Shown in pieces: positions 1-64,000 of a stretch of DNA of 64,000 nt. Numbering within the stretch: the stretch's first letter is position 1; each line of letters opens with the position of its first letter. The notes beneath the pieces were generated by a model. That model was not told the origin of the DNA. It saw only the letters and a program-made list of their open reading frames with translations, and searched no databases. The DNA is from Cystobasidium ongulense (taxonomy: Eukaryota; Basidiomycota; Cystobasidiomycetes; Cystobasidiales; Cystobasidiaceae). The position numbers and the translations under genes were made by a program. The stretch spans positions 682,001 to 746,000 of the forward strand of contig BQUP01000001.1 of assembly GCA_022835595.1 (NCBI GenBank), read 5' to 3'.

Positions 1-1499
1 ACGTTGAGCAGCTGCTCGCTTGGTCGACAGCCTCGGAGAAGCAGCCTGCTATTGTCAAAGTACGTGGACTTCATTACCTACTGCATTTGCCTGTACTGAT
101 TCATACTACAGGAGTTCACTTCCCAATCGACTGAGTTGACTGTGCACTTGGTTATCACCCTCACGGCCGAGGGCAAGGCCCAAGTCAAGAAAGAAGGGCT
201 GGATAAAGTCTTGAAATTGACATCCTCCGTGGCAACCAGCAACATGGTTGGTTTTGATGCAAATGGAAAGATCAAGAAGTATGTCGCTCCAGAAGAGATT
301 ATCAGTGACTTCTATGACATTCGTCTTACCTACTATATGAAGCGAAAAGTCCGTAGACTCCTGCATTCCCGTGCTATAAACAATCAATTAACACTTTTCA
401 CCCTAGAATCACCTCGTGGATGTCTTGACAACGGCCTACGAGCGCTTTGCCAATCAAGCGCGCTTCATTCAGATGTTCATCAAAGGAGAAGTGAAGGTCA
501 TGAATCGAAGTCTCGCGGACATTGTTCGGGATCTACGAAAGCTCAAGTTCAGACCGTTCCCCAAGGTTGTTAAAGCTCATGTTGCGGCCGACCCAGATGC
601 TTCGACTGTTGTATCTCCCGAAGATCTGCTCGAAGAGACCGACGACGAGGACGCTGCTGGTGACTTGCATGACTATGATTATCTGCTGGAGATGTCAATC
701 TCTACTTTGACCGCTACCAAGGTAAGCTCTTCAGGCGAGTCTCCAAATTAGATTATGCCTAACGCACTTTATGACGTAGGCTCGAAAGCTCATGGCGCAG
801 AGGGACGAGAAAGAGGCAGAACTCAAGATCTTGCTGGGACAGACACCCAAGTCGATGTGGATCAAGGATCTCGATGAATTTATGGAACAATGGGAGGTAA
901 GATCGGGACTCCGGTTGCCTTCGGTCCCAACCATTGCTGACGAGACCTTTGTCAACTTTTCACCGCGTATATAGCTGCTCTTGGCTGAAGATGAAGCCAG
1001 TCTGGCCAATCTGGGCGGTACTGGAAAGCCTAAAGGAAAGGGCAAGGTTGGGGCTATGAAGGGCAACACGCTAGAATCAGCCTTTGCAAAGGCAGCGGCA
1101 CTCAAAGCAGCTGCGCAAGCATCTGCGTCGCCTGAAGCGAAACCATTGACTGCTGCGAAAGCAAAGGCGGGAGCGAGCAAGATGGCCTTAGCCAGCAAAC
1201 CGAAAGCCGTGAAAAAGTCGTCTCCTGCACCCAAAGCAGCAGCGGCACCAAAGCCGAAGAAGAAGAAGATGGCGTATGACAGCGACTTTGACGATAGCAA
1301 CGACGAGTCGACTAAGGCAGACATTACGATCTTTGATGATTCTGATGTTGAAGGTTCGGAGAGGGACGAGGCGGCTGCAAGTGACGTGAGCTCAGGCCAG
1401 GACCGCAAGATTATTGATCTGGGGTCTGATTCTGATGCGATGATGGACGAGGACGACGAGGACGAGAGCTTCCTGCTGCGTCCTCCCAAGAAGAGGTAG
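1..1499 (+). CDS. TOP2: DNA topoisomerase II, C-terminal part (5' end outside window)
   Basis: ATP-dependent type II topoisomerase that passes one duplex through a transient double-strand break; nuclear and essential for chromosome segregation. About 417 codons are visible, from the late cleavage core to the stop. Exons read 1-59, 112-348, 407-721, 780-896 and 975-1499, all with GT-AG introns. The segment NMVGFDANGKIKKY, then ISDFYDIRLTYYMKRK and LVDVLTTAYERFANQARFI, is the conserved end of the topo II core. After about residue 240 the protein becomes an Ala/Lys-rich and then strongly acidic tail (SDSDAMMDEDDEDE) ending in the basic PPKKR, as in eukaryotic topo II regulatory tails with nuclear localisation signals. 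The catalytic Tyr lies upstream of the window. The identification is firm; only the N-terminal part is missing because of the window edge. Confidence 0.95.
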
Positions 1500-1817
1500 A
1501 GAGGAGTGTTTGTGCTCAATGTGAAGTCCCCTGCTGCGTCTATGAGTGGCTAGGAAGTTGACGTCCCTGTTGTACCCACCTGCGATGAGTATACCCGAGA
1601 GTCTGTGTGTGTGATATGCCATGCTAGAATGAAATCAGTCCAATTCAAGGATATATTGAAGCATGTGATGATCTTCATGCATATTCGAGTATTTGCCACA
1701 TTCTCGCACATGATGATTCCCTCCATCGCAGTTTGCAGCTCTTTCCAGCATCAACTGGACAGCGACATACAGGATAGAGAAAGTTGGAGTAGGAGCTGGA
1801 CAAGAGATCAGCCAGCC

Positions 1818-3306
1818 ATGGCAGAGTCGCCCGCGCGAGACGTGCACCTGCTCGTTGTGATCCAGCAAGTGGCCTGCCATTGACGATGAACCACGACATG
1901 CACACGAACGACAGCTGAGATGCTTCTCGAATCGCTTGCAGTGGGCTCTGGGGCAGCGTCGCACACATCCAGAGCATCGTCAAGACCATCGAGGATGCAT
2001 ATGCGGCCCAGCAGGGCTCGCTGACCCACGAGCTGCGTGTGCTCTGCTGCAAGACCAACGAGAGCGACCTCACCTACGACGGCATCGACTCGTGCAGCAT
2101 ACGCGTGCTCCAGGAGATTGATGCGTTTGTTGAAGACGTGACTCCCCGAGCAGTCTCCAAGTTCAGCATTGTCGGATATAGCTTGGGAGGCCTCATCGCC
2201 CGATGTGCTCTCGGTGCACTGGAATCGCGCCATCCCTCGTTCTTCGACACCGTCGAGCCCGTCAACTTTACCACGTTCGCCTCACCTGCAGTCGGCATAC
2301 CGCACTTTCCGACCTACATCTCCCGCCTGGTCAATTGGTTTGGACCCCGTGTGCTGTCTCGAAGCGGCGCGCAGCTCTACGCCACCGATGACTTTCTAGC
2401 TGGAAGACCTCTGCTGGAAGTCATGTCGCAGCCAGGTGTGTCGGATGCGCATTGCCCACATAGCTGGAGGGAGGTGTCTGTGTATTTATGAGCTGTATCT
2501 TTCCACACCCAGACACAAGCTTCTACAATGCCCTCCTGCGATTCCAACGCAAACAGATCTACGCAAATACAGTACATGACCGAACAGTGCCCTTCCCTAC
2601 AGGCTTCTTTCCCGAAAACCACATTGACATCTTTGCAAGAGCGGACAGGACTGCAAGACTACACGCGGAAGACCCCGATGCATTGCAAGTCGATTTGCGG
2701 TTGGGAGGTCTTCAGCTGACTTTTGAAAAGGATTGTCCGCACATTATTAAATCAGTGCAGACTGTCAAAATACCAGATACAATGGACAGCGATAACAGCA
2801 AGCGTTGGCGGTGGCCGGCTTTGCCTTTCTTCTTGCGTCCATCTACCTTCTCATCGCTACCTTACGGTCTCGGCTACGTCGTCCCTATCCTCATGCCCCT
2901 ATTAATCCCAAGCTTCATCGTCTACATCCTCGCACGCTTCATGGTGCAGAGCCGCAAGAGTCAGAAGCGGATACGAGCTTTGTACTCTGGCGAGCTCTCG
3001 ACGATGGAGGGTCGCCTTCGTCGCGTTGGACTTGCTCTAGAAGACACGTTCGACGAGATTGCAGAAGACGTCTTTCCACTTTCAGGCGACTCTGAAGAAC
3101 TCACAGAGTCGGATCCGATCTTCACGCCCGCTCAAAAGCGTATGATACAGAATCTTAACGATATTCCTGGCTTAGAGAAGATCATGGTCTACCTACCCAA
3201 TGAACGAAACAGTCATGGAGCGATCATTTGCAGGAGCGCAAGTTTCGAAGGACATCGCAAAGGGCTTGAAGTGTTAAGATGGTGGAGCGATCGCTTCATT
3301 TTCTAG
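1818..3306 (+). CDS. ROG1/DUF676-type serine esterase (lipase) with membrane segment
   Basis: Predicted alpha/beta-hydrolase that cleaves lipid esters, of the DUF676 family (yeast Rog1 and relatives). Three exons, 1818-1864, 1942-2435 and 2513-3306, give 444 residues. The N-terminus runs VHLLVVIHGLWG, the family's oxyanion-hole HG motif, restored only by a GC-AG first intron. The nucleophile elbow is GYSLGG at about residue 120. NTVHDRTVPFPT at about residue 240 matches the family's DRTVP segment carrying the acid residue. A hydrophobic stretch at about residues 320-350 (VVPILMPLLIPSFIVYILA) suggests membrane anchoring. The ATG at 1818 is chosen because the conserved beta-strand starts eight residues later. 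The substrate cannot be told from sequence. It is convergent with the next gene (248 bp between stops). Confidence 0.9.
1865..1941 (+). other. GC-AG intron in the esterase gene
   Basis: The donor is GCAAGT and the acceptor TTGCAG, 77 nt. Splicing here joins CA|T and yields the conserved VIHGLWG. The nearby GT dinucleotides do not restore this motif in frame. Confidence 0.85.
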
Positions 3307-3554
3307 TAAACTCTTCTGGTGCACCTCGACGTCTTCAAGACCCAAGATTTGAATTTCCTGCATGTCCGGCTCGGCCCGCTCTGCGCTCATTCTTGTATAC
3401 AATAGACATAGATCATCATTTCATTCTGTAGCGATTATTCTTGTACAACCAACAATGCACTGAGTACCGATCCAGTTATTACAGACTTTCAATATTCAGC
3501 GAGGCAATCATTCGTGTACAAAGTTGACAATACTTCTTCGCGATGATAGTCATT

Positions 3555-5432
3555 TCAGATCTGCATTCCACCATTATTAGATACTTCACGCTCACGGCGA
3601 CGAGCCTGGCTTTCGCTTTCTGCCAGCTTCATGAAGACCTTGAGAGTGTATAGGGCATCATTGCCTAGTAGACAGACAGCAGTCAGTATATGCTCGTGCT
3701 ACAGCGCCCAGGAAGACAGGGATAGCTTACCCGCGTTGTGGAGATACCTGGTTGTGACGCCAATAGCTTTGCAGATCTTGCCCAAAGCCAGGGGTGCATC
3801 CTTTTCCTCTCCGGTACCGACCAAGAAAGCCTTCCACAATCTTTGAGTGTCAAGTACAATGTTACCGGCCCATGCACCCGATCTCAGCTGGGCTGGCGTG
3901 GGTTGAAGTAGATTCATTGGAATTCTAGCGCCAGCGCCCCCATTTTCAATCTTTTCTAGAACGTCGATATTCATGAGCTGGAAATAATTCTTCTCGGCTG
4001 CAGCATTGTGGAATAGAAAGACCAGAGGCTGGCTTTGTTCGTTGGTGCCCTGACTGAGCCTTTTTATAAGCATTCGCAGGTGGACTTGACTTTCGAATTC
4101 CGTTAGGGTGCGGCTTTTACCGAAAGCGAAGCGCTGAAGCGGTGATGATCTTTAGCTTTCTCGTGCTAAAGAGAAAGAGAAACATTGACTCACGTCTTTC
4201 GCATCTGGACTGTACAGACCATTTCGCTTGTCTTTGTGTTCTTCAATGACTACGAGAGAAGCGTAAGATGGACGGAGCCAGGGTGTTCAAGTATACTCAC
4301 TGATGTGCTCCGCTCGCACGCGAGGAGGTGCGGCATTGCCTTTCTGCCAAGATACATAGGCCAAGCCCAATTCGATGATATACTGCGGAGAATACAGAGT
4401 CAGGGCGTTTGGCTCAAATGGAAGCCCGATGAAAAATTCGCTTTATTCATGGCGGTCTACTCACATCCTGATCTCGGTCCCAACTTTCGACATCGACTGC
4501 CAGTATAGCTCCTCCGTAATGGGCAAAGCTCTTGACAAAGTCATAGGCTATGTAGTTTAGAGTTATAGGTTTGTATCAGCACTAGACCAGTGGTCTGGTC
4601 ATCTTCAGTGACTCTGCTCACCTTCTGTCCATTCTTCTTTCTGGATTGGAGCAGGCTTGTTGCTCTTCTCCTTGGGAGGCTGCCAGCCATCGTCGTAGTC
4701 GGAGTCTTCTAGTGAGATCTCCCAGGTATCTTTTCCTCCTGCAAACATTGAGGCGACTCCGTTTGTGATGCCTTCGACCTGATCTCTGCTCAAGGTCGAT
4801 GGAACCGGTACAACTCGAGGAGCGGGTGCAAGTGCAGAGGTGTGTGGATTGAACACGATTGAATTACTAGGACCAGCTTGGGAAGGAGGCGCAGCCTGAC
4901 CCCACCCTCCGGTGTCTGCCCCGAATGTTTTGGGAGGACCTTGGAGCCCAGGTGCGGCGCCCTTTCCTTTTTTGCGGTCTGTTTCGGGACTGCGTGACGA
5001 CGAATAGATAGATGAGCGATACAGAGGTAGAAAAAGGATATCTATAACAAGCGGATAGATGGGGAACCTACTTGACTCTCAGAGTCCGACCGTTCAAGAG
5101 GGAGCCATCCATGGCTTGGATGGCCGGTCCGACGTCGTCGAGATGTTTCATGGTAACCATTGCTTCATTTTGAGACTGTCAGTGTCGGATAAAGGCATGC
5201 GAGGGGAGCGTCAGAACGAGTATGCCCCACTGGTAGATACGTATAGTATAGTCATCGTTGCAGGCTGCCTTCCAAAGACGGAATGGAAGGCGGTCCCAAT
5301 GGATAAACGCACATTGTTGATCCTAAAGGCTGTCTGCACTTCTCCAATGCGCTCAAAGTGCTGCTTGAGGACGTCGATATTGGAAGTAGCATCGAGACCC
5401 GAGATGTATAGGTTGCGCTGCTTTCTGGACAT
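3555..5432 (-). CDS. RRM protein with C-terminal Gfd2/YDR514C RNase H-like (DEDD-type) domain
   Basis: The product starts MSRKQRNLYISGL, an RNP2-type strand, and an RRM fold covers about residues 6-80; RNP1 is degenerate (NEAMVTM, no aromatics). A Pro/Gly-rich linker follows, then an acidic patch (LEDSDYDDGW) and a domain like the C-terminus of yeast Gfd2 and YDR514C. That domain shows AVDVESW (D-x-E), YIIELGLAYVSW, RFAFGKS, VFLFHNAAAEKNYF and HNAGNDALYTL (H-x4-D), an order typical of DEDD-type exonucleases. Splicing at conserved GT-AG sites gives one continuous reading frame to TGA at 3555. Gfd2 was named for helping Dbp5 in mRNA export, so an RNA role is plausible. Whether it is an active nuclease is open: D-x-E and H-x4-D are present, but the second Asp motif is unclear. 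It is divergent from the Zn2Cys6 gene. Confidence 0.8.
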
Positions 5433-6361
5433 GTTTCCCGGAGTGCCTCGCTCGGGCTGTGACTTGGGGGATGGCCTATTTCATCAGCTGGGAGTGTCAG
5501 GATGTGGCTGGATGGTGTGCTGCTGTTGTGTGTTGTGAAGGAGAGGAGGAGAGCGTTCACTGCATACATGCACGACGAGGTGTGGCAGACTGGAGGGTGA
5601 TCGAGACGGTGGATGTGCAAGCTGGAGCGAGAGAGCGCGATGGGAGCGATGTGAGTGCACAAAGTGGTCGTGGATGCGTCAACAGTGCACTGTGCAGCTC
5701 CTGCTGTCCGTCCAGCCATGTTCTGGGATTCGCCACTCCAGCATGTATAGCAGTGTCACATATACCAGACAAGCATGCAGGACAGATGCAAGAGGTGAAG
5801 CTTGATGGCTGTGGCTACTGGTAATGCGTGAACTGCTGCTCCTCCCCAGTCCAGCCATCCCACACTCGCACTTTGCATCCACCGCTTCTCTTCATCATTG
5901 CAACTGACAAGCAGCACTTGACAGCTATCATAGCACCCACCACACCACATCCAAGCAGGCGCAATGGCAGTCCTATAACAGCAACATTGATGGGAGAGGC
6001 AGACTCGCTCAACGGAGGTGGGTGCTGGTCGGTCTCGTTGCTGCCGTCCACCTGAATCCGCTGACTTGGGGCCTCTTCAGCCGGACTGCTCGCTCTCTCG
6101 ACACTCGCATTCGTCTATTATACCATCTGGACGTGCATAGCAGTGTGTATGCGTGCACTCACTCACCCTCACCCCCAGCTGACCCGCTCTGCAGCCCTTG
6201 ATACCCAGAGACTCGCCGCTCCAGGCAGCTTTCCCACAAGAGCACCGCTGGCAGACACGACTCCCGCTCGCATTGCTCGTCGCTGGACTCTCTGCAGCTG
6301 GTCTGGTCATAGGGCTCGCTTGCCTGAACGAGCGTAGGCGACTCTCCTCGACACCTACGAA
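5433..6361. promoter_or_regulatory. Divergent intergenic region between RRM/Gfd2 and Zn2Cys6 genes
   Basis: The 929 bp between two divergent start codons should hold both promoters and long 5' leaders. It contains GA/CT-rich runs and several short open frames on both strands, none with recognisable protein features. No specific operator was identified. Confidence 0.5.
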
Positions 6362-9300
6362 ATGTCTTCCTCGACTCTCCCACCCTCGCCCGGCGCGACC
6401 AGAGCCGCGGGCGTCCTTACAGCCGGAGTGACTTCTTCGCAGCCTCACCAGCTGCATTCGCAACAGCAGTATCGACACCCGCAACAGCAGCAGCTGCAGA
6501 CGTTCTATCCGCACTCTGCATACCCCTCGTACAGCCCCGTCGGTCAAAGCTACCCGCAGCATGCGCCGGGTCATGCCTCTCTGCACGAAGCAACTCCATC
6601 AACCAGTGGCAACATACACTATTCGCCATCTTCGCAGCAGCAGCTTCAAGTCTACCCCCATCCTCATCACACTCCAACTAGCTATTCACCGACCGTCTTT
6701 GCTGGGAACGCTCTAGCAGAGCTTCCGCTGGCACATTTCCCTCCACCTCCCGCCTCCGACTCTGTCACCTCGCGGCGAGCTTCTATTCAGCAACAAACGG
6801 TCATATCACCTCAAGCCTCAACATCCATCGTCCCAGCGACTTCACCCCTGCTCGCTGCTCCCAATCTACTACAAGGCACCCCTTCGCAAGCACCCGGGTC
6901 TGACAGCACAGACAAGAGCAAAAAGGCAATCAACCCTCCCACAAAACCCGAATCAAGCAAACCCTCACCCAAATCCAGCACTCCTAACAACAGCAGTAGC
7001 AAGAAAAAGCCTACCCGAAGGTACAACGCAAGCTGCGATGCCTGTCGTGCCCGTAAACGCAAGTGTCCAGGGCGTGACCAAGAAACGGGCAAGAGCCTCT
7101 GTACAGCATGCGCCGACCGCGGCATCGAGTGCACTTATGGCAGTCTAGGAGAGCCATCTCGTCTTCGTAGAGCAGACAACGAAAACGAAAGTCTGCGCAA
7201 GACGATTGCCAATGCCTTACAGGCTGAATCTGCTCGAGAAAAAGATAGCATCCTTGCTACCATCACTGAGAAAATGCTAGCTGCTTCATCAGGCGGAGGA
7301 GGCAGCGTAGGCAAGAGTCGGAGGTCGTCAGAAGGAGGTGAAGACTATGCTTACAGCGTCAACAAACGGTTCAAAGAAGACAAGGAGGAAGACGGTGCAT
7401 CCCCCACTAGTGGTGCACCGACACCGTTGCAACAATCCGACTATCAAGCTGTCAAATTCGAGAACAACGATCATGTGCTTGAACGATTGCACCACGCGGA
7501 CCATGGTACCGCTGCCGTCAATGGCGTACCCTCTCCACGGCCAAGTAGCGACGAAGAGACGGCTCAATTCACTCAATCGCTCATCACCAGCGAACAGAAC
7601 CGCGGTAACGGTGATTCAGAGCTTGACCACCAGGTCTCGTACTACATTGGCCTCGCCCTGCCTCATGGTGACTTTCAGAATGCTCGTATGTTCTTCTCCG
7701 TCAAGATCGCTGCGAATACCGTTTCGTACAGTGCTGACACGTACACACATACCCCTCTAGCGTCTCCCCAGGAAGACCACAGGCTGCTTGAATTTTACTT
7801 TAGCTGGCTCAATCCTCGTTATGCTTTGTTATCGCGGAAGCTGTTCGAGCGTGAGTGGCTGAATAGTATTGCGATTGGTAGAGCAGGCATCGCGAACACC
7901 CGTTGACCCGTCATTTCCCTTATCTAGAAAGCAGACTCTTGAACGATGGCGCGTATTGCACACCCTTCCTGCTTTGGTCGCTATACGCTCATGCAGCAAT
8001 GCACTGTCCCGGCTTCGAACAACAGCAAGCTCATTATCGAGTGAGCTTGTACACCACGTTGTATTAGGGTCTCTAGCTGATCTGCGTCTGGCATCAGGCT
8101 CGCGCACACTTGCTGGTGACAAAGGAGTTTTGCAAAGTCAGAGCAGCAACTTTGCCGCTGGCCCAAGGTTTGATCCTCCTGGCGGGTACAGCGGCTGCTA
8201 AGAGTGACCATAGTCTTGCCTGGACGCTCAGCTTCACAGGTGGGTCTATTGCGTCATCTTAGGATGACTGGCTTGAACTGATGACTCTTGTTTCCGAAAG
8301 TCACCGGAATCGTTATTGGTAAATTCCGTCAGACTCGACGCACCATCCCGTCTAGATCTGACGTTCTCGTGAATCTTGCAGATCTTCTGGAAACAATGGA
8401 TCAGTCAACTACTGAGAATGAAAGAAAGATGCGCAAACGGCTTTACTGGAGTCACTATGTATGGAGTCTGGTGCTTGCTTTAGCTCTCAATCGGAAACCG
8501 AGTGTACCGAAACTGAAAGTTGAACTGCCCGGTAAGCCATGCAGGAATAGACCTTGTAATCGGCGGTAAAAGCTTAAATTACAGCAATACCAGTGGGTAA
8601 CGACGAGTCGGAGTTATGGGTGCCTGCGCTGCCCGTTCGTCACGTCGAGAATGCACCCCAAATCATGCCAATACCTCGCCTTGGTTACGAGATTGAATGT
8701 TTCAGAGAGATATGCCAGTTGTTTTCGGTGAGTTTCCCTTTCGAGCCTTTACGAGCTTACGTAGAAGCTAAGTGTAAGTGTACATCGACTAGTTCCTGGA
8801 CGAGATCTTGACCAATGTCTACGTTGCTGCGCACGATAAGCGATCACCCGATGAGATCAATCAAGCTGTTAAAAGTATACAAGAACGGATGACGACATGG
8901 CAGACAACCAACCTTTCCTCAAATATTCTTCTCAATGCCAAAGATCTCCCGCCGCTCTGCCCTCCTCCGCACATCATCCATTTCAAGTAAGTGGGGTCTT
9001 CGCAAATGTTCATCATGCTTGTCAGTCTATTTACGGGAATGTCTTTGCCGTATAGCCTTCTTTTACGATCAATCTGGATTTTGCTTTATCGACCATTCTT
9101 CAATATGGGAACCCGCACGAAAAGTCCTATCAAGGGCGCTCGTCAAGCGTGCAATCAGTGTGCCTCCGAGATATATGCAATCTTCCTTTATTTGGAGCAG
9201 AATTTTGGCGTCCTTCAGCTGCACTTTTCTTACATATATGCGTGAGTCGGATCACATGTTGTTTCGTTTCCGCTCCGCCAGACTAACATGTTTCCTTATC

Positions 9301-9764
9301 TGCTTGCTGCCCAACTATCAAGAGCATACTGGGCCGCAGCAATCGATGTCGCCACCGCTAAGCGAGAAGGACTAAATCCTGAATTACTGGCGCGTTTGAG
9401 CAATAGCAGCCGCATTCTTCTGACATGGGTCAGCTTGCCGGGCATGAAGCAATCGGTCAGCGAGCTTATCGAGCAGATTGAAGCTCTGTTGGTCGCCGAC
9501 GTGCCCCGGTCTATGCAATCTGACGAGAGGTTTTCGGCCTATGATCCGATGCAACATCATCCAAACACGCTTCAAGAAGCCCGACTTTCAAACCAGCAGC
9601 AAGCGAACAATGAAGTCTTTTATCCTCAATTGACCGATATGTTCAGACCAGTGCCGCCACAAGATTTCATCAATAGCGACCCAATGATGGGCGTCTCGGC
9701 TGCCGTGGACTACGCTCCTCTGGGAGGCATTTACTGGGACACGGCCGGTGTATCTCTATGGTGA
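6362..9764 (+). CDS. Zn(II)2Cys6 fungal transcription factor
   Basis: Nuclear regulator with a binuclear zinc cluster. The N-terminal 200 residues are Gln/Ser/Pro/His-rich and disordered. The DNA-binding cluster lies near residue 225: SCDACRARKRKCPGRD, then CTACADRGIECTYG, with spacing C-x2-C-x6-C-x11-C-x2-C-x6-C. Downstream exons build a fungal-specific transcription factor domain: YYIGLALPHGDF, LLEFYFSWLNPRY, LLWSLYAHAAMHCPGF, RKRLYWSHYVWS, WILLYRPFFNMG and a helical tail ending EALLV. Most exons are bounded by clear GT-AG sites. One exon (8301-8318) has only 18 nt. A further 75-nt GT-AG intron may lie inside exon 1 (about 7687-7761); it is frame-neutral, so both spliced and retained forms stay open. 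The target genes are unknown; the two following metabolic genes are candidates by position only. Confidence 0.88.
8301..8318 (+). other. 18-nt micro-exon in the Zn2Cys6 gene
   Basis: It lies between acceptor CCGAAAG and donor GTAAAT, phase 1 on both sides. It encodes the core of TVTGIVIDLL, which replaces the usual GxAxRxAxDLGL helix of the fungal transcription factor domain. Skipping it keeps the frame but removes six residues. Confidence 0.65.
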
Positions 9765-9905
9765 CAACGGAGCGGTCGATAGTGTTTTTAAATTTATATA
9801 TATAGTGTCAAGGCCTGTCACCATACGCTGCCTCGGCTAGAGGTAGGCTTTGTTTCTATAGCTATAGACTCAACAATAAGCCATTCCTGGCAGAAGGAAG
9901 ATAGT

Positions 9906-11974
<2,069 letters not shown>

Positions 11975-12502
11975 GGTGAACAGATACCTCGAGTCTACTT
12001 GACGATGCTTGCTGGACTGTTCTGCGTGAAGACTGCAGTTGGCGAAATGCAAAGCAGCATCGAAACTCTGACAAAAGCATGAGAGCGCCACCGGCCGGCG
12101 AGTTTGAGAGTCACGTGCAGCACGACCTATTCGCGGTGTGATGCATGAGCAGAGCAGAGCAAGCGAGAACATCAAGAGCGTACATATAGCACATAGCACT
12201 GTCGTGTCTGCTCTTCGGCACCATTCTCTGGTCTCCCCTGCAGCCATCATTGCACCTGTCAGACGGGCTGTCAGCTTGTCGCCTTCAACGGCCCGCCAGC
12301 TTGCCGCAGATGCCGCAGATACTTGTACTTCTTCCGCATCAAAGATACCCACGGAAAGCGTGTAAATAGACTTGGATTATGCTTGTACACGATGTCCATG
12401 GTATATACTTATACAACAACAATGCTCTCGCAGCTCCACTAAAATTCAATAGTCCAGGTGAGGACCGGTACGGAGACTTGCTACAGTCGTAGGCTCACTC
12501 CT
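11975..12502. promoter_or_regulatory. Upstream region of the aminotransferase gene
   Basis: The 528 bp between the aminotransferase start and the amidohydrolase stop contain the aminotransferase promoter and the amidohydrolase 3' region. Short open frames here show no protein features. Confidence 0.4.
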
Positions 12503-14577
12503 TCATTCATGCTTGCCATTGACGCTCCGTTCCGTGCTCGCCAGGCTCAGCATCTTCTTGAAAACATCGATCTTTGCACTCTGATCTCCAAAAGGCGCAA
12601 TTGGCGTGAGCGAGTGTCTGCGACCATCAGCCATCACAAAGACAGGGCGGAAGAAGTTATGGAGGTCTTCAAGTGGATTTCCTTCGAACGCTGCGAGATC
12701 AGCGGAGTATCCGGCTTTCAGCTGTCCCGTGACTTCAGCTAGTCCGCACTCGAGTGCAGCGCCCTGCGGATGCGATGGATTAGCTAAATCGCCGAGTCCA
12801 AGCGTTGCGGTACTCACATCAGTAGCGCCTTGGATGAGCTCTCTAGCTGTATAGCCTGCTTCTTGCATCACCATCAGACCGTCGGCATATCGCTCAAATC
12901 GACAGAGGCCGATGCCTAACCGATAGCATGGAAAGCATTTTATCAACGAAAGATTCAAGGTACGAAACTTGAATAACCTCACCAGCATCCGTGCCAATAA
13001 TCATACGAGCGCCTACAGCTCTCAAGCTTGCCATGTTCTTCATCACCATCTCTCGATGATCCCATGGACAAAAGTAAGAATCATGGGTACAAGCCTAGGC
13101 AAATAGTCAGTTTCCCTGTCAAGGCACCTGACCTGCAACGATCCTGCTTTGCCTACAGAGTTCATGGTCGGACAGACCGCAATATCGTTCGCGACGATTG
13201 CTTTAGCAAGCTCCTCATCGAATTTAGTACCGTTCTGGACACTCCAGGAACAGTGCTCTATACTGTCAAAGCCGGCCTGAACTGCTCGGCGAATACCTTC
13301 TACGCCTGGGAGTGGGTACATCAATAAGCAATATGGAGCTCGGGGTGAGTCAGCGAGCGCACTGATGCACAGTACACACCTTGTGCGTGCGTAGTAGCTT
13401 TCAAACCCGCAGCATGTGCCTGATAGCGAAAGTGGGGATTAGCCCGTTGCAAAAGCGCTCTCGTCCACTTCCGTAACTCACCTCTACTACGATTGTTTCG
13501 AGCTCTTCGACGGTGTAACGTGGCTCGGAAGGATGCTGGAGAATGTATTAGTCTCGTGGACAGAGCCATTTCTCCTAGAGCCGATTGCTCACACTGCCTG
13601 TGAAGTGGCCAAGTATGTCAATTTTGAAGCCATACCGCCAGTAAATAAATGATATATACAGGCTGTCTTACCTTGTGTCATGACTGAGATGAATCAGAGT
13701 GGTAAGTAAAGACGTCAGTACACGAAGGGACAGATGGGGCCTGCGAGCACAATTCTTAGACTGACAGCCTCCAGTTGTCATAACTTTAATACTGGGGAAG
13801 CATTGGAACGGAACGGTCGAAAGCCAAGTCAGTATATATGGGAGCTGGGTGTATATCAAGCGGAAGTCCGATTGAGATGCCAGGAGGCTCACACATCGGC
13901 ACCTTCGGCGATGCGCTTGTGCACCATATCTCGCACTTGATCAATTCCCGCGGCGACACCACCCCAAGAATGAGCATGCCCTCGTGGTACGGTGATGGGA
14001 GCTATGAGGGAACATGGGGAAAGTCAGCCATAAGATAGGTATACAGATCATGAAGGGTCATTCCCGACTTGCCATTTGCAACCAGGAGTCTCGGTCCCAT
14101 GGCTTTCCTCGCCTGAATGCGATCCCTCATTGTAATAGCATAGGTACCGGGCGAACCGAGGTCTCTTGCAGTAGTCACACCAGCGTCGAGCAGACGAAGA
14201 CAATTTTCCGACATGAGGGCCAATTTTTCCTCGTCCGACCCCCGGAGGACGTCGTCGGTAGACATGCCGCCATTGGGGTCCATAACAGTGTGAACGTGAC
14301 AGTCGAACAGGCCTGCAGGAAATATTGCTGCATTAGACGGCGAGAATTGCTGAAAACAATTACATGTAATGAAAATGTATAATGTACCAGGCATTAGCGT
14401 AGCATCGCCCAAGTCTTCTATGGCGGCTTCGTCGAGGAGGAGACCTTTGATGCTGTCCCAGGCGCCGGCAGCGATGATCTTGCCAGAAGCCGAGTCGACG
14501 ACGACCCCACCATCGTGTATGAGATCTTCCTGGCTTGAGATAAGCAGACGAGCAGCGCGGAATGCCTGGACGGGCAT
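12503..14577 (-). CDS. Metal-dependent amidohydrolase (imidazolonepropionase-like, M38-type)
   Basis: TIM-barrel hydrolase cleaving a C-N bond, probably in a cyclic amide or dipeptide-like substrate. All usual metal and active-site landmarks are present after splicing: [12 protein letters not shown] (HxH), [22 protein letters not shown] (bridging carboxylated Lys), [10 protein letters not shown] (His), DSIEHCSWS (His), [10 protein letters not shown] (Asp) and a beta-sandwich end [19 protein letters not shown] at 14577 ([14 protein letters not shown]) starts the N-terminal beta-sandwich and is preferred to longer 5' readings. The gene is cut into about twelve exons, including successive micro-exons of 12 nt (13672-13683) and 5 nt (13593-13597). 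The order of motifs matches the Xaa-Pro dipeptidase/prolidase-like amidohydrolase group common in fungi. The true substrate is unknown. Confidence 0.9.
13593..13597 (-). other. 5-nt micro-exon in the amidohydrolase gene
   Basis: GCAGT lies between acceptor CTTCACAG and donor GTGAGC. It completes the Gly codon (G|GC), adds Ser (AGT) and puts the next exon ([18 protein letters not shown]) in frame. Skipping it shifts the frame. Confidence 0.75.
13672..13683 (-). other. 12-nt micro-exon in the amidohydrolase gene
   Basis: TCATGACACAAG lies between acceptor ATCTCAG and donor GTAAGA. It encodes the MTQ part of the conserved TTGG-x-M-x-Q-G segment after the bridging Lys. Confidence 0.7.
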
Positions 14578-15670
14578 CTTCGGGCGGCTCGCTCGCAGGC
14601 AGGCAGGTACGGACGGATATGTCAGCCAAAAAGGTAGAGTGGATCCAGAGGCAATAATGGTCGAGAATGGAGCAGAGGCAAGCGATGCAAGATCGTGCAC
14701 AAGGTGACGGGATGCTGGAAAATCTTCCCCACCCACTCGAAATTTAAAAAAGCAATATAAAAAAGCTTGTCTTGATTGAGGGCGCGTCCTGCCGCCGTTG
14801 CCGCAGCCCATTAGATTGGGTGAATGACATGAAAATTTGGAAAGTTAGGCCAGCGCGTTGGACTGGCGGACATGAATGACAAATAGCCGACTATGCATAC
14901 TAGGGCGATATAATAATGCGCTATCTACAAGCCCGCGCAATGCCGGGCTGCAGACTCGCAGATAAGTCGGGGTGCTGGGTCTCAGGGCAGCTGATGCCGC
15001 ACATGCCGCCGCCTGAAGGACACCCTCTATGAACGAGCAAGCAATTCATAGCCATGTATGAGACGAGGGAGCAGACAGCGAGCTGGAGGATGTGACAAGG
15101 ATGGGGATGGTACACGGATGATATGGCTTGTGAGTGTGTGCCGCATCAGTGTTGCTGGCGTGCAGTAGTTTGCCACGACCCAAGCTCTACTTGACCTTCC
15201 CACACCTAAAGACACCGGCATTGGGCGGCATTGCGAGTCTTCTATCTTGCAGCAACTGACTGTAATTCACTGCGGGACATAAGGACAATCTGATAATAAT
15301 AACAGGCGAGTTGCAAAGTATGTAGCGCAAGAGCACTCCATGAACGGAAGGATCACAAAGAATTCCTTTGACCCAGACTAGGATAGTCTCCAATACCGCT
15401 TCCAAGGATGCGATAATACCACAGAGCGTATACCTGGATGGAGTGTGTGCCCCACCTGCCAGCACTCTCCCATCCAACCATCCTTCTTCCCACGCTCAAA
15501 GTGTCAAAGTGCCCACCATCCATCCAGCAGTCACGTGACCTTCAATCGACGATCCTCGTTGCAGCGATGATGTGAGAAGAATCAACGAGAAAGAAGGTTG
15601 GATTCATTTCATTACTATTCGACACTAATCACTACTTACGACAGCAACAAACACTCTACAACCACGCACC
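14578..15670. promoter_or_regulatory. Divergent intergenic region, amidohydrolase / small mitochondrial protein
   Basis: 1.09 kb without a supported gene. A 96-codon open frame on the minus strand (15187-15477) has no recognisable features and is not annotated. The region should hold both promoters. Confidence 0.4.
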
Positions 15671-16160
15671 ATGCTCGCTAGACAAGCAAGAACCGCCCGC
15701 CCAGCTGCTGCTGCTGCTGCTGCCATCGCGGCCTCTCAGTCGGTGGCAAAAGAGCTGTCATCAGAGTACGGCCACCTCGCTGATATAGCACACTTGACAG
15801 GCGCAGAATGGCCTCTGGCGTCCCTCCCGCCTCTGCAGCCCCCAGCGCTCAAGGCGGTCGCTCTCCAGCTCTCCCCGTCGCTCTAGCCCTCGGCGCGGTC
15901 GTAGCAGGTGTCATGTTCTTCAACAAGAGCAAGACTGGCTCGGTCGACAATATCGGCAAAGCAATGGCAAAGACAGCCACTCCGTCAAACTCGAGTGGTG
16001 GCCTTGGAAAAATGGAAGCTGATGTAGGTCTCCTCTTCCTGTCATTACAAACTTCCTAGCTGACAGTGGGCCCCCTGTACAACAGCCCAACCGACCTCTG
16101 CAAATGGGCGGAGCCGAAGTGGTCACAGAGAACCCTAGAGCCCCTACACGGAAGCAATAG
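15671..16160 (+). CDS. Small probable mitochondrial membrane protein (exon structure tentative)
   Basis: Not recognised. The first exon encodes MLARQARTARPAAAAAAA, an Arg/Ala-rich presequence-like N-terminus on a (GCT)n tract. The second, in another frame from about 15801, encodes RRMASGVPPASAAPSAQG followed by one hydrophobic segment (ALPVALALGAVVAGVMFF) and SKTGSVDNIGKAM. A third short exon from 16086 would end NPRAPTRKQ at 16160. Joining exon 1 to exon 2 needs a weak donor (GTCGGT), and alternative 3' exons reaching about 16310 are possible. The pattern suits a small imported inner-membrane protein of about 120 residues; this is inference from composition only. Confidence 0.45.
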
Positions 16161-16781
16161 ATCAGCTCTCACACCTTTCACGTCTAGACGGCTTTCGGTT
16201 CCTCAGGCTCAAAGCCCGGAGGAGTGGTCGTCACCAACTATACTAAGAGAAAAAACGTACCCAGACATAGCCAAAGCGAACGGACGAAAGGAATGCTTCT
16301 GTATCTAGCTAAAACTCAGGAAAGCCGTAATGCAGTCTGCACGGTTTGAGAAACAGCAATGATGCCATTGCCTTGTTGAGCAGATCACTACAATACTTTT
16401 ACTTCGCCAGGTACTTGACACGCTTTCTCGTATACTAACGGGAATATGTAGACTTTCCTACTACGCTGGCTGACCCGGCAGACGACATTAGACAGTCGTC
16501 TACCGGCTCCAGCCAGGCAGTAAGGAAACACTAAAGACTCCCATTAGTATAGCAGAAAGCGCATCAGTCGCTTTGCGATGAGGTGATAGATGCTCACTGA
16601 CAACGAGCGAGGTATCAAGATCTTCAAACCACTGTACCATTGCTCTGCAGGCCCCTGATCTACGAACAAGTACGAAATTACGCTATGGACAGATGAAACT
16701 GGATGGACTAATCACAGGAAAGAACATATCCTAGTACTTGCAAGCATTGTAATGCAATACCAAGCTACCTCCCTTTCCTGG
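16161..16781. other. Intergenic region with no recognised gene
   Basis: About 620 bp of 3' flank between convergent genes. It may include an alternative terminal exon of the small upstream gene (to about 16310). Nothing else is recognised. Confidence 0.35.
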
Positions 16782-18888
16782 TTAATAACCCCAATATTTC
16801 TTTTCGATGTATCTGAAGATTGGGAAGCTGATGCCTGCGAATGCTGCGGACATCTCAAAGCCTATGTCGGCTCCAAAGGGTGCCCCGCCTACTGCAATTG
16901 CTCCTGGTCCTACGAACCAGACCTGCGACATAAACAACACAGCCCCAACCCAACCTAGACAAAGGGCGCCAAAAGCGGCTGCTCCGAATGGGAGTTTTCG
17001 GGAGTTGTTCACGTCTTGTAAATTCCAGTTGGCAAAGTCGCCGCCGCGGAAAATCCAGTGCTCCTCCATGACGATGGTGCAACTAGATAAAAAACAGAAT
17101 CGTATTAGCTCTTGAAGACCATTGGATTATAGTATTCGGACGCACCACGTAGCCAACCAGTAAGCCAGCACCAAGAGAAGTGTGTCTAGCGCTTCTTCGA
17201 AACTGTGTGCGCCAACGCAAGCCAGGACTATATAGATAGCTGTGGCCAGAACGACCAAAAAAGGTCGGGGGATACGTTGGACCCAGGGACCGAGATTTTG
17301 AACAGTCAAAGAGAAACTATATAGATTGGGCTGTGCGAAAACAACAGGGTCAATGACTTCTCTGGTGGTCGGGTCGTTGATCAAGACTTACGATATTGTT
17401 GGCGACGATGGACAGCTGGGAGGACGAATCTCAGTCAGGCGAGAAGACAACAAAGACAATTGGTGAGCATGTACTCACCCCGATGATAATTGAGAAGAAT
17501 CGACCTCCGCCATGCATGTAATGTACAAGAGGGGCAGCGATGAGGCCACCGACGCCCTCGGTCTCGAAATGCTCGCCCCATGTTGGCATACTAGTGAAAG
17601 TTGCCATCGCTGCTGCGCCGAGCAGTTCGAGTCCAATTTGAGGAATGATGAGGCCGAGGTAGGTCAAGCCAAAGACCTTGTACGATGAAGTAGTTTCCGG
17701 CAGATTGCACGAGTAGTCGGCAGCCAAGGAGCTCCATCCGAACGAGAAACCAACGATTGCGGACATGAAGGAGAGGACGGATGCAGCTTCTGCTCTGCCA
17801 CTGCCAGCCCAGCCCGCTTCAATGTCTACATGCTTGCCAATAAGACCGGCGTAAACTGAAGAAAACGGAGACCCTTGTCAGCGGGACAACGCGCGAGATA
17901 TGACACATGACAGAACTGACCGAGGAAGATGATTGCTACTGGTATCCAGCTGTACTTTTCGTAAAGATGAACGAACTTGTAGCTGCGTGATGAAGGAGTA
18001 AGTTATCGTTCGCCAGCGTTGGCAAAATTCGCACGACGCACCCCATGAAGCTAAAGGTGAAAGTCAAGACAGCAATGATAATAATAGCGACCTCGATGGG
18101 CATTTTTGGGAGGTTGCTGTCGATGGCTACGGCTCGGAGAGCCTGTCCTCCGACAATTGCATTGACAGTGGACCAGCCTGTGACAAGGTGTGTCAGGGAG
18201 GAATTCATCACATTTTGCTGCGCACTTTCACTCACCGATACAGGCTAAAGCATTAAGCAAAGCAGGAATCATGCACACGTAGTAACCAAATGAGAAGCGG
18301 GTAAGCGTGAGCTGACGCATGCCGGTCTTGGGACCGAACGTTGAGAAGTAGGCAACGATGAGATTGGCGGCCAGATTCGTAAAGACGATGGTAAGGAAGG
18401 CGTCTTTGACGCCCATGTACCAGATGGAAGATCCGAGTGTTCCTAGAGCGAATGTCGAGATGGTGCCTGTGGAGTCCGCGTTAGGAATATATCACAGCCT
18501 TCTGGACCGCAAGACGACTCACAATTTGCTGCAAGCCACATCCAGAAGCAACTAATGGCACACACGAATTGCAGTCAGCGCTGTCATACTGCCTTCCAAA
18601 GTGGCCGAATAATTGGACCTACCTCCAGGCGGTCATCGTCTGCGAGCGCTCTTCAGGCAGGATGCGCTCGATGCCGCGCTGCTCGACGCCATACTTGCTG
18701 AGCTTGTCTGCAAACTTCCACAGCGTGCCAGTCCGGTTGACCGAGTCGTGGACGCCAAATGGGCCGCTGTGCTGCTGATGCTCGTCTGAATTCGCATCCG
18801 AACTCACGTTGATGTCGGCCTTGTTCTTCTCGAGGTCGACATCTCCCTCGGACGACGACGACGCCCGCTCGATGGGATATTCGGACAT
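16782..18888 (-). CDS. NCS1-family purine-cytosine permease (Fcy2-like)
   Basis: Plasma-membrane nucleobase/cation symporter of about 12 transmembrane helices. The hydrophilic Ser/Asp/Glu-rich N-tail (MSEYPIERASSSSEGDVDLE) is followed by the family's KYGVEQRGIERILPEERS element. Hydrophobic exons then follow: FALGTLGSSIWYMG, FGPKTGMRQLTLTRFSFGYY (the GxRxxxxxRFSFG signature of Fcy2 proteins), NAIVGGQALRAV, VGFSFGWSSLAADYSCNLP, ELLGAAAMATF and FADWN-like GGDFANWN near the C-terminus. About ten short GT-AG introns separate the exons. ATG 18888 begins the first sensible frame and the stop is TAA at 16782. Exact substrate (cytosine, adenine, hypoxanthine or a vitamin) is not resolved by sequence alone. 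Confidence 0.92.
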
Positions 18889-20564
18889 GCTGCAAGAACA
18901 CTGCTATCTACGTATCGAGGTAGACGGGGATGCTCTTTCTGGGTTCCTTTCACTTCTTGCGTCTGTCTCTCTGCCGGTCTGTGAAATTTCGACAAGACTG
19001 ACTGGCGAACCGAGAGAGATGGGACGAAGAAGCTGACGCGGGAGGAGGGAAAGGCTAAGGGAAAACCGCGATGGTGAGGGGTGGGAGGGACGGGACGGGA
19101 GTAGGTTGGCTTGTGTGTGTGTGCTGCTGATAAGAGGATATGGCTGCTTTCTTTCTTTCTCTTTCCTGCATCTCTCCCTCGTCTTTTACGCCAGACTTTT
19201 ACCATTCTCCCTGTCGGTGTTTCTGACATTCCTGACACGCGCATACGACCTCGGCAGCTGGCATCCGCTGCTCTGACTGGCTGGCCTTGCCGAACCTCCC
19301 GCGCCGGCCCGCGCCTTTTTTGATTCCCTCTTCCTTTTTTACACTTTTTGGCGGACCCCCAGATAAGAAGATCCACAAAAGAGCAGGTGCCAGATTTTCA
19401 GATTTGCAGAGATAAGCAGTGCGACAATTTCCGTTATCAAGCACTCTGATATGTCGGCAGTCTCCGTCCGGTAAGTTACGGTAGCAGGCACCTCACAAAC
19501 AGAGCCTCTTCACTGGAGTGCTGGTCTGGACCACTCTTCGACCGACGAGACGCCTTTTCCCTGTCCCTCATCCCGACACAAATCCAGAGACCACATCGAA
19601 GCTGCCGTACAAACTCACAGCTCCGCCTGTCTGTCATCTCTGCCGACCGGCTTGCAGGTGGATTGCACTGAGCAATGGCCGTAGATCTATTCTTTACAGT
19701 ACGGCAGTGTACAAAAGTAGATGACTTCTTCCTTTATAATACATGGCATTGCTCCTTCGTCGCAGCCAACGGGACGTTATCATATCAGCAAAATCGCTGA
19801 TCGTCGCGATCACCGCTTCCCGAACCGCTCTACGATATCGTTTCAAGGAAGGCAATCAGTAGAAGTCTAGGTATCTAGCTACTTGCGCATGCAAATGACC
19901 ACTCCGAGGATGAGACTGAAGCACTGCTACAAGTGGAACTTGCTGCCTTACTGTGTGGAAAACCACAGGAAGCATGGAGCTTCGGGTTTCCCAGAATCGG
20001 CCCGTACTCAACCAGCAGCATCCGAGCTGGAGACTTTCAAAGGGGGACGATGGGAGTATGTTATGAACTCCGAAGGCTAGCCTAGCTGGATGTGTCGATT
20101 CCTACTGATCCGACAAAATCTCCTGTTCGACAGCGGCACCAGCAAGCAAGTCTTGTGGTTCTTTCATCCAGCCAGTATTGCTGTACCTACGATCGACCCG
20201 AAACAGCCGAAGCGTCGAGAACTGAGCTGCATTCCTTTCACAACACGCAGGATTCCGATGCTCAGAACTGCCAAAGGCTGGAGTTTTTTGAGATTGCAGG
20301 TTTTCCCCCTCGAGACGCTGGTAGGACCTGTCCTTGCAGATGCTCATTTGTACCGCGGAGTGTGGTCTGTCACGATGCTAGTACGTACTCTCTTAGCTGA
20401 GAGAACTATTTTCGAGCTTGCTTCAATACGCTTGGCCGCCTGGTGCCTTTTGAATTCTTGCTATTGATATTCACACGGTGTACTTGCTACGTATACATGC
20501 TACCTATTTACCATCAACGTACTTCCAGAGGGGTTATCTCGCCGCCTTCCTCTGACAATAGCAT
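18889..20564. other. Intergenic region upstream of the permease
   Basis: 1.68 kb without a supported gene. The first 500 bp are rich in GA/CT tracts (CTTTCTTTCTTTCTC near 19150), as in many fungal promoters. The remainder contains only short unlinked open frames on both strands with no family match that I recognise. Confidence 0.4.
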
Positions 20565-22463
20565 CTATGCATTTATCATTTCCTTTGCCTTTTGCTGCTG
20601 CAACAGCTGTGCGATTTTGTCCTTTCGGTCAGCGAGTGGTTCTCCAACCTTGACTTTATCGCCGCGCCTGACGGCAAACATGAAGTCTGCTGGAGCTTCG
20701 AAGACCAAGACAATGGTCGATCCTGCGTATTGCAATGCAAGTCGTCAGCTTGCGTCTTAATAAATCGGACGTCTACACTAGTCAGGCATGCTGAACATAC
20801 CGAGCATAAAGCCGCCCATCTCCTCTCCGATTGCACATGGTTTTCCTTGAAGCAGTGTAGAAGACTTTGCATACGTCGCTTCAGCAAACTCGCCAGGCAC
20901 TTTAGGTCGTGTAGGCGAGTTTGTGCGCAGATCAGCATCAAAGTTAATTCGGATGCTGCCAACATTAGTAGCTCCGACTGGTACGTATCCGAAGAAACCA
21001 TATCTCCATCGTCCAAGAAGGGCTACACGCTCGTTGAGGACGAAGAGATCTTTTAACAGGCGAGACATGTAGGGGGAGACCGAGAATAGCTCTCCTGCGA
21101 AATGCCGTCTGCGCTCGACAACCCAATTCGTAGGCGAATGGAATCGATGGTAGTCTCCCGGAGCAAGGTAGACAACACAGAAGAACATCTTGTTGCCCTC
21201 TTTAGGTACGCCTCGCAATGTCCAATGTGGTGATGCTGGATCAAAGGTCTGCGATGCAATGGAGATTTCCTCTGCTAGCGAGTGCTGCGAGGCGGAAGGT
21301 GGGGGTGCATCTGACACTTTTTCGCCAGAATCGTTGCTAGAGCTGACTGAAGCGTCGTGTTCCGGCACAGTCGGCTGGATCTTCCCGGCGGATTGGTCAG
21401 GTTGGTTCTGATGTGGCTCTTGACCCATTAGCTGATCGACGGTGTATGAGAGACCGTTGAGATTGGCGAATTCTTGGTCGTCCACGTGAGCGTTGTCGCT
21501 TTCAATGTTGCCTGTAGACACGTCGCTTGCTGGGGCGGAGGTTGCATTCGTGGCGATGGAGGAAGCCTGTCCGGTGCCAGACAGAAGGGCATCGAGACTG
21601 TAACTCACGCCCTTGACCTGCTCGACACGGCGATTCTCAATGTAGCCAAAGTTGACGACACGACCGTCAGCCGGTGACACGAGGAGGTACTCGTCGTGTA
21701 TCGGGCGCACGCCAGGCTTGAGTCGACGCAAGAAGAAGTCGGACATGGATGTGTATGCCTTGAGGTCTTGGGGATCGCATTCCTCGAGGTTGACGCCGAA
21801 GAACCACGAGTAGAGCTTGTAGCCGGGGACTCTGAACCATACGGGGAGAGTGTACGAGTTCAAAGCGCCGTAGATGCGCGATATTGTGCGTAGAGGTAGT
21901 GCTCCAATGACATGCACCTGTTAGTGGCGAATTGTAGAGAATTGCAATGTACGAGACAGAGAGAGTGCGGCCGACGATGTCAGCCAAAAGGAAGGTAACA
22001 GCAATCACTCGACACTCGCCTGCCACGGTCCCTGTACTGTCGGTGCATTATCCTTTGCAGAGTCGTAGGTGCCATCGCGAAAGTCGGGCGTGGGTATATG
22101 GGCAGAGCTTCCAACGCGCTTCCATAGGTCGAGGCCGGCGAGCAGCGCGATTCCGCCTGCGATAGGGAGTGGCTTCCATTTGACCGGTGTCTTCCTCCAC
22201 GACTCTCGCATTCGTGCAGTCCATGATGGGGGTTTGTTGCTGTTTTTGGGCGACGACGAGGATGGCGAGGGCGACGATGCAGGCGAAGGCGAGGGTGACG
22301 ATGGGGATGGGGATGATTGAAAGCGTTTATGCATCAATTGGGAACACCTTGCTGCTGCACTGCTGTCTCGCTTGCTCCATGCGTGCTGGACGAGTGGCCT
22401 CGAGGATGCCGGCGACGAGGAGGGCCACGACGTCTTTGCTCGCCAGACGGCACTTGTCTTCAT
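20565..22463 (-). CDS. PSD1: Phosphatidylserine decarboxylase proenzyme, mitochondrial type
   Basis: Makes phosphatidylethanolamine from phosphatidylserine in the mitochondrial inner membrane. ATG 22463 (MKTSAVWRAKTSWPSSS) opens a Ser/Arg-rich presequence, a Ser/Pro tract and a membrane segment (PIAGGIALLAGLDLW). A GC-AG intron (21918-22019) then joins GPWQ to VHVIGALPLRTISRIYG. Core motifs are SDFFLRRLKPGVRPI, VSPADGRVVNFG, YHRFHSPTNWVVERRRHF, and the self-cleavage site LGST, after which Ser becomes the pyruvoyl group of the alpha chain. The last intron falls exactly between LG and ST. The alpha chain ends AKEMINA. An insertion of about 130 residues follows the SYSLDALLSG segment and ends with a second copy-like NGLSYTVDQLMG. 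It is divergent from the FYVE gene. Confidence 0.95.
21918..22019 (-). other. GC-AG intron in PSD1
   Basis: The donor is GCGAGT after CAG and the acceptor AACAG, 102 nt. Only this splice gives the continuous conserved sequence WQVHVIGALPLR; the nearest GT donor breaks the frame. Confidence 0.85.
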
Positions 22464-22688
22464 GGCGGCTTGCAATGTGCTCCCTGAATTTGCAATGCGC
22501 TCTTGATTCTCTGGCGGTATTGGGTTGTGTTGATGCAGAGGAAAGCCGTCGCTGCCATCTGTCTGGAGTGCTTTGATCTCACGCCAACTCGAACGACCAT
22601 CTTCATCAACACCAACATCAACACTCACCATGCACTGACCGACTCGCTGGCTGACTGACTGGCTGCAACACCTGCCGCTGCTGCCATC
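22464..22688. promoter_or_regulatory. Bidirectional promoter PSD1 / FYVE protein
   Basis: Only 225 bp separate the two divergent ATGs. It is repetitive near the start (CTGGCTGACTGACTGGCTG). No defined factor site was identified. Confidence 0.5.
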
Positions 22689-24217
22689 ATGCTCGCTGGT
22701 CCTGCTCGAGACCCGCATAAAGATGATGGCAAGGACAGCGCGGGCAAGCAACGCAGCATTCCACCGACAAACACAGCTTGCAGCAGTGACCCAAACTACC
22801 TCACCTTTGCTGCGAATAGACCCAGAGCACCGCTGCTCGTTCCCGCCGCTGTGAGCGAAAGCGATAGGCGCACAGTACAACGAGCTTGATTTCCTGACAC
22901 TAGCTCGTGCATATCGTCCCACAGCTCCGAAGAGAAGGAGCTACAGTATCCAAAGCTCGCGCTGGCTCTAACTCTGGCTCGTCGCGGCGCTCTGCTTCGC
23001 CGGCCTCGCATTCCCTTGCACCTCACCGAGGCAGTGGCAAGAAGAACGAGCATTCCCTTGCGAGATCTGCATCCAATCACCTGAACAGCAACGACGAGCA
23101 TCTTCTCACTTCATCGACATCCTCCCCCAATCAACCTACAGCTGGTCCCCTACCTCAATCACCCACAGTACCCACGATCTCCAAGTGGTTACAAGGTCAT
23201 ACGGCTGGAAGCACGTCAACTGTACCAAACCAAGCATGTCTAGAAGAACCCGTTCATTCTCCAATCCCTGCCAACGACTCCCTTCAGCTCGCCAGGGAAA
23301 CCCAGGCAGTCGGACAAATGCTGCTCAGATCAAAATGGACACCAGATAATCAAGTCCAGGTCTGTCAGTATTCAGCCTGTTCTGCGGTATTCCCACCCAT
23401 TCAAGGGAAAGCTCTAGATTCCAACACAACCTTCTTCGGCGGGTTCACGAACATCCTTGCTCATCCTTTTCACTCTCGAAGGCACCACTGCAGAGCATGT
23501 GGAAAGATATTCTGTAGCGGTCACAGCAGCCATACCCTTCCTCTATTCAGTCACGACCCCCCTGCAAAAGGCTACCTTTCACCTTCTCCTGTTACGCCCG
23601 GTTTTGCTAGCCCAATTGCAGGCGCGTTTCCTTTCTCATTGCGCCGATCTTCATCTTCTGGCGTGGCTACTCCCTCTGGTTCTCCAGATCAATATGAACA
23701 ATGGTCAAAATCTGCTTCGTCCCCATTCGCCCTAGAAATCGTTCAAGCCAGAGTCTGCGATGACTGCTTCACCTCTTTGCAGCTCGCATCAAGCCTTGCC
23801 GAGCTCGTTTCCTTGCCCGCCGGGACTCCACCTTCTCTGTCGCATTCAGCTGCCAGCACAGATCAGTTCGACTTTCGCTCACAAACACCTACCTCAACTC
23901 AAACCTTTTCAAGGCCAGAAAGTGCAATGACTGCTTGTCAAAAGGTTCAGGAACATCGATACAGGAATCGGGGACCATCTGGCAATGACGTTCCAGAACG
24001 GGACAACTCCGCCGCCAATAAGTGTAGACTAGGAAGAAGAGATATTGACGCTCACCAGGAACCACCGACTGCCGCGAAAGCTCGTTCCATGCATCCGCTT
24101 GATCCGCGGCATTCGCGGTTGGAAGGACTGGCCAGCGAAGAAGGGGTCAATCCGAGCAGTCCTCTTGCAGCCAGTCTTGGAACAACCCCTGGGATCGGAT
24201 GGACCTGGTCCACGTGA
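22689..24217 (+). CDS. FYVE zinc-finger protein (PI3P-binding, endosomal)
   Basis: Two exons, 22689-22850 and 22904-24217. The N-terminal 200 residues are Ser/Pro-rich. The finger starts SKWTPDNQVQVC (WxxD motif), with a first Cys pair CQYSAC. An insertion of about 30 residues (PPIQGKALDSNTTFFGGF) precedes the ligand-binding core RRHHCRACGKIFCSGHSS; a further long insertion separates it from the last pair VCDDC. RRHHCRxCG is the diagnostic FYVE motif that binds phosphatidylinositol 3-phosphate on endosomes or vacuoles; GKIFCxxHSSxxLPL is usual in fungal members. The C-terminal 130 residues are of low complexity and unrecognised, and a further small intron there cannot be excluded. The role is therefore membrane traffic in a general sense. 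Confidence 0.85.
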
Positions 24218-24689
24218 GTTCCTTTTCAACTGTTGACATATAGCATCATCGAGTGGCGCTAATCAGCAGTGCAATGTGGGCAGATTTTAATATTCTGGCA
24301 GCGGTCCGCCTGGCCAGTAGTAATCCCGGGAGTATCCGTCTGTGCTAGTATTTCGAAATGAGGGAACGTCTGTGCTTTAGCGCAAAGCAATATTGGTAAA
24401 TCTTGTAGCCAGGCCATGCAGGTCTCTTTTGAAGGGGATTATCTTGCCTATCCGCCACTGTATATCATTAGTAGGAAAAATTAGGATGTAAAGGAGAAGT
24501 AGCAAGTCAGTGGGTAGGTGGGTCAGTTGCATGGAATCACGACAGTAAAATTGCGAGGATGCTATGTACGAATTAGGGTATCGGGATGGGCAGTATAGCA
24601 AGCGGGAAACATGGACACCCATAAATGACCTAAAGGCTTGGATTCCAAGTGTGATTGCGAGCTAATACAGGAAGACTCAACCCCAGGGC
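24218..24689. other. Convergent 3' intergenic region FYVE / GET3
   Basis: 472 bp between two stop codons. It is AT-richer than the flanking genes and should carry both 3' UTRs. No gene was seen. Confidence 0.4.
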
Positions 24690-26254
24690 TTACTCCTCTT
24701 TGGGATCGTATGGATGTACGAGCATCTCTGAGAACCTGGACGAACGCAAAGTTAGTTGAGAATAGTAGGATCGCAAGGGAATCATCAGACTTACTTCTTG
24801 ATGTTCTCGCTTCCTCTGACCTCTGTTGTGAGCAATGGCATCTTGACAACGTGGAAGTCTTCTGCGTATAGCTCGTTGATCTCCGACAGGTATTTCTTCT
24901 GCATTGCCCACCGCGCTGCGCAGTGAGGACAGTCTGCTTGCTGACCGGACTTCTTTGGCCACAATATCTGGTTGACGATGATTGTATTTGTGTCGATCTC
25001 GTATTGAGCAAGCTCTTGAATGAGGCGCTCCGTTTCGTAGAGACTGAGGAACTCGGAGATGCAAACACACACGAAGGTAGTCTTTTCTGGGTCCTTGAAC
25101 TGAGTGTTGACCTCGGTGATCACTTCGCGCATTGACTCAAGCTTGCCGAACATTTCGTCCGTGTTGGCGGGCACACCCATCATGCTGGACATCTGTGGCC
25201 AACATGCTTGAGCAGGATGTACGAAAGCTGCACGGCGAGCAAGGGACCAGGCCACTCACGGACTGCATCATAGGACCAAACTTGCCGCTGAGCGTCGACA
25301 GCTTAGCCAGTGCCTTTTCTAGAACAGCAGGAAAGCTGAGGAAGCGGAGAGTGTGACCTGTTGGGGCAGTGTCAAAGACAATAACGGAATATTGCATTGA
25401 CTTGACGTGTCTAGGAGAACGGGAGAAAGACGTATATTAGGATGTAGAAGGTTATGGTCGTCCAAGCCCACGAGTACTTACTTCATGACTTCTGCGAAAC
25501 CCATTGCCTCGTCTACACCGGGAATGGAGAATGCAAGGTCTTGCAGCATTGAGCCCATCTGTCCGTTATCGTCTGTAGTGGACTATCAGTCAGCCAGGAG
25601 TTGATGAACCGGAAAGAGCAGTCGAATGCCACCCACTCGCTTCAACCATCTCCTGCATCGATGCAGATGGATCAATCTCCATTGCATATAGGTTCGGGTA
25701 GCCATTGACGAGTGTGGCGTCCTTGCCGAATTTCTGGGAGAAGGCGTCTGAAAGGTTGTGAGCGGGGTCGGTGGAGCTGCAGGAGGCGTTACTGGTCAGA
25801 AATCATCAATATACCTGTACATGGTGACTCACATTAAAAGGACTGATTCGCGATTGTACGAGAGTTGTGTAGCTAAAGAGCACGCCGAGGTCGTCTTGCC
25901 TGAAAACACAGCAATACAAGGTCAGCATTGCATTGATGAGACTCAGTTAGAGGAGAATAACCTACCTACACCACCCTTGCCGCCTTTCAGAAGTCCATTG
26001 ACACGTCAGTTGGATTGGATTGGACTACTCCCCAGCAACGGCTAGCCAGCGGGCAGTCCAGCTCACCGACAAAGACCCATTTGAGACTGAATGCGAGAGA
26101 GTCGAGGTCAGAATGCGTCAGCTGTGGGTCTGTCGCCTGCGTCTGCACCACCATCAGCCGCTCCAGCACACCTCTTGTGGTCGATGATGCTCTGCAGCGT
26201 TGGCTCGAGGGCGTCTTGCGGATGGAGGACAGCATAGTCGTCTGCGTTGTCCAT
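24690..26254 (-). CDS. GET3: GET3/Arr4 ATPase, tail-anchored protein targeting
   Basis: Cytosolic homodimeric ATPase that carries tail-anchored proteins to the ER receptor Get1/Get2. After splicing the N-terminus reads [35 protein letters not shown], shown here as two motifs: SLKWVFVG and the deviant Walker [23 protein letters not shown] (switch I), [37 protein letters not shown] (switch II), [17 protein letters not shown]-like [13 protein letters not shown] and the zinc-binding CPHC of the dimer interface follow. The C-terminus is [14 protein letters not shown], stop at 24690. Introns are dense. Two tiny exons of 20 nt (26067-26086) and 18 nt (25966-25983) encode SLKWVFVG and the first part of the P-loop. 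It is head-to-head with SRP68, the other ER targeting route. Confidence 0.96.
25966..25983 (-). other. 18-nt micro-exon encoding part of the GET3 P-loop
   Basis: GCGGCAAGGGTGGTGTAG, phase 1 on both sides, is flanked by introns 25984-26066 and 25900-25965. It supplies GKGGV of the Walker A motif. Skipping it keeps the frame but deletes the nucleotide-binding loop. Confidence 0.9.
26067..26086 (-). other. 20-nt micro-exon in GET3
   Basis: Lies between acceptor GCATTCAG and donor GTGAGC and encodes SLKWVFV plus split codons. It joins the first exon (IIDHK) to the P-loop micro-exon. Confidence 0.88.
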
Positions 26255-26488
26255 GGTGTCAGCAGCAGCTATCGTGTGTATCTTGTGTGTTGGATTGTGT
26301 TGATGTTGGTATTGGTCGAAAGCCAACTCTTAAGAGCTTGAATTGAGCATCAAGGCGGTCTTCTCTATCCCAACTGGACATTGAACACGACATTGGAATA
26401 CGCTGGATTGGAGCAAGCAGGACACTCTGAACACACAAGACACCTGCATGGTATCGCTGTAGAGTGCCGCCATCCTCATCCATCCGCC
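26255..26488. promoter_or_regulatory. Bidirectional promoter GET3 / SRP68
   Basis: 234 bp between divergent ATGs must hold both promoters and 5' leaders. It contains a TTGTGT-rich stretch (26280-26310) but no site that I can name. Confidence 0.55.
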
Positions 26489-28809
26489 ATGGACGTCGAC
26501 CACACCAGCAAAGAGAGCAGCAGCAACACACGCAACGCAAACGACAGCGAGAATGCTTCATCCGGTGCACCTCGCAAGCTCAGCATAGACTGTGAGGACC
26601 GTCACTGCTCATCCTGCCTGCTGCCCTATTCTCCCCAGCTAAACCACTCTCGCAGTGCTCAAGATTGTCCACGCCGCTCGACAAACGTACGGTCTGCGAA
26701 CCAACGACTATGCCCGGTACCACGCACACGCAGCACGCCGAGTAGCTACTCTTCATAGTGCAACGAAAACACTGAACAAGCCTTCTTCGAAAAAGACTGC
26801 CGCTTCTGCTGCTGCGGCGAAAGGAAAGAAGGCAAACAGCAGCAATTCGGCCTATAAATCCGCCAACTATGTATCCACCACCTCGCAGGTCACTGCTGAA
26901 AGCGTCTTGAAAGACGAGCGCCTCCTCGAGCTTCTCGTTTGGGAAACAGAACGTGCCTGGAGTGAGGGAATGAAGCAACGGGAGGAAATAGCCTCCCTCG
27001 AACGCAGCAATACAGCCCAAGCACTCGCGCCGAAACGACACAGAGCCCTCAAGCGCTTCCAAAGAGCCTCGCAGCATGCCCAGAAACTCTCAGATATCGC
27101 TCGGGTGCTCTACAAATCGCCCAATGCTCCCTTCACTGCAGCAGCCGCCTTCCAGATTGAGATCTATCGTCACTACATGGACGGCACGCTGGGTTTCGTC
27201 AAAGCAACCTCTCCCGGAGGATCCTCATCGCAAGCCACTGCCTCTTCTACGCCAACGAGTGCCGCCCTTCTTTCTCTCGGCAGCGCATACGTCCTTCTCA
27301 AAAGCTATGGCCAAGCTACGGCCCATGCTACCGAAGAGGCAATCGCATTCGAGCTGCTCGACGAGCTGGAACCTCTCATTCGCTTCTGCGCCTATAAGAC
27401 TGGATCCTCTCGCGACCGCCTGCCAGCTCAACTAGCAAGAGACGCCGGCAAGGATGCTCTCAGTCTACTAGAGGATGACCAGCACTATCCCAACTTAATT
27501 ACCAAATTAGCCAAAGAAGAAAGCGCAAGCCATAAGAAGAAAGACGGAAAGTCAGCTATAGTGAATCACCTGTCTTGGCGTGACATCGACCTGCCTATAC
27601 GATCCGCTGAGCTTGGAGAGATCTTAGGCCGGGTGAACACTGCAGTAGCCGACATTGCTTCTAAGACGCATTCCAAGACAAGAGACCACGCTGCAGGTAT
27701 ATCGACCTACGAGCGATCTCTTGCAGCGCTCATCGAAGCCGAAGACAGAGCCAGAAAGCTCGTGGACGACAACACTGTTGCCCTTGCCCGAGCACATTCA
27801 GCTCGTTTCGAGGCTGCTGCTAAGCCGCTAAATCTTGTTCACTCCTATATCCTTTTCCACCTACTCTCGATCCGCTTACAGCGAGATGAAGCACTACTGC
27901 AGGCCACCTTAGTGAGACTGGCCAGGCGGGAAGCGAAAGTCAGCAATGAGATCACGACATTTGGAACACTGTCAATGCGCGTCAAGAGAAGACGGATGAA
28001 GCTATACCCAGTCCTTATCAAATTATTGGACGGAATGACACAGTCCTTGGAGAGAACTAGATCACTAACGGTTGTGGAGGAAGACACAACGGACTTAGCC
28101 GAGGAGACCGATGCATTATTAGCGTACTCGAAAGCACGCAGGTCAGTTAAGACCCGACCAAATTTTGCAGGTTTAGCGCTTATTATCTGTCACATCACAC
28201 AGATGCCTGTACCTCGGAGAAACTTATGCGATGCTCGACAAGTACCCGGAGGCTTTGTCTTTGCTGCAGCGGGGAAGCCTTTACGTTCGACAAGCACAGA
28301 CACTAGTTGACGCAGTCGGTACTTCAAAGCTCACCGATGCAGACCTTCCCGCAAGTTTGCAGCCCGTCGAACATGCATCTCAACAAATTCCAGGCCTACA
28401 AAAGTCATTAGAGCGTGCCGAAGCCCGTACAAGCAAAGACTGGCACACCTTTACTCTATCACCTAGCGATACGCAGGGCGGCGCCTCCGCGAAGTCTGCA
28501 CCCTTGGGACTAGCCGTCGAGAACCTTTCGCTACAAAATGCAAAAGCACCGGGGAGACGCAGCACGAAACCCCGCAAGGCCGGCGCACTCTTTTACGATG
28601 TTGCTTTCAGTTACATAGCCCCTGTGGCAACAGATCTGCCGGTCGAATCAGTCACAGACGTCTCTGCAGAGAGTGTTATGACTGTCAATATGCAGGCAAA
28701 CGAGCAATTGGAAGCTATAGGCGACAAGCAAGGCAAAACTTCCGCAAGCAGTTCAGAAGTCCAGCCTGCTGGACGTGGGCTGTGGGGTTTCTTCGGGAGA
28801 CGCAAATAG
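26489..28809 (+). CDS. SRP68: Signal recognition particle subunit SRP68
   Basis: Protein subunit of the cytosolic SRP that forms a heterodimer with SRP72 on the S domain of the SRP RNA. Exon 1 (from ATG 26489, MDVDHTSKESSS) is joined by a phase-1 intron to LLKIVHAARQTYGLRTNDYARYH, the N-terminal tetratricopeptide-like RNA-binding region. ARRVATLHSATKTLN, then LLVWETERAWSEGMKQREE, KRHRALKRFQRASQHAQKL and FCAYKTGSSRDRL (an RYCAY-like motif) follow the SRP68 order. A 3' intron near 28141-28200 joins SKARRCLYLGETYAMLDKYPEAL. The protein ends LWGFFGRRK at 28809. Length, about 705 residues, fits the family. It shares a 234-bp promoter with GET3. Confidence 0.94.
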
Positions 28810-29136
28810 TACAGTTGGAGTAACAATTTCAAGCCATTTTGTCTACCTAAAACTACGCCAACACGCACAGTATCACATTGTTCTATCCACCAAATACCAA
28901 AGGCTAAGATCTATCCTTGCACCTGCTGTGCCACAAAGTGTTTCAGTACCCGCTTGGCTAATCGCTCATAACTCTCCGAGCCAAGCCGCTGATCCCCTTT
29001 TATTTCCAACTCATATACTTTCTGTCCTATAGTAACGGACAGGCGATTCATCCCGCCTATCGCGGAGTCAGACTCAGATTTATGGAACACCGGTTCCGAT
29101 TGCCGGGTTTCTTGGCAATATGCTGATCAAAGACAG
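28810..29136. other. Convergent 3' intergenic region
   Basis: 327 bp between the SRP68 stop and the end of the dsRBD-repeat gene. No gene was seen; 3' UTRs are expected. Confidence 0.4.
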
Positions 29137-32100
29137 TCAGCTACGAAACTGTAAGTCTGCTAGGGCATAACACCCCTCACATTGTAATCGGTGGACGTAA
29201 GACCCCTTCGCCTGTGGTAGCTCGCTGACGACTGGCGTATTCGGTGGAGGAACGTCCACTATCATATCGTCGGATGGCGGCTCCGACAGTGAGGCAGACT
29301 GATGAGCGTTTCTATTGCCCCTGCTACTGACGTGGGGATGAGACGGGCTGCCGTGCGCCTTCAAATAGTCTACGAGACCTTCCTCAATACTCAAAGCGGC
29401 AACGGCTTCCCTGGCTGCAGCTTTGCTGTTGTAGTGGGCTGAGCACATATAGGTCTTTGCTGGCACTGTCGGAATTGTGAGCCTAGCAGCAAATTGAGCT
29501 GAAGAGACTGCATCAGCGGTTGAACTTCCCAGACTAGCATTGATAGCAACTTACGACCATTGCCAGGTTTGAAAACTTCAAAATCAGGCTTGTGGCGAGG
29601 CTCCGTGCCAAGCAAGATCTGGCACATCTGGTGAACATAGCTGACGGGATGATAGGCTCTCGTGCTTGCGGAAGCTTGTAAAATGGGCGCATCTGTCATT
29701 CTAGAAGCCTCGAACTGCTGACTAGCTAGCGATAATTGTTTCCACAGGTCCCCGCTTAACGCTTTGATCGACAGATTCTCTTTTGCCGATGCAACACTAC
29801 CGAGTGCACAGTCACTTTCGAAGACTCGTGCATCGCCATCCTGGAGTTCAAGTCGAAGACTACCACTGTAAAGTCCGCTTCTTTGGTCTTGACGTAGGTG
29901 AAAAGCGATGCGAGAAGCGCCCTCCGCGCCGAAGGCTTCCAAGAAGTGCTGGCGCAATACCTGCAAATTGGGCTGACTGGAGTTATTAGACACGTTCGAT
30001 GGTTGTTGTCCTCCGGAGTTTGAGGTGCTCATAACGCTGGTGCTCGGGGTTGTGGGATAGGCCAAGGAGCCGGCAGAAGGGCCGGCAAGCACTTGTGCTG
30101 GGCTACATTTTACGTACGGAGGCGGCGGTCCAGTATATATGAAATCCTGAGGCTTTGGCACGGGTAGGTCCTGCACACGCATGTTCCTAGGGGCCTGATA
30201 GGATACAGAAGGATGCGGAATGCGTGAGGTTTCTTCCCTAGTATGGTGAGCAGCCATCTCGAAAGTAGCGGCGTTATACGTCGTCGTAATCGCCGCAGCT
30301 GGTGATCCCTTTACTGAGGGTGATACACGGCCGGCAGGTTCGGCCTCGGCGGCGGTGGTAGACTTCGATGCCAGAATCGACTGAACTGCAAGATTGGCTA
30401 CAGCTTCCTTAGCGAGCTTCTTGGAGGGAAACACAGCCTCGGACTCGAAGTTCTGCACTACCTCAGGCTTGAGACGGACTGTCAGGCTGCTGCCGAATCG
30501 CGGAGCTGTGTAAGCTCGTTAGCACAGGATCGAGGATAGTACAACCCCGCTTAAGGTATACTTTGCTTACTCATAGGTTTGCCAAGAATGCTCGCGCCTG
30601 GTCTTTCCGTGAAATCGTAAGATAAACAATCGATACCGCCCGGGGTAGTCTGAGCCCAGACATTAAGACGTGAGATTGCGCTGGTCGACAATCAAGTAAG
30701 CAGAGTGCATTGCCCGAAAATTGGAAAGCAGAATGCCAGAACCCACTTGTCGATTGGAGCGGAGTGTAGCGCAGGACCTGAGGCTCCACTTACAGGCCCG
30801 CCTAATCCGCTAATAGCTTGGTAAGAAGCTTGTACCAGGCTCATCCGGCTCTCAAGGTCTTTTCGGAGACCCATCCTCACTGCCAGTCTACAAACACATT
30901 CTGCATCGGAAAAAGATATTGTCAAATAGATGATCATGAAGGATTCGAACCGGTCAACCGGTCAATGACATGGACTGCTAGCGAAAGCTTAACCATGGCA
31001 TAATCGTGTATCGCGCACCTTTGGCTTCTTTCTTGTTGCGAAACAGCGGAGGCATCTCATAGGTGCGTGTGTCATCACGGCTCAATTGAATAATCACTTT
31101 TGCCCCGTACAGATCACCTGGATGCATTTGGAGAGGGTGTGCTAATCAGATGGAAGGGACATGTGTGCAGAAAATGGATTATCATTACATACCAGTGTCC
31201 GAATGCAGTTCGCTAAAAGTTGCTGAAAGTGCACCAGGGTCGCGTGTAATCTGCTGAACGAGCTGAGAGACCAAACCGGCGGTATTCTCCTCTTCAAATG
31301 TATCGTGGTCCTCCAGGGTTGCGGGAATGGCAGTGCCTAGCTGTCTGCAGATCTTGGTAGTCATGGAATTATGTAGCTTGAAAAGGATAACAACACCTTC
31401 CTGCAAAGCCAGCTGTGCGACTGCCTCTTTGGCAAACCGTGTTGAAGGAAAGGCGTCCGTTGTTGCATATGTCTCATGGACGTCAGGGCTGATTCGTATT
31501 CGAAGTTTGCACCGGTAGATTGCCCCACGCGGACGTCCTGTTTACGCGTAAATCAGTCCAGACCGGCTACATAAAGAAGAGTTTTCAATATGCCTACCTT
31601 CCTGAGCGCCGAGTGTCTGGTGCACAAAATCAAGCACAACATTTGGCACTTCAACACAGTATTTCTAGGGCAAGCAGCAGGCGTTAAAGAAATTTCAAGA
31701 GAGCAGAAAAACCTGATGGCTCACCTGGACAGCAAGATTAAGCAAAGTAACAGGGTTTTGATGATTTGTGACATCGCCCTCAGGAGCGAAGCGCGGATTG
31801 CTCGAGCCATCAAACGGACCAGAAGATGGGCCAGGGAGTTGATAAGGATCGATTGTCTTGTCTAGAAGCGCCATGCTCCGAGCTGCCTCGCCGAGGATAC
31901 CGCACTGCATTGCATATTCAGCCAGCGCGCGAATTGCTTCCCGCTTGCTTGCATAGACCGGCGGAGAGCGAAAGACTCGAGGCTCTTTCTGAGGGAATGG
32001 TAGCTTTAGCGTACAGGCGTAAGACCGGGCTATGGATGGGAATTCCCTGTCAACAACGTCCTGCCGATTTCGATGATAGTGGTCGAGTATAGCACTTACT

Positions 32101-32355
32101 TTTGGGACTTTTGAAGCAATCAAAGGATACTGGCTCTACAGAAACCTTGCGCCAGAACTTGCGGAGATACAGGGCTGGCGATTCGTTTTTCTCGTCCGGA
32201 CCTTCGTCATTGTCTTCAACAGCGTCTCCATACTCGATGAAAGTTTTTTCAAGCTGAGATGGGCTATTCGCTGCGTCGGGCATTCCAGCGAGGGACTGGC
32301 TTCCAAGGCTGTCAAGAGTCATGTGTTCACCGCCGTCATCCTGCACGATGTCCAT
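29137..32355 (-). CDS. Six-module tandem dsRNA-binding-domain-like protein
   Basis: Product of roughly 900 residues composed of six repeats with the dsRBD plan alpha-beta-beta-beta-alpha. First helices include NPVTLLNLAVQKYCVEVPN, NTAGLVSQLVQQITRDP, NLQVLRQHFLEAFG and HPVSYVHQMCQIL. Last helices are ASKREAIRALAEYAM, PSTRFAKEAVAQLAL, RNKKEAKECVCRLAV, PSKKLAKEAVANLAV and NSKAAAREAVAALSI, like the KKxAKxxAA end of dsRBDs. Approximate positions, in protein order: 32180-31870, 31740-31380, 31290-30820, 30760-30370, 29990-29730 and 29650-29340. Five modules carry a phase-1 intron between first helix and first strand. No helicase, nuclease or deaminase domain is seen, so it may be a scaffold or RNA-binding regulator. 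The start at 32355 (MDIVQDDGGEH) and the last codons are tentative; an upstream open frame (32336-32623) overlaps the 5' end. Confidence 0.75.
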
Positions 32356-32812
32356 TGCGGTATCCAGGCTTCTCCAATCCGAGCAGTGTATCTTCGAGCT
32401 CTGCTTTGAGCCGAGGCAGGTGTAGGTGCTTCTTCAAGACACGTGAGCCTTCCAGAAGACCGCGCCGAAGAGCGAGCGAGGTTGAACGCCGCAACGAAGG
32501 CGCAGTCAAGAGAGCCAGCTCTTCAGCATGCAGCCTGTTCGCACGACTCGCTTGACCCGATATCCTCTCGCCTTCCAGTTGGGGCATGGCAGAAGTCCAG
32601 CCGGCGGCAAGCTGCAAGTTCACGTGCGAGTTGGGGTCGGGTGGCGAGAATGTATAACTACAGTTGCCTATATTTGACGTTAGCGAGGCAGTACGTGCGG
32701 ATGTAATACGCTTATAAGCACATGTTACTAAAGCTACCCGCTAAGCCAGTCCTGCACAAGAGAACTGCGGCACTACGAGTCTACAGAGTACTCAAGCACA
32801 ACAAACTGTGCA
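32356..32812. promoter_or_regulatory. Upstream region of the dsRBD-repeat gene
   Basis: 457 bp, including a 96-codon minus-strand open frame that cannot be joined in frame to the gene below. It also contains the SEC20 3' flank. Confidence 0.35.
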
Positions 32813-34256
32813 TTACAGCTCATCCAGAATATGCTCGACACGGACCTCTTTCTCCTCTTCCCCTGCGCCTTCCTCTTCACTTGCGCCATCAGCTTCAAGC
32901 TCTGGGACAATCGTCTTCGGACTTGCCTCGATGCTTGCCAGGCTCGTATGCTGAACAAGACTCTGTCGAGGATCGCTTGCAAAGTCTGTCGAGATAGAAA
33001 AGCTTGTGGTCGTAGGTATTATTGTATCTCCGCCTTCTAATACCAAGGCAGTGGCCAGTGCGGAGTCGGAGGATAGGGAACTAGCCTGCGAAGGAGTAGA
33101 CAGCGTGGCAGCGATGCTTGCACTTGCTAGACTCGCCGATGCCACGATAGTAGAAGGAATGAATTGTAGAGACGAAGGAGTGGACTTTTGCAGCGCAGTA
33201 GTAGATGTAATAGTAGCTTGAGCCTTGCTGGAGACAGAGGTCCTTGAGGAAGACAGCACGGAGCGGACAGATGGACTGCTTCCCACTCCAGCGATACGCG
33301 AGAAAAGGGTAGCGGCTCGGATACCCCGGTCAATGATCCTACGCTTGACGATGAGGAGGCACACTAAGCCGAAGAGTAGCAGTGCGGCAAGAATCAGTAT
33401 GCGGTCAAGAGTGTCGGCTTTTTGCATGGTGGTGATGAGGCCTTTCGAAGCGTTGATCAGGCCGGAGAAGGATGTGTATTGATCAGAGGTGAGAGTGAGG
33501 GTTTGAGAAGAGCGTTCTAAGGCAGGAATGGTTGGGAGAGGTGGTAGGATTAGCTGGATAGCAACACGTGGTAGAAGGCAAACAAACATACCCAGCATTT
33601 GCGTAGACATGCTTGACCGTTCAAGCTCTTGTTCAAGAAGCTGTCTTGTCTGACGCAATCCGTCTGTCACATTGGCCGTTGCGTTCATGAGCTCGTCGTC
33701 TTTCGAGCTGCCAGAGGGGGGTATGGGAGAGCGGGAGATGTTCCGAGCTGGACCCAGGAGAGCTTCTCGCTGGGAAGACGCGGCAGAGCTGTCTATTCGA
33801 CGCTTGGAGGTGAGCGCTTCTTGCCGAGCTTGGACTCGTGCTCTGTGGTTGTAAGATTCCATTCAACGTTGCGCTTTGCCGAATGTCCGTCGACTAGAAG
33901 CTTACCGGGAGAGTCTAGCCGAGAGAAAGTCGGCGGCTTGAAGGATAGAGGCGCGCAGGCTCTCTGAAGAAGCTTCTTCGGCAAGCAGAGCGAGTTCCTG
34001 AAGTACAGTTATCCAAGCATCATCAGCCCAGCTTGACACGCACGCACGTGAGCGCGGCCCATCGACGCACCTCGAGCTGCGCGTCTATTGTCAGAGCATC
34101 CTGGCGCATCTCGTCGACCAGCTCAGCATGGAGCTGCAGACTGGCGGCGCAGGCAGCGAGCTGGGGGATGGCCTGGCTCTCGAGGCTGGTCAGTCGTCGC
34201 TCTATGCCGGCGCGCAGGTCGCTCGCGCGGGCTTGGGGGGAGTCGGGGTCGTTCAT
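32813..34256 (-). CDS. SEC20: SNARE protein Sec20 with long luminal tail ending in -LDEL
   Basis: ER/Golgi Q-SNARE of the retrograde (Dsl1/Ufe1) pathway. Exon 1 from ATG 34256 encodes a helical N-domain (LTSLESQAIPQLAACAASLQLH, given here as LTSLESQAIPQLAACAAS). The SNARE-like stretch is DELMNATANVTDGLRQTRQLLEQELERSSMS with TQMLG, and after an intron SSQTLTLTSDQYTSFSGLI. One transmembrane helix follows (ILILAALLLFGLVCLLIV + KRR). About 190 Ser/Thr/Ala-rich luminal residues come next, ending HILDEL at the stop. Yeast Sec20 ends HDEL, so LDEL is a plausible retrieval-signal variant. The gene lies 201 bp from, and divergent to, DAHP synthase. Confidence 0.85.
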
Positions 34257-34457
34257 GTGGACGTGCAGGATGGTCAGGGTGTTCTCCAGGCGTGCTCAGT
34301 CTGCGATGCTGCTTGATGGGCGATGGTGGGAGGCAGACGACGCTGTTGCCACCTTCATGCAAGATATAGAAGATGTAGAATACACCATCCTCTTTCTTTC
34401 TTTCCACTGCACCACTCTGCCTCTCTCTCACCGCACACCACTCGTCCACCGCGCAGG
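34257..34457. promoter_or_regulatory. Bidirectional promoter SEC20 / DAHP synthase
   Basis: 201 bp between divergent start codons. It contains a CT-rich run (CTCTTTCTTTCTTTCC near 34390) typical of fungal promoters. Confidence 0.5.
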
Positions 34458-36662
34458 ATGACCGACTGGAGCCCGTCTTCCTGGCGCGCAAAGCAGGTCG
34501 CCCAGGCAGTCTCGTACCCTCCAGCGACGGCGACTCGCCTCGACGCAGCGCTCGGAAAGCTGTCGCAGCTCCCGCCGCTCGTCACAGGCCACGAGGTGCG
34601 TCGCAGCTGGCGTGTCTAGCTCTGCACGCATCCCCAGCTGACTGACACGCGCGCACTCAGATTGAAAAACTGCGGGCTCAGCTGCAAGTGCTGCTTTCTG
34701 TATCCTGACTCGAGGCATACATACGATATACTTACTCTGACCCGCGCTCCCACAGCGCCGACGTAGCAAACAACAAGGCCTTCTTGCTCCACGGCGGCGA
34801 CTGCGCTGAGCTCTTCGAGTACTGCAGCGAGGTCCGTCTCACCTTCCTTTGCGTTTCCACTTTTTTCCTCGACGCTGCCTTGCTTGTCACGTGGTCCTTC
34901 TCGACATGCTTCTCGAAAAACTGTCCGCTATACAACATACTGACTCGTGCCTTTGCTGGTCCTCGCTGCAACCTCTGCACTACAGCGAGCTATAGAGCAA
35001 CGTGTCTCTCTCCTCCTCCTGTCGAGTCTCGTCATCGTCTTTGGCGGGAGAACCCCATGCGTTCGCATACTGCGCGGAGCCGGCCAGTACGCAAAGCCAA
35101 GAAGCAAGCCGACAGAGATTGTAGAAGGTAAAGAAGTGCTGAGCTTTAGGCAAGTCACTTCATTCTGTCGTAAAGTCCCTGTCATATCGAAACCTCTCAT
35201 TGACTCTTACCTCTATACGCACAGGGGAGAAAACGTCAATGGCATCGGACTCGACGAACGCACTCCAGACCCGGACAGATTGGTTCAGTGGGTCGAGCTC
35301 TTATCCTTTCAGGTGTCTTCTGCCAGCTAAGTGGTCCAACAACCCTTGCTCGACCCACCAGAGCATACTTCCATTCAGCAGCAACCATCAATTACATCCG
35401 CGCCCTTCTCGACTCCGGATTCGCTGATTTACACAATCCTCGCTCCTGGAAGCTGAGTCATGTCCATAACAAAGAGCTGGCCAAAGCTTTCGATGACATT
35501 GTCGAGAGGCTCGAAGATTCGCTGGACTTCTTGAGAGTTGTGGGCGGCGAAAGCGGAACCTTGAGCAAAGCCGACATATGGACTTCACACGAGGTAGGTC
35601 TAGTCATGCTACATGGTGCCGAGGCGAGGCTGTCTAAGTTGTCCTAGGCAATATCTATTGACTGCTTTCTGTCCCTTCTAATTGCACTACAGGGCCTCAT
35701 GCTCGAGTTTGAAGAGGCGTTAACGAGAAAATACACCAATGCGGAAGGCAAATCGCATTGGTACAACACTTCAGCGTACGACTTCCCGGCAAGACCATAA
35801 GCTTTCTATATCTGACCTCTTTTACCGCTACAGCCCCTTCCTCTGGATAGGAGACCGCACACGCGATATTGGAGGAGCGCACATAGAATATTTCCGGGGC
35901 ATTCGTAACCCTATCGGTCTCAAATGTGGACCTTCACTTGACCCAGCTGAATTGATACGTCTCCTCGACATTCTGGATCCCGACTTTGAGCCTGGCCGAG
36001 TGACCCTGATCAGCAGATATGGCAATAGCAAGGTGAGCAGAGGCTTGAATACCTGGTTCAAAAGCATGTTGACATGTCTATCCTAGGTGGAGGAATGTCT
36101 TCCCGCTCACATCAAGGCCGTCCAATCCACCCGCCACCGGCCAGTCTTCTGCGCAGACATTATGCATGGAAACACTTTCCAAGCTAGCTCCGCCCCGTAG
36201 TAAGCTTCAAAACCTATATAGATTCTGTCACACCGCTAACATTCAGTCTTCTTATCCTCAGTAAAACCAGACACATGGCCGACTTGTGCAGCGAGCTTGT
36301 CAAGTCCTGGAAAATCCACCAGGCTCTCGGTTCAAAGCTTCAAGGTATACACCTCGAGATGACGGGCGATGTCGACGAGAATGGCTACAGCGTGACGGAA
36401 GTCATCGGCGGAAGCATCGAGCGTTCTGAAGAAGATCTTCCGAGCAGATATCTTACCTTTTGCGATCCAAGATGTTCAGTTGAGCAGGTAAGTCCTTCCA
36501 GCTTGGGGAAATGCAGATGCCCCTAACAGTGTCCGCCAGACTATCGATATCGCTTTCTTGACCGCCGATTATCTCACAAATGAGCGTACTGGGGCAAGCA
36601 AAGGCAGCGCAATCCAGTCGCACCTAACTTCCCGCGAGACTTCGCGCAGCAGGGGCCCTTAA
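34458..36662 (+). CDS. Class II (plant-type) DAHP synthase
   Basis: First enzyme of the shikimate pathway: joins phosphoenolpyruvate and erythrose 4-phosphate into 3-deoxy-D-arabino-heptulosonate 7-phosphate. The protein starts [16 protein letters not shown], the class II N-terminus. Other family marks are [153 protein letters not shown] and [10 protein letters not shown]. Length, about 475 residues, fits. Two introns use GC donors (34684-34755 and 35150-35224). The stop is 98 bp from that of the convergent MFS gene. Confidence 0.96.
34684..34755 (+). other. GC-AG intron 1 in DAHP synthase
   Basis: The donor is GCAAGT. Splicing CT|C yields the conserved [17 protein letters not shown] donors nearby (GTGCTG, GTATCC) give the wrong frame. 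Confidence 0.85.
35150..35224 (+). other. GC-AG intron 2 in DAHP synthase
   Basis: The donor is GCAAGT and the acceptor ACGCACAG. Splicing AG|G yields SFRGENVNG; the GTCACT five bases downstream gives the wrong frame. Confidence 0.85.
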
Positions 36663-36760
36663 GGTGTGTACTGATTGTCTTAGGCTTCGGTAGAAATTGT
36701 ACAGCTCCGCCGGATATTCATCTCTCTAGAATAGAAGTTTCATTGCATAGTAAGGCACGA

Positions 36761-39512
36761 CTATGAGCGGGGCCACCGTATGCTACCCATCAACATCATT
36801 ATGAGCGACGAAAGAACCAGCAGACCCTGCGCGCGGATGCTTTGAGTATGTCACCACCAGTAGAGTCAATAAATTAGCTTACCGCTCCCACGAACCAAGC
36901 CAGTGAAGGCATGAAATCGGTCGATGCCGAGTATATGCTGCCCAGTACCAGCGGGGAAAGAATAGCACCGGCCTCATCGATGAGAGACATAGCCCCAAGA
37001 ATTTGATCGCTCATCGCTTTGGAGGTAACCTCGGTCGCAACAGCTTGAGCGCTTGGTCCTCCTGCTGCCGAGATACTCAAAAGCGCAGTTGCTGATGGAA
37101 AAGAGAATGAATTAGTAGATGCAGCTGATAGATTAGAAAAGTAGCACCACCTACACAAGTAAAGCTGAAGCTTAGTCTTACTTAGACCAATCGCGGAGAA
37201 AGCGACCGCATCAATCATAAACGATACCCCACCAAAATACACGTCGAATCTTTCGCTCCCGTGAGTTGCGCGTGTTTCCTTGCTATCCTGCCCATCTTCG
37301 GCGACTGGCTCGTCGTCCTCGCTCACAAGCAGTCGCGAGCTCTCGCTTAAGCCTTCCATAGTTGGATGAACGGAAGATCGGTCGGCCAGCCATTTCACGT
37401 ACTTTTTGCGCCCAGTTCTTATCGCAATGGGCAGGATTCCCATGAGCAACAGAGCCTGCGAGTTCAGACGATGTGTTGAGATGAGCGAGGCAGAAAAATT
37501 GTGGTAAAATGTCGTCTCGCTTTACTCACTTTCCAGGCCGTAACGAAGCTGATAAGCAGTCCATTGTCCACGCCATCAAATCCGAAAGAGCCAGTAGTCG
37601 TTAACATAAGTAGCTGCATAATGATAAGTCAGCTCCAGTCTTGCCGAGATAGTTAGGCCAGCGTCGTCAAAAGCATCTATAATTCGGGGGAGGGTCTTGC
37701 TACAGGGATCACAGTAGTGCAGCATCTGCACCAAGGCTGGTGAACACGCTGTACTGTATTCCCCCTGTAGCAAGACCCTCCCCCGAGTCACAAATGCTTT
37801 GGGAAGGCGATGGGCGCTGATACAACAAAAAGGGTTGGCGCGAAGCCGAGAGTTCATTCCTTTACTCAGGCTACCTGAATGCATGTAGCAATCAGACAAC
37901 CGAGGTCCAGTAGTGAACAGTCTCGCCCAATACTGCAGGCCATTCCCTGTGGCTAGCATTCGCGGTGTACCGGATTGTAAGTCACTCACATCGTTCATGT
38001 ACATACTTCCGATGCGATAGATTGTAAACGAGATTGCAAGCAGGAAGAGGCGATAATCACGTCTGCCGGTCTCGTCATTTCGTCTAGGAAGAAAGATAGC
38101 AAGCTTCTTAAAGAAATTCAAACGCTTGAGGAAAACGAGCCACCCAGCATCTTCAGTGGCAGGGCTTGCTGGTCCCTCCCCACCACCAGGTGTAGTTTCG
38201 CCCGAGGAGGTATTCCCATAAGCCTGAGTTTCGGTATTTGCTTGCATGAGTTCTTCACGCCTTTCGCTTGTCAAAGCTTCCGGCAAAATGAAAATGGCAT
38301 AGAGAAACATGCCTGCAAACACGCCAGTGCCGATCCAGAATGGGAGCAAGGGTATCCTAGAACGCTCGCTTGTCAATCACACGGCATCGCGTTGGCAGAT
38401 AGACTGACGTACGAGGTAGAAGCCGTGATTCCAGCACTAGCGAGCGCTGAGACTGCCAATCCAGCAAAGGTGGCGCTGCCTGAACTCAGAATGATGTTAA
38501 TCAGACAATTCTCGTGCCATAATCGTGCTAGGTCAGCCTCACCTAGCAATGCGAAAGCAGGAGATCGATCATCTTGTTTGACACATTCGACAATGTAGCT
38601 TTGAAACGTGAGTTGAAGTAAAGGCTGCGAGCCTAGGCCAGTGAGAGCGAAGCTGGCTGTAATTAAAGCGATGCCCAGCCCTCCCCTCAATTGAGCTGTA
38701 AGCAGGTGTCAGATCGTTCACGGTATGCGAGCATGCCGCAAAATGAGCGGATGACCTACCTCCCAGCCCAAAGAAAGCTATGGATAGAGTCAAGCAGAAA
38801 GAGGTGAATGCAAACATGGGTTTGCGACCATATCTTGATAGCAGGTCGGAGTATATAGTAAGGCAAAGTACGGCTGTGTCGGGTATAGATCTCAGAAAAC
38901 TGCTCAACGCGCACGAGGATACAGGACGATGTCATTTTATACTCTACTCACTGACAAGGGCGTTCAATATGCGTGCGGCCGTTATAATTTCTCCAGCAAG
39001 CTTGGCTATTGCTGGTATGTTGCAACGCTTGTCGGCTTCTTCGATGCTCAAACGAGAGGAAGGAAACAGGGAGAAGAAGAGGGGTAGGAATGACAGCGAC
39101 GAGGTGTGTTTGCCCTTTTGCTCAAAATACCAGTCGCAGGCAAACTCGCGCAAGACTGGGAGTTCGAGGGGGACTGCTAGACCGCCACCTGTGAAAAGAA
39201 CAGGTCGGATAGTGGTGCATCATCAGCACCATGTAGTCGACATACAAGAGAGCACAGTAGTTTACCTGCACTTCCCAGCAGGGCAATGATCAGAACATGG
39301 GAGACCGAGGGCGTCTTCAGCCATTTGACCGTCTTTGCTCGGATCGATAGCCTTGTTTTTGGCTCGTCGTCGCCGGTGCTCGAAGGCTCAACTGCACCAT
39401 CTTGCGATGGCTTGTGTGTGCTTGCATGTGCTCCACTGCTTGTAGCGCCATAGCTTCTCGAGGCCGTCGCAGTTGGCTTCTTTCGCACGTCATTGTCCGC
39501 AGCTGGAGGCAT
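36761..39512 (-). CDS. Major facilitator superfamily transporter
   Basis: Multi-pass membrane transporter with a cytoplasmic Ser/Thr-rich N-tail (MPPAADNDVRKKPTATASRS). TM1 is SHVLIIALLGSAG, joined to GGGLAVPLELPVLREF. The MFS loop 2-3 motif appears as YSDLLSRYGRKPMFAF. Other membrane exons include GIALITASFALTGLGSQPLLQL, shown here as ALITASFALTGLGSQP, IPLLPFWIGTGVFAGMFLYA and a C-terminal GLLVLSSLIMMLMG. The central loop is long and acidic (QAYGNTSSGETTPGGGEG). Introns are 50-80 nt except one of 376 nt (37614-37989) that holds a 24-bp inverted repeat. The start at 39512 is the first in-frame ATG; an extra upstream exon is possible. Substrate is unknown; the family ranges from drug to folate-type carriers. 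Confidence 0.8.
37684..37786. repeat. 24-bp perfect inverted repeat (hairpin) inside an MFS intron
   Basis: The arms 37684-37707 and 37763-37786 are exact reverse complements (TCGGGGGAGGGTCTTGCT...), with a 55-nt loop. The host intron is 376 nt, five times the gene's usual size. No target-site duplication was found at the arm ends. Confidence 0.9.
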
Positions 39513-39876
39513 GGCCGGCTGGATGGACTCGGACACTCCACGTGTCTCCTGGCTCTCGGTCAGTCCAGTGTCACAGAGTGTGCAAATTGCTGTAATCAAA
39601 AGCAAAGCTCGTTAATCACTTGAATCTTTCTTTTATCTTTCAAGATCTCGATCATCCACCTTCAAGCCCGCCCAAACGCCACCGTCTTTTCCTTTTCAAC
39701 CTTTCTTTCCCACCGCGCAAGCATCGCCGAATTAATATATTATAATTCAATTAATATATATCAATCATCAGGATTCTGGCTCCAGAATCAACTAGCTGTG
39801 CAAGTGCCGGTGCTCGAGGAAGAAAGCGCGACTCCGCCCTTCACGTGCTCAAATAGGGACACATCTACCTGCAAAG
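39513..39876. promoter_or_regulatory. Divergent promoter region MFS / SEC14 with AT-rich core
   Basis: 364 bp between divergent ATGs. At 39731-39760 lies an almost pure A/T stretch in which ATTAATATA occurs twice (39731 and 39750), the most AT-rich run in this part of the window. Confidence 0.5.
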
Positions 39877-41240
39877 ATGCCTGCCTCGGACACGCTGGAC
39901 AAGAGCGGCTACTATGGCAGCCTCGACGACACTCAGCAGAGTGCCCTGGATGACCTGAAGAATATGCTCTTGGAAAAGCACGGCATTGCGCACGAGGCTT
40001 CACCCATTGACCCCCGGTTCAAACAAAAAGACTATGCTGAGCCTGACAGGTGCTACGAACTCGAACTGCTGTATGTGTATACTTACTCTGAAGGGCTACA
40101 AAGGTAGCGCTGACCATCCTAGTACTCCTTATGCGCAGACGCTTCCTACGTGCCAGGCGGTTTGATTTAGCCAAGAGCCACGCCATGTACGTGGCCTCAA
40201 AGCAATGGCGCGAAGAGCACTCCATCGACAATCTCTATGCGACCTTTGACTATCCACGAGCTCGAAAAGCCTTCACCAAGTTCTTCCCGTCCTATCTGCA
40301 CAAGTTTGACCGCACGGGATCCCCGGTGCATGTGCACGAGCTATCGAAAATCGACCTGAACGGGGTAGGTGGCTATTTTTGCTGTTTCGTATGCATGTAT
40401 GGCATAGTCTAATCTGAATCTGATTATCTTTGCGTTGCTTGAATTCCCTTCATCTACGCGCACACTCGAACCGAATAATAGCTTTTCAAACTCATCACCG
40501 AGGAAGAGGCCGTGCAACACCTGTTTCTCCTCTCGGAAAGCAATATACGCGAGCGCTTCCCAGCTTGTACCTTGCGCTTGCGCGACGTAGACCCTGGCAG
40601 TGACCTCGTAAGCATACACTCGTCGATGTCTCTTGCCGTTTCTACTTCTCACCTCTAACCTTTTCCCTCTGCTCACAGATTGTCGATACCGTGACCGGGA
40701 TATTCGATTTGAAGGGGATAGGGCTCGTTGGGTTTTGGAAAGTGAAAGACATCCTTTACCGCCTTATCCAGATCTCGGACGTATGCAGCATTGTCCCAAC
40801 AACCGCTTTAAATCAGCGCAAAGACTTATTCGCGAAATTCTTGTTTGAACAGAACTACTATCCAGAAACTGCAAATAAACTTGTGGGTCACATAACATCA
40901 CTCATGTAATCCATGAAGTTTGTCTTGGCCTGAAGATGCTCTCTATAGTTTATCATCAATGCCCCAAGCGGCTTCGCCACGATCTGGAGTTATCTCAAAG
41001 GCTGGCTTGATGTCAGAACGGCCTCGCGAGTAGGTTATACAATCATCGTTCTACGGCCTTGCTTTCGGAACACTGACTAATGCACGTCAACTTCAGGTCT
41101 TCGTTCTTGGCTCTGATTACAAAGCGACCCTCCTCCAACATGTAGAAGATTCTAACTTGCCCCGAGATTTAGGGGGTAGTTGCGATTGCTCAGATCACGA
41201 AGGTGGCTGTCGTGCCGGCGACATCGGCCCTTGGAACTGA
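39877..41240 (+). CDS. SEC14: Sec14-type CRAL-TRIO phosphatidylinositol/phosphatidylcholine transfer protein
   Basis: Cytosolic lipid-exchange protein coupling phosphoinositide synthesis to Golgi export. An N-terminal helical CRAL-TRIO-N region (YGSLDDTQQSALDDLKNMLLE, here SLDDTQQSALDDLKNM) leads to LLRFLRARRFDLAKSHAM. Other marks are PSYLHKFDRTGSPVHVHEL, TVTGIFDLKGIGL, QNYYPETANKLFIINAPSGF, WSYLKGWLDVRTA, VFVLGSDYKATLL, LPRDLGGSCDC and the C-terminal EGGCRAGDIGPWN. Both NYYPE and LGG-x-C-x-C are standard Sec14 signatures, and length (about 300) agrees. About seven GT-AG introns. It is divergent from the MFS gene and convergent with PPZ1. Confidence 0.94.
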
Positions 41241-41673
41241 GCTTGCAGGATATCCTCTCACAGCTTGAGCAGAACAAGATAGAGCACTACCACGTTATCC
41301 CGGGACCAAAATTTTACAAGCCAGCTTCAACTGATTCAAGCGTTGATAGAGACCGAAATCAGGGCAATTCAGAGACTAGTCATTGAACTACTCGCAAAGG
41401 AGCTGAGTTTGTTAGGTACGCGCTCAATGTTTTGTCCCATGAAGACCTTGTAGCGGGCGTGCGAAGGACCTGTTGCACACCACAAACAGCTCCAATTAAC
41501 AGAATGAGATAAAATTTGCACATCATCATCTGAGTGACAAACCATGTCAGGTAGAAGCAACAGAATCGACGAGAGTCGCATTGCCAAAATTTCCCATAGA
41601 AAGTTCACAGACAGGTCGTACAGCAGATGCACCAAGGAAGAAGCTACATGTTTTGATACTACTACTCATTCGT
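41241..41673. other. Convergent 3' intergenic region SEC14 / PPZ1
   Basis: 433 bp with both 3' UTRs expected. No gene was seen. Confidence 0.4.
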
Positions 41674-43873
41674 TCATACTGCTGGTCGAGGTAGGAGAAG
41701 ACCAGCTGAGTTCTTTTTCCGGCATTTTGCAAGTTCTTTTTTGAGGGCCGGACCATCGAGTGGTTTGAGTAGCTCGAACGAGCACAGTAGATCCTCATTG
41801 ACAAGCATAGAGCTTGCGAAGTTGTCAAACTCTGGTAGAATCAAGAAAATCATTAATATCCGTGCATGCAGCTGGCGGTATTAGGGAGAACAACCTACCT
41901 CCACAGTAGTTTGGGGCCGAGAAAATAGTAACCAAGGTCCTATCATTCCAGAACTGCGCCAAAAAGAACTTAGTCAGTCCCCCATTTGCCCAATGCCCAT
42001 AGACATAAGCGGACTCACCTCGTATCCATCTTCAACGACCATATGAGCACGACATATCAGATCGAAATCGTATTTCGCCAGGAATTCTTGTATGACTGCT
42101 TTGCCGAAACAGTAGCTGACTCCTCGCTCGTTGTCCTCCCAATCCAGAGCCGTGTCGCTGGGATCACTCCAGAGGAGATCGTTCAAAAGACCATAATCTG
42201 GTACGTCCGTGGGTCGAGATATGCGCCGAATGTCGTCCATGCTGGAGAGGGAAGGAGAGAGACCGCCATGTACACAGAAGATCTTGCCTGCCACAAGGGC
42301 TGCTATCGGAAGGCAGTTGAACACATCCACGAATGTCTTCCAGATCTTCAGGTTACATCTCCGTTTACATTCGTCGTAGAAGCCATACACTACGCGGGGA
42401 GAACGTGATCAGTGTGCATTTAGCGGTGTAGGACTGTATCATGTCTTGGATCTCACCTCTTGTCACGTTGGCACATTCGTGATTGCCTCTCAACAGGAAG
42501 AAGTTCTCTGGATATTTGACCTTGTAACACAGCAAAAGCAGAATGGTCTCGAGACTTTGCTTGCCGCGATCTACGTAGTCTCCGAGAAAGAGATAATTTG
42601 CATGTGGTGGGAAACTGCACATTTCAAAAAGACGGATAAGATCAGAGTATTGACCGTGTACGTCGCCGACAATGTTCACGGGTGGGGAGAGTTCGAGGAG
42701 GGTTGGCTGGGAGAGAAAGACTTCGCGTGCAGCAAGGCAAAGCGCTGTAATCTCGCTGTTCTTGAGACTGACTGCCTTGGTGATCTTCCCGCTGTATCCG
42801 GTTTCGAGCAGACGCGTGATCATGTCGTCTATGTCGAAAGTCCGTGGGCCCGAAGCTTCAGGTCCAGTGCCAGCAGCAGCGCCTTTGCTCCCACCAGCTG
42901 TGCTGCTACCAGGAAGTGAACCGCTGGTAGTTGAAGTGGACGAGGGAAGAACTGATGAAATCGCAGCAGCGAGGCCAGACGACGGCTGGAGCAGTGGATT
43001 CGCAAGGATGGTGTGGGTCGTGGGAATGTCGGGTTTGAGAGGGGACTGCCGAGCGTTTGGACCAGACGATTGCGAGGATGGAGAAGAAGCCGAAGGTGAC
43101 GCATTGTTGGCGCTCAAGGTGGATTGCTCGAGGTCGGCTTGCTGGGCACCTTTGCCATTCCACGCCGAGCTGCTGCTGTTCGGAGCTTCTTCGTCGGACA
43201 GAAACGCATCAGAGTCTTCATTGCCTGGAGCAGCCATTCCAGCTGCTCGCGGTGTTCCTCGTCTGCTGTTCACGCTCTTGCCGGTGGTACCTTCAGAAGC
43301 GTGGTTGCTGCTGCCTTCGCCTGGGAACTTATGGCGGGCATGCGAGGGCGAGTGGCCCGTCGAGTAGGGCGTCTCTGGGATCGACGCATCGTCCGTGTCG
43401 TCGGCATACGAAGCAGAGGACGCTCCAGACAGAGCGCTCGTGCTGGCGACGCTTGCGCTGTGCTGCGCCCTCGACGTTGATGCTGTGAGCGGGATCCCCG
43501 CAGCTCCAGCGGGCCCGCGGTGAGCGCCAGTGGACGAGGGAGACTGGCCTGGGATCACGATGGGCGAGGAGTGTCCTGCAGTCGATGTGTTGTTCTGTGC
43601 TTGCGGTGCTGATGGCTGTTGCTGCTGATGCTGATGCTTTTGCCGCAAGCCGCTTCCATTCGAGACGGTCGCTCCAGCAGCTGATGCCGCAGACGGAGGC
43701 GACGACAACGAGGCTGAAGAGGCTGACGAGGTCCGCTTGGACGACGACGTGCTCGAGCCGGCGTCTGTCTTGCTGTTGCTGCTGCTGCTCGACGACGGCG
43801 AGGACGCGTGGTTGCTGCTGGTGCTGCTGCTGTGGCTGCCGCCGCCAAGCAGGCTCCTCCAGAACGGAGGCAT
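41674..43873 (-). CDS. PPZ1: PPZ-type serine/threonine protein phosphatase
   Basis: Fungal PP1-like phosphatase with a long disordered N-terminus, linked in yeasts to salt tolerance and potassium transport. Residues 1 to about 330 are Ser/Ala/Gln-rich with poly-Ser runs. The catalytic domain begins [18 protein letters not shown] and [18 protein letters not shown], wording specific to the PPZ branch. Metal-binding motifs are GDVHG, GDYVDRG and GNHE; further marks are [51 protein letters not shown], and SAPNYCGEFDNFA. ATG 43873 ([11 protein letters not shown]) is the first in-frame ATG. The C-terminus is [16 protein letters not shown]. Four or five introns interrupt only the catalytic half. Confidence 0.93.
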
Positions 43874-46529
43874 GCTCTCCCACCCTGAGCCCAAGCTGAT
43901 GGACTTATCCTATGTCTCTGGCTCTCTCTCTGCTCTCGTCGTGTCCGCTTGCTGGCTGGTCTTGTGCGTCGGTTGGAGAGACACAGGACGCGAAGCACCG
44001 CAGCGACGTTCGTCGACACTTGAACAACTGAGAGTGGTGTTCACTTCCTGCGTCCAGACCATTGTCATTGGCACATAACCCTGGACACCACTGACAGCCC
44101 GGCTCGGACAGGTACATCAGATAGACAGGTCGACCTGTACGGTGACCCATTCACAGCGACAGTCCTACAGGCGGCCAGTCGCGACGGTGAAAGCGAGTGC
44201 TGCGCCTGATCAAAAGCCCGGACAACAAGGCACAAGCACGACACGTCAAAGGCAAGTGCAAATTGTCCATAGCAGCGGCCTTACAGGCAGGTACTGCGGG
44301 TTTTCACTGTCGCGTCCGCTGTCTCCCCGGCTTGCTCGCATGCGAATCTCTCTAAACTTGCCTTTAAAAGGCCTGCATCGCAGAATGAGCTCGTGTCGAG
44401 CCTCATCCTAGCCGCTTCGGGGGGTCAAAGGCTAGTCACTAAATTCTTCCAGATAGCTACATACACGTGGAGCAAGAGTCCCGTCACATTGCGGTCGGTA
44501 CACATGGCCGACAAGAGACTAGCTTTGCTAGGGTTGTGCAAGGACCTATTCAGGCTCTCCATAATAGCCGCTAGCGAGGACTGCAAGGGCGGAAGGAGGG
44601 TCTACCACCCCAAGCACAAGCCAGGCATCCATTGTATGCAGCACCGAATCGATAGTTGCCATATACGGATCGCCTACAATGAGCGTACCCGAGGCGTGGC
44701 TCTTTCGCTTGGAGGCAAACGCAAGTCAAAGCAAATCGAGGCTTTGTCTAGGGTGTTGTCAGGGCCACAGAGTATGTATAATCGTTCAGGCTTGGCAAAT
44801 CTTACTCATATACTCAAGCAATGCTAGTGACCGCTAGTGCATACGGTTTAACCTTCAAACTCTGTTACGGCGATGTGGAAAGAAACATAGGTGCGATGTT
44901 GAATCGGCATCATTTTGCAGTTATCGTACAGCAACTGAATATCTGACCTTTCAGTACATTTGAATAAGTTTCTTCACGGATTCACCTTGGTGACGGGTCT
45001 TCTGAAGACATGTGACATTCTCATATGCAAATTTTAGCCATGAACAGCTGCGATTATGAGAAACCAGCTCCAGTCATTAGGCCTGCGGCTTTCCCTTCCG
45101 CTGTTTGAAGGGGAGAAGAAATGAACGCGACATTGAATTTTGACAGTGAGACAGGACAAGGATGTGCAAGCAGCTTCAGTATTGAGTACTGTATCTACAC
45201 CAAGTAATAGACATAAAGTCAATATAGCCTGATTTCCAGGCAGGCCTCGATAGCGCATGCACAGGTACCCACTGAGCCTAGCTGAACCAGAAGTTGCACC
45301 TCATTAGCTCTGTGACCCGTATGGATCAGACTGAATTAGTACGTGAAGCGCCGTCAGCGCCCCGGCTGTGTCATTCTAAACTCATGTCACGCCTATAAGC
45401 AAGGCGGCTGTAAATGGTAATGGGTGCGAATGTCATCCATCCCAACAGAATAAGCTAAATATTCAGTAGCTGACCACTGCACATGCGGCGACTTGTCCGG
45501 AATAGACAAGTCCATGGAACATAACATTCAATAACCACATTGCTTGGGTGGTCTCGATTGAGATTCAACAGTAAGACTATATTGATGGATTAGGAAATCT
45601 GTGTCAATTCATTGGGAACCAATCAGATACTCTAGCTGCACCAAATAGCTCCTAGACATATCTCACAGTCATCCGCATATAAAATTGCGTGGGACCTCTA
45701 CTTCCAGACGAAAGCAAATACTCATCTAACCAGATTAGACTTTTGCCACTTAGTGCAGATGACAAAAAAACCTGCCAGGGCATTGCACTCTTCAAGCAAA
45801 CTGTCTCCATAGACCGCTGCTACTACGCACTTGTGATCACCGCTGTCTCCCCAAGCGCGGCAAGAGGCAATGAGACATATCACAGTGCAGATATATTTTG
45901 AAATGGGAGTACTAGCATACACCCTCGTTCTATTTCTTTTCTAAAGGTTTAGGCGAGGCTACACCGCGGCGGACTACCATCCGCTACAAAGCGGAGGCTG
46001 TCTCATGATGTTTTATCGCCCCCAAACGGTTTTTGGATCAAATGCGCGTATTTGCGGCATAGAAAAGCGAGTATAGCTAGAAGAAGTAGGTGCTTGTCGC
46101 CGCTAAGAAAGAGGTCATCGAGTTTGCGAGCCACCTAAGAGGTAGGCATTCCGGTCCCCCATCAACACATCGCCTAAGCGCTCATCTCGCGTGCCTGCCA
46201 GCAACTCTTAGGAGGCCACGATACAACTAGTACTTTTGTTGAGCCAGATATCGGTATAGCCTACAAGCTCACCGTACCTGCTTTTTTCTTCGGCCAAACG
46301 TCGATGAAAAAAAAGGGTTCACCGCCTCGTTACTATGTTCGAAAGTGAGACCGACAGTATGAATGATGTGCCCTTCGCGTCGAGCCTTTGGCAGGTGTCT
46401 TTCAGGTAGACGAAGGAAGACCCACAGCCATGCTCATCTGCCATGAAAGAGGATTACGATAAACAGATAATATTAACTATCGTACCAATCAGAATATAGT
46501 GACCTTATATCAATCAATGACTTGGTACA

Positions 46530-46622
46530 TGATGCTCAAGCTACTGCAACATTTCCGTCTCAGCTCCCTATCAAAAGTCTACCAAACGTCGAGCGCCAAG
46601 GGCCATCCCAATTCTCCATGAG
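46530..46622. repeat. Diverged direct repeat, copy A
   Basis: Aligns by eye with 47329-47432 at about two-thirds identity: shared TTGGTACA, CAAGCTACT, CCATCAAA/CTATCAAA and ACGTCGAGCGCCA versus GCGTCGAACGCCA. The family is unknown. Confidence 0.6.
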
Positions 46623-47328
46623 TCTCCTGCACACAACAACAACCACACTGATGAACCTGTCATAAATCTATTCTTACAGCATGCCTATCAAACATCAGTT
46701 CAGTCTCGAGCACACTCAGGTGCCGCCGAATGTGCCAGCAGTTTTGTTTTTTTCAACACGGCGGTACCATGGCCTGTCAGAAAGGTCAGCACATTAACAA
46801 CATGCCACATTCGGATTGCATGTTGGGCTTCAATTGAGGCTCTTCCCCATTCCGCGAAGACACAGTGACCTGGCCGGAGGAGAAAAGATTCGTGCAGACC
46901 GGACTGACTTCCCTCAAGGTATCAGATGTTTGGAAGACAAGGGACGTCTGTTGTTTTGCGCCGGATGGTTCGCCGTCTTCAGCACACATGACGAGGAGAT
47001 GAAGAAGGACTGTATAGTAGCTTGAACACCGACTGTTGTATCCGACCCAAATAAATGGCTTCGAGTCAGTGTATTCTCATTTTTGATTCTGATCAAGACT
47101 CGAAACGCAAGCGAACAAGGCCGACCTCCCAATGAGGCTGGTAAAGTTTGTTTGGTAAGCCAGCGCTTCGAGACCACAGACTTCGCTGGGAAGCCTCTTC
47201 AATAGTGCCGATAGTCTATAGGAGGACGCTCGCGCAATTAGATTGTGCTGACCTTATGTCAATTACTTGCTGCAGATGCAACAGTGAATCGGATTGTTAA
47301 GCTATTCGTACATCCGTCGTTCATCTAG

Positions 47329-47432
47329 TTGGTACAGATACAAGCTACTACTACATCGCCCCCTCACCTCTCCATCAAATATCAACCAGGCGTCGAACGC
47401 CATGGACCACCCGAATGTTCCATGCAGTTCTC
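47329..47432. repeat. Diverged direct repeat, copy B
   Basis: Counterpart of 46530-46622, in the same orientation about 800 bp downstream. The flanks beyond these 100 bp do not align clearly. Confidence 0.6.
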
Positions 47433-49083
47433 CCTTCCAGACACAAGGATAGTCTCCCTTTCAAATACAGGCTACGTTAGCGACCCCAGAGCGCTAAAGT
47501 ACTTTACTATAAATGGTATACATGCTCACTCGGTTCACCTTTCATTTTGTGCCATCTGTTATAGAAGGCCTCTATCTCGCTATACACCTCTCCATACAGC
47601 GATACGCCTCATATCAGAGTATGCACATAGAACATACGCCCACCGAGTATCTACTCTCAACACTGTACATTATCACGGTTATCTGGCGGGCACCATCGCA
47701 GTCGATACAATATGGTAATATCTTTCTTGTGGTCTGTTATTATTGTAACGATGAGAGCAGTACCATGGACACAGTAAATCAAGATTTGGAAGGCCGACGG
47801 AGGTTTCCAGCACAACGCCGAGCTCTCAAAAAGTGCTGTAAGAGCAGCTGCCGGTGTATGGTTTGATTGGCGAGTGACAACAGTAAGGACAACCTGACGT
47901 CTTAGGTCACTACACAATACCATTTGTCGAGCCGACGAGGCTTTTCAGATCTTTTTATCCTGAAATGAGCATAGAAAAGCCCTTGAAAGGCTGCCGAAGA
48001 GCCATCCGCCCCGGGATAGGTCGCTTATCAGGAGCCCCCGCTGGCACGTATACCTTATGGGCCGATCTACCTTCAGATTTGTAGGCAGTTATACACGGTA
48101 GCACTCGAAGATTCGACGCGCAGCCAGCTTGGCAGACGGAGAAAGCTGGCAGTTCAGCAATGGAGCAATAATTTGGGATTTCCGTCCCTGCCAGCGCAAG
48201 CTATGTAACTTGTTGTGCTGGCTCAGTTTTTCAGCAAATTTCGATTCAGGGTACTTCTTCATTCGGGCGCCACGAAACGGACGTTGTTGAGCCCTAGTCT
48301 CGCCCGATCGCATTGATGTGATGCTCTGCAACGATCTATCATAGAAAGAGAGTCCAGGGAGGTACTGGTGTATACAGGCGTGCGTGACCTAAATTCGTCC
48401 GCTCTATCTTAGAGTTCTCTATTGGTATTCATTCAAATTTGCGGGACGCAGAAACGCCCCTGTATACATGGGGCCTTTGACGGTCATCGATATGATGTCC
48501 CTTGATGATCTACCTCCACGCTTGCAGGGACGGTGAAGCACGATGGATCAACTGTATATATCGCGTCGATAGCATTGTTAACACTTCCGAGTCCACCTGC
48601 TTGCCTGACAGCAAGCGAGAACGTGTGTATCTGGTTTGCTTGGACACAGGCCGTAACGCGGAATAAGCGTCGCACGTCGACTGAATGCCCAGGGTCCAAC
48701 GCTGCTGATGAACTTCAGTGGAAGATAGCGATAACGTGCAGCGTGTTCATCGAGGCTCTTCCATTGTTCCATTGTTGAGTAGTTCGACACATTGGGTTAT
48801 TCCAGATGTACCGCGCTTCATACATGATTTCAAAGGGTCAGTGTGCGGTAGCAAGGTCCAAAGACGAGCTCTGTTAACCTTGAGTAAGTGATTGAATAAT
48901 ATAATGTAAACCAAGCTGTAAACCCAAGCGTCGCTGAATGCTGCTCTGCCTGTGGTGGATGATCGAGAATTTTGCCACTCTTTTGCAGCTTTGAAAAATG
49001 CAAGTCTCGCAAACCTGCATCTGCATCAACTCGACGCAACACAGGTCGTCAGCGAGAGTAGTAGGACTCCGTATCACGTTTGC

Positions 49084-51160
49084 ATGAGTCTCTTCGACGA
49101 GACGGCGGGCTCGCCAGTCGCTGGGCCAAGCAGCGGGAGAACACGCACGAAGAAGCGGGCACGCCAGAGCAAGAGCAGCGGCCATGCAGACGACGCAGAC
49201 GCACCTGCTGCATCTTCAAGCCAGGCATTCTATGTCCCTCCTGCGTCCGAGGTGCAGCGGTACGCTCGCGGCAAGCCTGCTTCGACAAAGACAGTAGGTG
49301 GAAATGACTGGTTGCACAACCTGCTCTTTGCACGCAGACCGCTGACTCTATGCATGTTCGACCCGCAGAAGAACAAGAAGCTTGCGACACATCTTTCGAC
49401 GCTCGCGAATCAGCAAAAATCCTCTGCCCTCGCGGCGTACGAACACGACTCGCTCCTTTTGCCTCAGGATGCATCAAGCAGGCTGCAAGCAGAGACAGAC
49501 TTGGAGAGAACTTGGAGAGTGTCTCAGCACGAGATACAGGAGGCTGTTGGAGCTGCTACCGCTCAGAAAGGTTTCTCGCTCAATCTCCCAGAATTTGGGC
49601 CATACGAACTGGACTACTCGGTCGACGGTCGAAGTCTAGCTATTGCTGGAAGAAGAGGTCACGTTGCTACCTTCGACTGGCAGACTGGCAAGCTCGGGAC
49701 AGAAATGCACCTGAACGAGACCGTGCGAGATATTTGGTGAGTTAGCCTGTCCCCGCTCTGCTTCGAAGAAACCCCACCTAAACATTATCAACTCGCAGCT
49801 GGCTTCACAATACATCCTTTTTCGCTGTGGCACAGAAGAAGTATACCTACATTTACGATTCGAATGGACTGGAGATACATCAGCTTCGTAGCCATCTGGA
49901 AGTCAATCGAATGCAGTTTCTCAAGTACCACTTCTTGCTGGCGACGGTGGTGAGAGCGGCTCACGTGAACGTGGTTCAAGTTTGTCATGACTGACCACGA
50001 CTTCGTCTTGGTAATAGGGCAATGCAGGCTACCTGAAATATCAAGATACTTCTACGGGTGCACTTGTTGCAGAGCATCGCACAAGGCTAGGGCCATGTCA
50101 AACTATGGCACAAAACCATCATTCCGGCGTCGTATCACTTGGGCACAGCAACGGAACAGTCACAATGTGGACGCCGAATGTCTCGACTGCTCAAGTCAAG
50201 CTCCTGGCCCACAGAGGTCCTGTATCTGCTATCGCCCATGACCCAAGCACTATGGGATCCTACTTTGCTACAGCTGGATTAGACGGGAGCATGAAAGTCT
50301 GGGATTCGAGAAATTGGGGTATCGTGAACGAATGGCATCTACCTAGACCTGCGTCGTCTTTGAGCTATAGCCAAAAAGGTCTTCTGGCCTCCGGATGGGG
50401 ACATCATGCGACGGTGGGCACAGAGTGCCTTGCATGCATGAGCGCTGGTAGAGCTGATTCGACCATATCCGTCTAGATTTACGCCGACTCGACGCGGAAA
50501 GCCTCGCGAGCACCCGGGCCCTATATGACGCAGGTATTCCCATCGACAGCCACGCAAGATCTTGCTTTCTGCCCGTTCGAAGACATTCTGGGTGTTGGCC
50601 ATGCCCGTGGGTTTACCAGTCTGATTGTACCCGGTGCAGGAGAAGGCAGCTTTGATTCTCTCGAGGCCGATCCATTCGAGTCAAAGAAAGCTCGAAGAGA
50701 ACGAGAGGTCGTCAGTCTTTTGGACAAGCTACAGCCAGATCAGATACACCTCGATGCAGATTTTATTGGCAAGCTCGCACCCAAGGTCGACGAACAAGCA
50801 ACAGCTGTCAATATCGCTCTGGGTCCCTCCAAGAAAAAGGTCACCAAGGACTTTTTCCAGCTTTCTAGACTGCAACGCCTGGAGACTACCAATCAACGAG
50901 AAGATGGGGACGACTCGGATGAAGAGAATGCGGCCAGTGTGGCCGATGTACCCACGGACGATAAGGCCGTAAAGAAACCAAGGGGCAGGAATAAGGTACT
51001 TAAGCGAGTCCTTCGCCGAAAGAAGAATGTTATCGACGACAAAACAATGCGAGTGCGGGAGCTCATTGATAAGCGCCGGCAGGCCGCGTTGGATCGCAGG
51101 GTGCAGGAGCAAAGAAGCGCTCAGCACAAGGATGGCAGTGCCCTAGACCGCTTTGTATAA
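49084..51160 (+). CDS. UTP7: Utp7/WDR46, U3 snoRNP small-subunit processome protein
   Basis: Nucleolar WD-repeat protein needed for 18S rRNA processing. The basic N-terminus (RTKKRARQSKSS) is followed by VQRYARGKPASTKTVG and the WD propeller: LDYSVDGRSLAIAGRRGHVA, DICWLHNTSFFAVAQKKYTY, LEVNRMQFLKYHFLLATVGN, SGVVSLGHSNGTVTMWTP, YFATAGLDGSMKVWDSR, then DLAFCPFEDILGVGHARGFT. The C-terminal BING4 domain carries GSFDSLEADPFESKKARRE and ends with a long basic tail (KVLKRVLRRKKNVID, RRQAALDRRVQEQR). Splice sites are normal GT-AG; the first intron joins TG|C to give ICWLHN. It is convergent with the DUF1295 gene, 115 bp between stops. Confidence 0.95.
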
Positions 51161-51275
51161 GTTTGAGAGTTGTTTTACGGAGAATTAGCATAAAGGCAAA
51201 TCCATCAGCACTAATGCTTTGTCTTTTGACAATAATGAGCTAAACGGATGTAGTATATGCTGTCGCGGCCTCCGT

Positions 51276-53193
51276 CTACTGATTCTTGCTTTTGCCTGAG
51301 CCATAAACCTGCTCATTGACGTTGGCCAGGTTGCCCGTTATTGCTAGCCAGATGCCTTTGAGGATTGTTGTAGAGGGGCTGAGGGAAGAGTCGCCGTCAG
51401 GCGCGAGTATGAACTCATGCGACAGTTGAACTTACAAGAACATTCCGACTCTGCGCTGATACTGTCTGTATTTTGGGTACTTGCTGCTTGAGATAGGCTC
51501 GGTAAGGAGGACGGTACTGCCTACGAGGATACAGGACATGCCGATGGAAGACAGCCATGTGTAGTTGAAGATATACGGAGCAGCTTGCTTTACTGCATCT
51601 CGAATATAGATCGAATCGCGCAAGTCGGAAGTTGCCCTAGCTGCGGACCAGAGCTTTGTGAAAACAGCTTCTGGAACGGTAGCTCGGAGCGTGAACAGAG
51701 GTAGAATCCAGAAATTGAGTTGCTCGCAGATGAAATTCTTGAAGCGCAAGGTGTCAGTTCGATTCCAGATGGTCCATACATAAACACAGATCACGAGTGA
51801 AAACCACACACAGGATGTCTGCTCCATGCCCATAGACCAGTTGTGCGGAAGCCACGTTTGAGATCGCCTTCAGCCCTCTCAATTTGACGAGTGTTGTAAC
51901 CCTTGAGCATTCTACCGCCTTTGCCCTCCTTCAATCCAGGTCCATGTTTCCAGTTTTGGAATGACTGCTGTTGAGAATCGGCGATCTGAAGTGAGACAAG
52001 ATTGGCAAAGGATCAGAAGTGTTTATTTATTGGGTTGTGCATTTAGCGCAGTCTTACCTGCTCTACAGCTAGATTGGCCAAGAATAGACCAGCGATGAGG
52101 AAGTCGACTTTGCCGAGAGGCACCGCAGGATGGGTGGGATGATATGAACGCGTCGTTGCTGCAAAAGTATGGGGTGTTAGACTGTCGGACATAGGAACTA
52201 GCCAAACGACCGACATACTGAGAAGGAGGAATTGCGGAAGCTGAATTATAACATGAGAATACATCCGCTGGTCAGCGAAAGATCTCAAAGCAGAGTTAGT
52301 CAGAGCACTCACAGCCGTCGCTAGAAGAAGTGCATTTTGCATGAGAGCCACGATGAGGAAGTCAAAGATGGGCCAGAGCCACTTGGGCATTCTTGATCGG
52401 ATTACTGGCCAGCGGTAGTCTAATGAAGTGTTGTGCATGTTAGAGAGTCGTCTAGAGTGTGTCATCTACTTCTCAATCCCGTACCTTCTGTGTTGAAATC
52501 GAAGAAACCGCGTCGGAGAGTGTTCCCAGTGATGCGAAGAGACCAAACAACCTGCGAGTGTAGCAAGGTATCAGCAAATCGTCAGAGATCGAACGCTATA
52601 GCCAGGTCTACAAGGCTACATGACTACATACCTGCAGTAGGAAGACCAGGAACATGCGATCGTTGACGCCGTTGGGTACGAAAGCTGAGAACCATGTAGC
52701 GGCGGGGTCGCCAGCTGCTGGTTTGGAGCTCCAGTCGAACAGGCCCTTGACGCTTCCTGCTCCAGACAGCCTGTCGTGGAAGGTGAGGTGTGCAGAGTAG
52801 AGGACGGGCAGGACGGCCCAGACTCGATCCACATAGCTCCAGTTCTGGGTCAACTCGCCGAGGACAAAGGTGACGACGGTGAAGATGGATGCGAAGGTGA
52901 GAGCGGAGGACAAGGGCTCTGTGTGAGCGTACCAGTGCTTTGGAGGAGGGTCCATGTGCCATTGACCATGGGGATGGGATGATCGGGGCCACACAAAGCG
53001 TCAGCCAGAGACGAGCCAGCCAGCTCGAGCGCGCCCAACTCACCTCGAGCGCTGCTCTATCGCGCGGGATCTTGCTCAGGTCGAGATGGGCGAGATTTGC
53101 GAGCAAGCCCTCTGTCCAGCTGACCAGGCCTGGGACGAGGTTCTCTGCGGCGTCTGCAGCGGGGTGGACGGCTGGCATGTCTACCGCGTGCAT
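51276..53193 (-). CDS. DUF1295-family membrane protein (steroid reductase-like fold)
   Basis: Polytopic membrane protein of the DUF1295 family, related to steroid 5-alpha-reductase and isoprenyl-Cys methyltransferases. The N-terminus is MHAVDMPAVHPAADAAENL. After the first intron comes HWYAHTEPLSSALTFASIF, then ELTQNWSYVDRVWAVLPVLYS, a family mark. RITGNTLRRGFFDFNTEDYRW and WPIFDFLIVALMQNALLL follow. The region QQQSFQNWKHGPGLKEGKGG leads to KRGFRTTGLWAWSRHP, the cofactor-binding-type motif of this group. The C-terminus is IWLAITGNLANVNEQV...KNQ. ATG 53193 is the first in-frame ATG. An NAD(P)H-dependent lipid or sterol reductase role is an inference; no substrate is known for fungal members. 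Confidence 0.85.
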
Positions 53194-53538
53194 GGCTGAC
53201 TGCGATGCGATGCGATGCTGTTGATGGCGGTTGTCGTGTGTGGTGTCGTGTGTCGGGTTGAAGGAAGGAAGGAAACCTGGCAAAGGCACTCGTCATCGCG
53301 AGCATGTTCGGCCCGACGCTGACTTCTCGGCTGACATAATATTAACGGAGGCAAGCACATCATCCAGACGGAAAGAAGCTTCTCTGCAAGGACAGCGAAA
53401 GATGCTCCTCACCTCGACAAGCTTAAGCAGGGCATGTCATGGAATTCTCGATGAAGAGTTGGCCCTTCAACTACCTTCGACAAGCCCCGAAGGCAGCGAG
53501 GCTTTCATTGATATTCCTTGTATCACACACCGCATCGG
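53194..53538. promoter_or_regulatory. Upstream region of the DUF1295 gene
   Basis: 345 bp between the DUF1295 start and a small plus-strand open frame, divergent. A GGAAGGAAGGAAA run at 53260 lies in it. Confidence 0.4.
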
Positions 53539-53730
53539 ATGACAATGACACGCTTCGGACGTTATCTGTCATCGCAGGCGACTTTGCGCCGGTATACATG
53601 GCAGCGTCCTGCTGACATGGGAAAACTGCGAAGAGCTGATTGGAAGCTCGGTACTGATGCACAGACGCAGGAATCTGAAGATCATGCAAAGGAACTGACA
53701 AAGGCATATGCAGAGGATATCCCTTACTAG
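53539..53730 (+). CDS. Small 63-aa hypothetical protein, possibly mitochondrial
   Basis: Uninterrupted frame MTMTRFGRYLSSQATLRR..., with an Arg/Ser/Thr-rich, acid-free first 20 residues like a mitochondrial presequence. A charged, helix-prone tail follows (TQESEDHAKELTKAYAEDI) and the protein ends DIPY. No family is recognised. It is divergent from the DUF1295 gene and upstream of no other plus-strand gene. Small size and lack of homology evidence keep confidence low; an additional 5' exon is possible. Confidence 0.4.
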   Translation: MTMTRFGRYLSSQATLRRYTWQRPADMGKLRRADWKLGTDAQTQESEDHAKELTKAYAEDIPY

Positions 53731-54013
53731 TCGGCTGCGAACAGTCGTCATACTTCTAGGTCAGGGAGTCGACGATAGCTGATGATCCGGCACAGCGAGC
53801 TACGAAGAACGAGCAAGACAGACAGAGTAGGGAAAGAAGATGAGTAGATCGTATTCAAAGTATAAGCCAGGGAGATTGATCAGTAAGGCGGGCAGCGTGG
53901 AAATATCTTCGTTGCAGCGGGCCCCCAACGACAAATGCAATGCGGTGCATAACAAAGTATGATACACGGTCACGACAATGCAGCAGTGTAGCTAGACAGA
54001 AATGCAACATAGA

Positions 54014-55524
54014 CTACAGCCGAATTCTCCCTTGTTCTGACTTTCTTCCAAACGGCTTGGAGAACCAGCCTTTCGATTTAGCTTGTCCATTAGACGGCAG
54101 CAGAGCCTCTGCCCCCTCGCTCCCTTCGAGAGATCCATCGTCCCCATGCGGGAGGGCAATGGCAGCGTTACTGTCTAGCCGTGACCAGTCTTCTCCTGCA
54201 ATTTTGCCTCTCCTATTGCGCTGGGCGGCATCATGGATGACAATCTCCACATCTCCATTCTCACTGTGCTCATCCTCTGAGCCATCTGCAGCCGTGACTT
54301 CGACAACATCTTCTGCTGCTTCGGACAACTCCTTTGCCCAGATATACCGCAGCACAACGGGAATGAGGACGGCCACAACCACGCCGGCGAGGCCAAAGAA
54401 GTTCTTCCACTGCAGGAGATCGAACATAAAGGCATAAGCAATCTGCGAGGGCTGCAAAGCAGAGAATCTAATATAACCCACCGACATTAGCTTGAACTCG
54501 CTCGGGCTTGTCATCTGATCCAAAGTAGTGCCGACTTGTACGTGAATGAAGGATGGGGCAAGCACGCCGAGGAAGGTAGAGGTCCAGAACAAGGGTATTG
54601 AAATGTTGAGGTGGGGACAGATGATGTTGACCATCCAGTGCGGTGGTAACGGGGCGATGCGTAGGATCATCAGGTAGCTGATCATGTTACCACCTTGGCT
54701 ATCGATTCTTGCTCTCCACAAGTCGAGTCTGTCACGCCATTTCTTGCTTGCTAGGAGCAAGGCTGGGCCGAGGAGGGCGGAGATGAGGTAGCAGAGAGTA
54801 GCTCCGGTTGCAATGCATAGGCAGACGAGGGGAAGGGCAAATGGAACACCGTACATTGCTCCTGCCTGTTATGAGTGTAGGTTGGAACGGTCAGGACACG
54901 AGCGATGGCATGCAGAAAGCAAGCAGGATAGATACTTACTAGAACGCTCATGTAGAGGGATCCAGGTACGCTAAAGGTCTGTAGACTAGAAGGTGGAGGG
55001 GGGGTATTCAGGTGGGTGTTGGGTGGCAGAGCAGTCTCACTCACAAGAGGTAGACGGCAATAAACGAGCCAAGTACTCTGCCAAAGTTGCGTTCTTTGTA
55101 GATCTGGAGGATGACATTGAGGCTGGAGAGTAGCATGTCAGCATCAGTGACATTGCCCCGACTAGACACGGCCCTACCGCTTAAGGTCGTCGAAGCTCTT
55201 GGGAATCTTGACATCGGGCTTGTGTTCGGGGTCGATGGGCGGAAGAAGTGTCCAGAGTAGGAGTGCTAAGCCGAGTACGACGACCAGGAATAGGCTTACA
55301 ACCTTTCCTGCTGCTTCTAAGATGATGCGATATTTGATAATCCAAGCAATGCAGGCTTGAGTGCGGGAGAGCGAAGGTTGCTCAGCGTCGGCTAGCTCTT
55401 CTTCTTCCTCTTCTTGGGCTTGTTCGCTCTCTCTCGTGTTGTCAGTGACCAGATCTATCTTGAGACGCTCGGGGTGTACATCCCCCCGAGTCCCGTCTAC
55501 ACTGTGCACCGCGCTGCTGCTCAT
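54014..55524 (-). CDS. VTT/DedA-domain membrane protein, TMEM41/Tvp38-like
   Basis: Multi-pass membrane protein of the SNARE-associated Golgi (VTT) family, members of which act as ER/Golgi lipid scramblases. The acidic N-tail (EQAQEEEEEELADAEQPSLS) precedes TM1 (VVSLFLVVVLGLALLLWTLL) and PKSFDDLKRLNVILQIYKE. The VTT core includes QTFSVPGSLYMSVLAGAMYG, FALPLVCLCIATGATLCYL, then MILRIAPLPPHWMVNIICPH (the R-x-x-P-x-x-P/N re-entrant motif), and FWTSTFLGVLAPSFIHVQVG. A last TM is FFGLAGVVVAVLIPVVL. The C-tail is acidic then basic and ends GRIRL. The motif order FxVPG-S-x...AG-x-xYG is diagnostic. Four introns. It is divergent from UBA1 with 336 bp between starts. Confidence 0.88.
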
Positions 55525-55860
55525 AGCGGCGAGTGATACGCGTGAGGTCTTCTAAGTGTTCTTCTGCGAATGTTCTTCTTCAGGCATGGTGTGCTGCAGT
55601 TGTAGTCGGAGCAAGCAATAGCGTCGAGGTGGATGGCTTTGAAGGATAGTCAGCGGTGGTGGCGGGCATGCGCTGTGTTCAGGATGGCATGAGGGGGGTA
55701 TGGACGGACTCGTAGAAGTGCTCCGAGTGCAATGGTGGTCCTGGCTAGGCCATGCAAGGTCTGTGGGCTGAACAATGGCCATGCATGCTTCTGGCTCCAA
55801 GGCTGATGATGATCACGCTGAGCAGCTTGCATCCCATCCAACACTTTGCAATACACGACT
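55525..55860. promoter_or_regulatory. Bidirectional promoter VTT protein / UBA1
   Basis: 336 bp between divergent ATGs. No defined site was identified. Confidence 0.45.
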
Positions 55861-58800
55861 ATGCCTGCAGACACGATGCAGGTCGACAATCAGAACCAAG
55901 ACATCGACGAGGGGCTCTACTCGAGGCAGCTGTGTGGGTGCAGCTGATACTGCCATAGGTCGGGTTGGGCCTTGCTGACGATACTTATGCGGATAGACGT
56001 GCTCGGGAGAGCAGGTGAGCAACGAGTGGATCTTTTTGTCTGCACTTGCTGCTGCTGACTGATTATACTCTTCAGCAATGCAAAAGATGCAGGAATCGAG
56101 GATACTCATCGTCGGCCTCAACGGCGTCGGAGCCGAGATAGGCACGTCTCTCTCTATCCAGCTCCATTGTATCTGACCTAACACAACCACGCATACTCGC
56201 AGCCAAAGACGTCTGTCTCGCTGGTGTCCGCTCAGTCACACTGTATGACCCATCACCCGTGCAGATAGGCGACCTGGGCACGCAATTCTTTCTTCGAGAG
56301 AGCGACGTTGGAAAGCCAAGAGACAAGTCGACCGTCGACAGACTGCGTGAACTCAACAGATACGTCCCTGTTGATGTGCTCGAGACAGAGAGCCTCTCTC
56401 CCGAGGTCCTCGCCCGCTTTCAAGTCGTCGTCATTACCGACGCGACTCACACTACGCAACTCGAGATCAACGACTATACCCACACCCACGGCGTCCATTT
56501 CATATCCGCAGACGTTAGAGGCTTGTTTGGGTGAGGAACGTCTCCAATTGTTCTGCACGGCCTTCGCTCACACTCCTTTAACTTGCGCCGTCTACTAGCT
56601 CCGTCTTCTGCGACTTTGGCACGCAATTCGCAGTCACCGACACAAACGGAGAGACTCCCCTTCAGGGCATGATAGTGTCCATTGACGAGGAAGGGATCGT
56701 CACGACACTCGACGAGACGCGCCACGGCTTAGAAGATGGAGACTACGTGACCTTCACCGAAGTAAAGGGAATGGACAAGCTCAATGATGCAGAGCCGAGA
56801 AAGATATCCGTCAAGGGTGGGTCCAGATGATCATTTATATGCAAGCTTTTTTTTCTGAGCACTATCCATCCTCCTACAGGTCCATACACGTTCTCGATAG
56901 GAGCCGTCTCCGGCCTGGGCACATACAAAGAAGGCGGTCTATTCCACCAGGTCAAAATGCCCAAGCTAGTCGACTTTGTAAGCTGAAACCACAGCTCGGA
57001 AACTAAACGAGGTCTTCAGCTAACGCCAGGCTTCTCTCCTAACAGAAATCCCTGCGCGAATCGCTCACCACACCAGAGCTCTTCATCACCGACTTTGCCA
57101 AGTTCGACCGGCCAGCTACCCTTCATGTCGCTTTCCAAGCTCTTTCGAAGTTCAGAGAGCAGCACAATCGTTTACCTCGTCCCAGGAATGAAGAAGACGC
57201 AACCGAGCTCGTCAAGCTCACTCACAGCCTTAAAGCTTCACCCGATGACGAGATTGACGAAAAGATCGTCAAGGAATTCTCCTACCAAGCTGCAGGTGAC
57301 CTGGCACCCATGGTCTCTACTATTGGAGCGTTTGCGGCTCAAGAAGTTCTCAAAGCATGCACCGGCAAGTTCAACCCTCTTCAGCAATCTCTTTACTTCG
57401 ATTCCCTCGAGAGTTTGCCTAGCACCACTCCAACTGAAGAGGAATGTGCGCCTCAGAACACCCGATACGACGGGCAAGTTGCCGTGTTTGGAAAGTCTTT
57501 CCAGAAGAAGATCGAAGGCTACCGCGAGTTCCTCGTTGGTTCTGGCGCTATCGGTTGTGAAATGCTGAAGAACTGGGCGAGCATGGGTCTTGGTACAAGC
57601 GACGATGGTATTATCTACATCACGGATCTAGATACAATCGAGAAGAGTAATCTCAACAGACAGTTCCTCTTCCGCCCAAAGGATCTTGGCAAGTTTAAGG
57701 CCGAAGCTGCAGCACAAGCTGTCGCTGAAATGAACCCTAACCTCGCTGGCAGGATCAAGACGTACCAGCTACGAGTGGGCGAAGACACCGAAAGTAAGTC
57801 TGCTTCACGACGTTCCAGAAGAACGTATCACTAACCAGGCTCTGCCTCATAGATACCTTCGGCGACGAGTTCTTCCAGAACATCGACTGCGTTACCAATG
57901 CTTTGGACAATGTCTCTGCACGTCAATATATGGACGGCCGATGTGTTTATTATGAGAAACCTTTGCTCGAATCGGGTACATTGGGCACAAAGGCGAATGT
58001 ACAAGTCGTTCTACCCCATATCACCGAGTCTTACTCGTCTTCTCAAGATCCTCCCGAGAAAGAGTTCCCATCGTGTACACTGAAAAACTTCCCCAATCAG
58101 ATTGAGCATACTATCCAGGTGCGTTCGCCGACTCATCAAGCGTACTGTTTGAGAATTGATGTATCTTCGTGGCGGCTAATTCGTATCCTTGTCGTAAACA
58201 GTGGGCTAGATCTCAATTCGAAGATACCTTTGTCAAGCCTGCAGAGAACGTCAATCTCTACCTTGGAACGCCTAACTTCCTGCAAACCGCCAAAGACTCC
58301 GGTATGCAGCCTTCTCAGCTCATCCAAATCCGACAAAGCTTGGAGAACAGGCCTCTGTCGTTCGAGCAGTGCATCGAGTGGGCTCGAATGAAGTTCCAGG
58401 AAGAATACAATAACACAATTCAACAGCTTTTGTACAGTCTGCCGAGGGACATGGTGAGTACTTTGCTAAGCCGAAAGGCGAATTGGAACGCTCACGTCGC
58501 TGGTTTCGTAGATCACAAAAGAAGGAGCTCCTTTCTGGTCAGGGCCGAAGCGAGCACCGGAGCCCATAGAATTCGACCTGAACAACGTAAGCTTGACCAA
58601 TCTCAATCTCCCTACGTTGCTGACCGTGCGTCTTTCGATGTTAAAGCCACTGCATATGGAGTACATCGTTGCTGCAGCCAATATTCGAGCTTTCAATTAC
58701 GGCCTAAAGGGCGCCGAAGATCCTGAGATCTTCCGCAAAGTGCTTTCTACTGTCATTGTGCCAGAGTTCAAGCCCAAGTCGGGCGTGGCTGTGCAGGTCA

Positions 58801-59830
58801 AGGATGATGAACCGGTCGAGAAGAAAGATGATGAAGAAATGACTGTGGCCGAGGTTGCAGCGACTCTGCCCTCGCCAAGTAGCCTCGCTGGTTATCGTAT
58901 GATTCCAGCTGAGTTTGAAAAGGATGATGATACCAATCACCACATCGATGTAAGGCGGGCATTCTACACCGACACCTGGTTCCTTCTGATCCAATTTTGC
59001 TGCGTTTTTCAGTTCATTACCGCCTCTTCTAATCTGAGAGCTGCAAATTACTCCATCCAGCAGGCGGATCGTCACAAGACAAAGCAAATTGCCGGCAAGA
59101 TCATTCCAGCCATCGCAACCACCACATCGCTTGCTACAGGTCTTGTCTGCCTAGAACTTTACAAGGTCCGTCAATGGCCGTCGTCGTTGTTAACAAGCTG
59201 TACTGCCTACTGACGTTTTCCGTGCCGCAGATCATCGACGGCAAGACGGACATTGAACAATACAAGAATGGTTTCGTCAATCTAGCCTTGCCGTTCTTTG
59301 CGTTCTCAGAGCCTATTGCAGCCACCAAATTGAAGGTAAGATGGCAGGTCACGCAAGCTCTACCAACTTTTACCCAGCTAACATTTTTTCCTTTCAGCAC
59401 GGCAATACGAATTGGACCCTGTGGGATCGCTTCAAGATCAAGTCGGATCTCACACTACAGGAGTTCCTAGAGTGGTTCCAGAAGAACCACAATTTGCACA
59501 TCTCAATGGTTACGTCAGGCTGCTCACTGCTGTATACCTCTTTCGGCACAAATGCCAAGCTAGCGGACCGTTTGCCAATGAAGTATGTCGTCCAATCGCA
59601 CACAGCCTGAACTTGGCTTACTACCACTTCTCGTACAGATTATCACAGGTTACCGAATCCATTTCGAAGAAACCGCTTCCACTCCACGTGAAGGATCTTA
59701 CGCTCGTGGTGACAGCAGAGGACGAGGAAGGGAAAGATGTAGACGTGAGTTCCGTTCTTGTGAGCCAAACAGAAGCTAACTCAAAGCACTGCATATGCAG
59801 GTACCAGACGTGACGATGCGCATACGCTAG
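55861..59830 (+). CDS. UBA1: Ubiquitin-activating enzyme E1
   Basis: Essential enzyme that adenylates ubiquitin and passes it as thioester to E2 enzymes. ATG 55861 gives [24 protein letters not shown]..., the conserved E1 start [13 protein letters not shown]. The inactive adenylation half shows [20 protein letters not shown]. The active one shows [21 protein letters not shown] and [20 protein letters not shown]. The catalytic Cys lies in [15 protein letters not shown], followed by [10 protein letters not shown]. The adenylate-binding [16 protein letters not shown] and [16 protein letters not shown] follow. The C-terminal ubiquitin-fold domain begins [19 protein letters not shown] and the protein ends VPDVTMRIR. 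About fourteen introns, including one 18-nt exon (55997-56014) and one GC-AG intron (56142-56202). Length is about 1,010 residues. Confidence 0.97.
55997..56014 (+). other. 18-nt micro-exon in UBA1
   Basis: ACGTGCTCGGGAGAGCAG, phase 1 on both sides, between introns 55934-55996 and 56015-56075. It completes RQLYVLGRAAMQKM, the conserved E1 N-terminal helix. Confidence 0.9.
56142..56202 (+). other. GC-AG intron in UBA1
   Basis: The donor is GCACGT after GAGATAG; acceptor CTCGCAG. It gives [14 protein letters not shown]. The GTCTCT donor four bases downstream breaks the frame. Confidence 0.8.
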
Positions 59831-60349
59831 ACCTAAGCAGAGATAAGGGAACAGCTGAGCTCTCGCCAGGCTAATGGACGCATGTGTATACTTGTTACGC
59901 CTGTCTGTAACCCACTTGTCTGTATGGGACTAAGTCTGCAAAGTTCGTGTATGCCCAACTGCTAGTCGGCTGTAGGCAGTGGAGGCTGCGCTCAAGCTCA
60001 GCGAAATAAAACACCATCGCAGGACCTTCCGGTTTCCAGGAACAATTAAATTCGTCAGTTCACGAATAATAACGGGAACAAAGGAATGTCGGTCTAATAT
60101 ATGTAACAACAACAAGGACTGACGACTACTTAACAGGACTCCAGTCCAATGGCATTGTACCCTAATGCCCCCGAGGCTCGAATCAGGAATCAGGCAAGTG
60201 AGTTCTGCAGCAGAACTGCGTGAACAGCCGAAATGAGCCTGATATGTCGGGCTATGGGGTTGCGAGTGTCTGCCGATAAGGGAATATAACCCAGTATTCC
60301 CGCTCTGACCCCAATACACGCCCTACTGTACTTTTGACCTGTCGTGACG
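59831..60349. other. Convergent 3' intergenic region UBA1 / ARP1
   Basis: 519 bp; 3' UTRs expected. No gene was seen. Confidence 0.4.
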
Positions 60350-62124
60350 TCAAAAGGTTTTCTTGTGTACTGTAGTGTTATCTTGGTCAGTCACATTGAC
60401 GTTCGGCGAATTTGGCCTTCCAAAGACTTACTAATGTCTGGGTCTTCGTTCCATTCTTCGCTCGACACCCACATCCGCTTGAAGGTTGACAATCCGGAAA
60501 GGATACTGCCTCCTGCAGTGGTTGAAAGATCAAGTTCCGTTAGCTGGCTGATAGTGAATGGTGACATCGAAACATAAGACTTGCCTATCCATGTTGAGTA
60601 TTTGCGCTCGGGCGGAGCGTATATTTTAATCTTGATGTCCTTCAGTGCCAGCTTCTTTACCTCGTTCAGCAAACGATCGCCGTATCCTACGAGGTAAAAG
60701 CTCAGTATCGTCAAACACAATCAGCCGGTGGAAAAGGCAATCGGAACTACCCTTCGTCAGAGTAGTGCCTCCGCTAAGTATAATATTTGAGAAGAGGCTC
60801 TTCCGGAGATCAAGGTCCGCCTTGTTGATGGAATCGACCACAATTTGATGTACGCCAGAGTACTCTGCGCCTACGAGCTCGGGATTGAAAAGTATCTCTG
60901 GCGCCCTAAACCGTTCTGCTGCGAGCTATGAAACAACTGTGATTAGCTGAATGAACGAAGCCTCAGAAAATCAATGTTGAAGTGCAACTTACCCGGATAG
61001 CATTGCCATCTGGAAGTCTGAACTCTTCGGCCTTCGAACCGGAATCTTTTTCCTCCTTCGAAGGATTTAAGGCTACATAGCAGACCTTTTCTTTCGTGAG
61101 CCTAACCACCTCCTTCTCCGCTGAAGTGTGCAAGTGATAGCCTGATTTGCGAAGTAAGAGCTGGAGATGTTCAGTGACATCTCGGCCAGCTACGTCAACG
61201 CGCCGTATAGCATGAGGCATGCTGAAGCCTTCGAAAACTGGCACTGCGTGGGTCACACCGTCGCCAGAGTCGAGCACAATGCCTGTTGTTCGGCCTGAAG
61301 CGTATCTGCGGAGATTAGGTAGACTCTGAGCATAAGCTTTCCATCACATTATCGTGGTGCAGGAACGCACAGACTTAGCACCGCTTGGACGCTGGTGAAA
61401 AGAGCTGGCACGTTGAAAGTCTCAAAGAATATCTGCGCCGCTTGTTCTCGATTGTGTGCAGGGTTGAGGGGTGCTTCGGTGAGTAGTACTGGGTGCTGGA
61501 TGAAGTAACAGGGGGGTTATCAGGACGTGGCTCGACTTGATCCAACAGTTTCTAGTAGGTTTTGATTTCAGAAGTTACCTCTTCGCTCAAAGTCCTGAGT
61601 TCTTCAGTGTAAACGAAGTTCCATATGCGCTCCATATCGTCCCAGTCTGTTACTATTCCATGCTCCATAGGGTATTTGATCTGTGAGGAGGATGGCGAAA
61701 CGCTCAGCACGGAGTAATCAGACGTCGAAGTGATAAGTGATCACTCCCACCTTCAGAAGGCCTCTAAGCTCCTGTGCTTTCTTTCCAATGAACAAGTCGC
61801 CTTCTATTGCCCCAGCCATGACTCTGGGATGTTTCGGTCTTCCTACGCTGTGTGTCGGATGTGATTGACAGCAGTGAACGCGTCGCCAGAGACGAGTCAG
61901 CGATAAATGGTCAATCCGAAAGGCACAACCATGACCCACAACGAAGGGAAGAAGCATTTAGGATGGTCCTGGCCGGCAAACCCGGCTTTGATGGACCCTG
62001 AGCCATTGTCTATGACCACGGGCTGGTTGACGAGGACGTCCTGGGGGCAGTTTGAACAGCGTCAGCCTGGATTGCGCGGGCTGGATGGATCACACCTCAC
62101 CTCGAATTCGCTGTGTAGATGCAT
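60350..62124 (-). CDS. ARP1: Actin-related protein Arp1 (centractin), dynactin filament subunit
   Basis: Forms the short filament of dynactin, which links dynein to cargo and nuclei. A 24-nt first exon (MHLHSEFE) from ATG 62124 joins [20 protein letters not shown], the Arp1 N-terminus (phosphate loop 1). [93 protein letters not shown] (phosphate loop 2), [12 protein letters not shown], and [19 protein letters not shown] follow. The last exon restores the actin-like C-terminus IHKKTF, stop at 60350. The wording [14 protein letters not shown] and the [10 protein letters not shown] segment separate it from conventional actin. It is divergent from the Cys-rich membrane protein gene. Confidence 0.96.
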
Positions 62125-62417
62125 TGAGATGGTCAGCGAGAGTGTGTGGTGTCAGTGTATACTGTCGAGTGTCGATGTAGATGTCGACTGCGTGCAGCCT
62201 TCGACGCACGACGGCATGGAGCATGCACAGCCAGCGAGGCGTGCAGCTGTTCAGAAGCAGCAGCAATGGATGCTGTTGACGGTGTTGACGTTGGTGTTGT
62301 GCTGGCAGTTGGTGCAGTCTTGAAAGCGAATTGCAATTCGCAGCTCTCTTTGATGCGTTCCAACTGCAGGATACACGTTACACGCAAGCAAGACCGCCGA
62401 CGAGATACAGGATACCG
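62125..62417. promoter_or_regulatory. Bidirectional promoter ARP1 / Cys-rich membrane protein
   Basis: 293 bp between divergent ATGs. It contains GTTGACGGTGTTGACGTTGG, a short GTTGACG tandem. Confidence 0.5.
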
Positions 62418-63157
62418 ATGAGGGGATACTCGCCAGCCAGGATGGTCGTCGCGCTCGTCGTCGCCGTGTGCCTGCTTGCGGTGTGTGCAAGACATACACG
62501 ATACACGATACACCGCTGATTTGACTGCAACTGCAACGACATACCGGCGACAGACGCCTGCACACGCTGCACTGCCCTTCTCGGCTCCCCAAGACAGCCC
62601 GTCGTCGCTGTACTTTTGCAAGTGCATCTGCTTTGCCAACTACACCATCCTGCCGCTGTACAGGCCTGCGGATCCTGCAAAGCCCTGCTTGAGCTGCACA
62701 AAGTGGGTGAACTACATGCAACTAGCGATGGTAGACCTGCTAAGTCTTGCTGCTATCCCTCCAGGCAGTTCTGCCTCGACCAGAAGCTCTCCATCTGCAA
62801 AGATGCCACTCTTGGAGACGCTGATCCAGACACGGCAACCGGAAACGAAGGCGATATCCAGACAAGATGCTTTCGTGGGTTGTGCTTCTCTCTCTCGCAT
62901 GTGTCAGATTCTGACTGTGACCTTCAGAGCGCGACTCCGCCCTCAGCTACTCGGTTGTGGTCATCTTTATCGTTCTTACATTCGGCCTCCTCATAGGCGC
63001 AGCAACCAAGGACTCTGTCGGCAAGAGACTGCAGCATACTTCACTGCATGCCTGGTACGATGTGGGTGTCTTCCCACAGTCCAGGAGTGCAGTCTCTTCT
63101 TTGACTGACCCTGTATATCTCGCTCAGCGATTGACAAGACGGCGCTGGATGCGGTGA
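62418..63157 (+). CDS. Conserved-looking Cys-rich type I membrane protein
   Basis: Four exons. Exon 1 (62418-62480) is a signal peptide, MRGYSPARMVVALVVAVCLL, spliced at a donor GTGTGT to TPAHAALPFSAPQ with a likely cleavage after AHA. The luminal part is Cys-rich: YFCKCICFANYTILPLYRP, KPCLSCTKQFCLDQKLSICK, GDADPDTATGNEGDIQTRCF. A hydrophobic segment follows (SVVVIFIVLTFGLLIGA) and a short basic tail (SVGKRLQ...RRRWMR). The pattern C-x-C-x-C, C-x-x-C, QFC-LD-x-KLxIC resembles a family of small uncharacterised fungal secretory-pathway proteins; this is from memory and not searched. Function is unknown. The last 40 residues depend on no further splicing. Confidence 0.7.
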
Positions 63158-63731
63158 AATTATGTTGAGCGTTGCTCTCTCGTGCCCACTATACGCACCT
63201 GATCAGCGGTACCCGACCTCCTACCTTGCTGGACGCAGTCACAACGTACACAAGATACTCAGCCTTCACGTGGAGAGGTCACATTACACGGCCTGGCTGA
63301 AGCATGCTGCACTCAAAGCGGGCGGGTGCTGCCAGCCCAACAAGCGGACCAGTTGCTAAAGGTTCAAGAGCACAGATCCGTCGATGACTACTGGTGTCTC
63401 GAGGATACGCTTGGACACGTAGCCAGACAAGGTGCAAAGTGTGGTAATACTGCGTCTGTCGTAGTCACTCTTGAAGGCATGCAAGCTTCTATGCTGCCAT
63501 GACAATGTGGTCCATGGACCAACGCAGTACAAGTCTGCTGCCTTGCTCTATGCAATGCAACGTGCTAGCGAATGAAACACAACACACCTGACTTTACATT
63601 TGTGGGAGATTGTGGCGGACTATCAAATCACGTGACTTGTTAAAGATTGAAAAATGTAAAGCTGCAGAGAAATTCACTTTTTTGAAGTTGCCAACTATTC
63701 GCAATCAGAAGGAGTAGGACTGACTTGCACT
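63158..63731. other. Intergenic region with no recognised gene
   Basis: 574 bp between two plus-strand genes. It contains the promoter of the last gene, with an AT-rich part near 63600-63680. Confidence 0.35.
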
Positions 63732-64000
63732 ATGAGCACAGAAGAGACGACCCCGGCAGAGCCAGCAGCAGCCACGCCCGCAGTCTCTGTCCGCGCAGCA
63801 GCTCGGCGCAAGTTTACAGCGCGAGGAAAGCGAGGCGGGCAAAAGCACAAGAAGAAGGCCGACAAGCATGGCGAGGTGGATGCAAAGACCAAGGAAGCAG
63901 CGTCTGAACATGCCCGCAAGATTGCCCAGTTCCACGCGCTCGAAAAGCGCATCGCTGCAGCGAGCACGGCAGAAGAGCGCCAGACGCTGCTGAAGGAGCA
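63732..64000 (+). CDS. N-terminal part of an unidentified basic protein (3' end outside window)
   Basis: Open from ATG 63732 to the window edge: MSTEETTPAEPAAATPA, then a strongly basic stretch (RRKFTARGKRGGQKHKKKAD) and a helix-rich segment (HARKIAQFHALEKRIAAAS). A basic nucleolar or RNA-binding protein is plausible from composition. Weak resemblance to N-termini of rRNA-modifying enzymes was considered but is not enough for a name. Confidence 0.6.
   Translation, partial: MSTEETTPAEPAAATPAVSVRAAARRKFTARGKRGGQKHKKKADKHGEVDAKTKEAASEHARKIAQFHALEKRIAAASTAEERQTLLKE

Follow-up and report, generated by a model that had tools for sequence, protein, structure and literature searches.

The region described here lies on contig C1 of the Cystobasidium ongulense assembly, within a stretch of 64,000 nucleotides that was analysed as a whole and is referred to as the window. 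On its minus strand, a predicted splice model leads from an ATG at 32355 to a stop codon at 28911 through 10 exons and 9 introns and encodes a protein of 941 residues (approximately 102 kDa, calculated pI 6.6), in which modules related to the dsRNA-binding domain (dsRBD) follow one another, interrupted by a linker that, judged by its composition, is presumably disordered (Table 1). The tail-to-tail neighbour on the plus strand (window positions 26643-28310) codes for SRP68, a subunit of the signal recognition particle (Pfam E 1.8e-43 over 500 residues).

Table 1 Coding region, modules and linker of the dsRBD-array gene (window coordinates; aa, residues of the predicted protein)
Feature	Residues	Position	Strand	Evidence and remarks
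Whole coding region		28911..32355	-	Spliced model, codon scores
Module 1	60-134	31884..32178	-	Intron 32030-32099, phase 1, beta1-beta2 loop; similar to modules 2-6
Module 2	177-264	31374..31757	-	Intron 31538-31597, phase 1, at loop; intron 31665-31724, phase 0, helix 1
Module 3	294-375	30848..31286	-	Intron 31118-31192, phase 1, loop; intron 30901-31018, phase 1, helix 2; KKEAK
Module 4	409-493	30363..30748	-	Intron 30506-30570, phase 1, loop; intron 30681-30746, phase 2, start of helix 1; KKLAK
Linker	494-622	29976..30362	-	Rich in Pro/Ser/Ala/Thr, no module
Module 5	623-703	29733..29975	-	No intron; AlphaFold alpha-beta-beta-beta-alpha, pLDDT 86.6
Module 6	731-813	29356..29651	-	Intron 29508-29554, phase 1, loop; weak Dicer_dimer match
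Probable module 7	864-941	28914..29205	-	Intron 29123-29180, phase 1, helix 1; splice choice, fold model

The five recurrent introns that the earlier note had placed in modules 1, 2, 3, 4 and 6 fit this model at their coordinates, are all of the GT-AG type and lie in phase 1; each of them would shift the frame or introduce an in-frame stop codon if retained. Module 5 is encoded without interruption, as had been proposed, and the four further introns of the model, in modules 2, 3, 4 and 7, lie outside the slot shared by the recurrent ones. Of the three forward frames, the chosen one reaches the highest codon score in every one of the 10 exons. A reverse frame scores marginally higher in exon 3 (0.103 vs. 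0.101 per codon) and also in exon 10, the weakest exon (-0.145 vs. -0.186 per codon, stop codon included). An alternative acceptor for the first intron at 32047, which leads to a stop codon within a few codons, was rejected. Upstream, an ATG-initiated open reading frame of 83 codons (32336-32587, minus strand) overlaps the gene's start codon and may represent either an upstream open reading frame or an unrecognised 5' exon; it was left out of the gene model because its codon score is near neutral (0.055 per codon) and no Pfam family matched it at E up to 0.001.

The 3' end differs from that given in the earlier note, which had let the gene end at 29137. This end is probably wrong, because the unspliced tail has a poor codon score and a splice into a tenth exon adds 70 residues. 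Among 91 GT-AG choices with intron lengths of 42-149 bases, two lengthen the protein by 60 residues or more, and the acceptor in both cases is 29123; in combination with the donor 29180 (GTGAGG), it defines a phase-1 intron followed by the 70-residue exon 10. The end of exon 9 (SYVHRLQ) resembles the SYVHQMCQ that opens module 6, and together with exon 10 it forms a probable seventh module, which is the least certain among the modules. When the exon-10 sequence alone was modelled with AlphaFold, a strand-strand-strand-helix arrangement was obtained (mean pLDDT 69.8), most of helix 1 being situated outside this construct. The best match of the model in the PDB, as determined by Foldseek, was the first dsRBD of HYL1 (probability 0.87); among the matches listed with a probability of at least 0.6, three out of five were entries with dsRBD proteins (HYL1, TRBP, Dicer-2-R2D2) and the other two were RNA 3'-phosphate cyclase, and this search gave no match at E ≤0.001.

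Comparison of the modules with each other confirmed the six repeats counted previously as related units, the total probably being seven rather than six. When modules 1 to 6 were aligned pairwise and compared with shuffled controls (400 shuffles each), 14 of the 15 pairs were similar at p <0.05, uncorrected for multiple tests, the exception being modules 5 and 6 (p 0.072). The highest scores were obtained for modules 2 and 4 (z 18.6), 3 and 4 (z 14.1), and 2 and 3 (z 10.6). Module 7 is weakly similar to module 4 (z 3.2) and module 6 (z 2.8), with no similarity to modules 1, 2, 3 and 5, and these values lie near the background of the fold, because 2 of 21 pairs formed between the modules and three other dsRBD-fold domains of the genome also exceed z 2.5 (3.1 and 2.7). 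Paralogues were not found in the genome itself, the nine matches obtained at E up to 10, with the best candidates scored, being without exception exons of the gene.

The dsRBD-like fold claimed in the earlier note is supported by three lines of evidence, namely a comparison of a seven-module profile with PDB sequences, an AlphaFold model of module 5, and the structural neighbours of this model. The profile gave three matches at E up to 10 among 177,635 PDB sequences, all of them dsRBDs (an E3 RNA-binding protein with E 0.011 and two constructs of RNA helicase A with E 0.35 and 0.38). A profile of five modules, built without modules 5 and 7, gave three weaker matches (E 0.53-1.8), which were the dsRBDs of DRB4 and PKR and a virus subunit. 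Module 5, the one encoded without interruption, was chosen for structure prediction and modelled with five aligned exon pieces as a six-row alignment, which was built without module 7 and without the first halves of modules 3 and 6 and whose added rows span almost only the part from strand 2 to helix 2; a nine-row alignment, in which rows of half-modules were misaligned, was discarded. AlphaFold returned the alpha-beta-beta-beta-alpha order on which the claim depends, with helices at residues 2-22 and 61-74, strands at 23-29 (beta1), 36-43 (beta2) and 49-53, and a further helix at 77-84. In a Foldseek search of this model, all nine matches with a probability of at least 0.75 among the best 50 of 1,032 were entries containing dsRBD proteins: Loqs (three matches, including dsRBD3), KIAA0890, DHX29 (two matches), which we take to contain a dsRBD, DRB7.2-DRB4, DRB3 and DCL1. 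The matched chains in large complexes were assigned by length and title, and no match had an E ≤0.001. The other modules probably share the fold, as suggested by their alignment.

Standard sequence profiles detect the modules poorly. The Pfam family Dicer_dimer (PF03368) matched module 6 with E 0.00095 in the whole protein and 0.0094 in the module alone (19.6 bits vs. a cut-off of 23.7), DSRM_2 (PF24995) matched module 4 with E 0.0068 and 0.094, respectively (17.3 vs. 27), and no module passed the curated cut-offs. Searched individually, modules 1, 2 and 5 had no Pfam match, and modules 3 and 7 gave weak matches to the unrelated families ADAMTSL1 (E 0.14) and SAP30_Sin3_bdg (E 0.11), respectively. 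A similar difficulty has been met elsewhere in fungi, where neither a PAZ domain nor a dsRBD was found by HMMER in 1,825 of 2,911 Dicers (PMC12663654). Within the genome of C. ongulense, the dsrm profile PF00035 gave no match at E up to 0.001 and seven at E up to 10, none of which lies in this gene. The search with DSRM_2 gave no match and was insensitive, because it missed even module 4 of the gene, and that with Dicer_dimer gave one match, located in a Dicer-like gene on contig C10, and missed module 6, which is split between exons. The whole protein had no phmmer match in the PDB at E up to 10, and an hhalign profile comparison did not link the modules to three dsRBD-fold domains encoded in the same genome (probability 0.4%). 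Of 1,561 matches in a library of viral folds, none reached E 0.001, and among the best 50 none was named as dsRBD; in viral contigs, four stretches fit a pattern and none was confirmed. Two Pfam families matched the whole protein at E up to 10, in a search whose HMMER filters drop most weak matches, and neither of them is a catalytic domain; in particular, no ADAR deaminase or RNase III domain was present among them. This agrees with the original description of the protein as non-catalytic.

The model of module 5 also allowed the recurrent intron to be located with respect to the fold. The position had been described as lying between helix 1 and strand 1, and the model places it in the loop between beta1 and beta2 instead. 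With a hydrophobic landmark in strand 2 as reference, the phase-1 intron lies 7 codons upstream in modules 1, 3 and 4, 9 codons upstream in module 6, and 11 codons upstream in module 2, offsets that correspond to residue 33, residue 31 and residue 29 (the last one of beta1) of the module 5 model. The extra codons of modules 6 and 2 can be read as inserted residues of the loop, the alignment of this part being too uncertain to establish identity of the sites. When nine introns were placed at random, none of 200,000 trials put phase-1 introns into the same 7-codon slot of five of the seven modules; the highest count was three modules when phase 1 was required and four when any phase was allowed. 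A binomial estimate for five of seven modules is 1.1e-7 with phase 1 required and 2.5e-5 with the phase left free; all these chance figures are optimistic, because the slot was defined after inspection of the data, and the margin is still wide. Taken with the pairwise similarities, the intron register supports the serial duplication of an intron-bearing unit, as advanced in the earlier note, for modules 1 to 4 and 6. The simplest account is that the duplicated unit already carried the intron and that module 5 lost it. The other dsRBD-fold stretches of the genome that were examined were matched in uninterrupted frames, which is not a fair comparison, because an exon-by-exon search would miss split ones. 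Apart from the recurrent slot, modules 2 and 7 each have an intron in helix 1, and as the helices are read here the two sites almost coincide, being about one base apart (phases 0 and 1, respectively); this may reflect sliding or coincidence.

Canonical dsRBDs that bind dsRNA (type A) are characterised by a GPxH motif in the beta1-beta2 loop and a KKxAK motif at the start of helix 2. The GPxH motif is absent from all seven modules and a KKxAK-type start of helix 2 is found in two of them (modules 3 and 4), none of the modules combining the two. The KKxAK-type motif is a weak criterion, because it is also absent from both dsRBDs encoded on contig C16 of the same genome, which were taken as canonical and have the GPxH motif. 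With respect to charge, the calculated pI is about 8 or higher for six of the seven modules, module 1 carrying a net charge near +8, and module 5 is slightly acidic (pI 6.1). The basic modules and the KKxAK motifs of modules 3 and 4 would suit a plain multivalent binder of dsRNA, serving as a sensor or for sequestration, whose modules bind without the textbook motif and owe their affinity to avidity; in line with this, dsRBDs 1 and 2 of mouse Stau2 have been found to bind RNA although they are often classed as pseudo-dsRBDs (PMC6477676). However, the GPxH motif is missing throughout and module 5 is acidic, and two of the five dsRBDs of fly Staufen, dsRBD2 and dsRBD5, do not bind RNA, the residues for RNA contact being absent from dsRBD5, which binds the coiled coil of Miranda through its beta-sheet (PMC4600727). 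We consider such a binder unlikely. The opposite extreme is an adaptor for protein interactions only, for example in a ribosome- or helicase-bound complex, that makes no contact with RNA. It would be in accord with the absence of GPxH and with the chains of two DHX29 complexes among the best structural matches of module 5 (probabilities 1.00 and 0.95), but it leaves the KKxAK motifs retained in modules 3 and 4 unaccounted for, and the basic pI of six of the seven modules does not favour a protein-only role; among the readings considered here it appears the least probable.

Searches of the genome, which cover 19.77 Mb in 19 contigs, also turned up the machinery of RNA interference. Piwi matches over the cut-off were found at four places and RdRP matches at three, and of four RNase III matches two lie close together on contig C10, adjoining the one Dicer_dimer domain. 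The fungus thus keeps an RNAi toolkit consisting of Piwi, one Dicer-like gene and RdRP (contigs C6, C1, C10, C7 and C4). Two further loci with dsRBD-like sequence were observed. On contig C16 (47 kb), two dsRBDs with GPGH loops are encoded in one frame (matches at 29475-29630 and 29847-30011; locus L023, 1402-2058), followed downstream by what looks from its sequence like a helicase (to position 2700 of L023), so that this locus is possibly a DHX9-type helicase gene. In the region around C1:1180645 (locus L024, 667-2646), a frame of 660 residues contains a weak dsrm match ahead of motifs which we take to be DEAH-helicase-like.

Dicer-partner proteins such as Loqs, TRBP and R2D2 and the plant proteins HYL1 and DRB contain two or three dsRBDs each. 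Like the protein described here, they are non-catalytic and carry their dsRBDs in tandem, and the models of modules 5 and 7 are similar in fold to Loqs dsRBD3, DRB4/DRB7.2, DRB3 and HYL1. It is conceivable that the gene encodes a cofactor of Dicer or of RNAi akin to TRBP, Loqs or plant DRB proteins with more modules, in which degenerate dsRBDs would attach to the dimerisation domain of Dicer or to further proteins with dsRBDs, and would present dsRNA. The same genome has a Dicer_dimer domain close to two RNase III domains as well as Piwi and RdRP matches, which points in this direction, as do the DRB7.2-DRB4 interaction domains and Loqs dsRBD3 among the nearest folds of module 5 and the weak Dicer_dimer match of module 6. 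Dicer_dimer and DSRM_2 are the best profile matches of the protein, both below the curated cut-offs. Among the Rde factors known from Cryptococcus, Rde3 belongs to the RNase III enzymes and Rde4 is predicted to be a nucleotidyltransferase, and for Rde5 no domain is strongly predicted (PMC6643885). However, an RNAi system in the genome is no evidence that this gene takes part in it, resemblance to the folds of Loqs and DRB proteins is expected for any dsRBD, and the RNAi genes are not neighbours of the array, being located on contigs C10, C6, C7, C4 and C3 or, on C1, about 1 Mb or more away. Overall, we judge a cofactor of this kind to be rather improbable, if somewhat less so than the plain dsRNA binder.

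Proteins of the Staufen family, which are metazoan, are marked by as many as five dsRBDs, among them degenerate ones of type B, a tubulin-binding region, and a role in RNA localisation. They share with the protein of C. ongulense the non-catalytic array of several dsRBD folds. Some of the Staufen dsRBDs lack RNA-binding residues and are used for protein contacts (PMC4600727; PMC6477676). The fungal array differs by having probably seven modules instead of five and GPxH in none of them, and the comparison is one of possible mode of action. Our preferred reading, to which we attach an evenly balanced confidence, is that the gene encodes a non-catalytic array of serially duplicated dsRBD-fold modules acting as a Staufen-like scaffold of which a minority of the modules touches RNA; a scaffold of this type is proposed because much of the canonical signature for RNA contact is missing from the modules. 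The gene model, the repeats, the intron register and the fold of module 5 were computed, and the RNA contact, the partners and the scaffold role are inferred. The gene would have grown as a unit whose beta1-beta2 loop already contained the phase-1 intron was duplicated serially, and the intron would have been lost from module 5, or moved to another position, in later local events. The product would form an elongated scaffold in which few modules touch structured RNA, the best candidates being the basic module 1 and modules 3 and 4, in which helix 2 is of the KKxAK type; the remaining modules would bind partner proteins via the faces of their dsRBDs, and in this way an RNA-protein assembly could be held together. 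A more specific version, in which a fungal scaffold of seven dsRBDs organises small-RNA or mRNA particles in the manner of Staufen and the intron register records its growth by duplication of the unit, is put forward tentatively and with less confidence.

As a kind, the non-catalytic dsRBD array is known, and we know of no larger one than seven modules. A fungal array with probably seven modules, none of which has the canonical loop, is a variant of which we know no description. A full-text phrase search of the open-licence literature returned no paper on proteins with six or seven dsRBDs, which is weak evidence of absence, and a description of a fungal multi-dsRBD scaffold was not found in this literature as judged by titles and the beginnings of abstracts. 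Diverged dsRBD arrays may be more common in fungi than their annotation indicates, because the cut-offs of standard profiles miss this protein. The common intron slot makes the gene a clear case of domain growth via duplication of an intron-bearing unit, and if the protein serves as a scaffold of ribonucleoprotein particles or of Dicer, RNAi-competent fungi would gain a counterpart to Staufen or to the Dicer partners of animals and plants.
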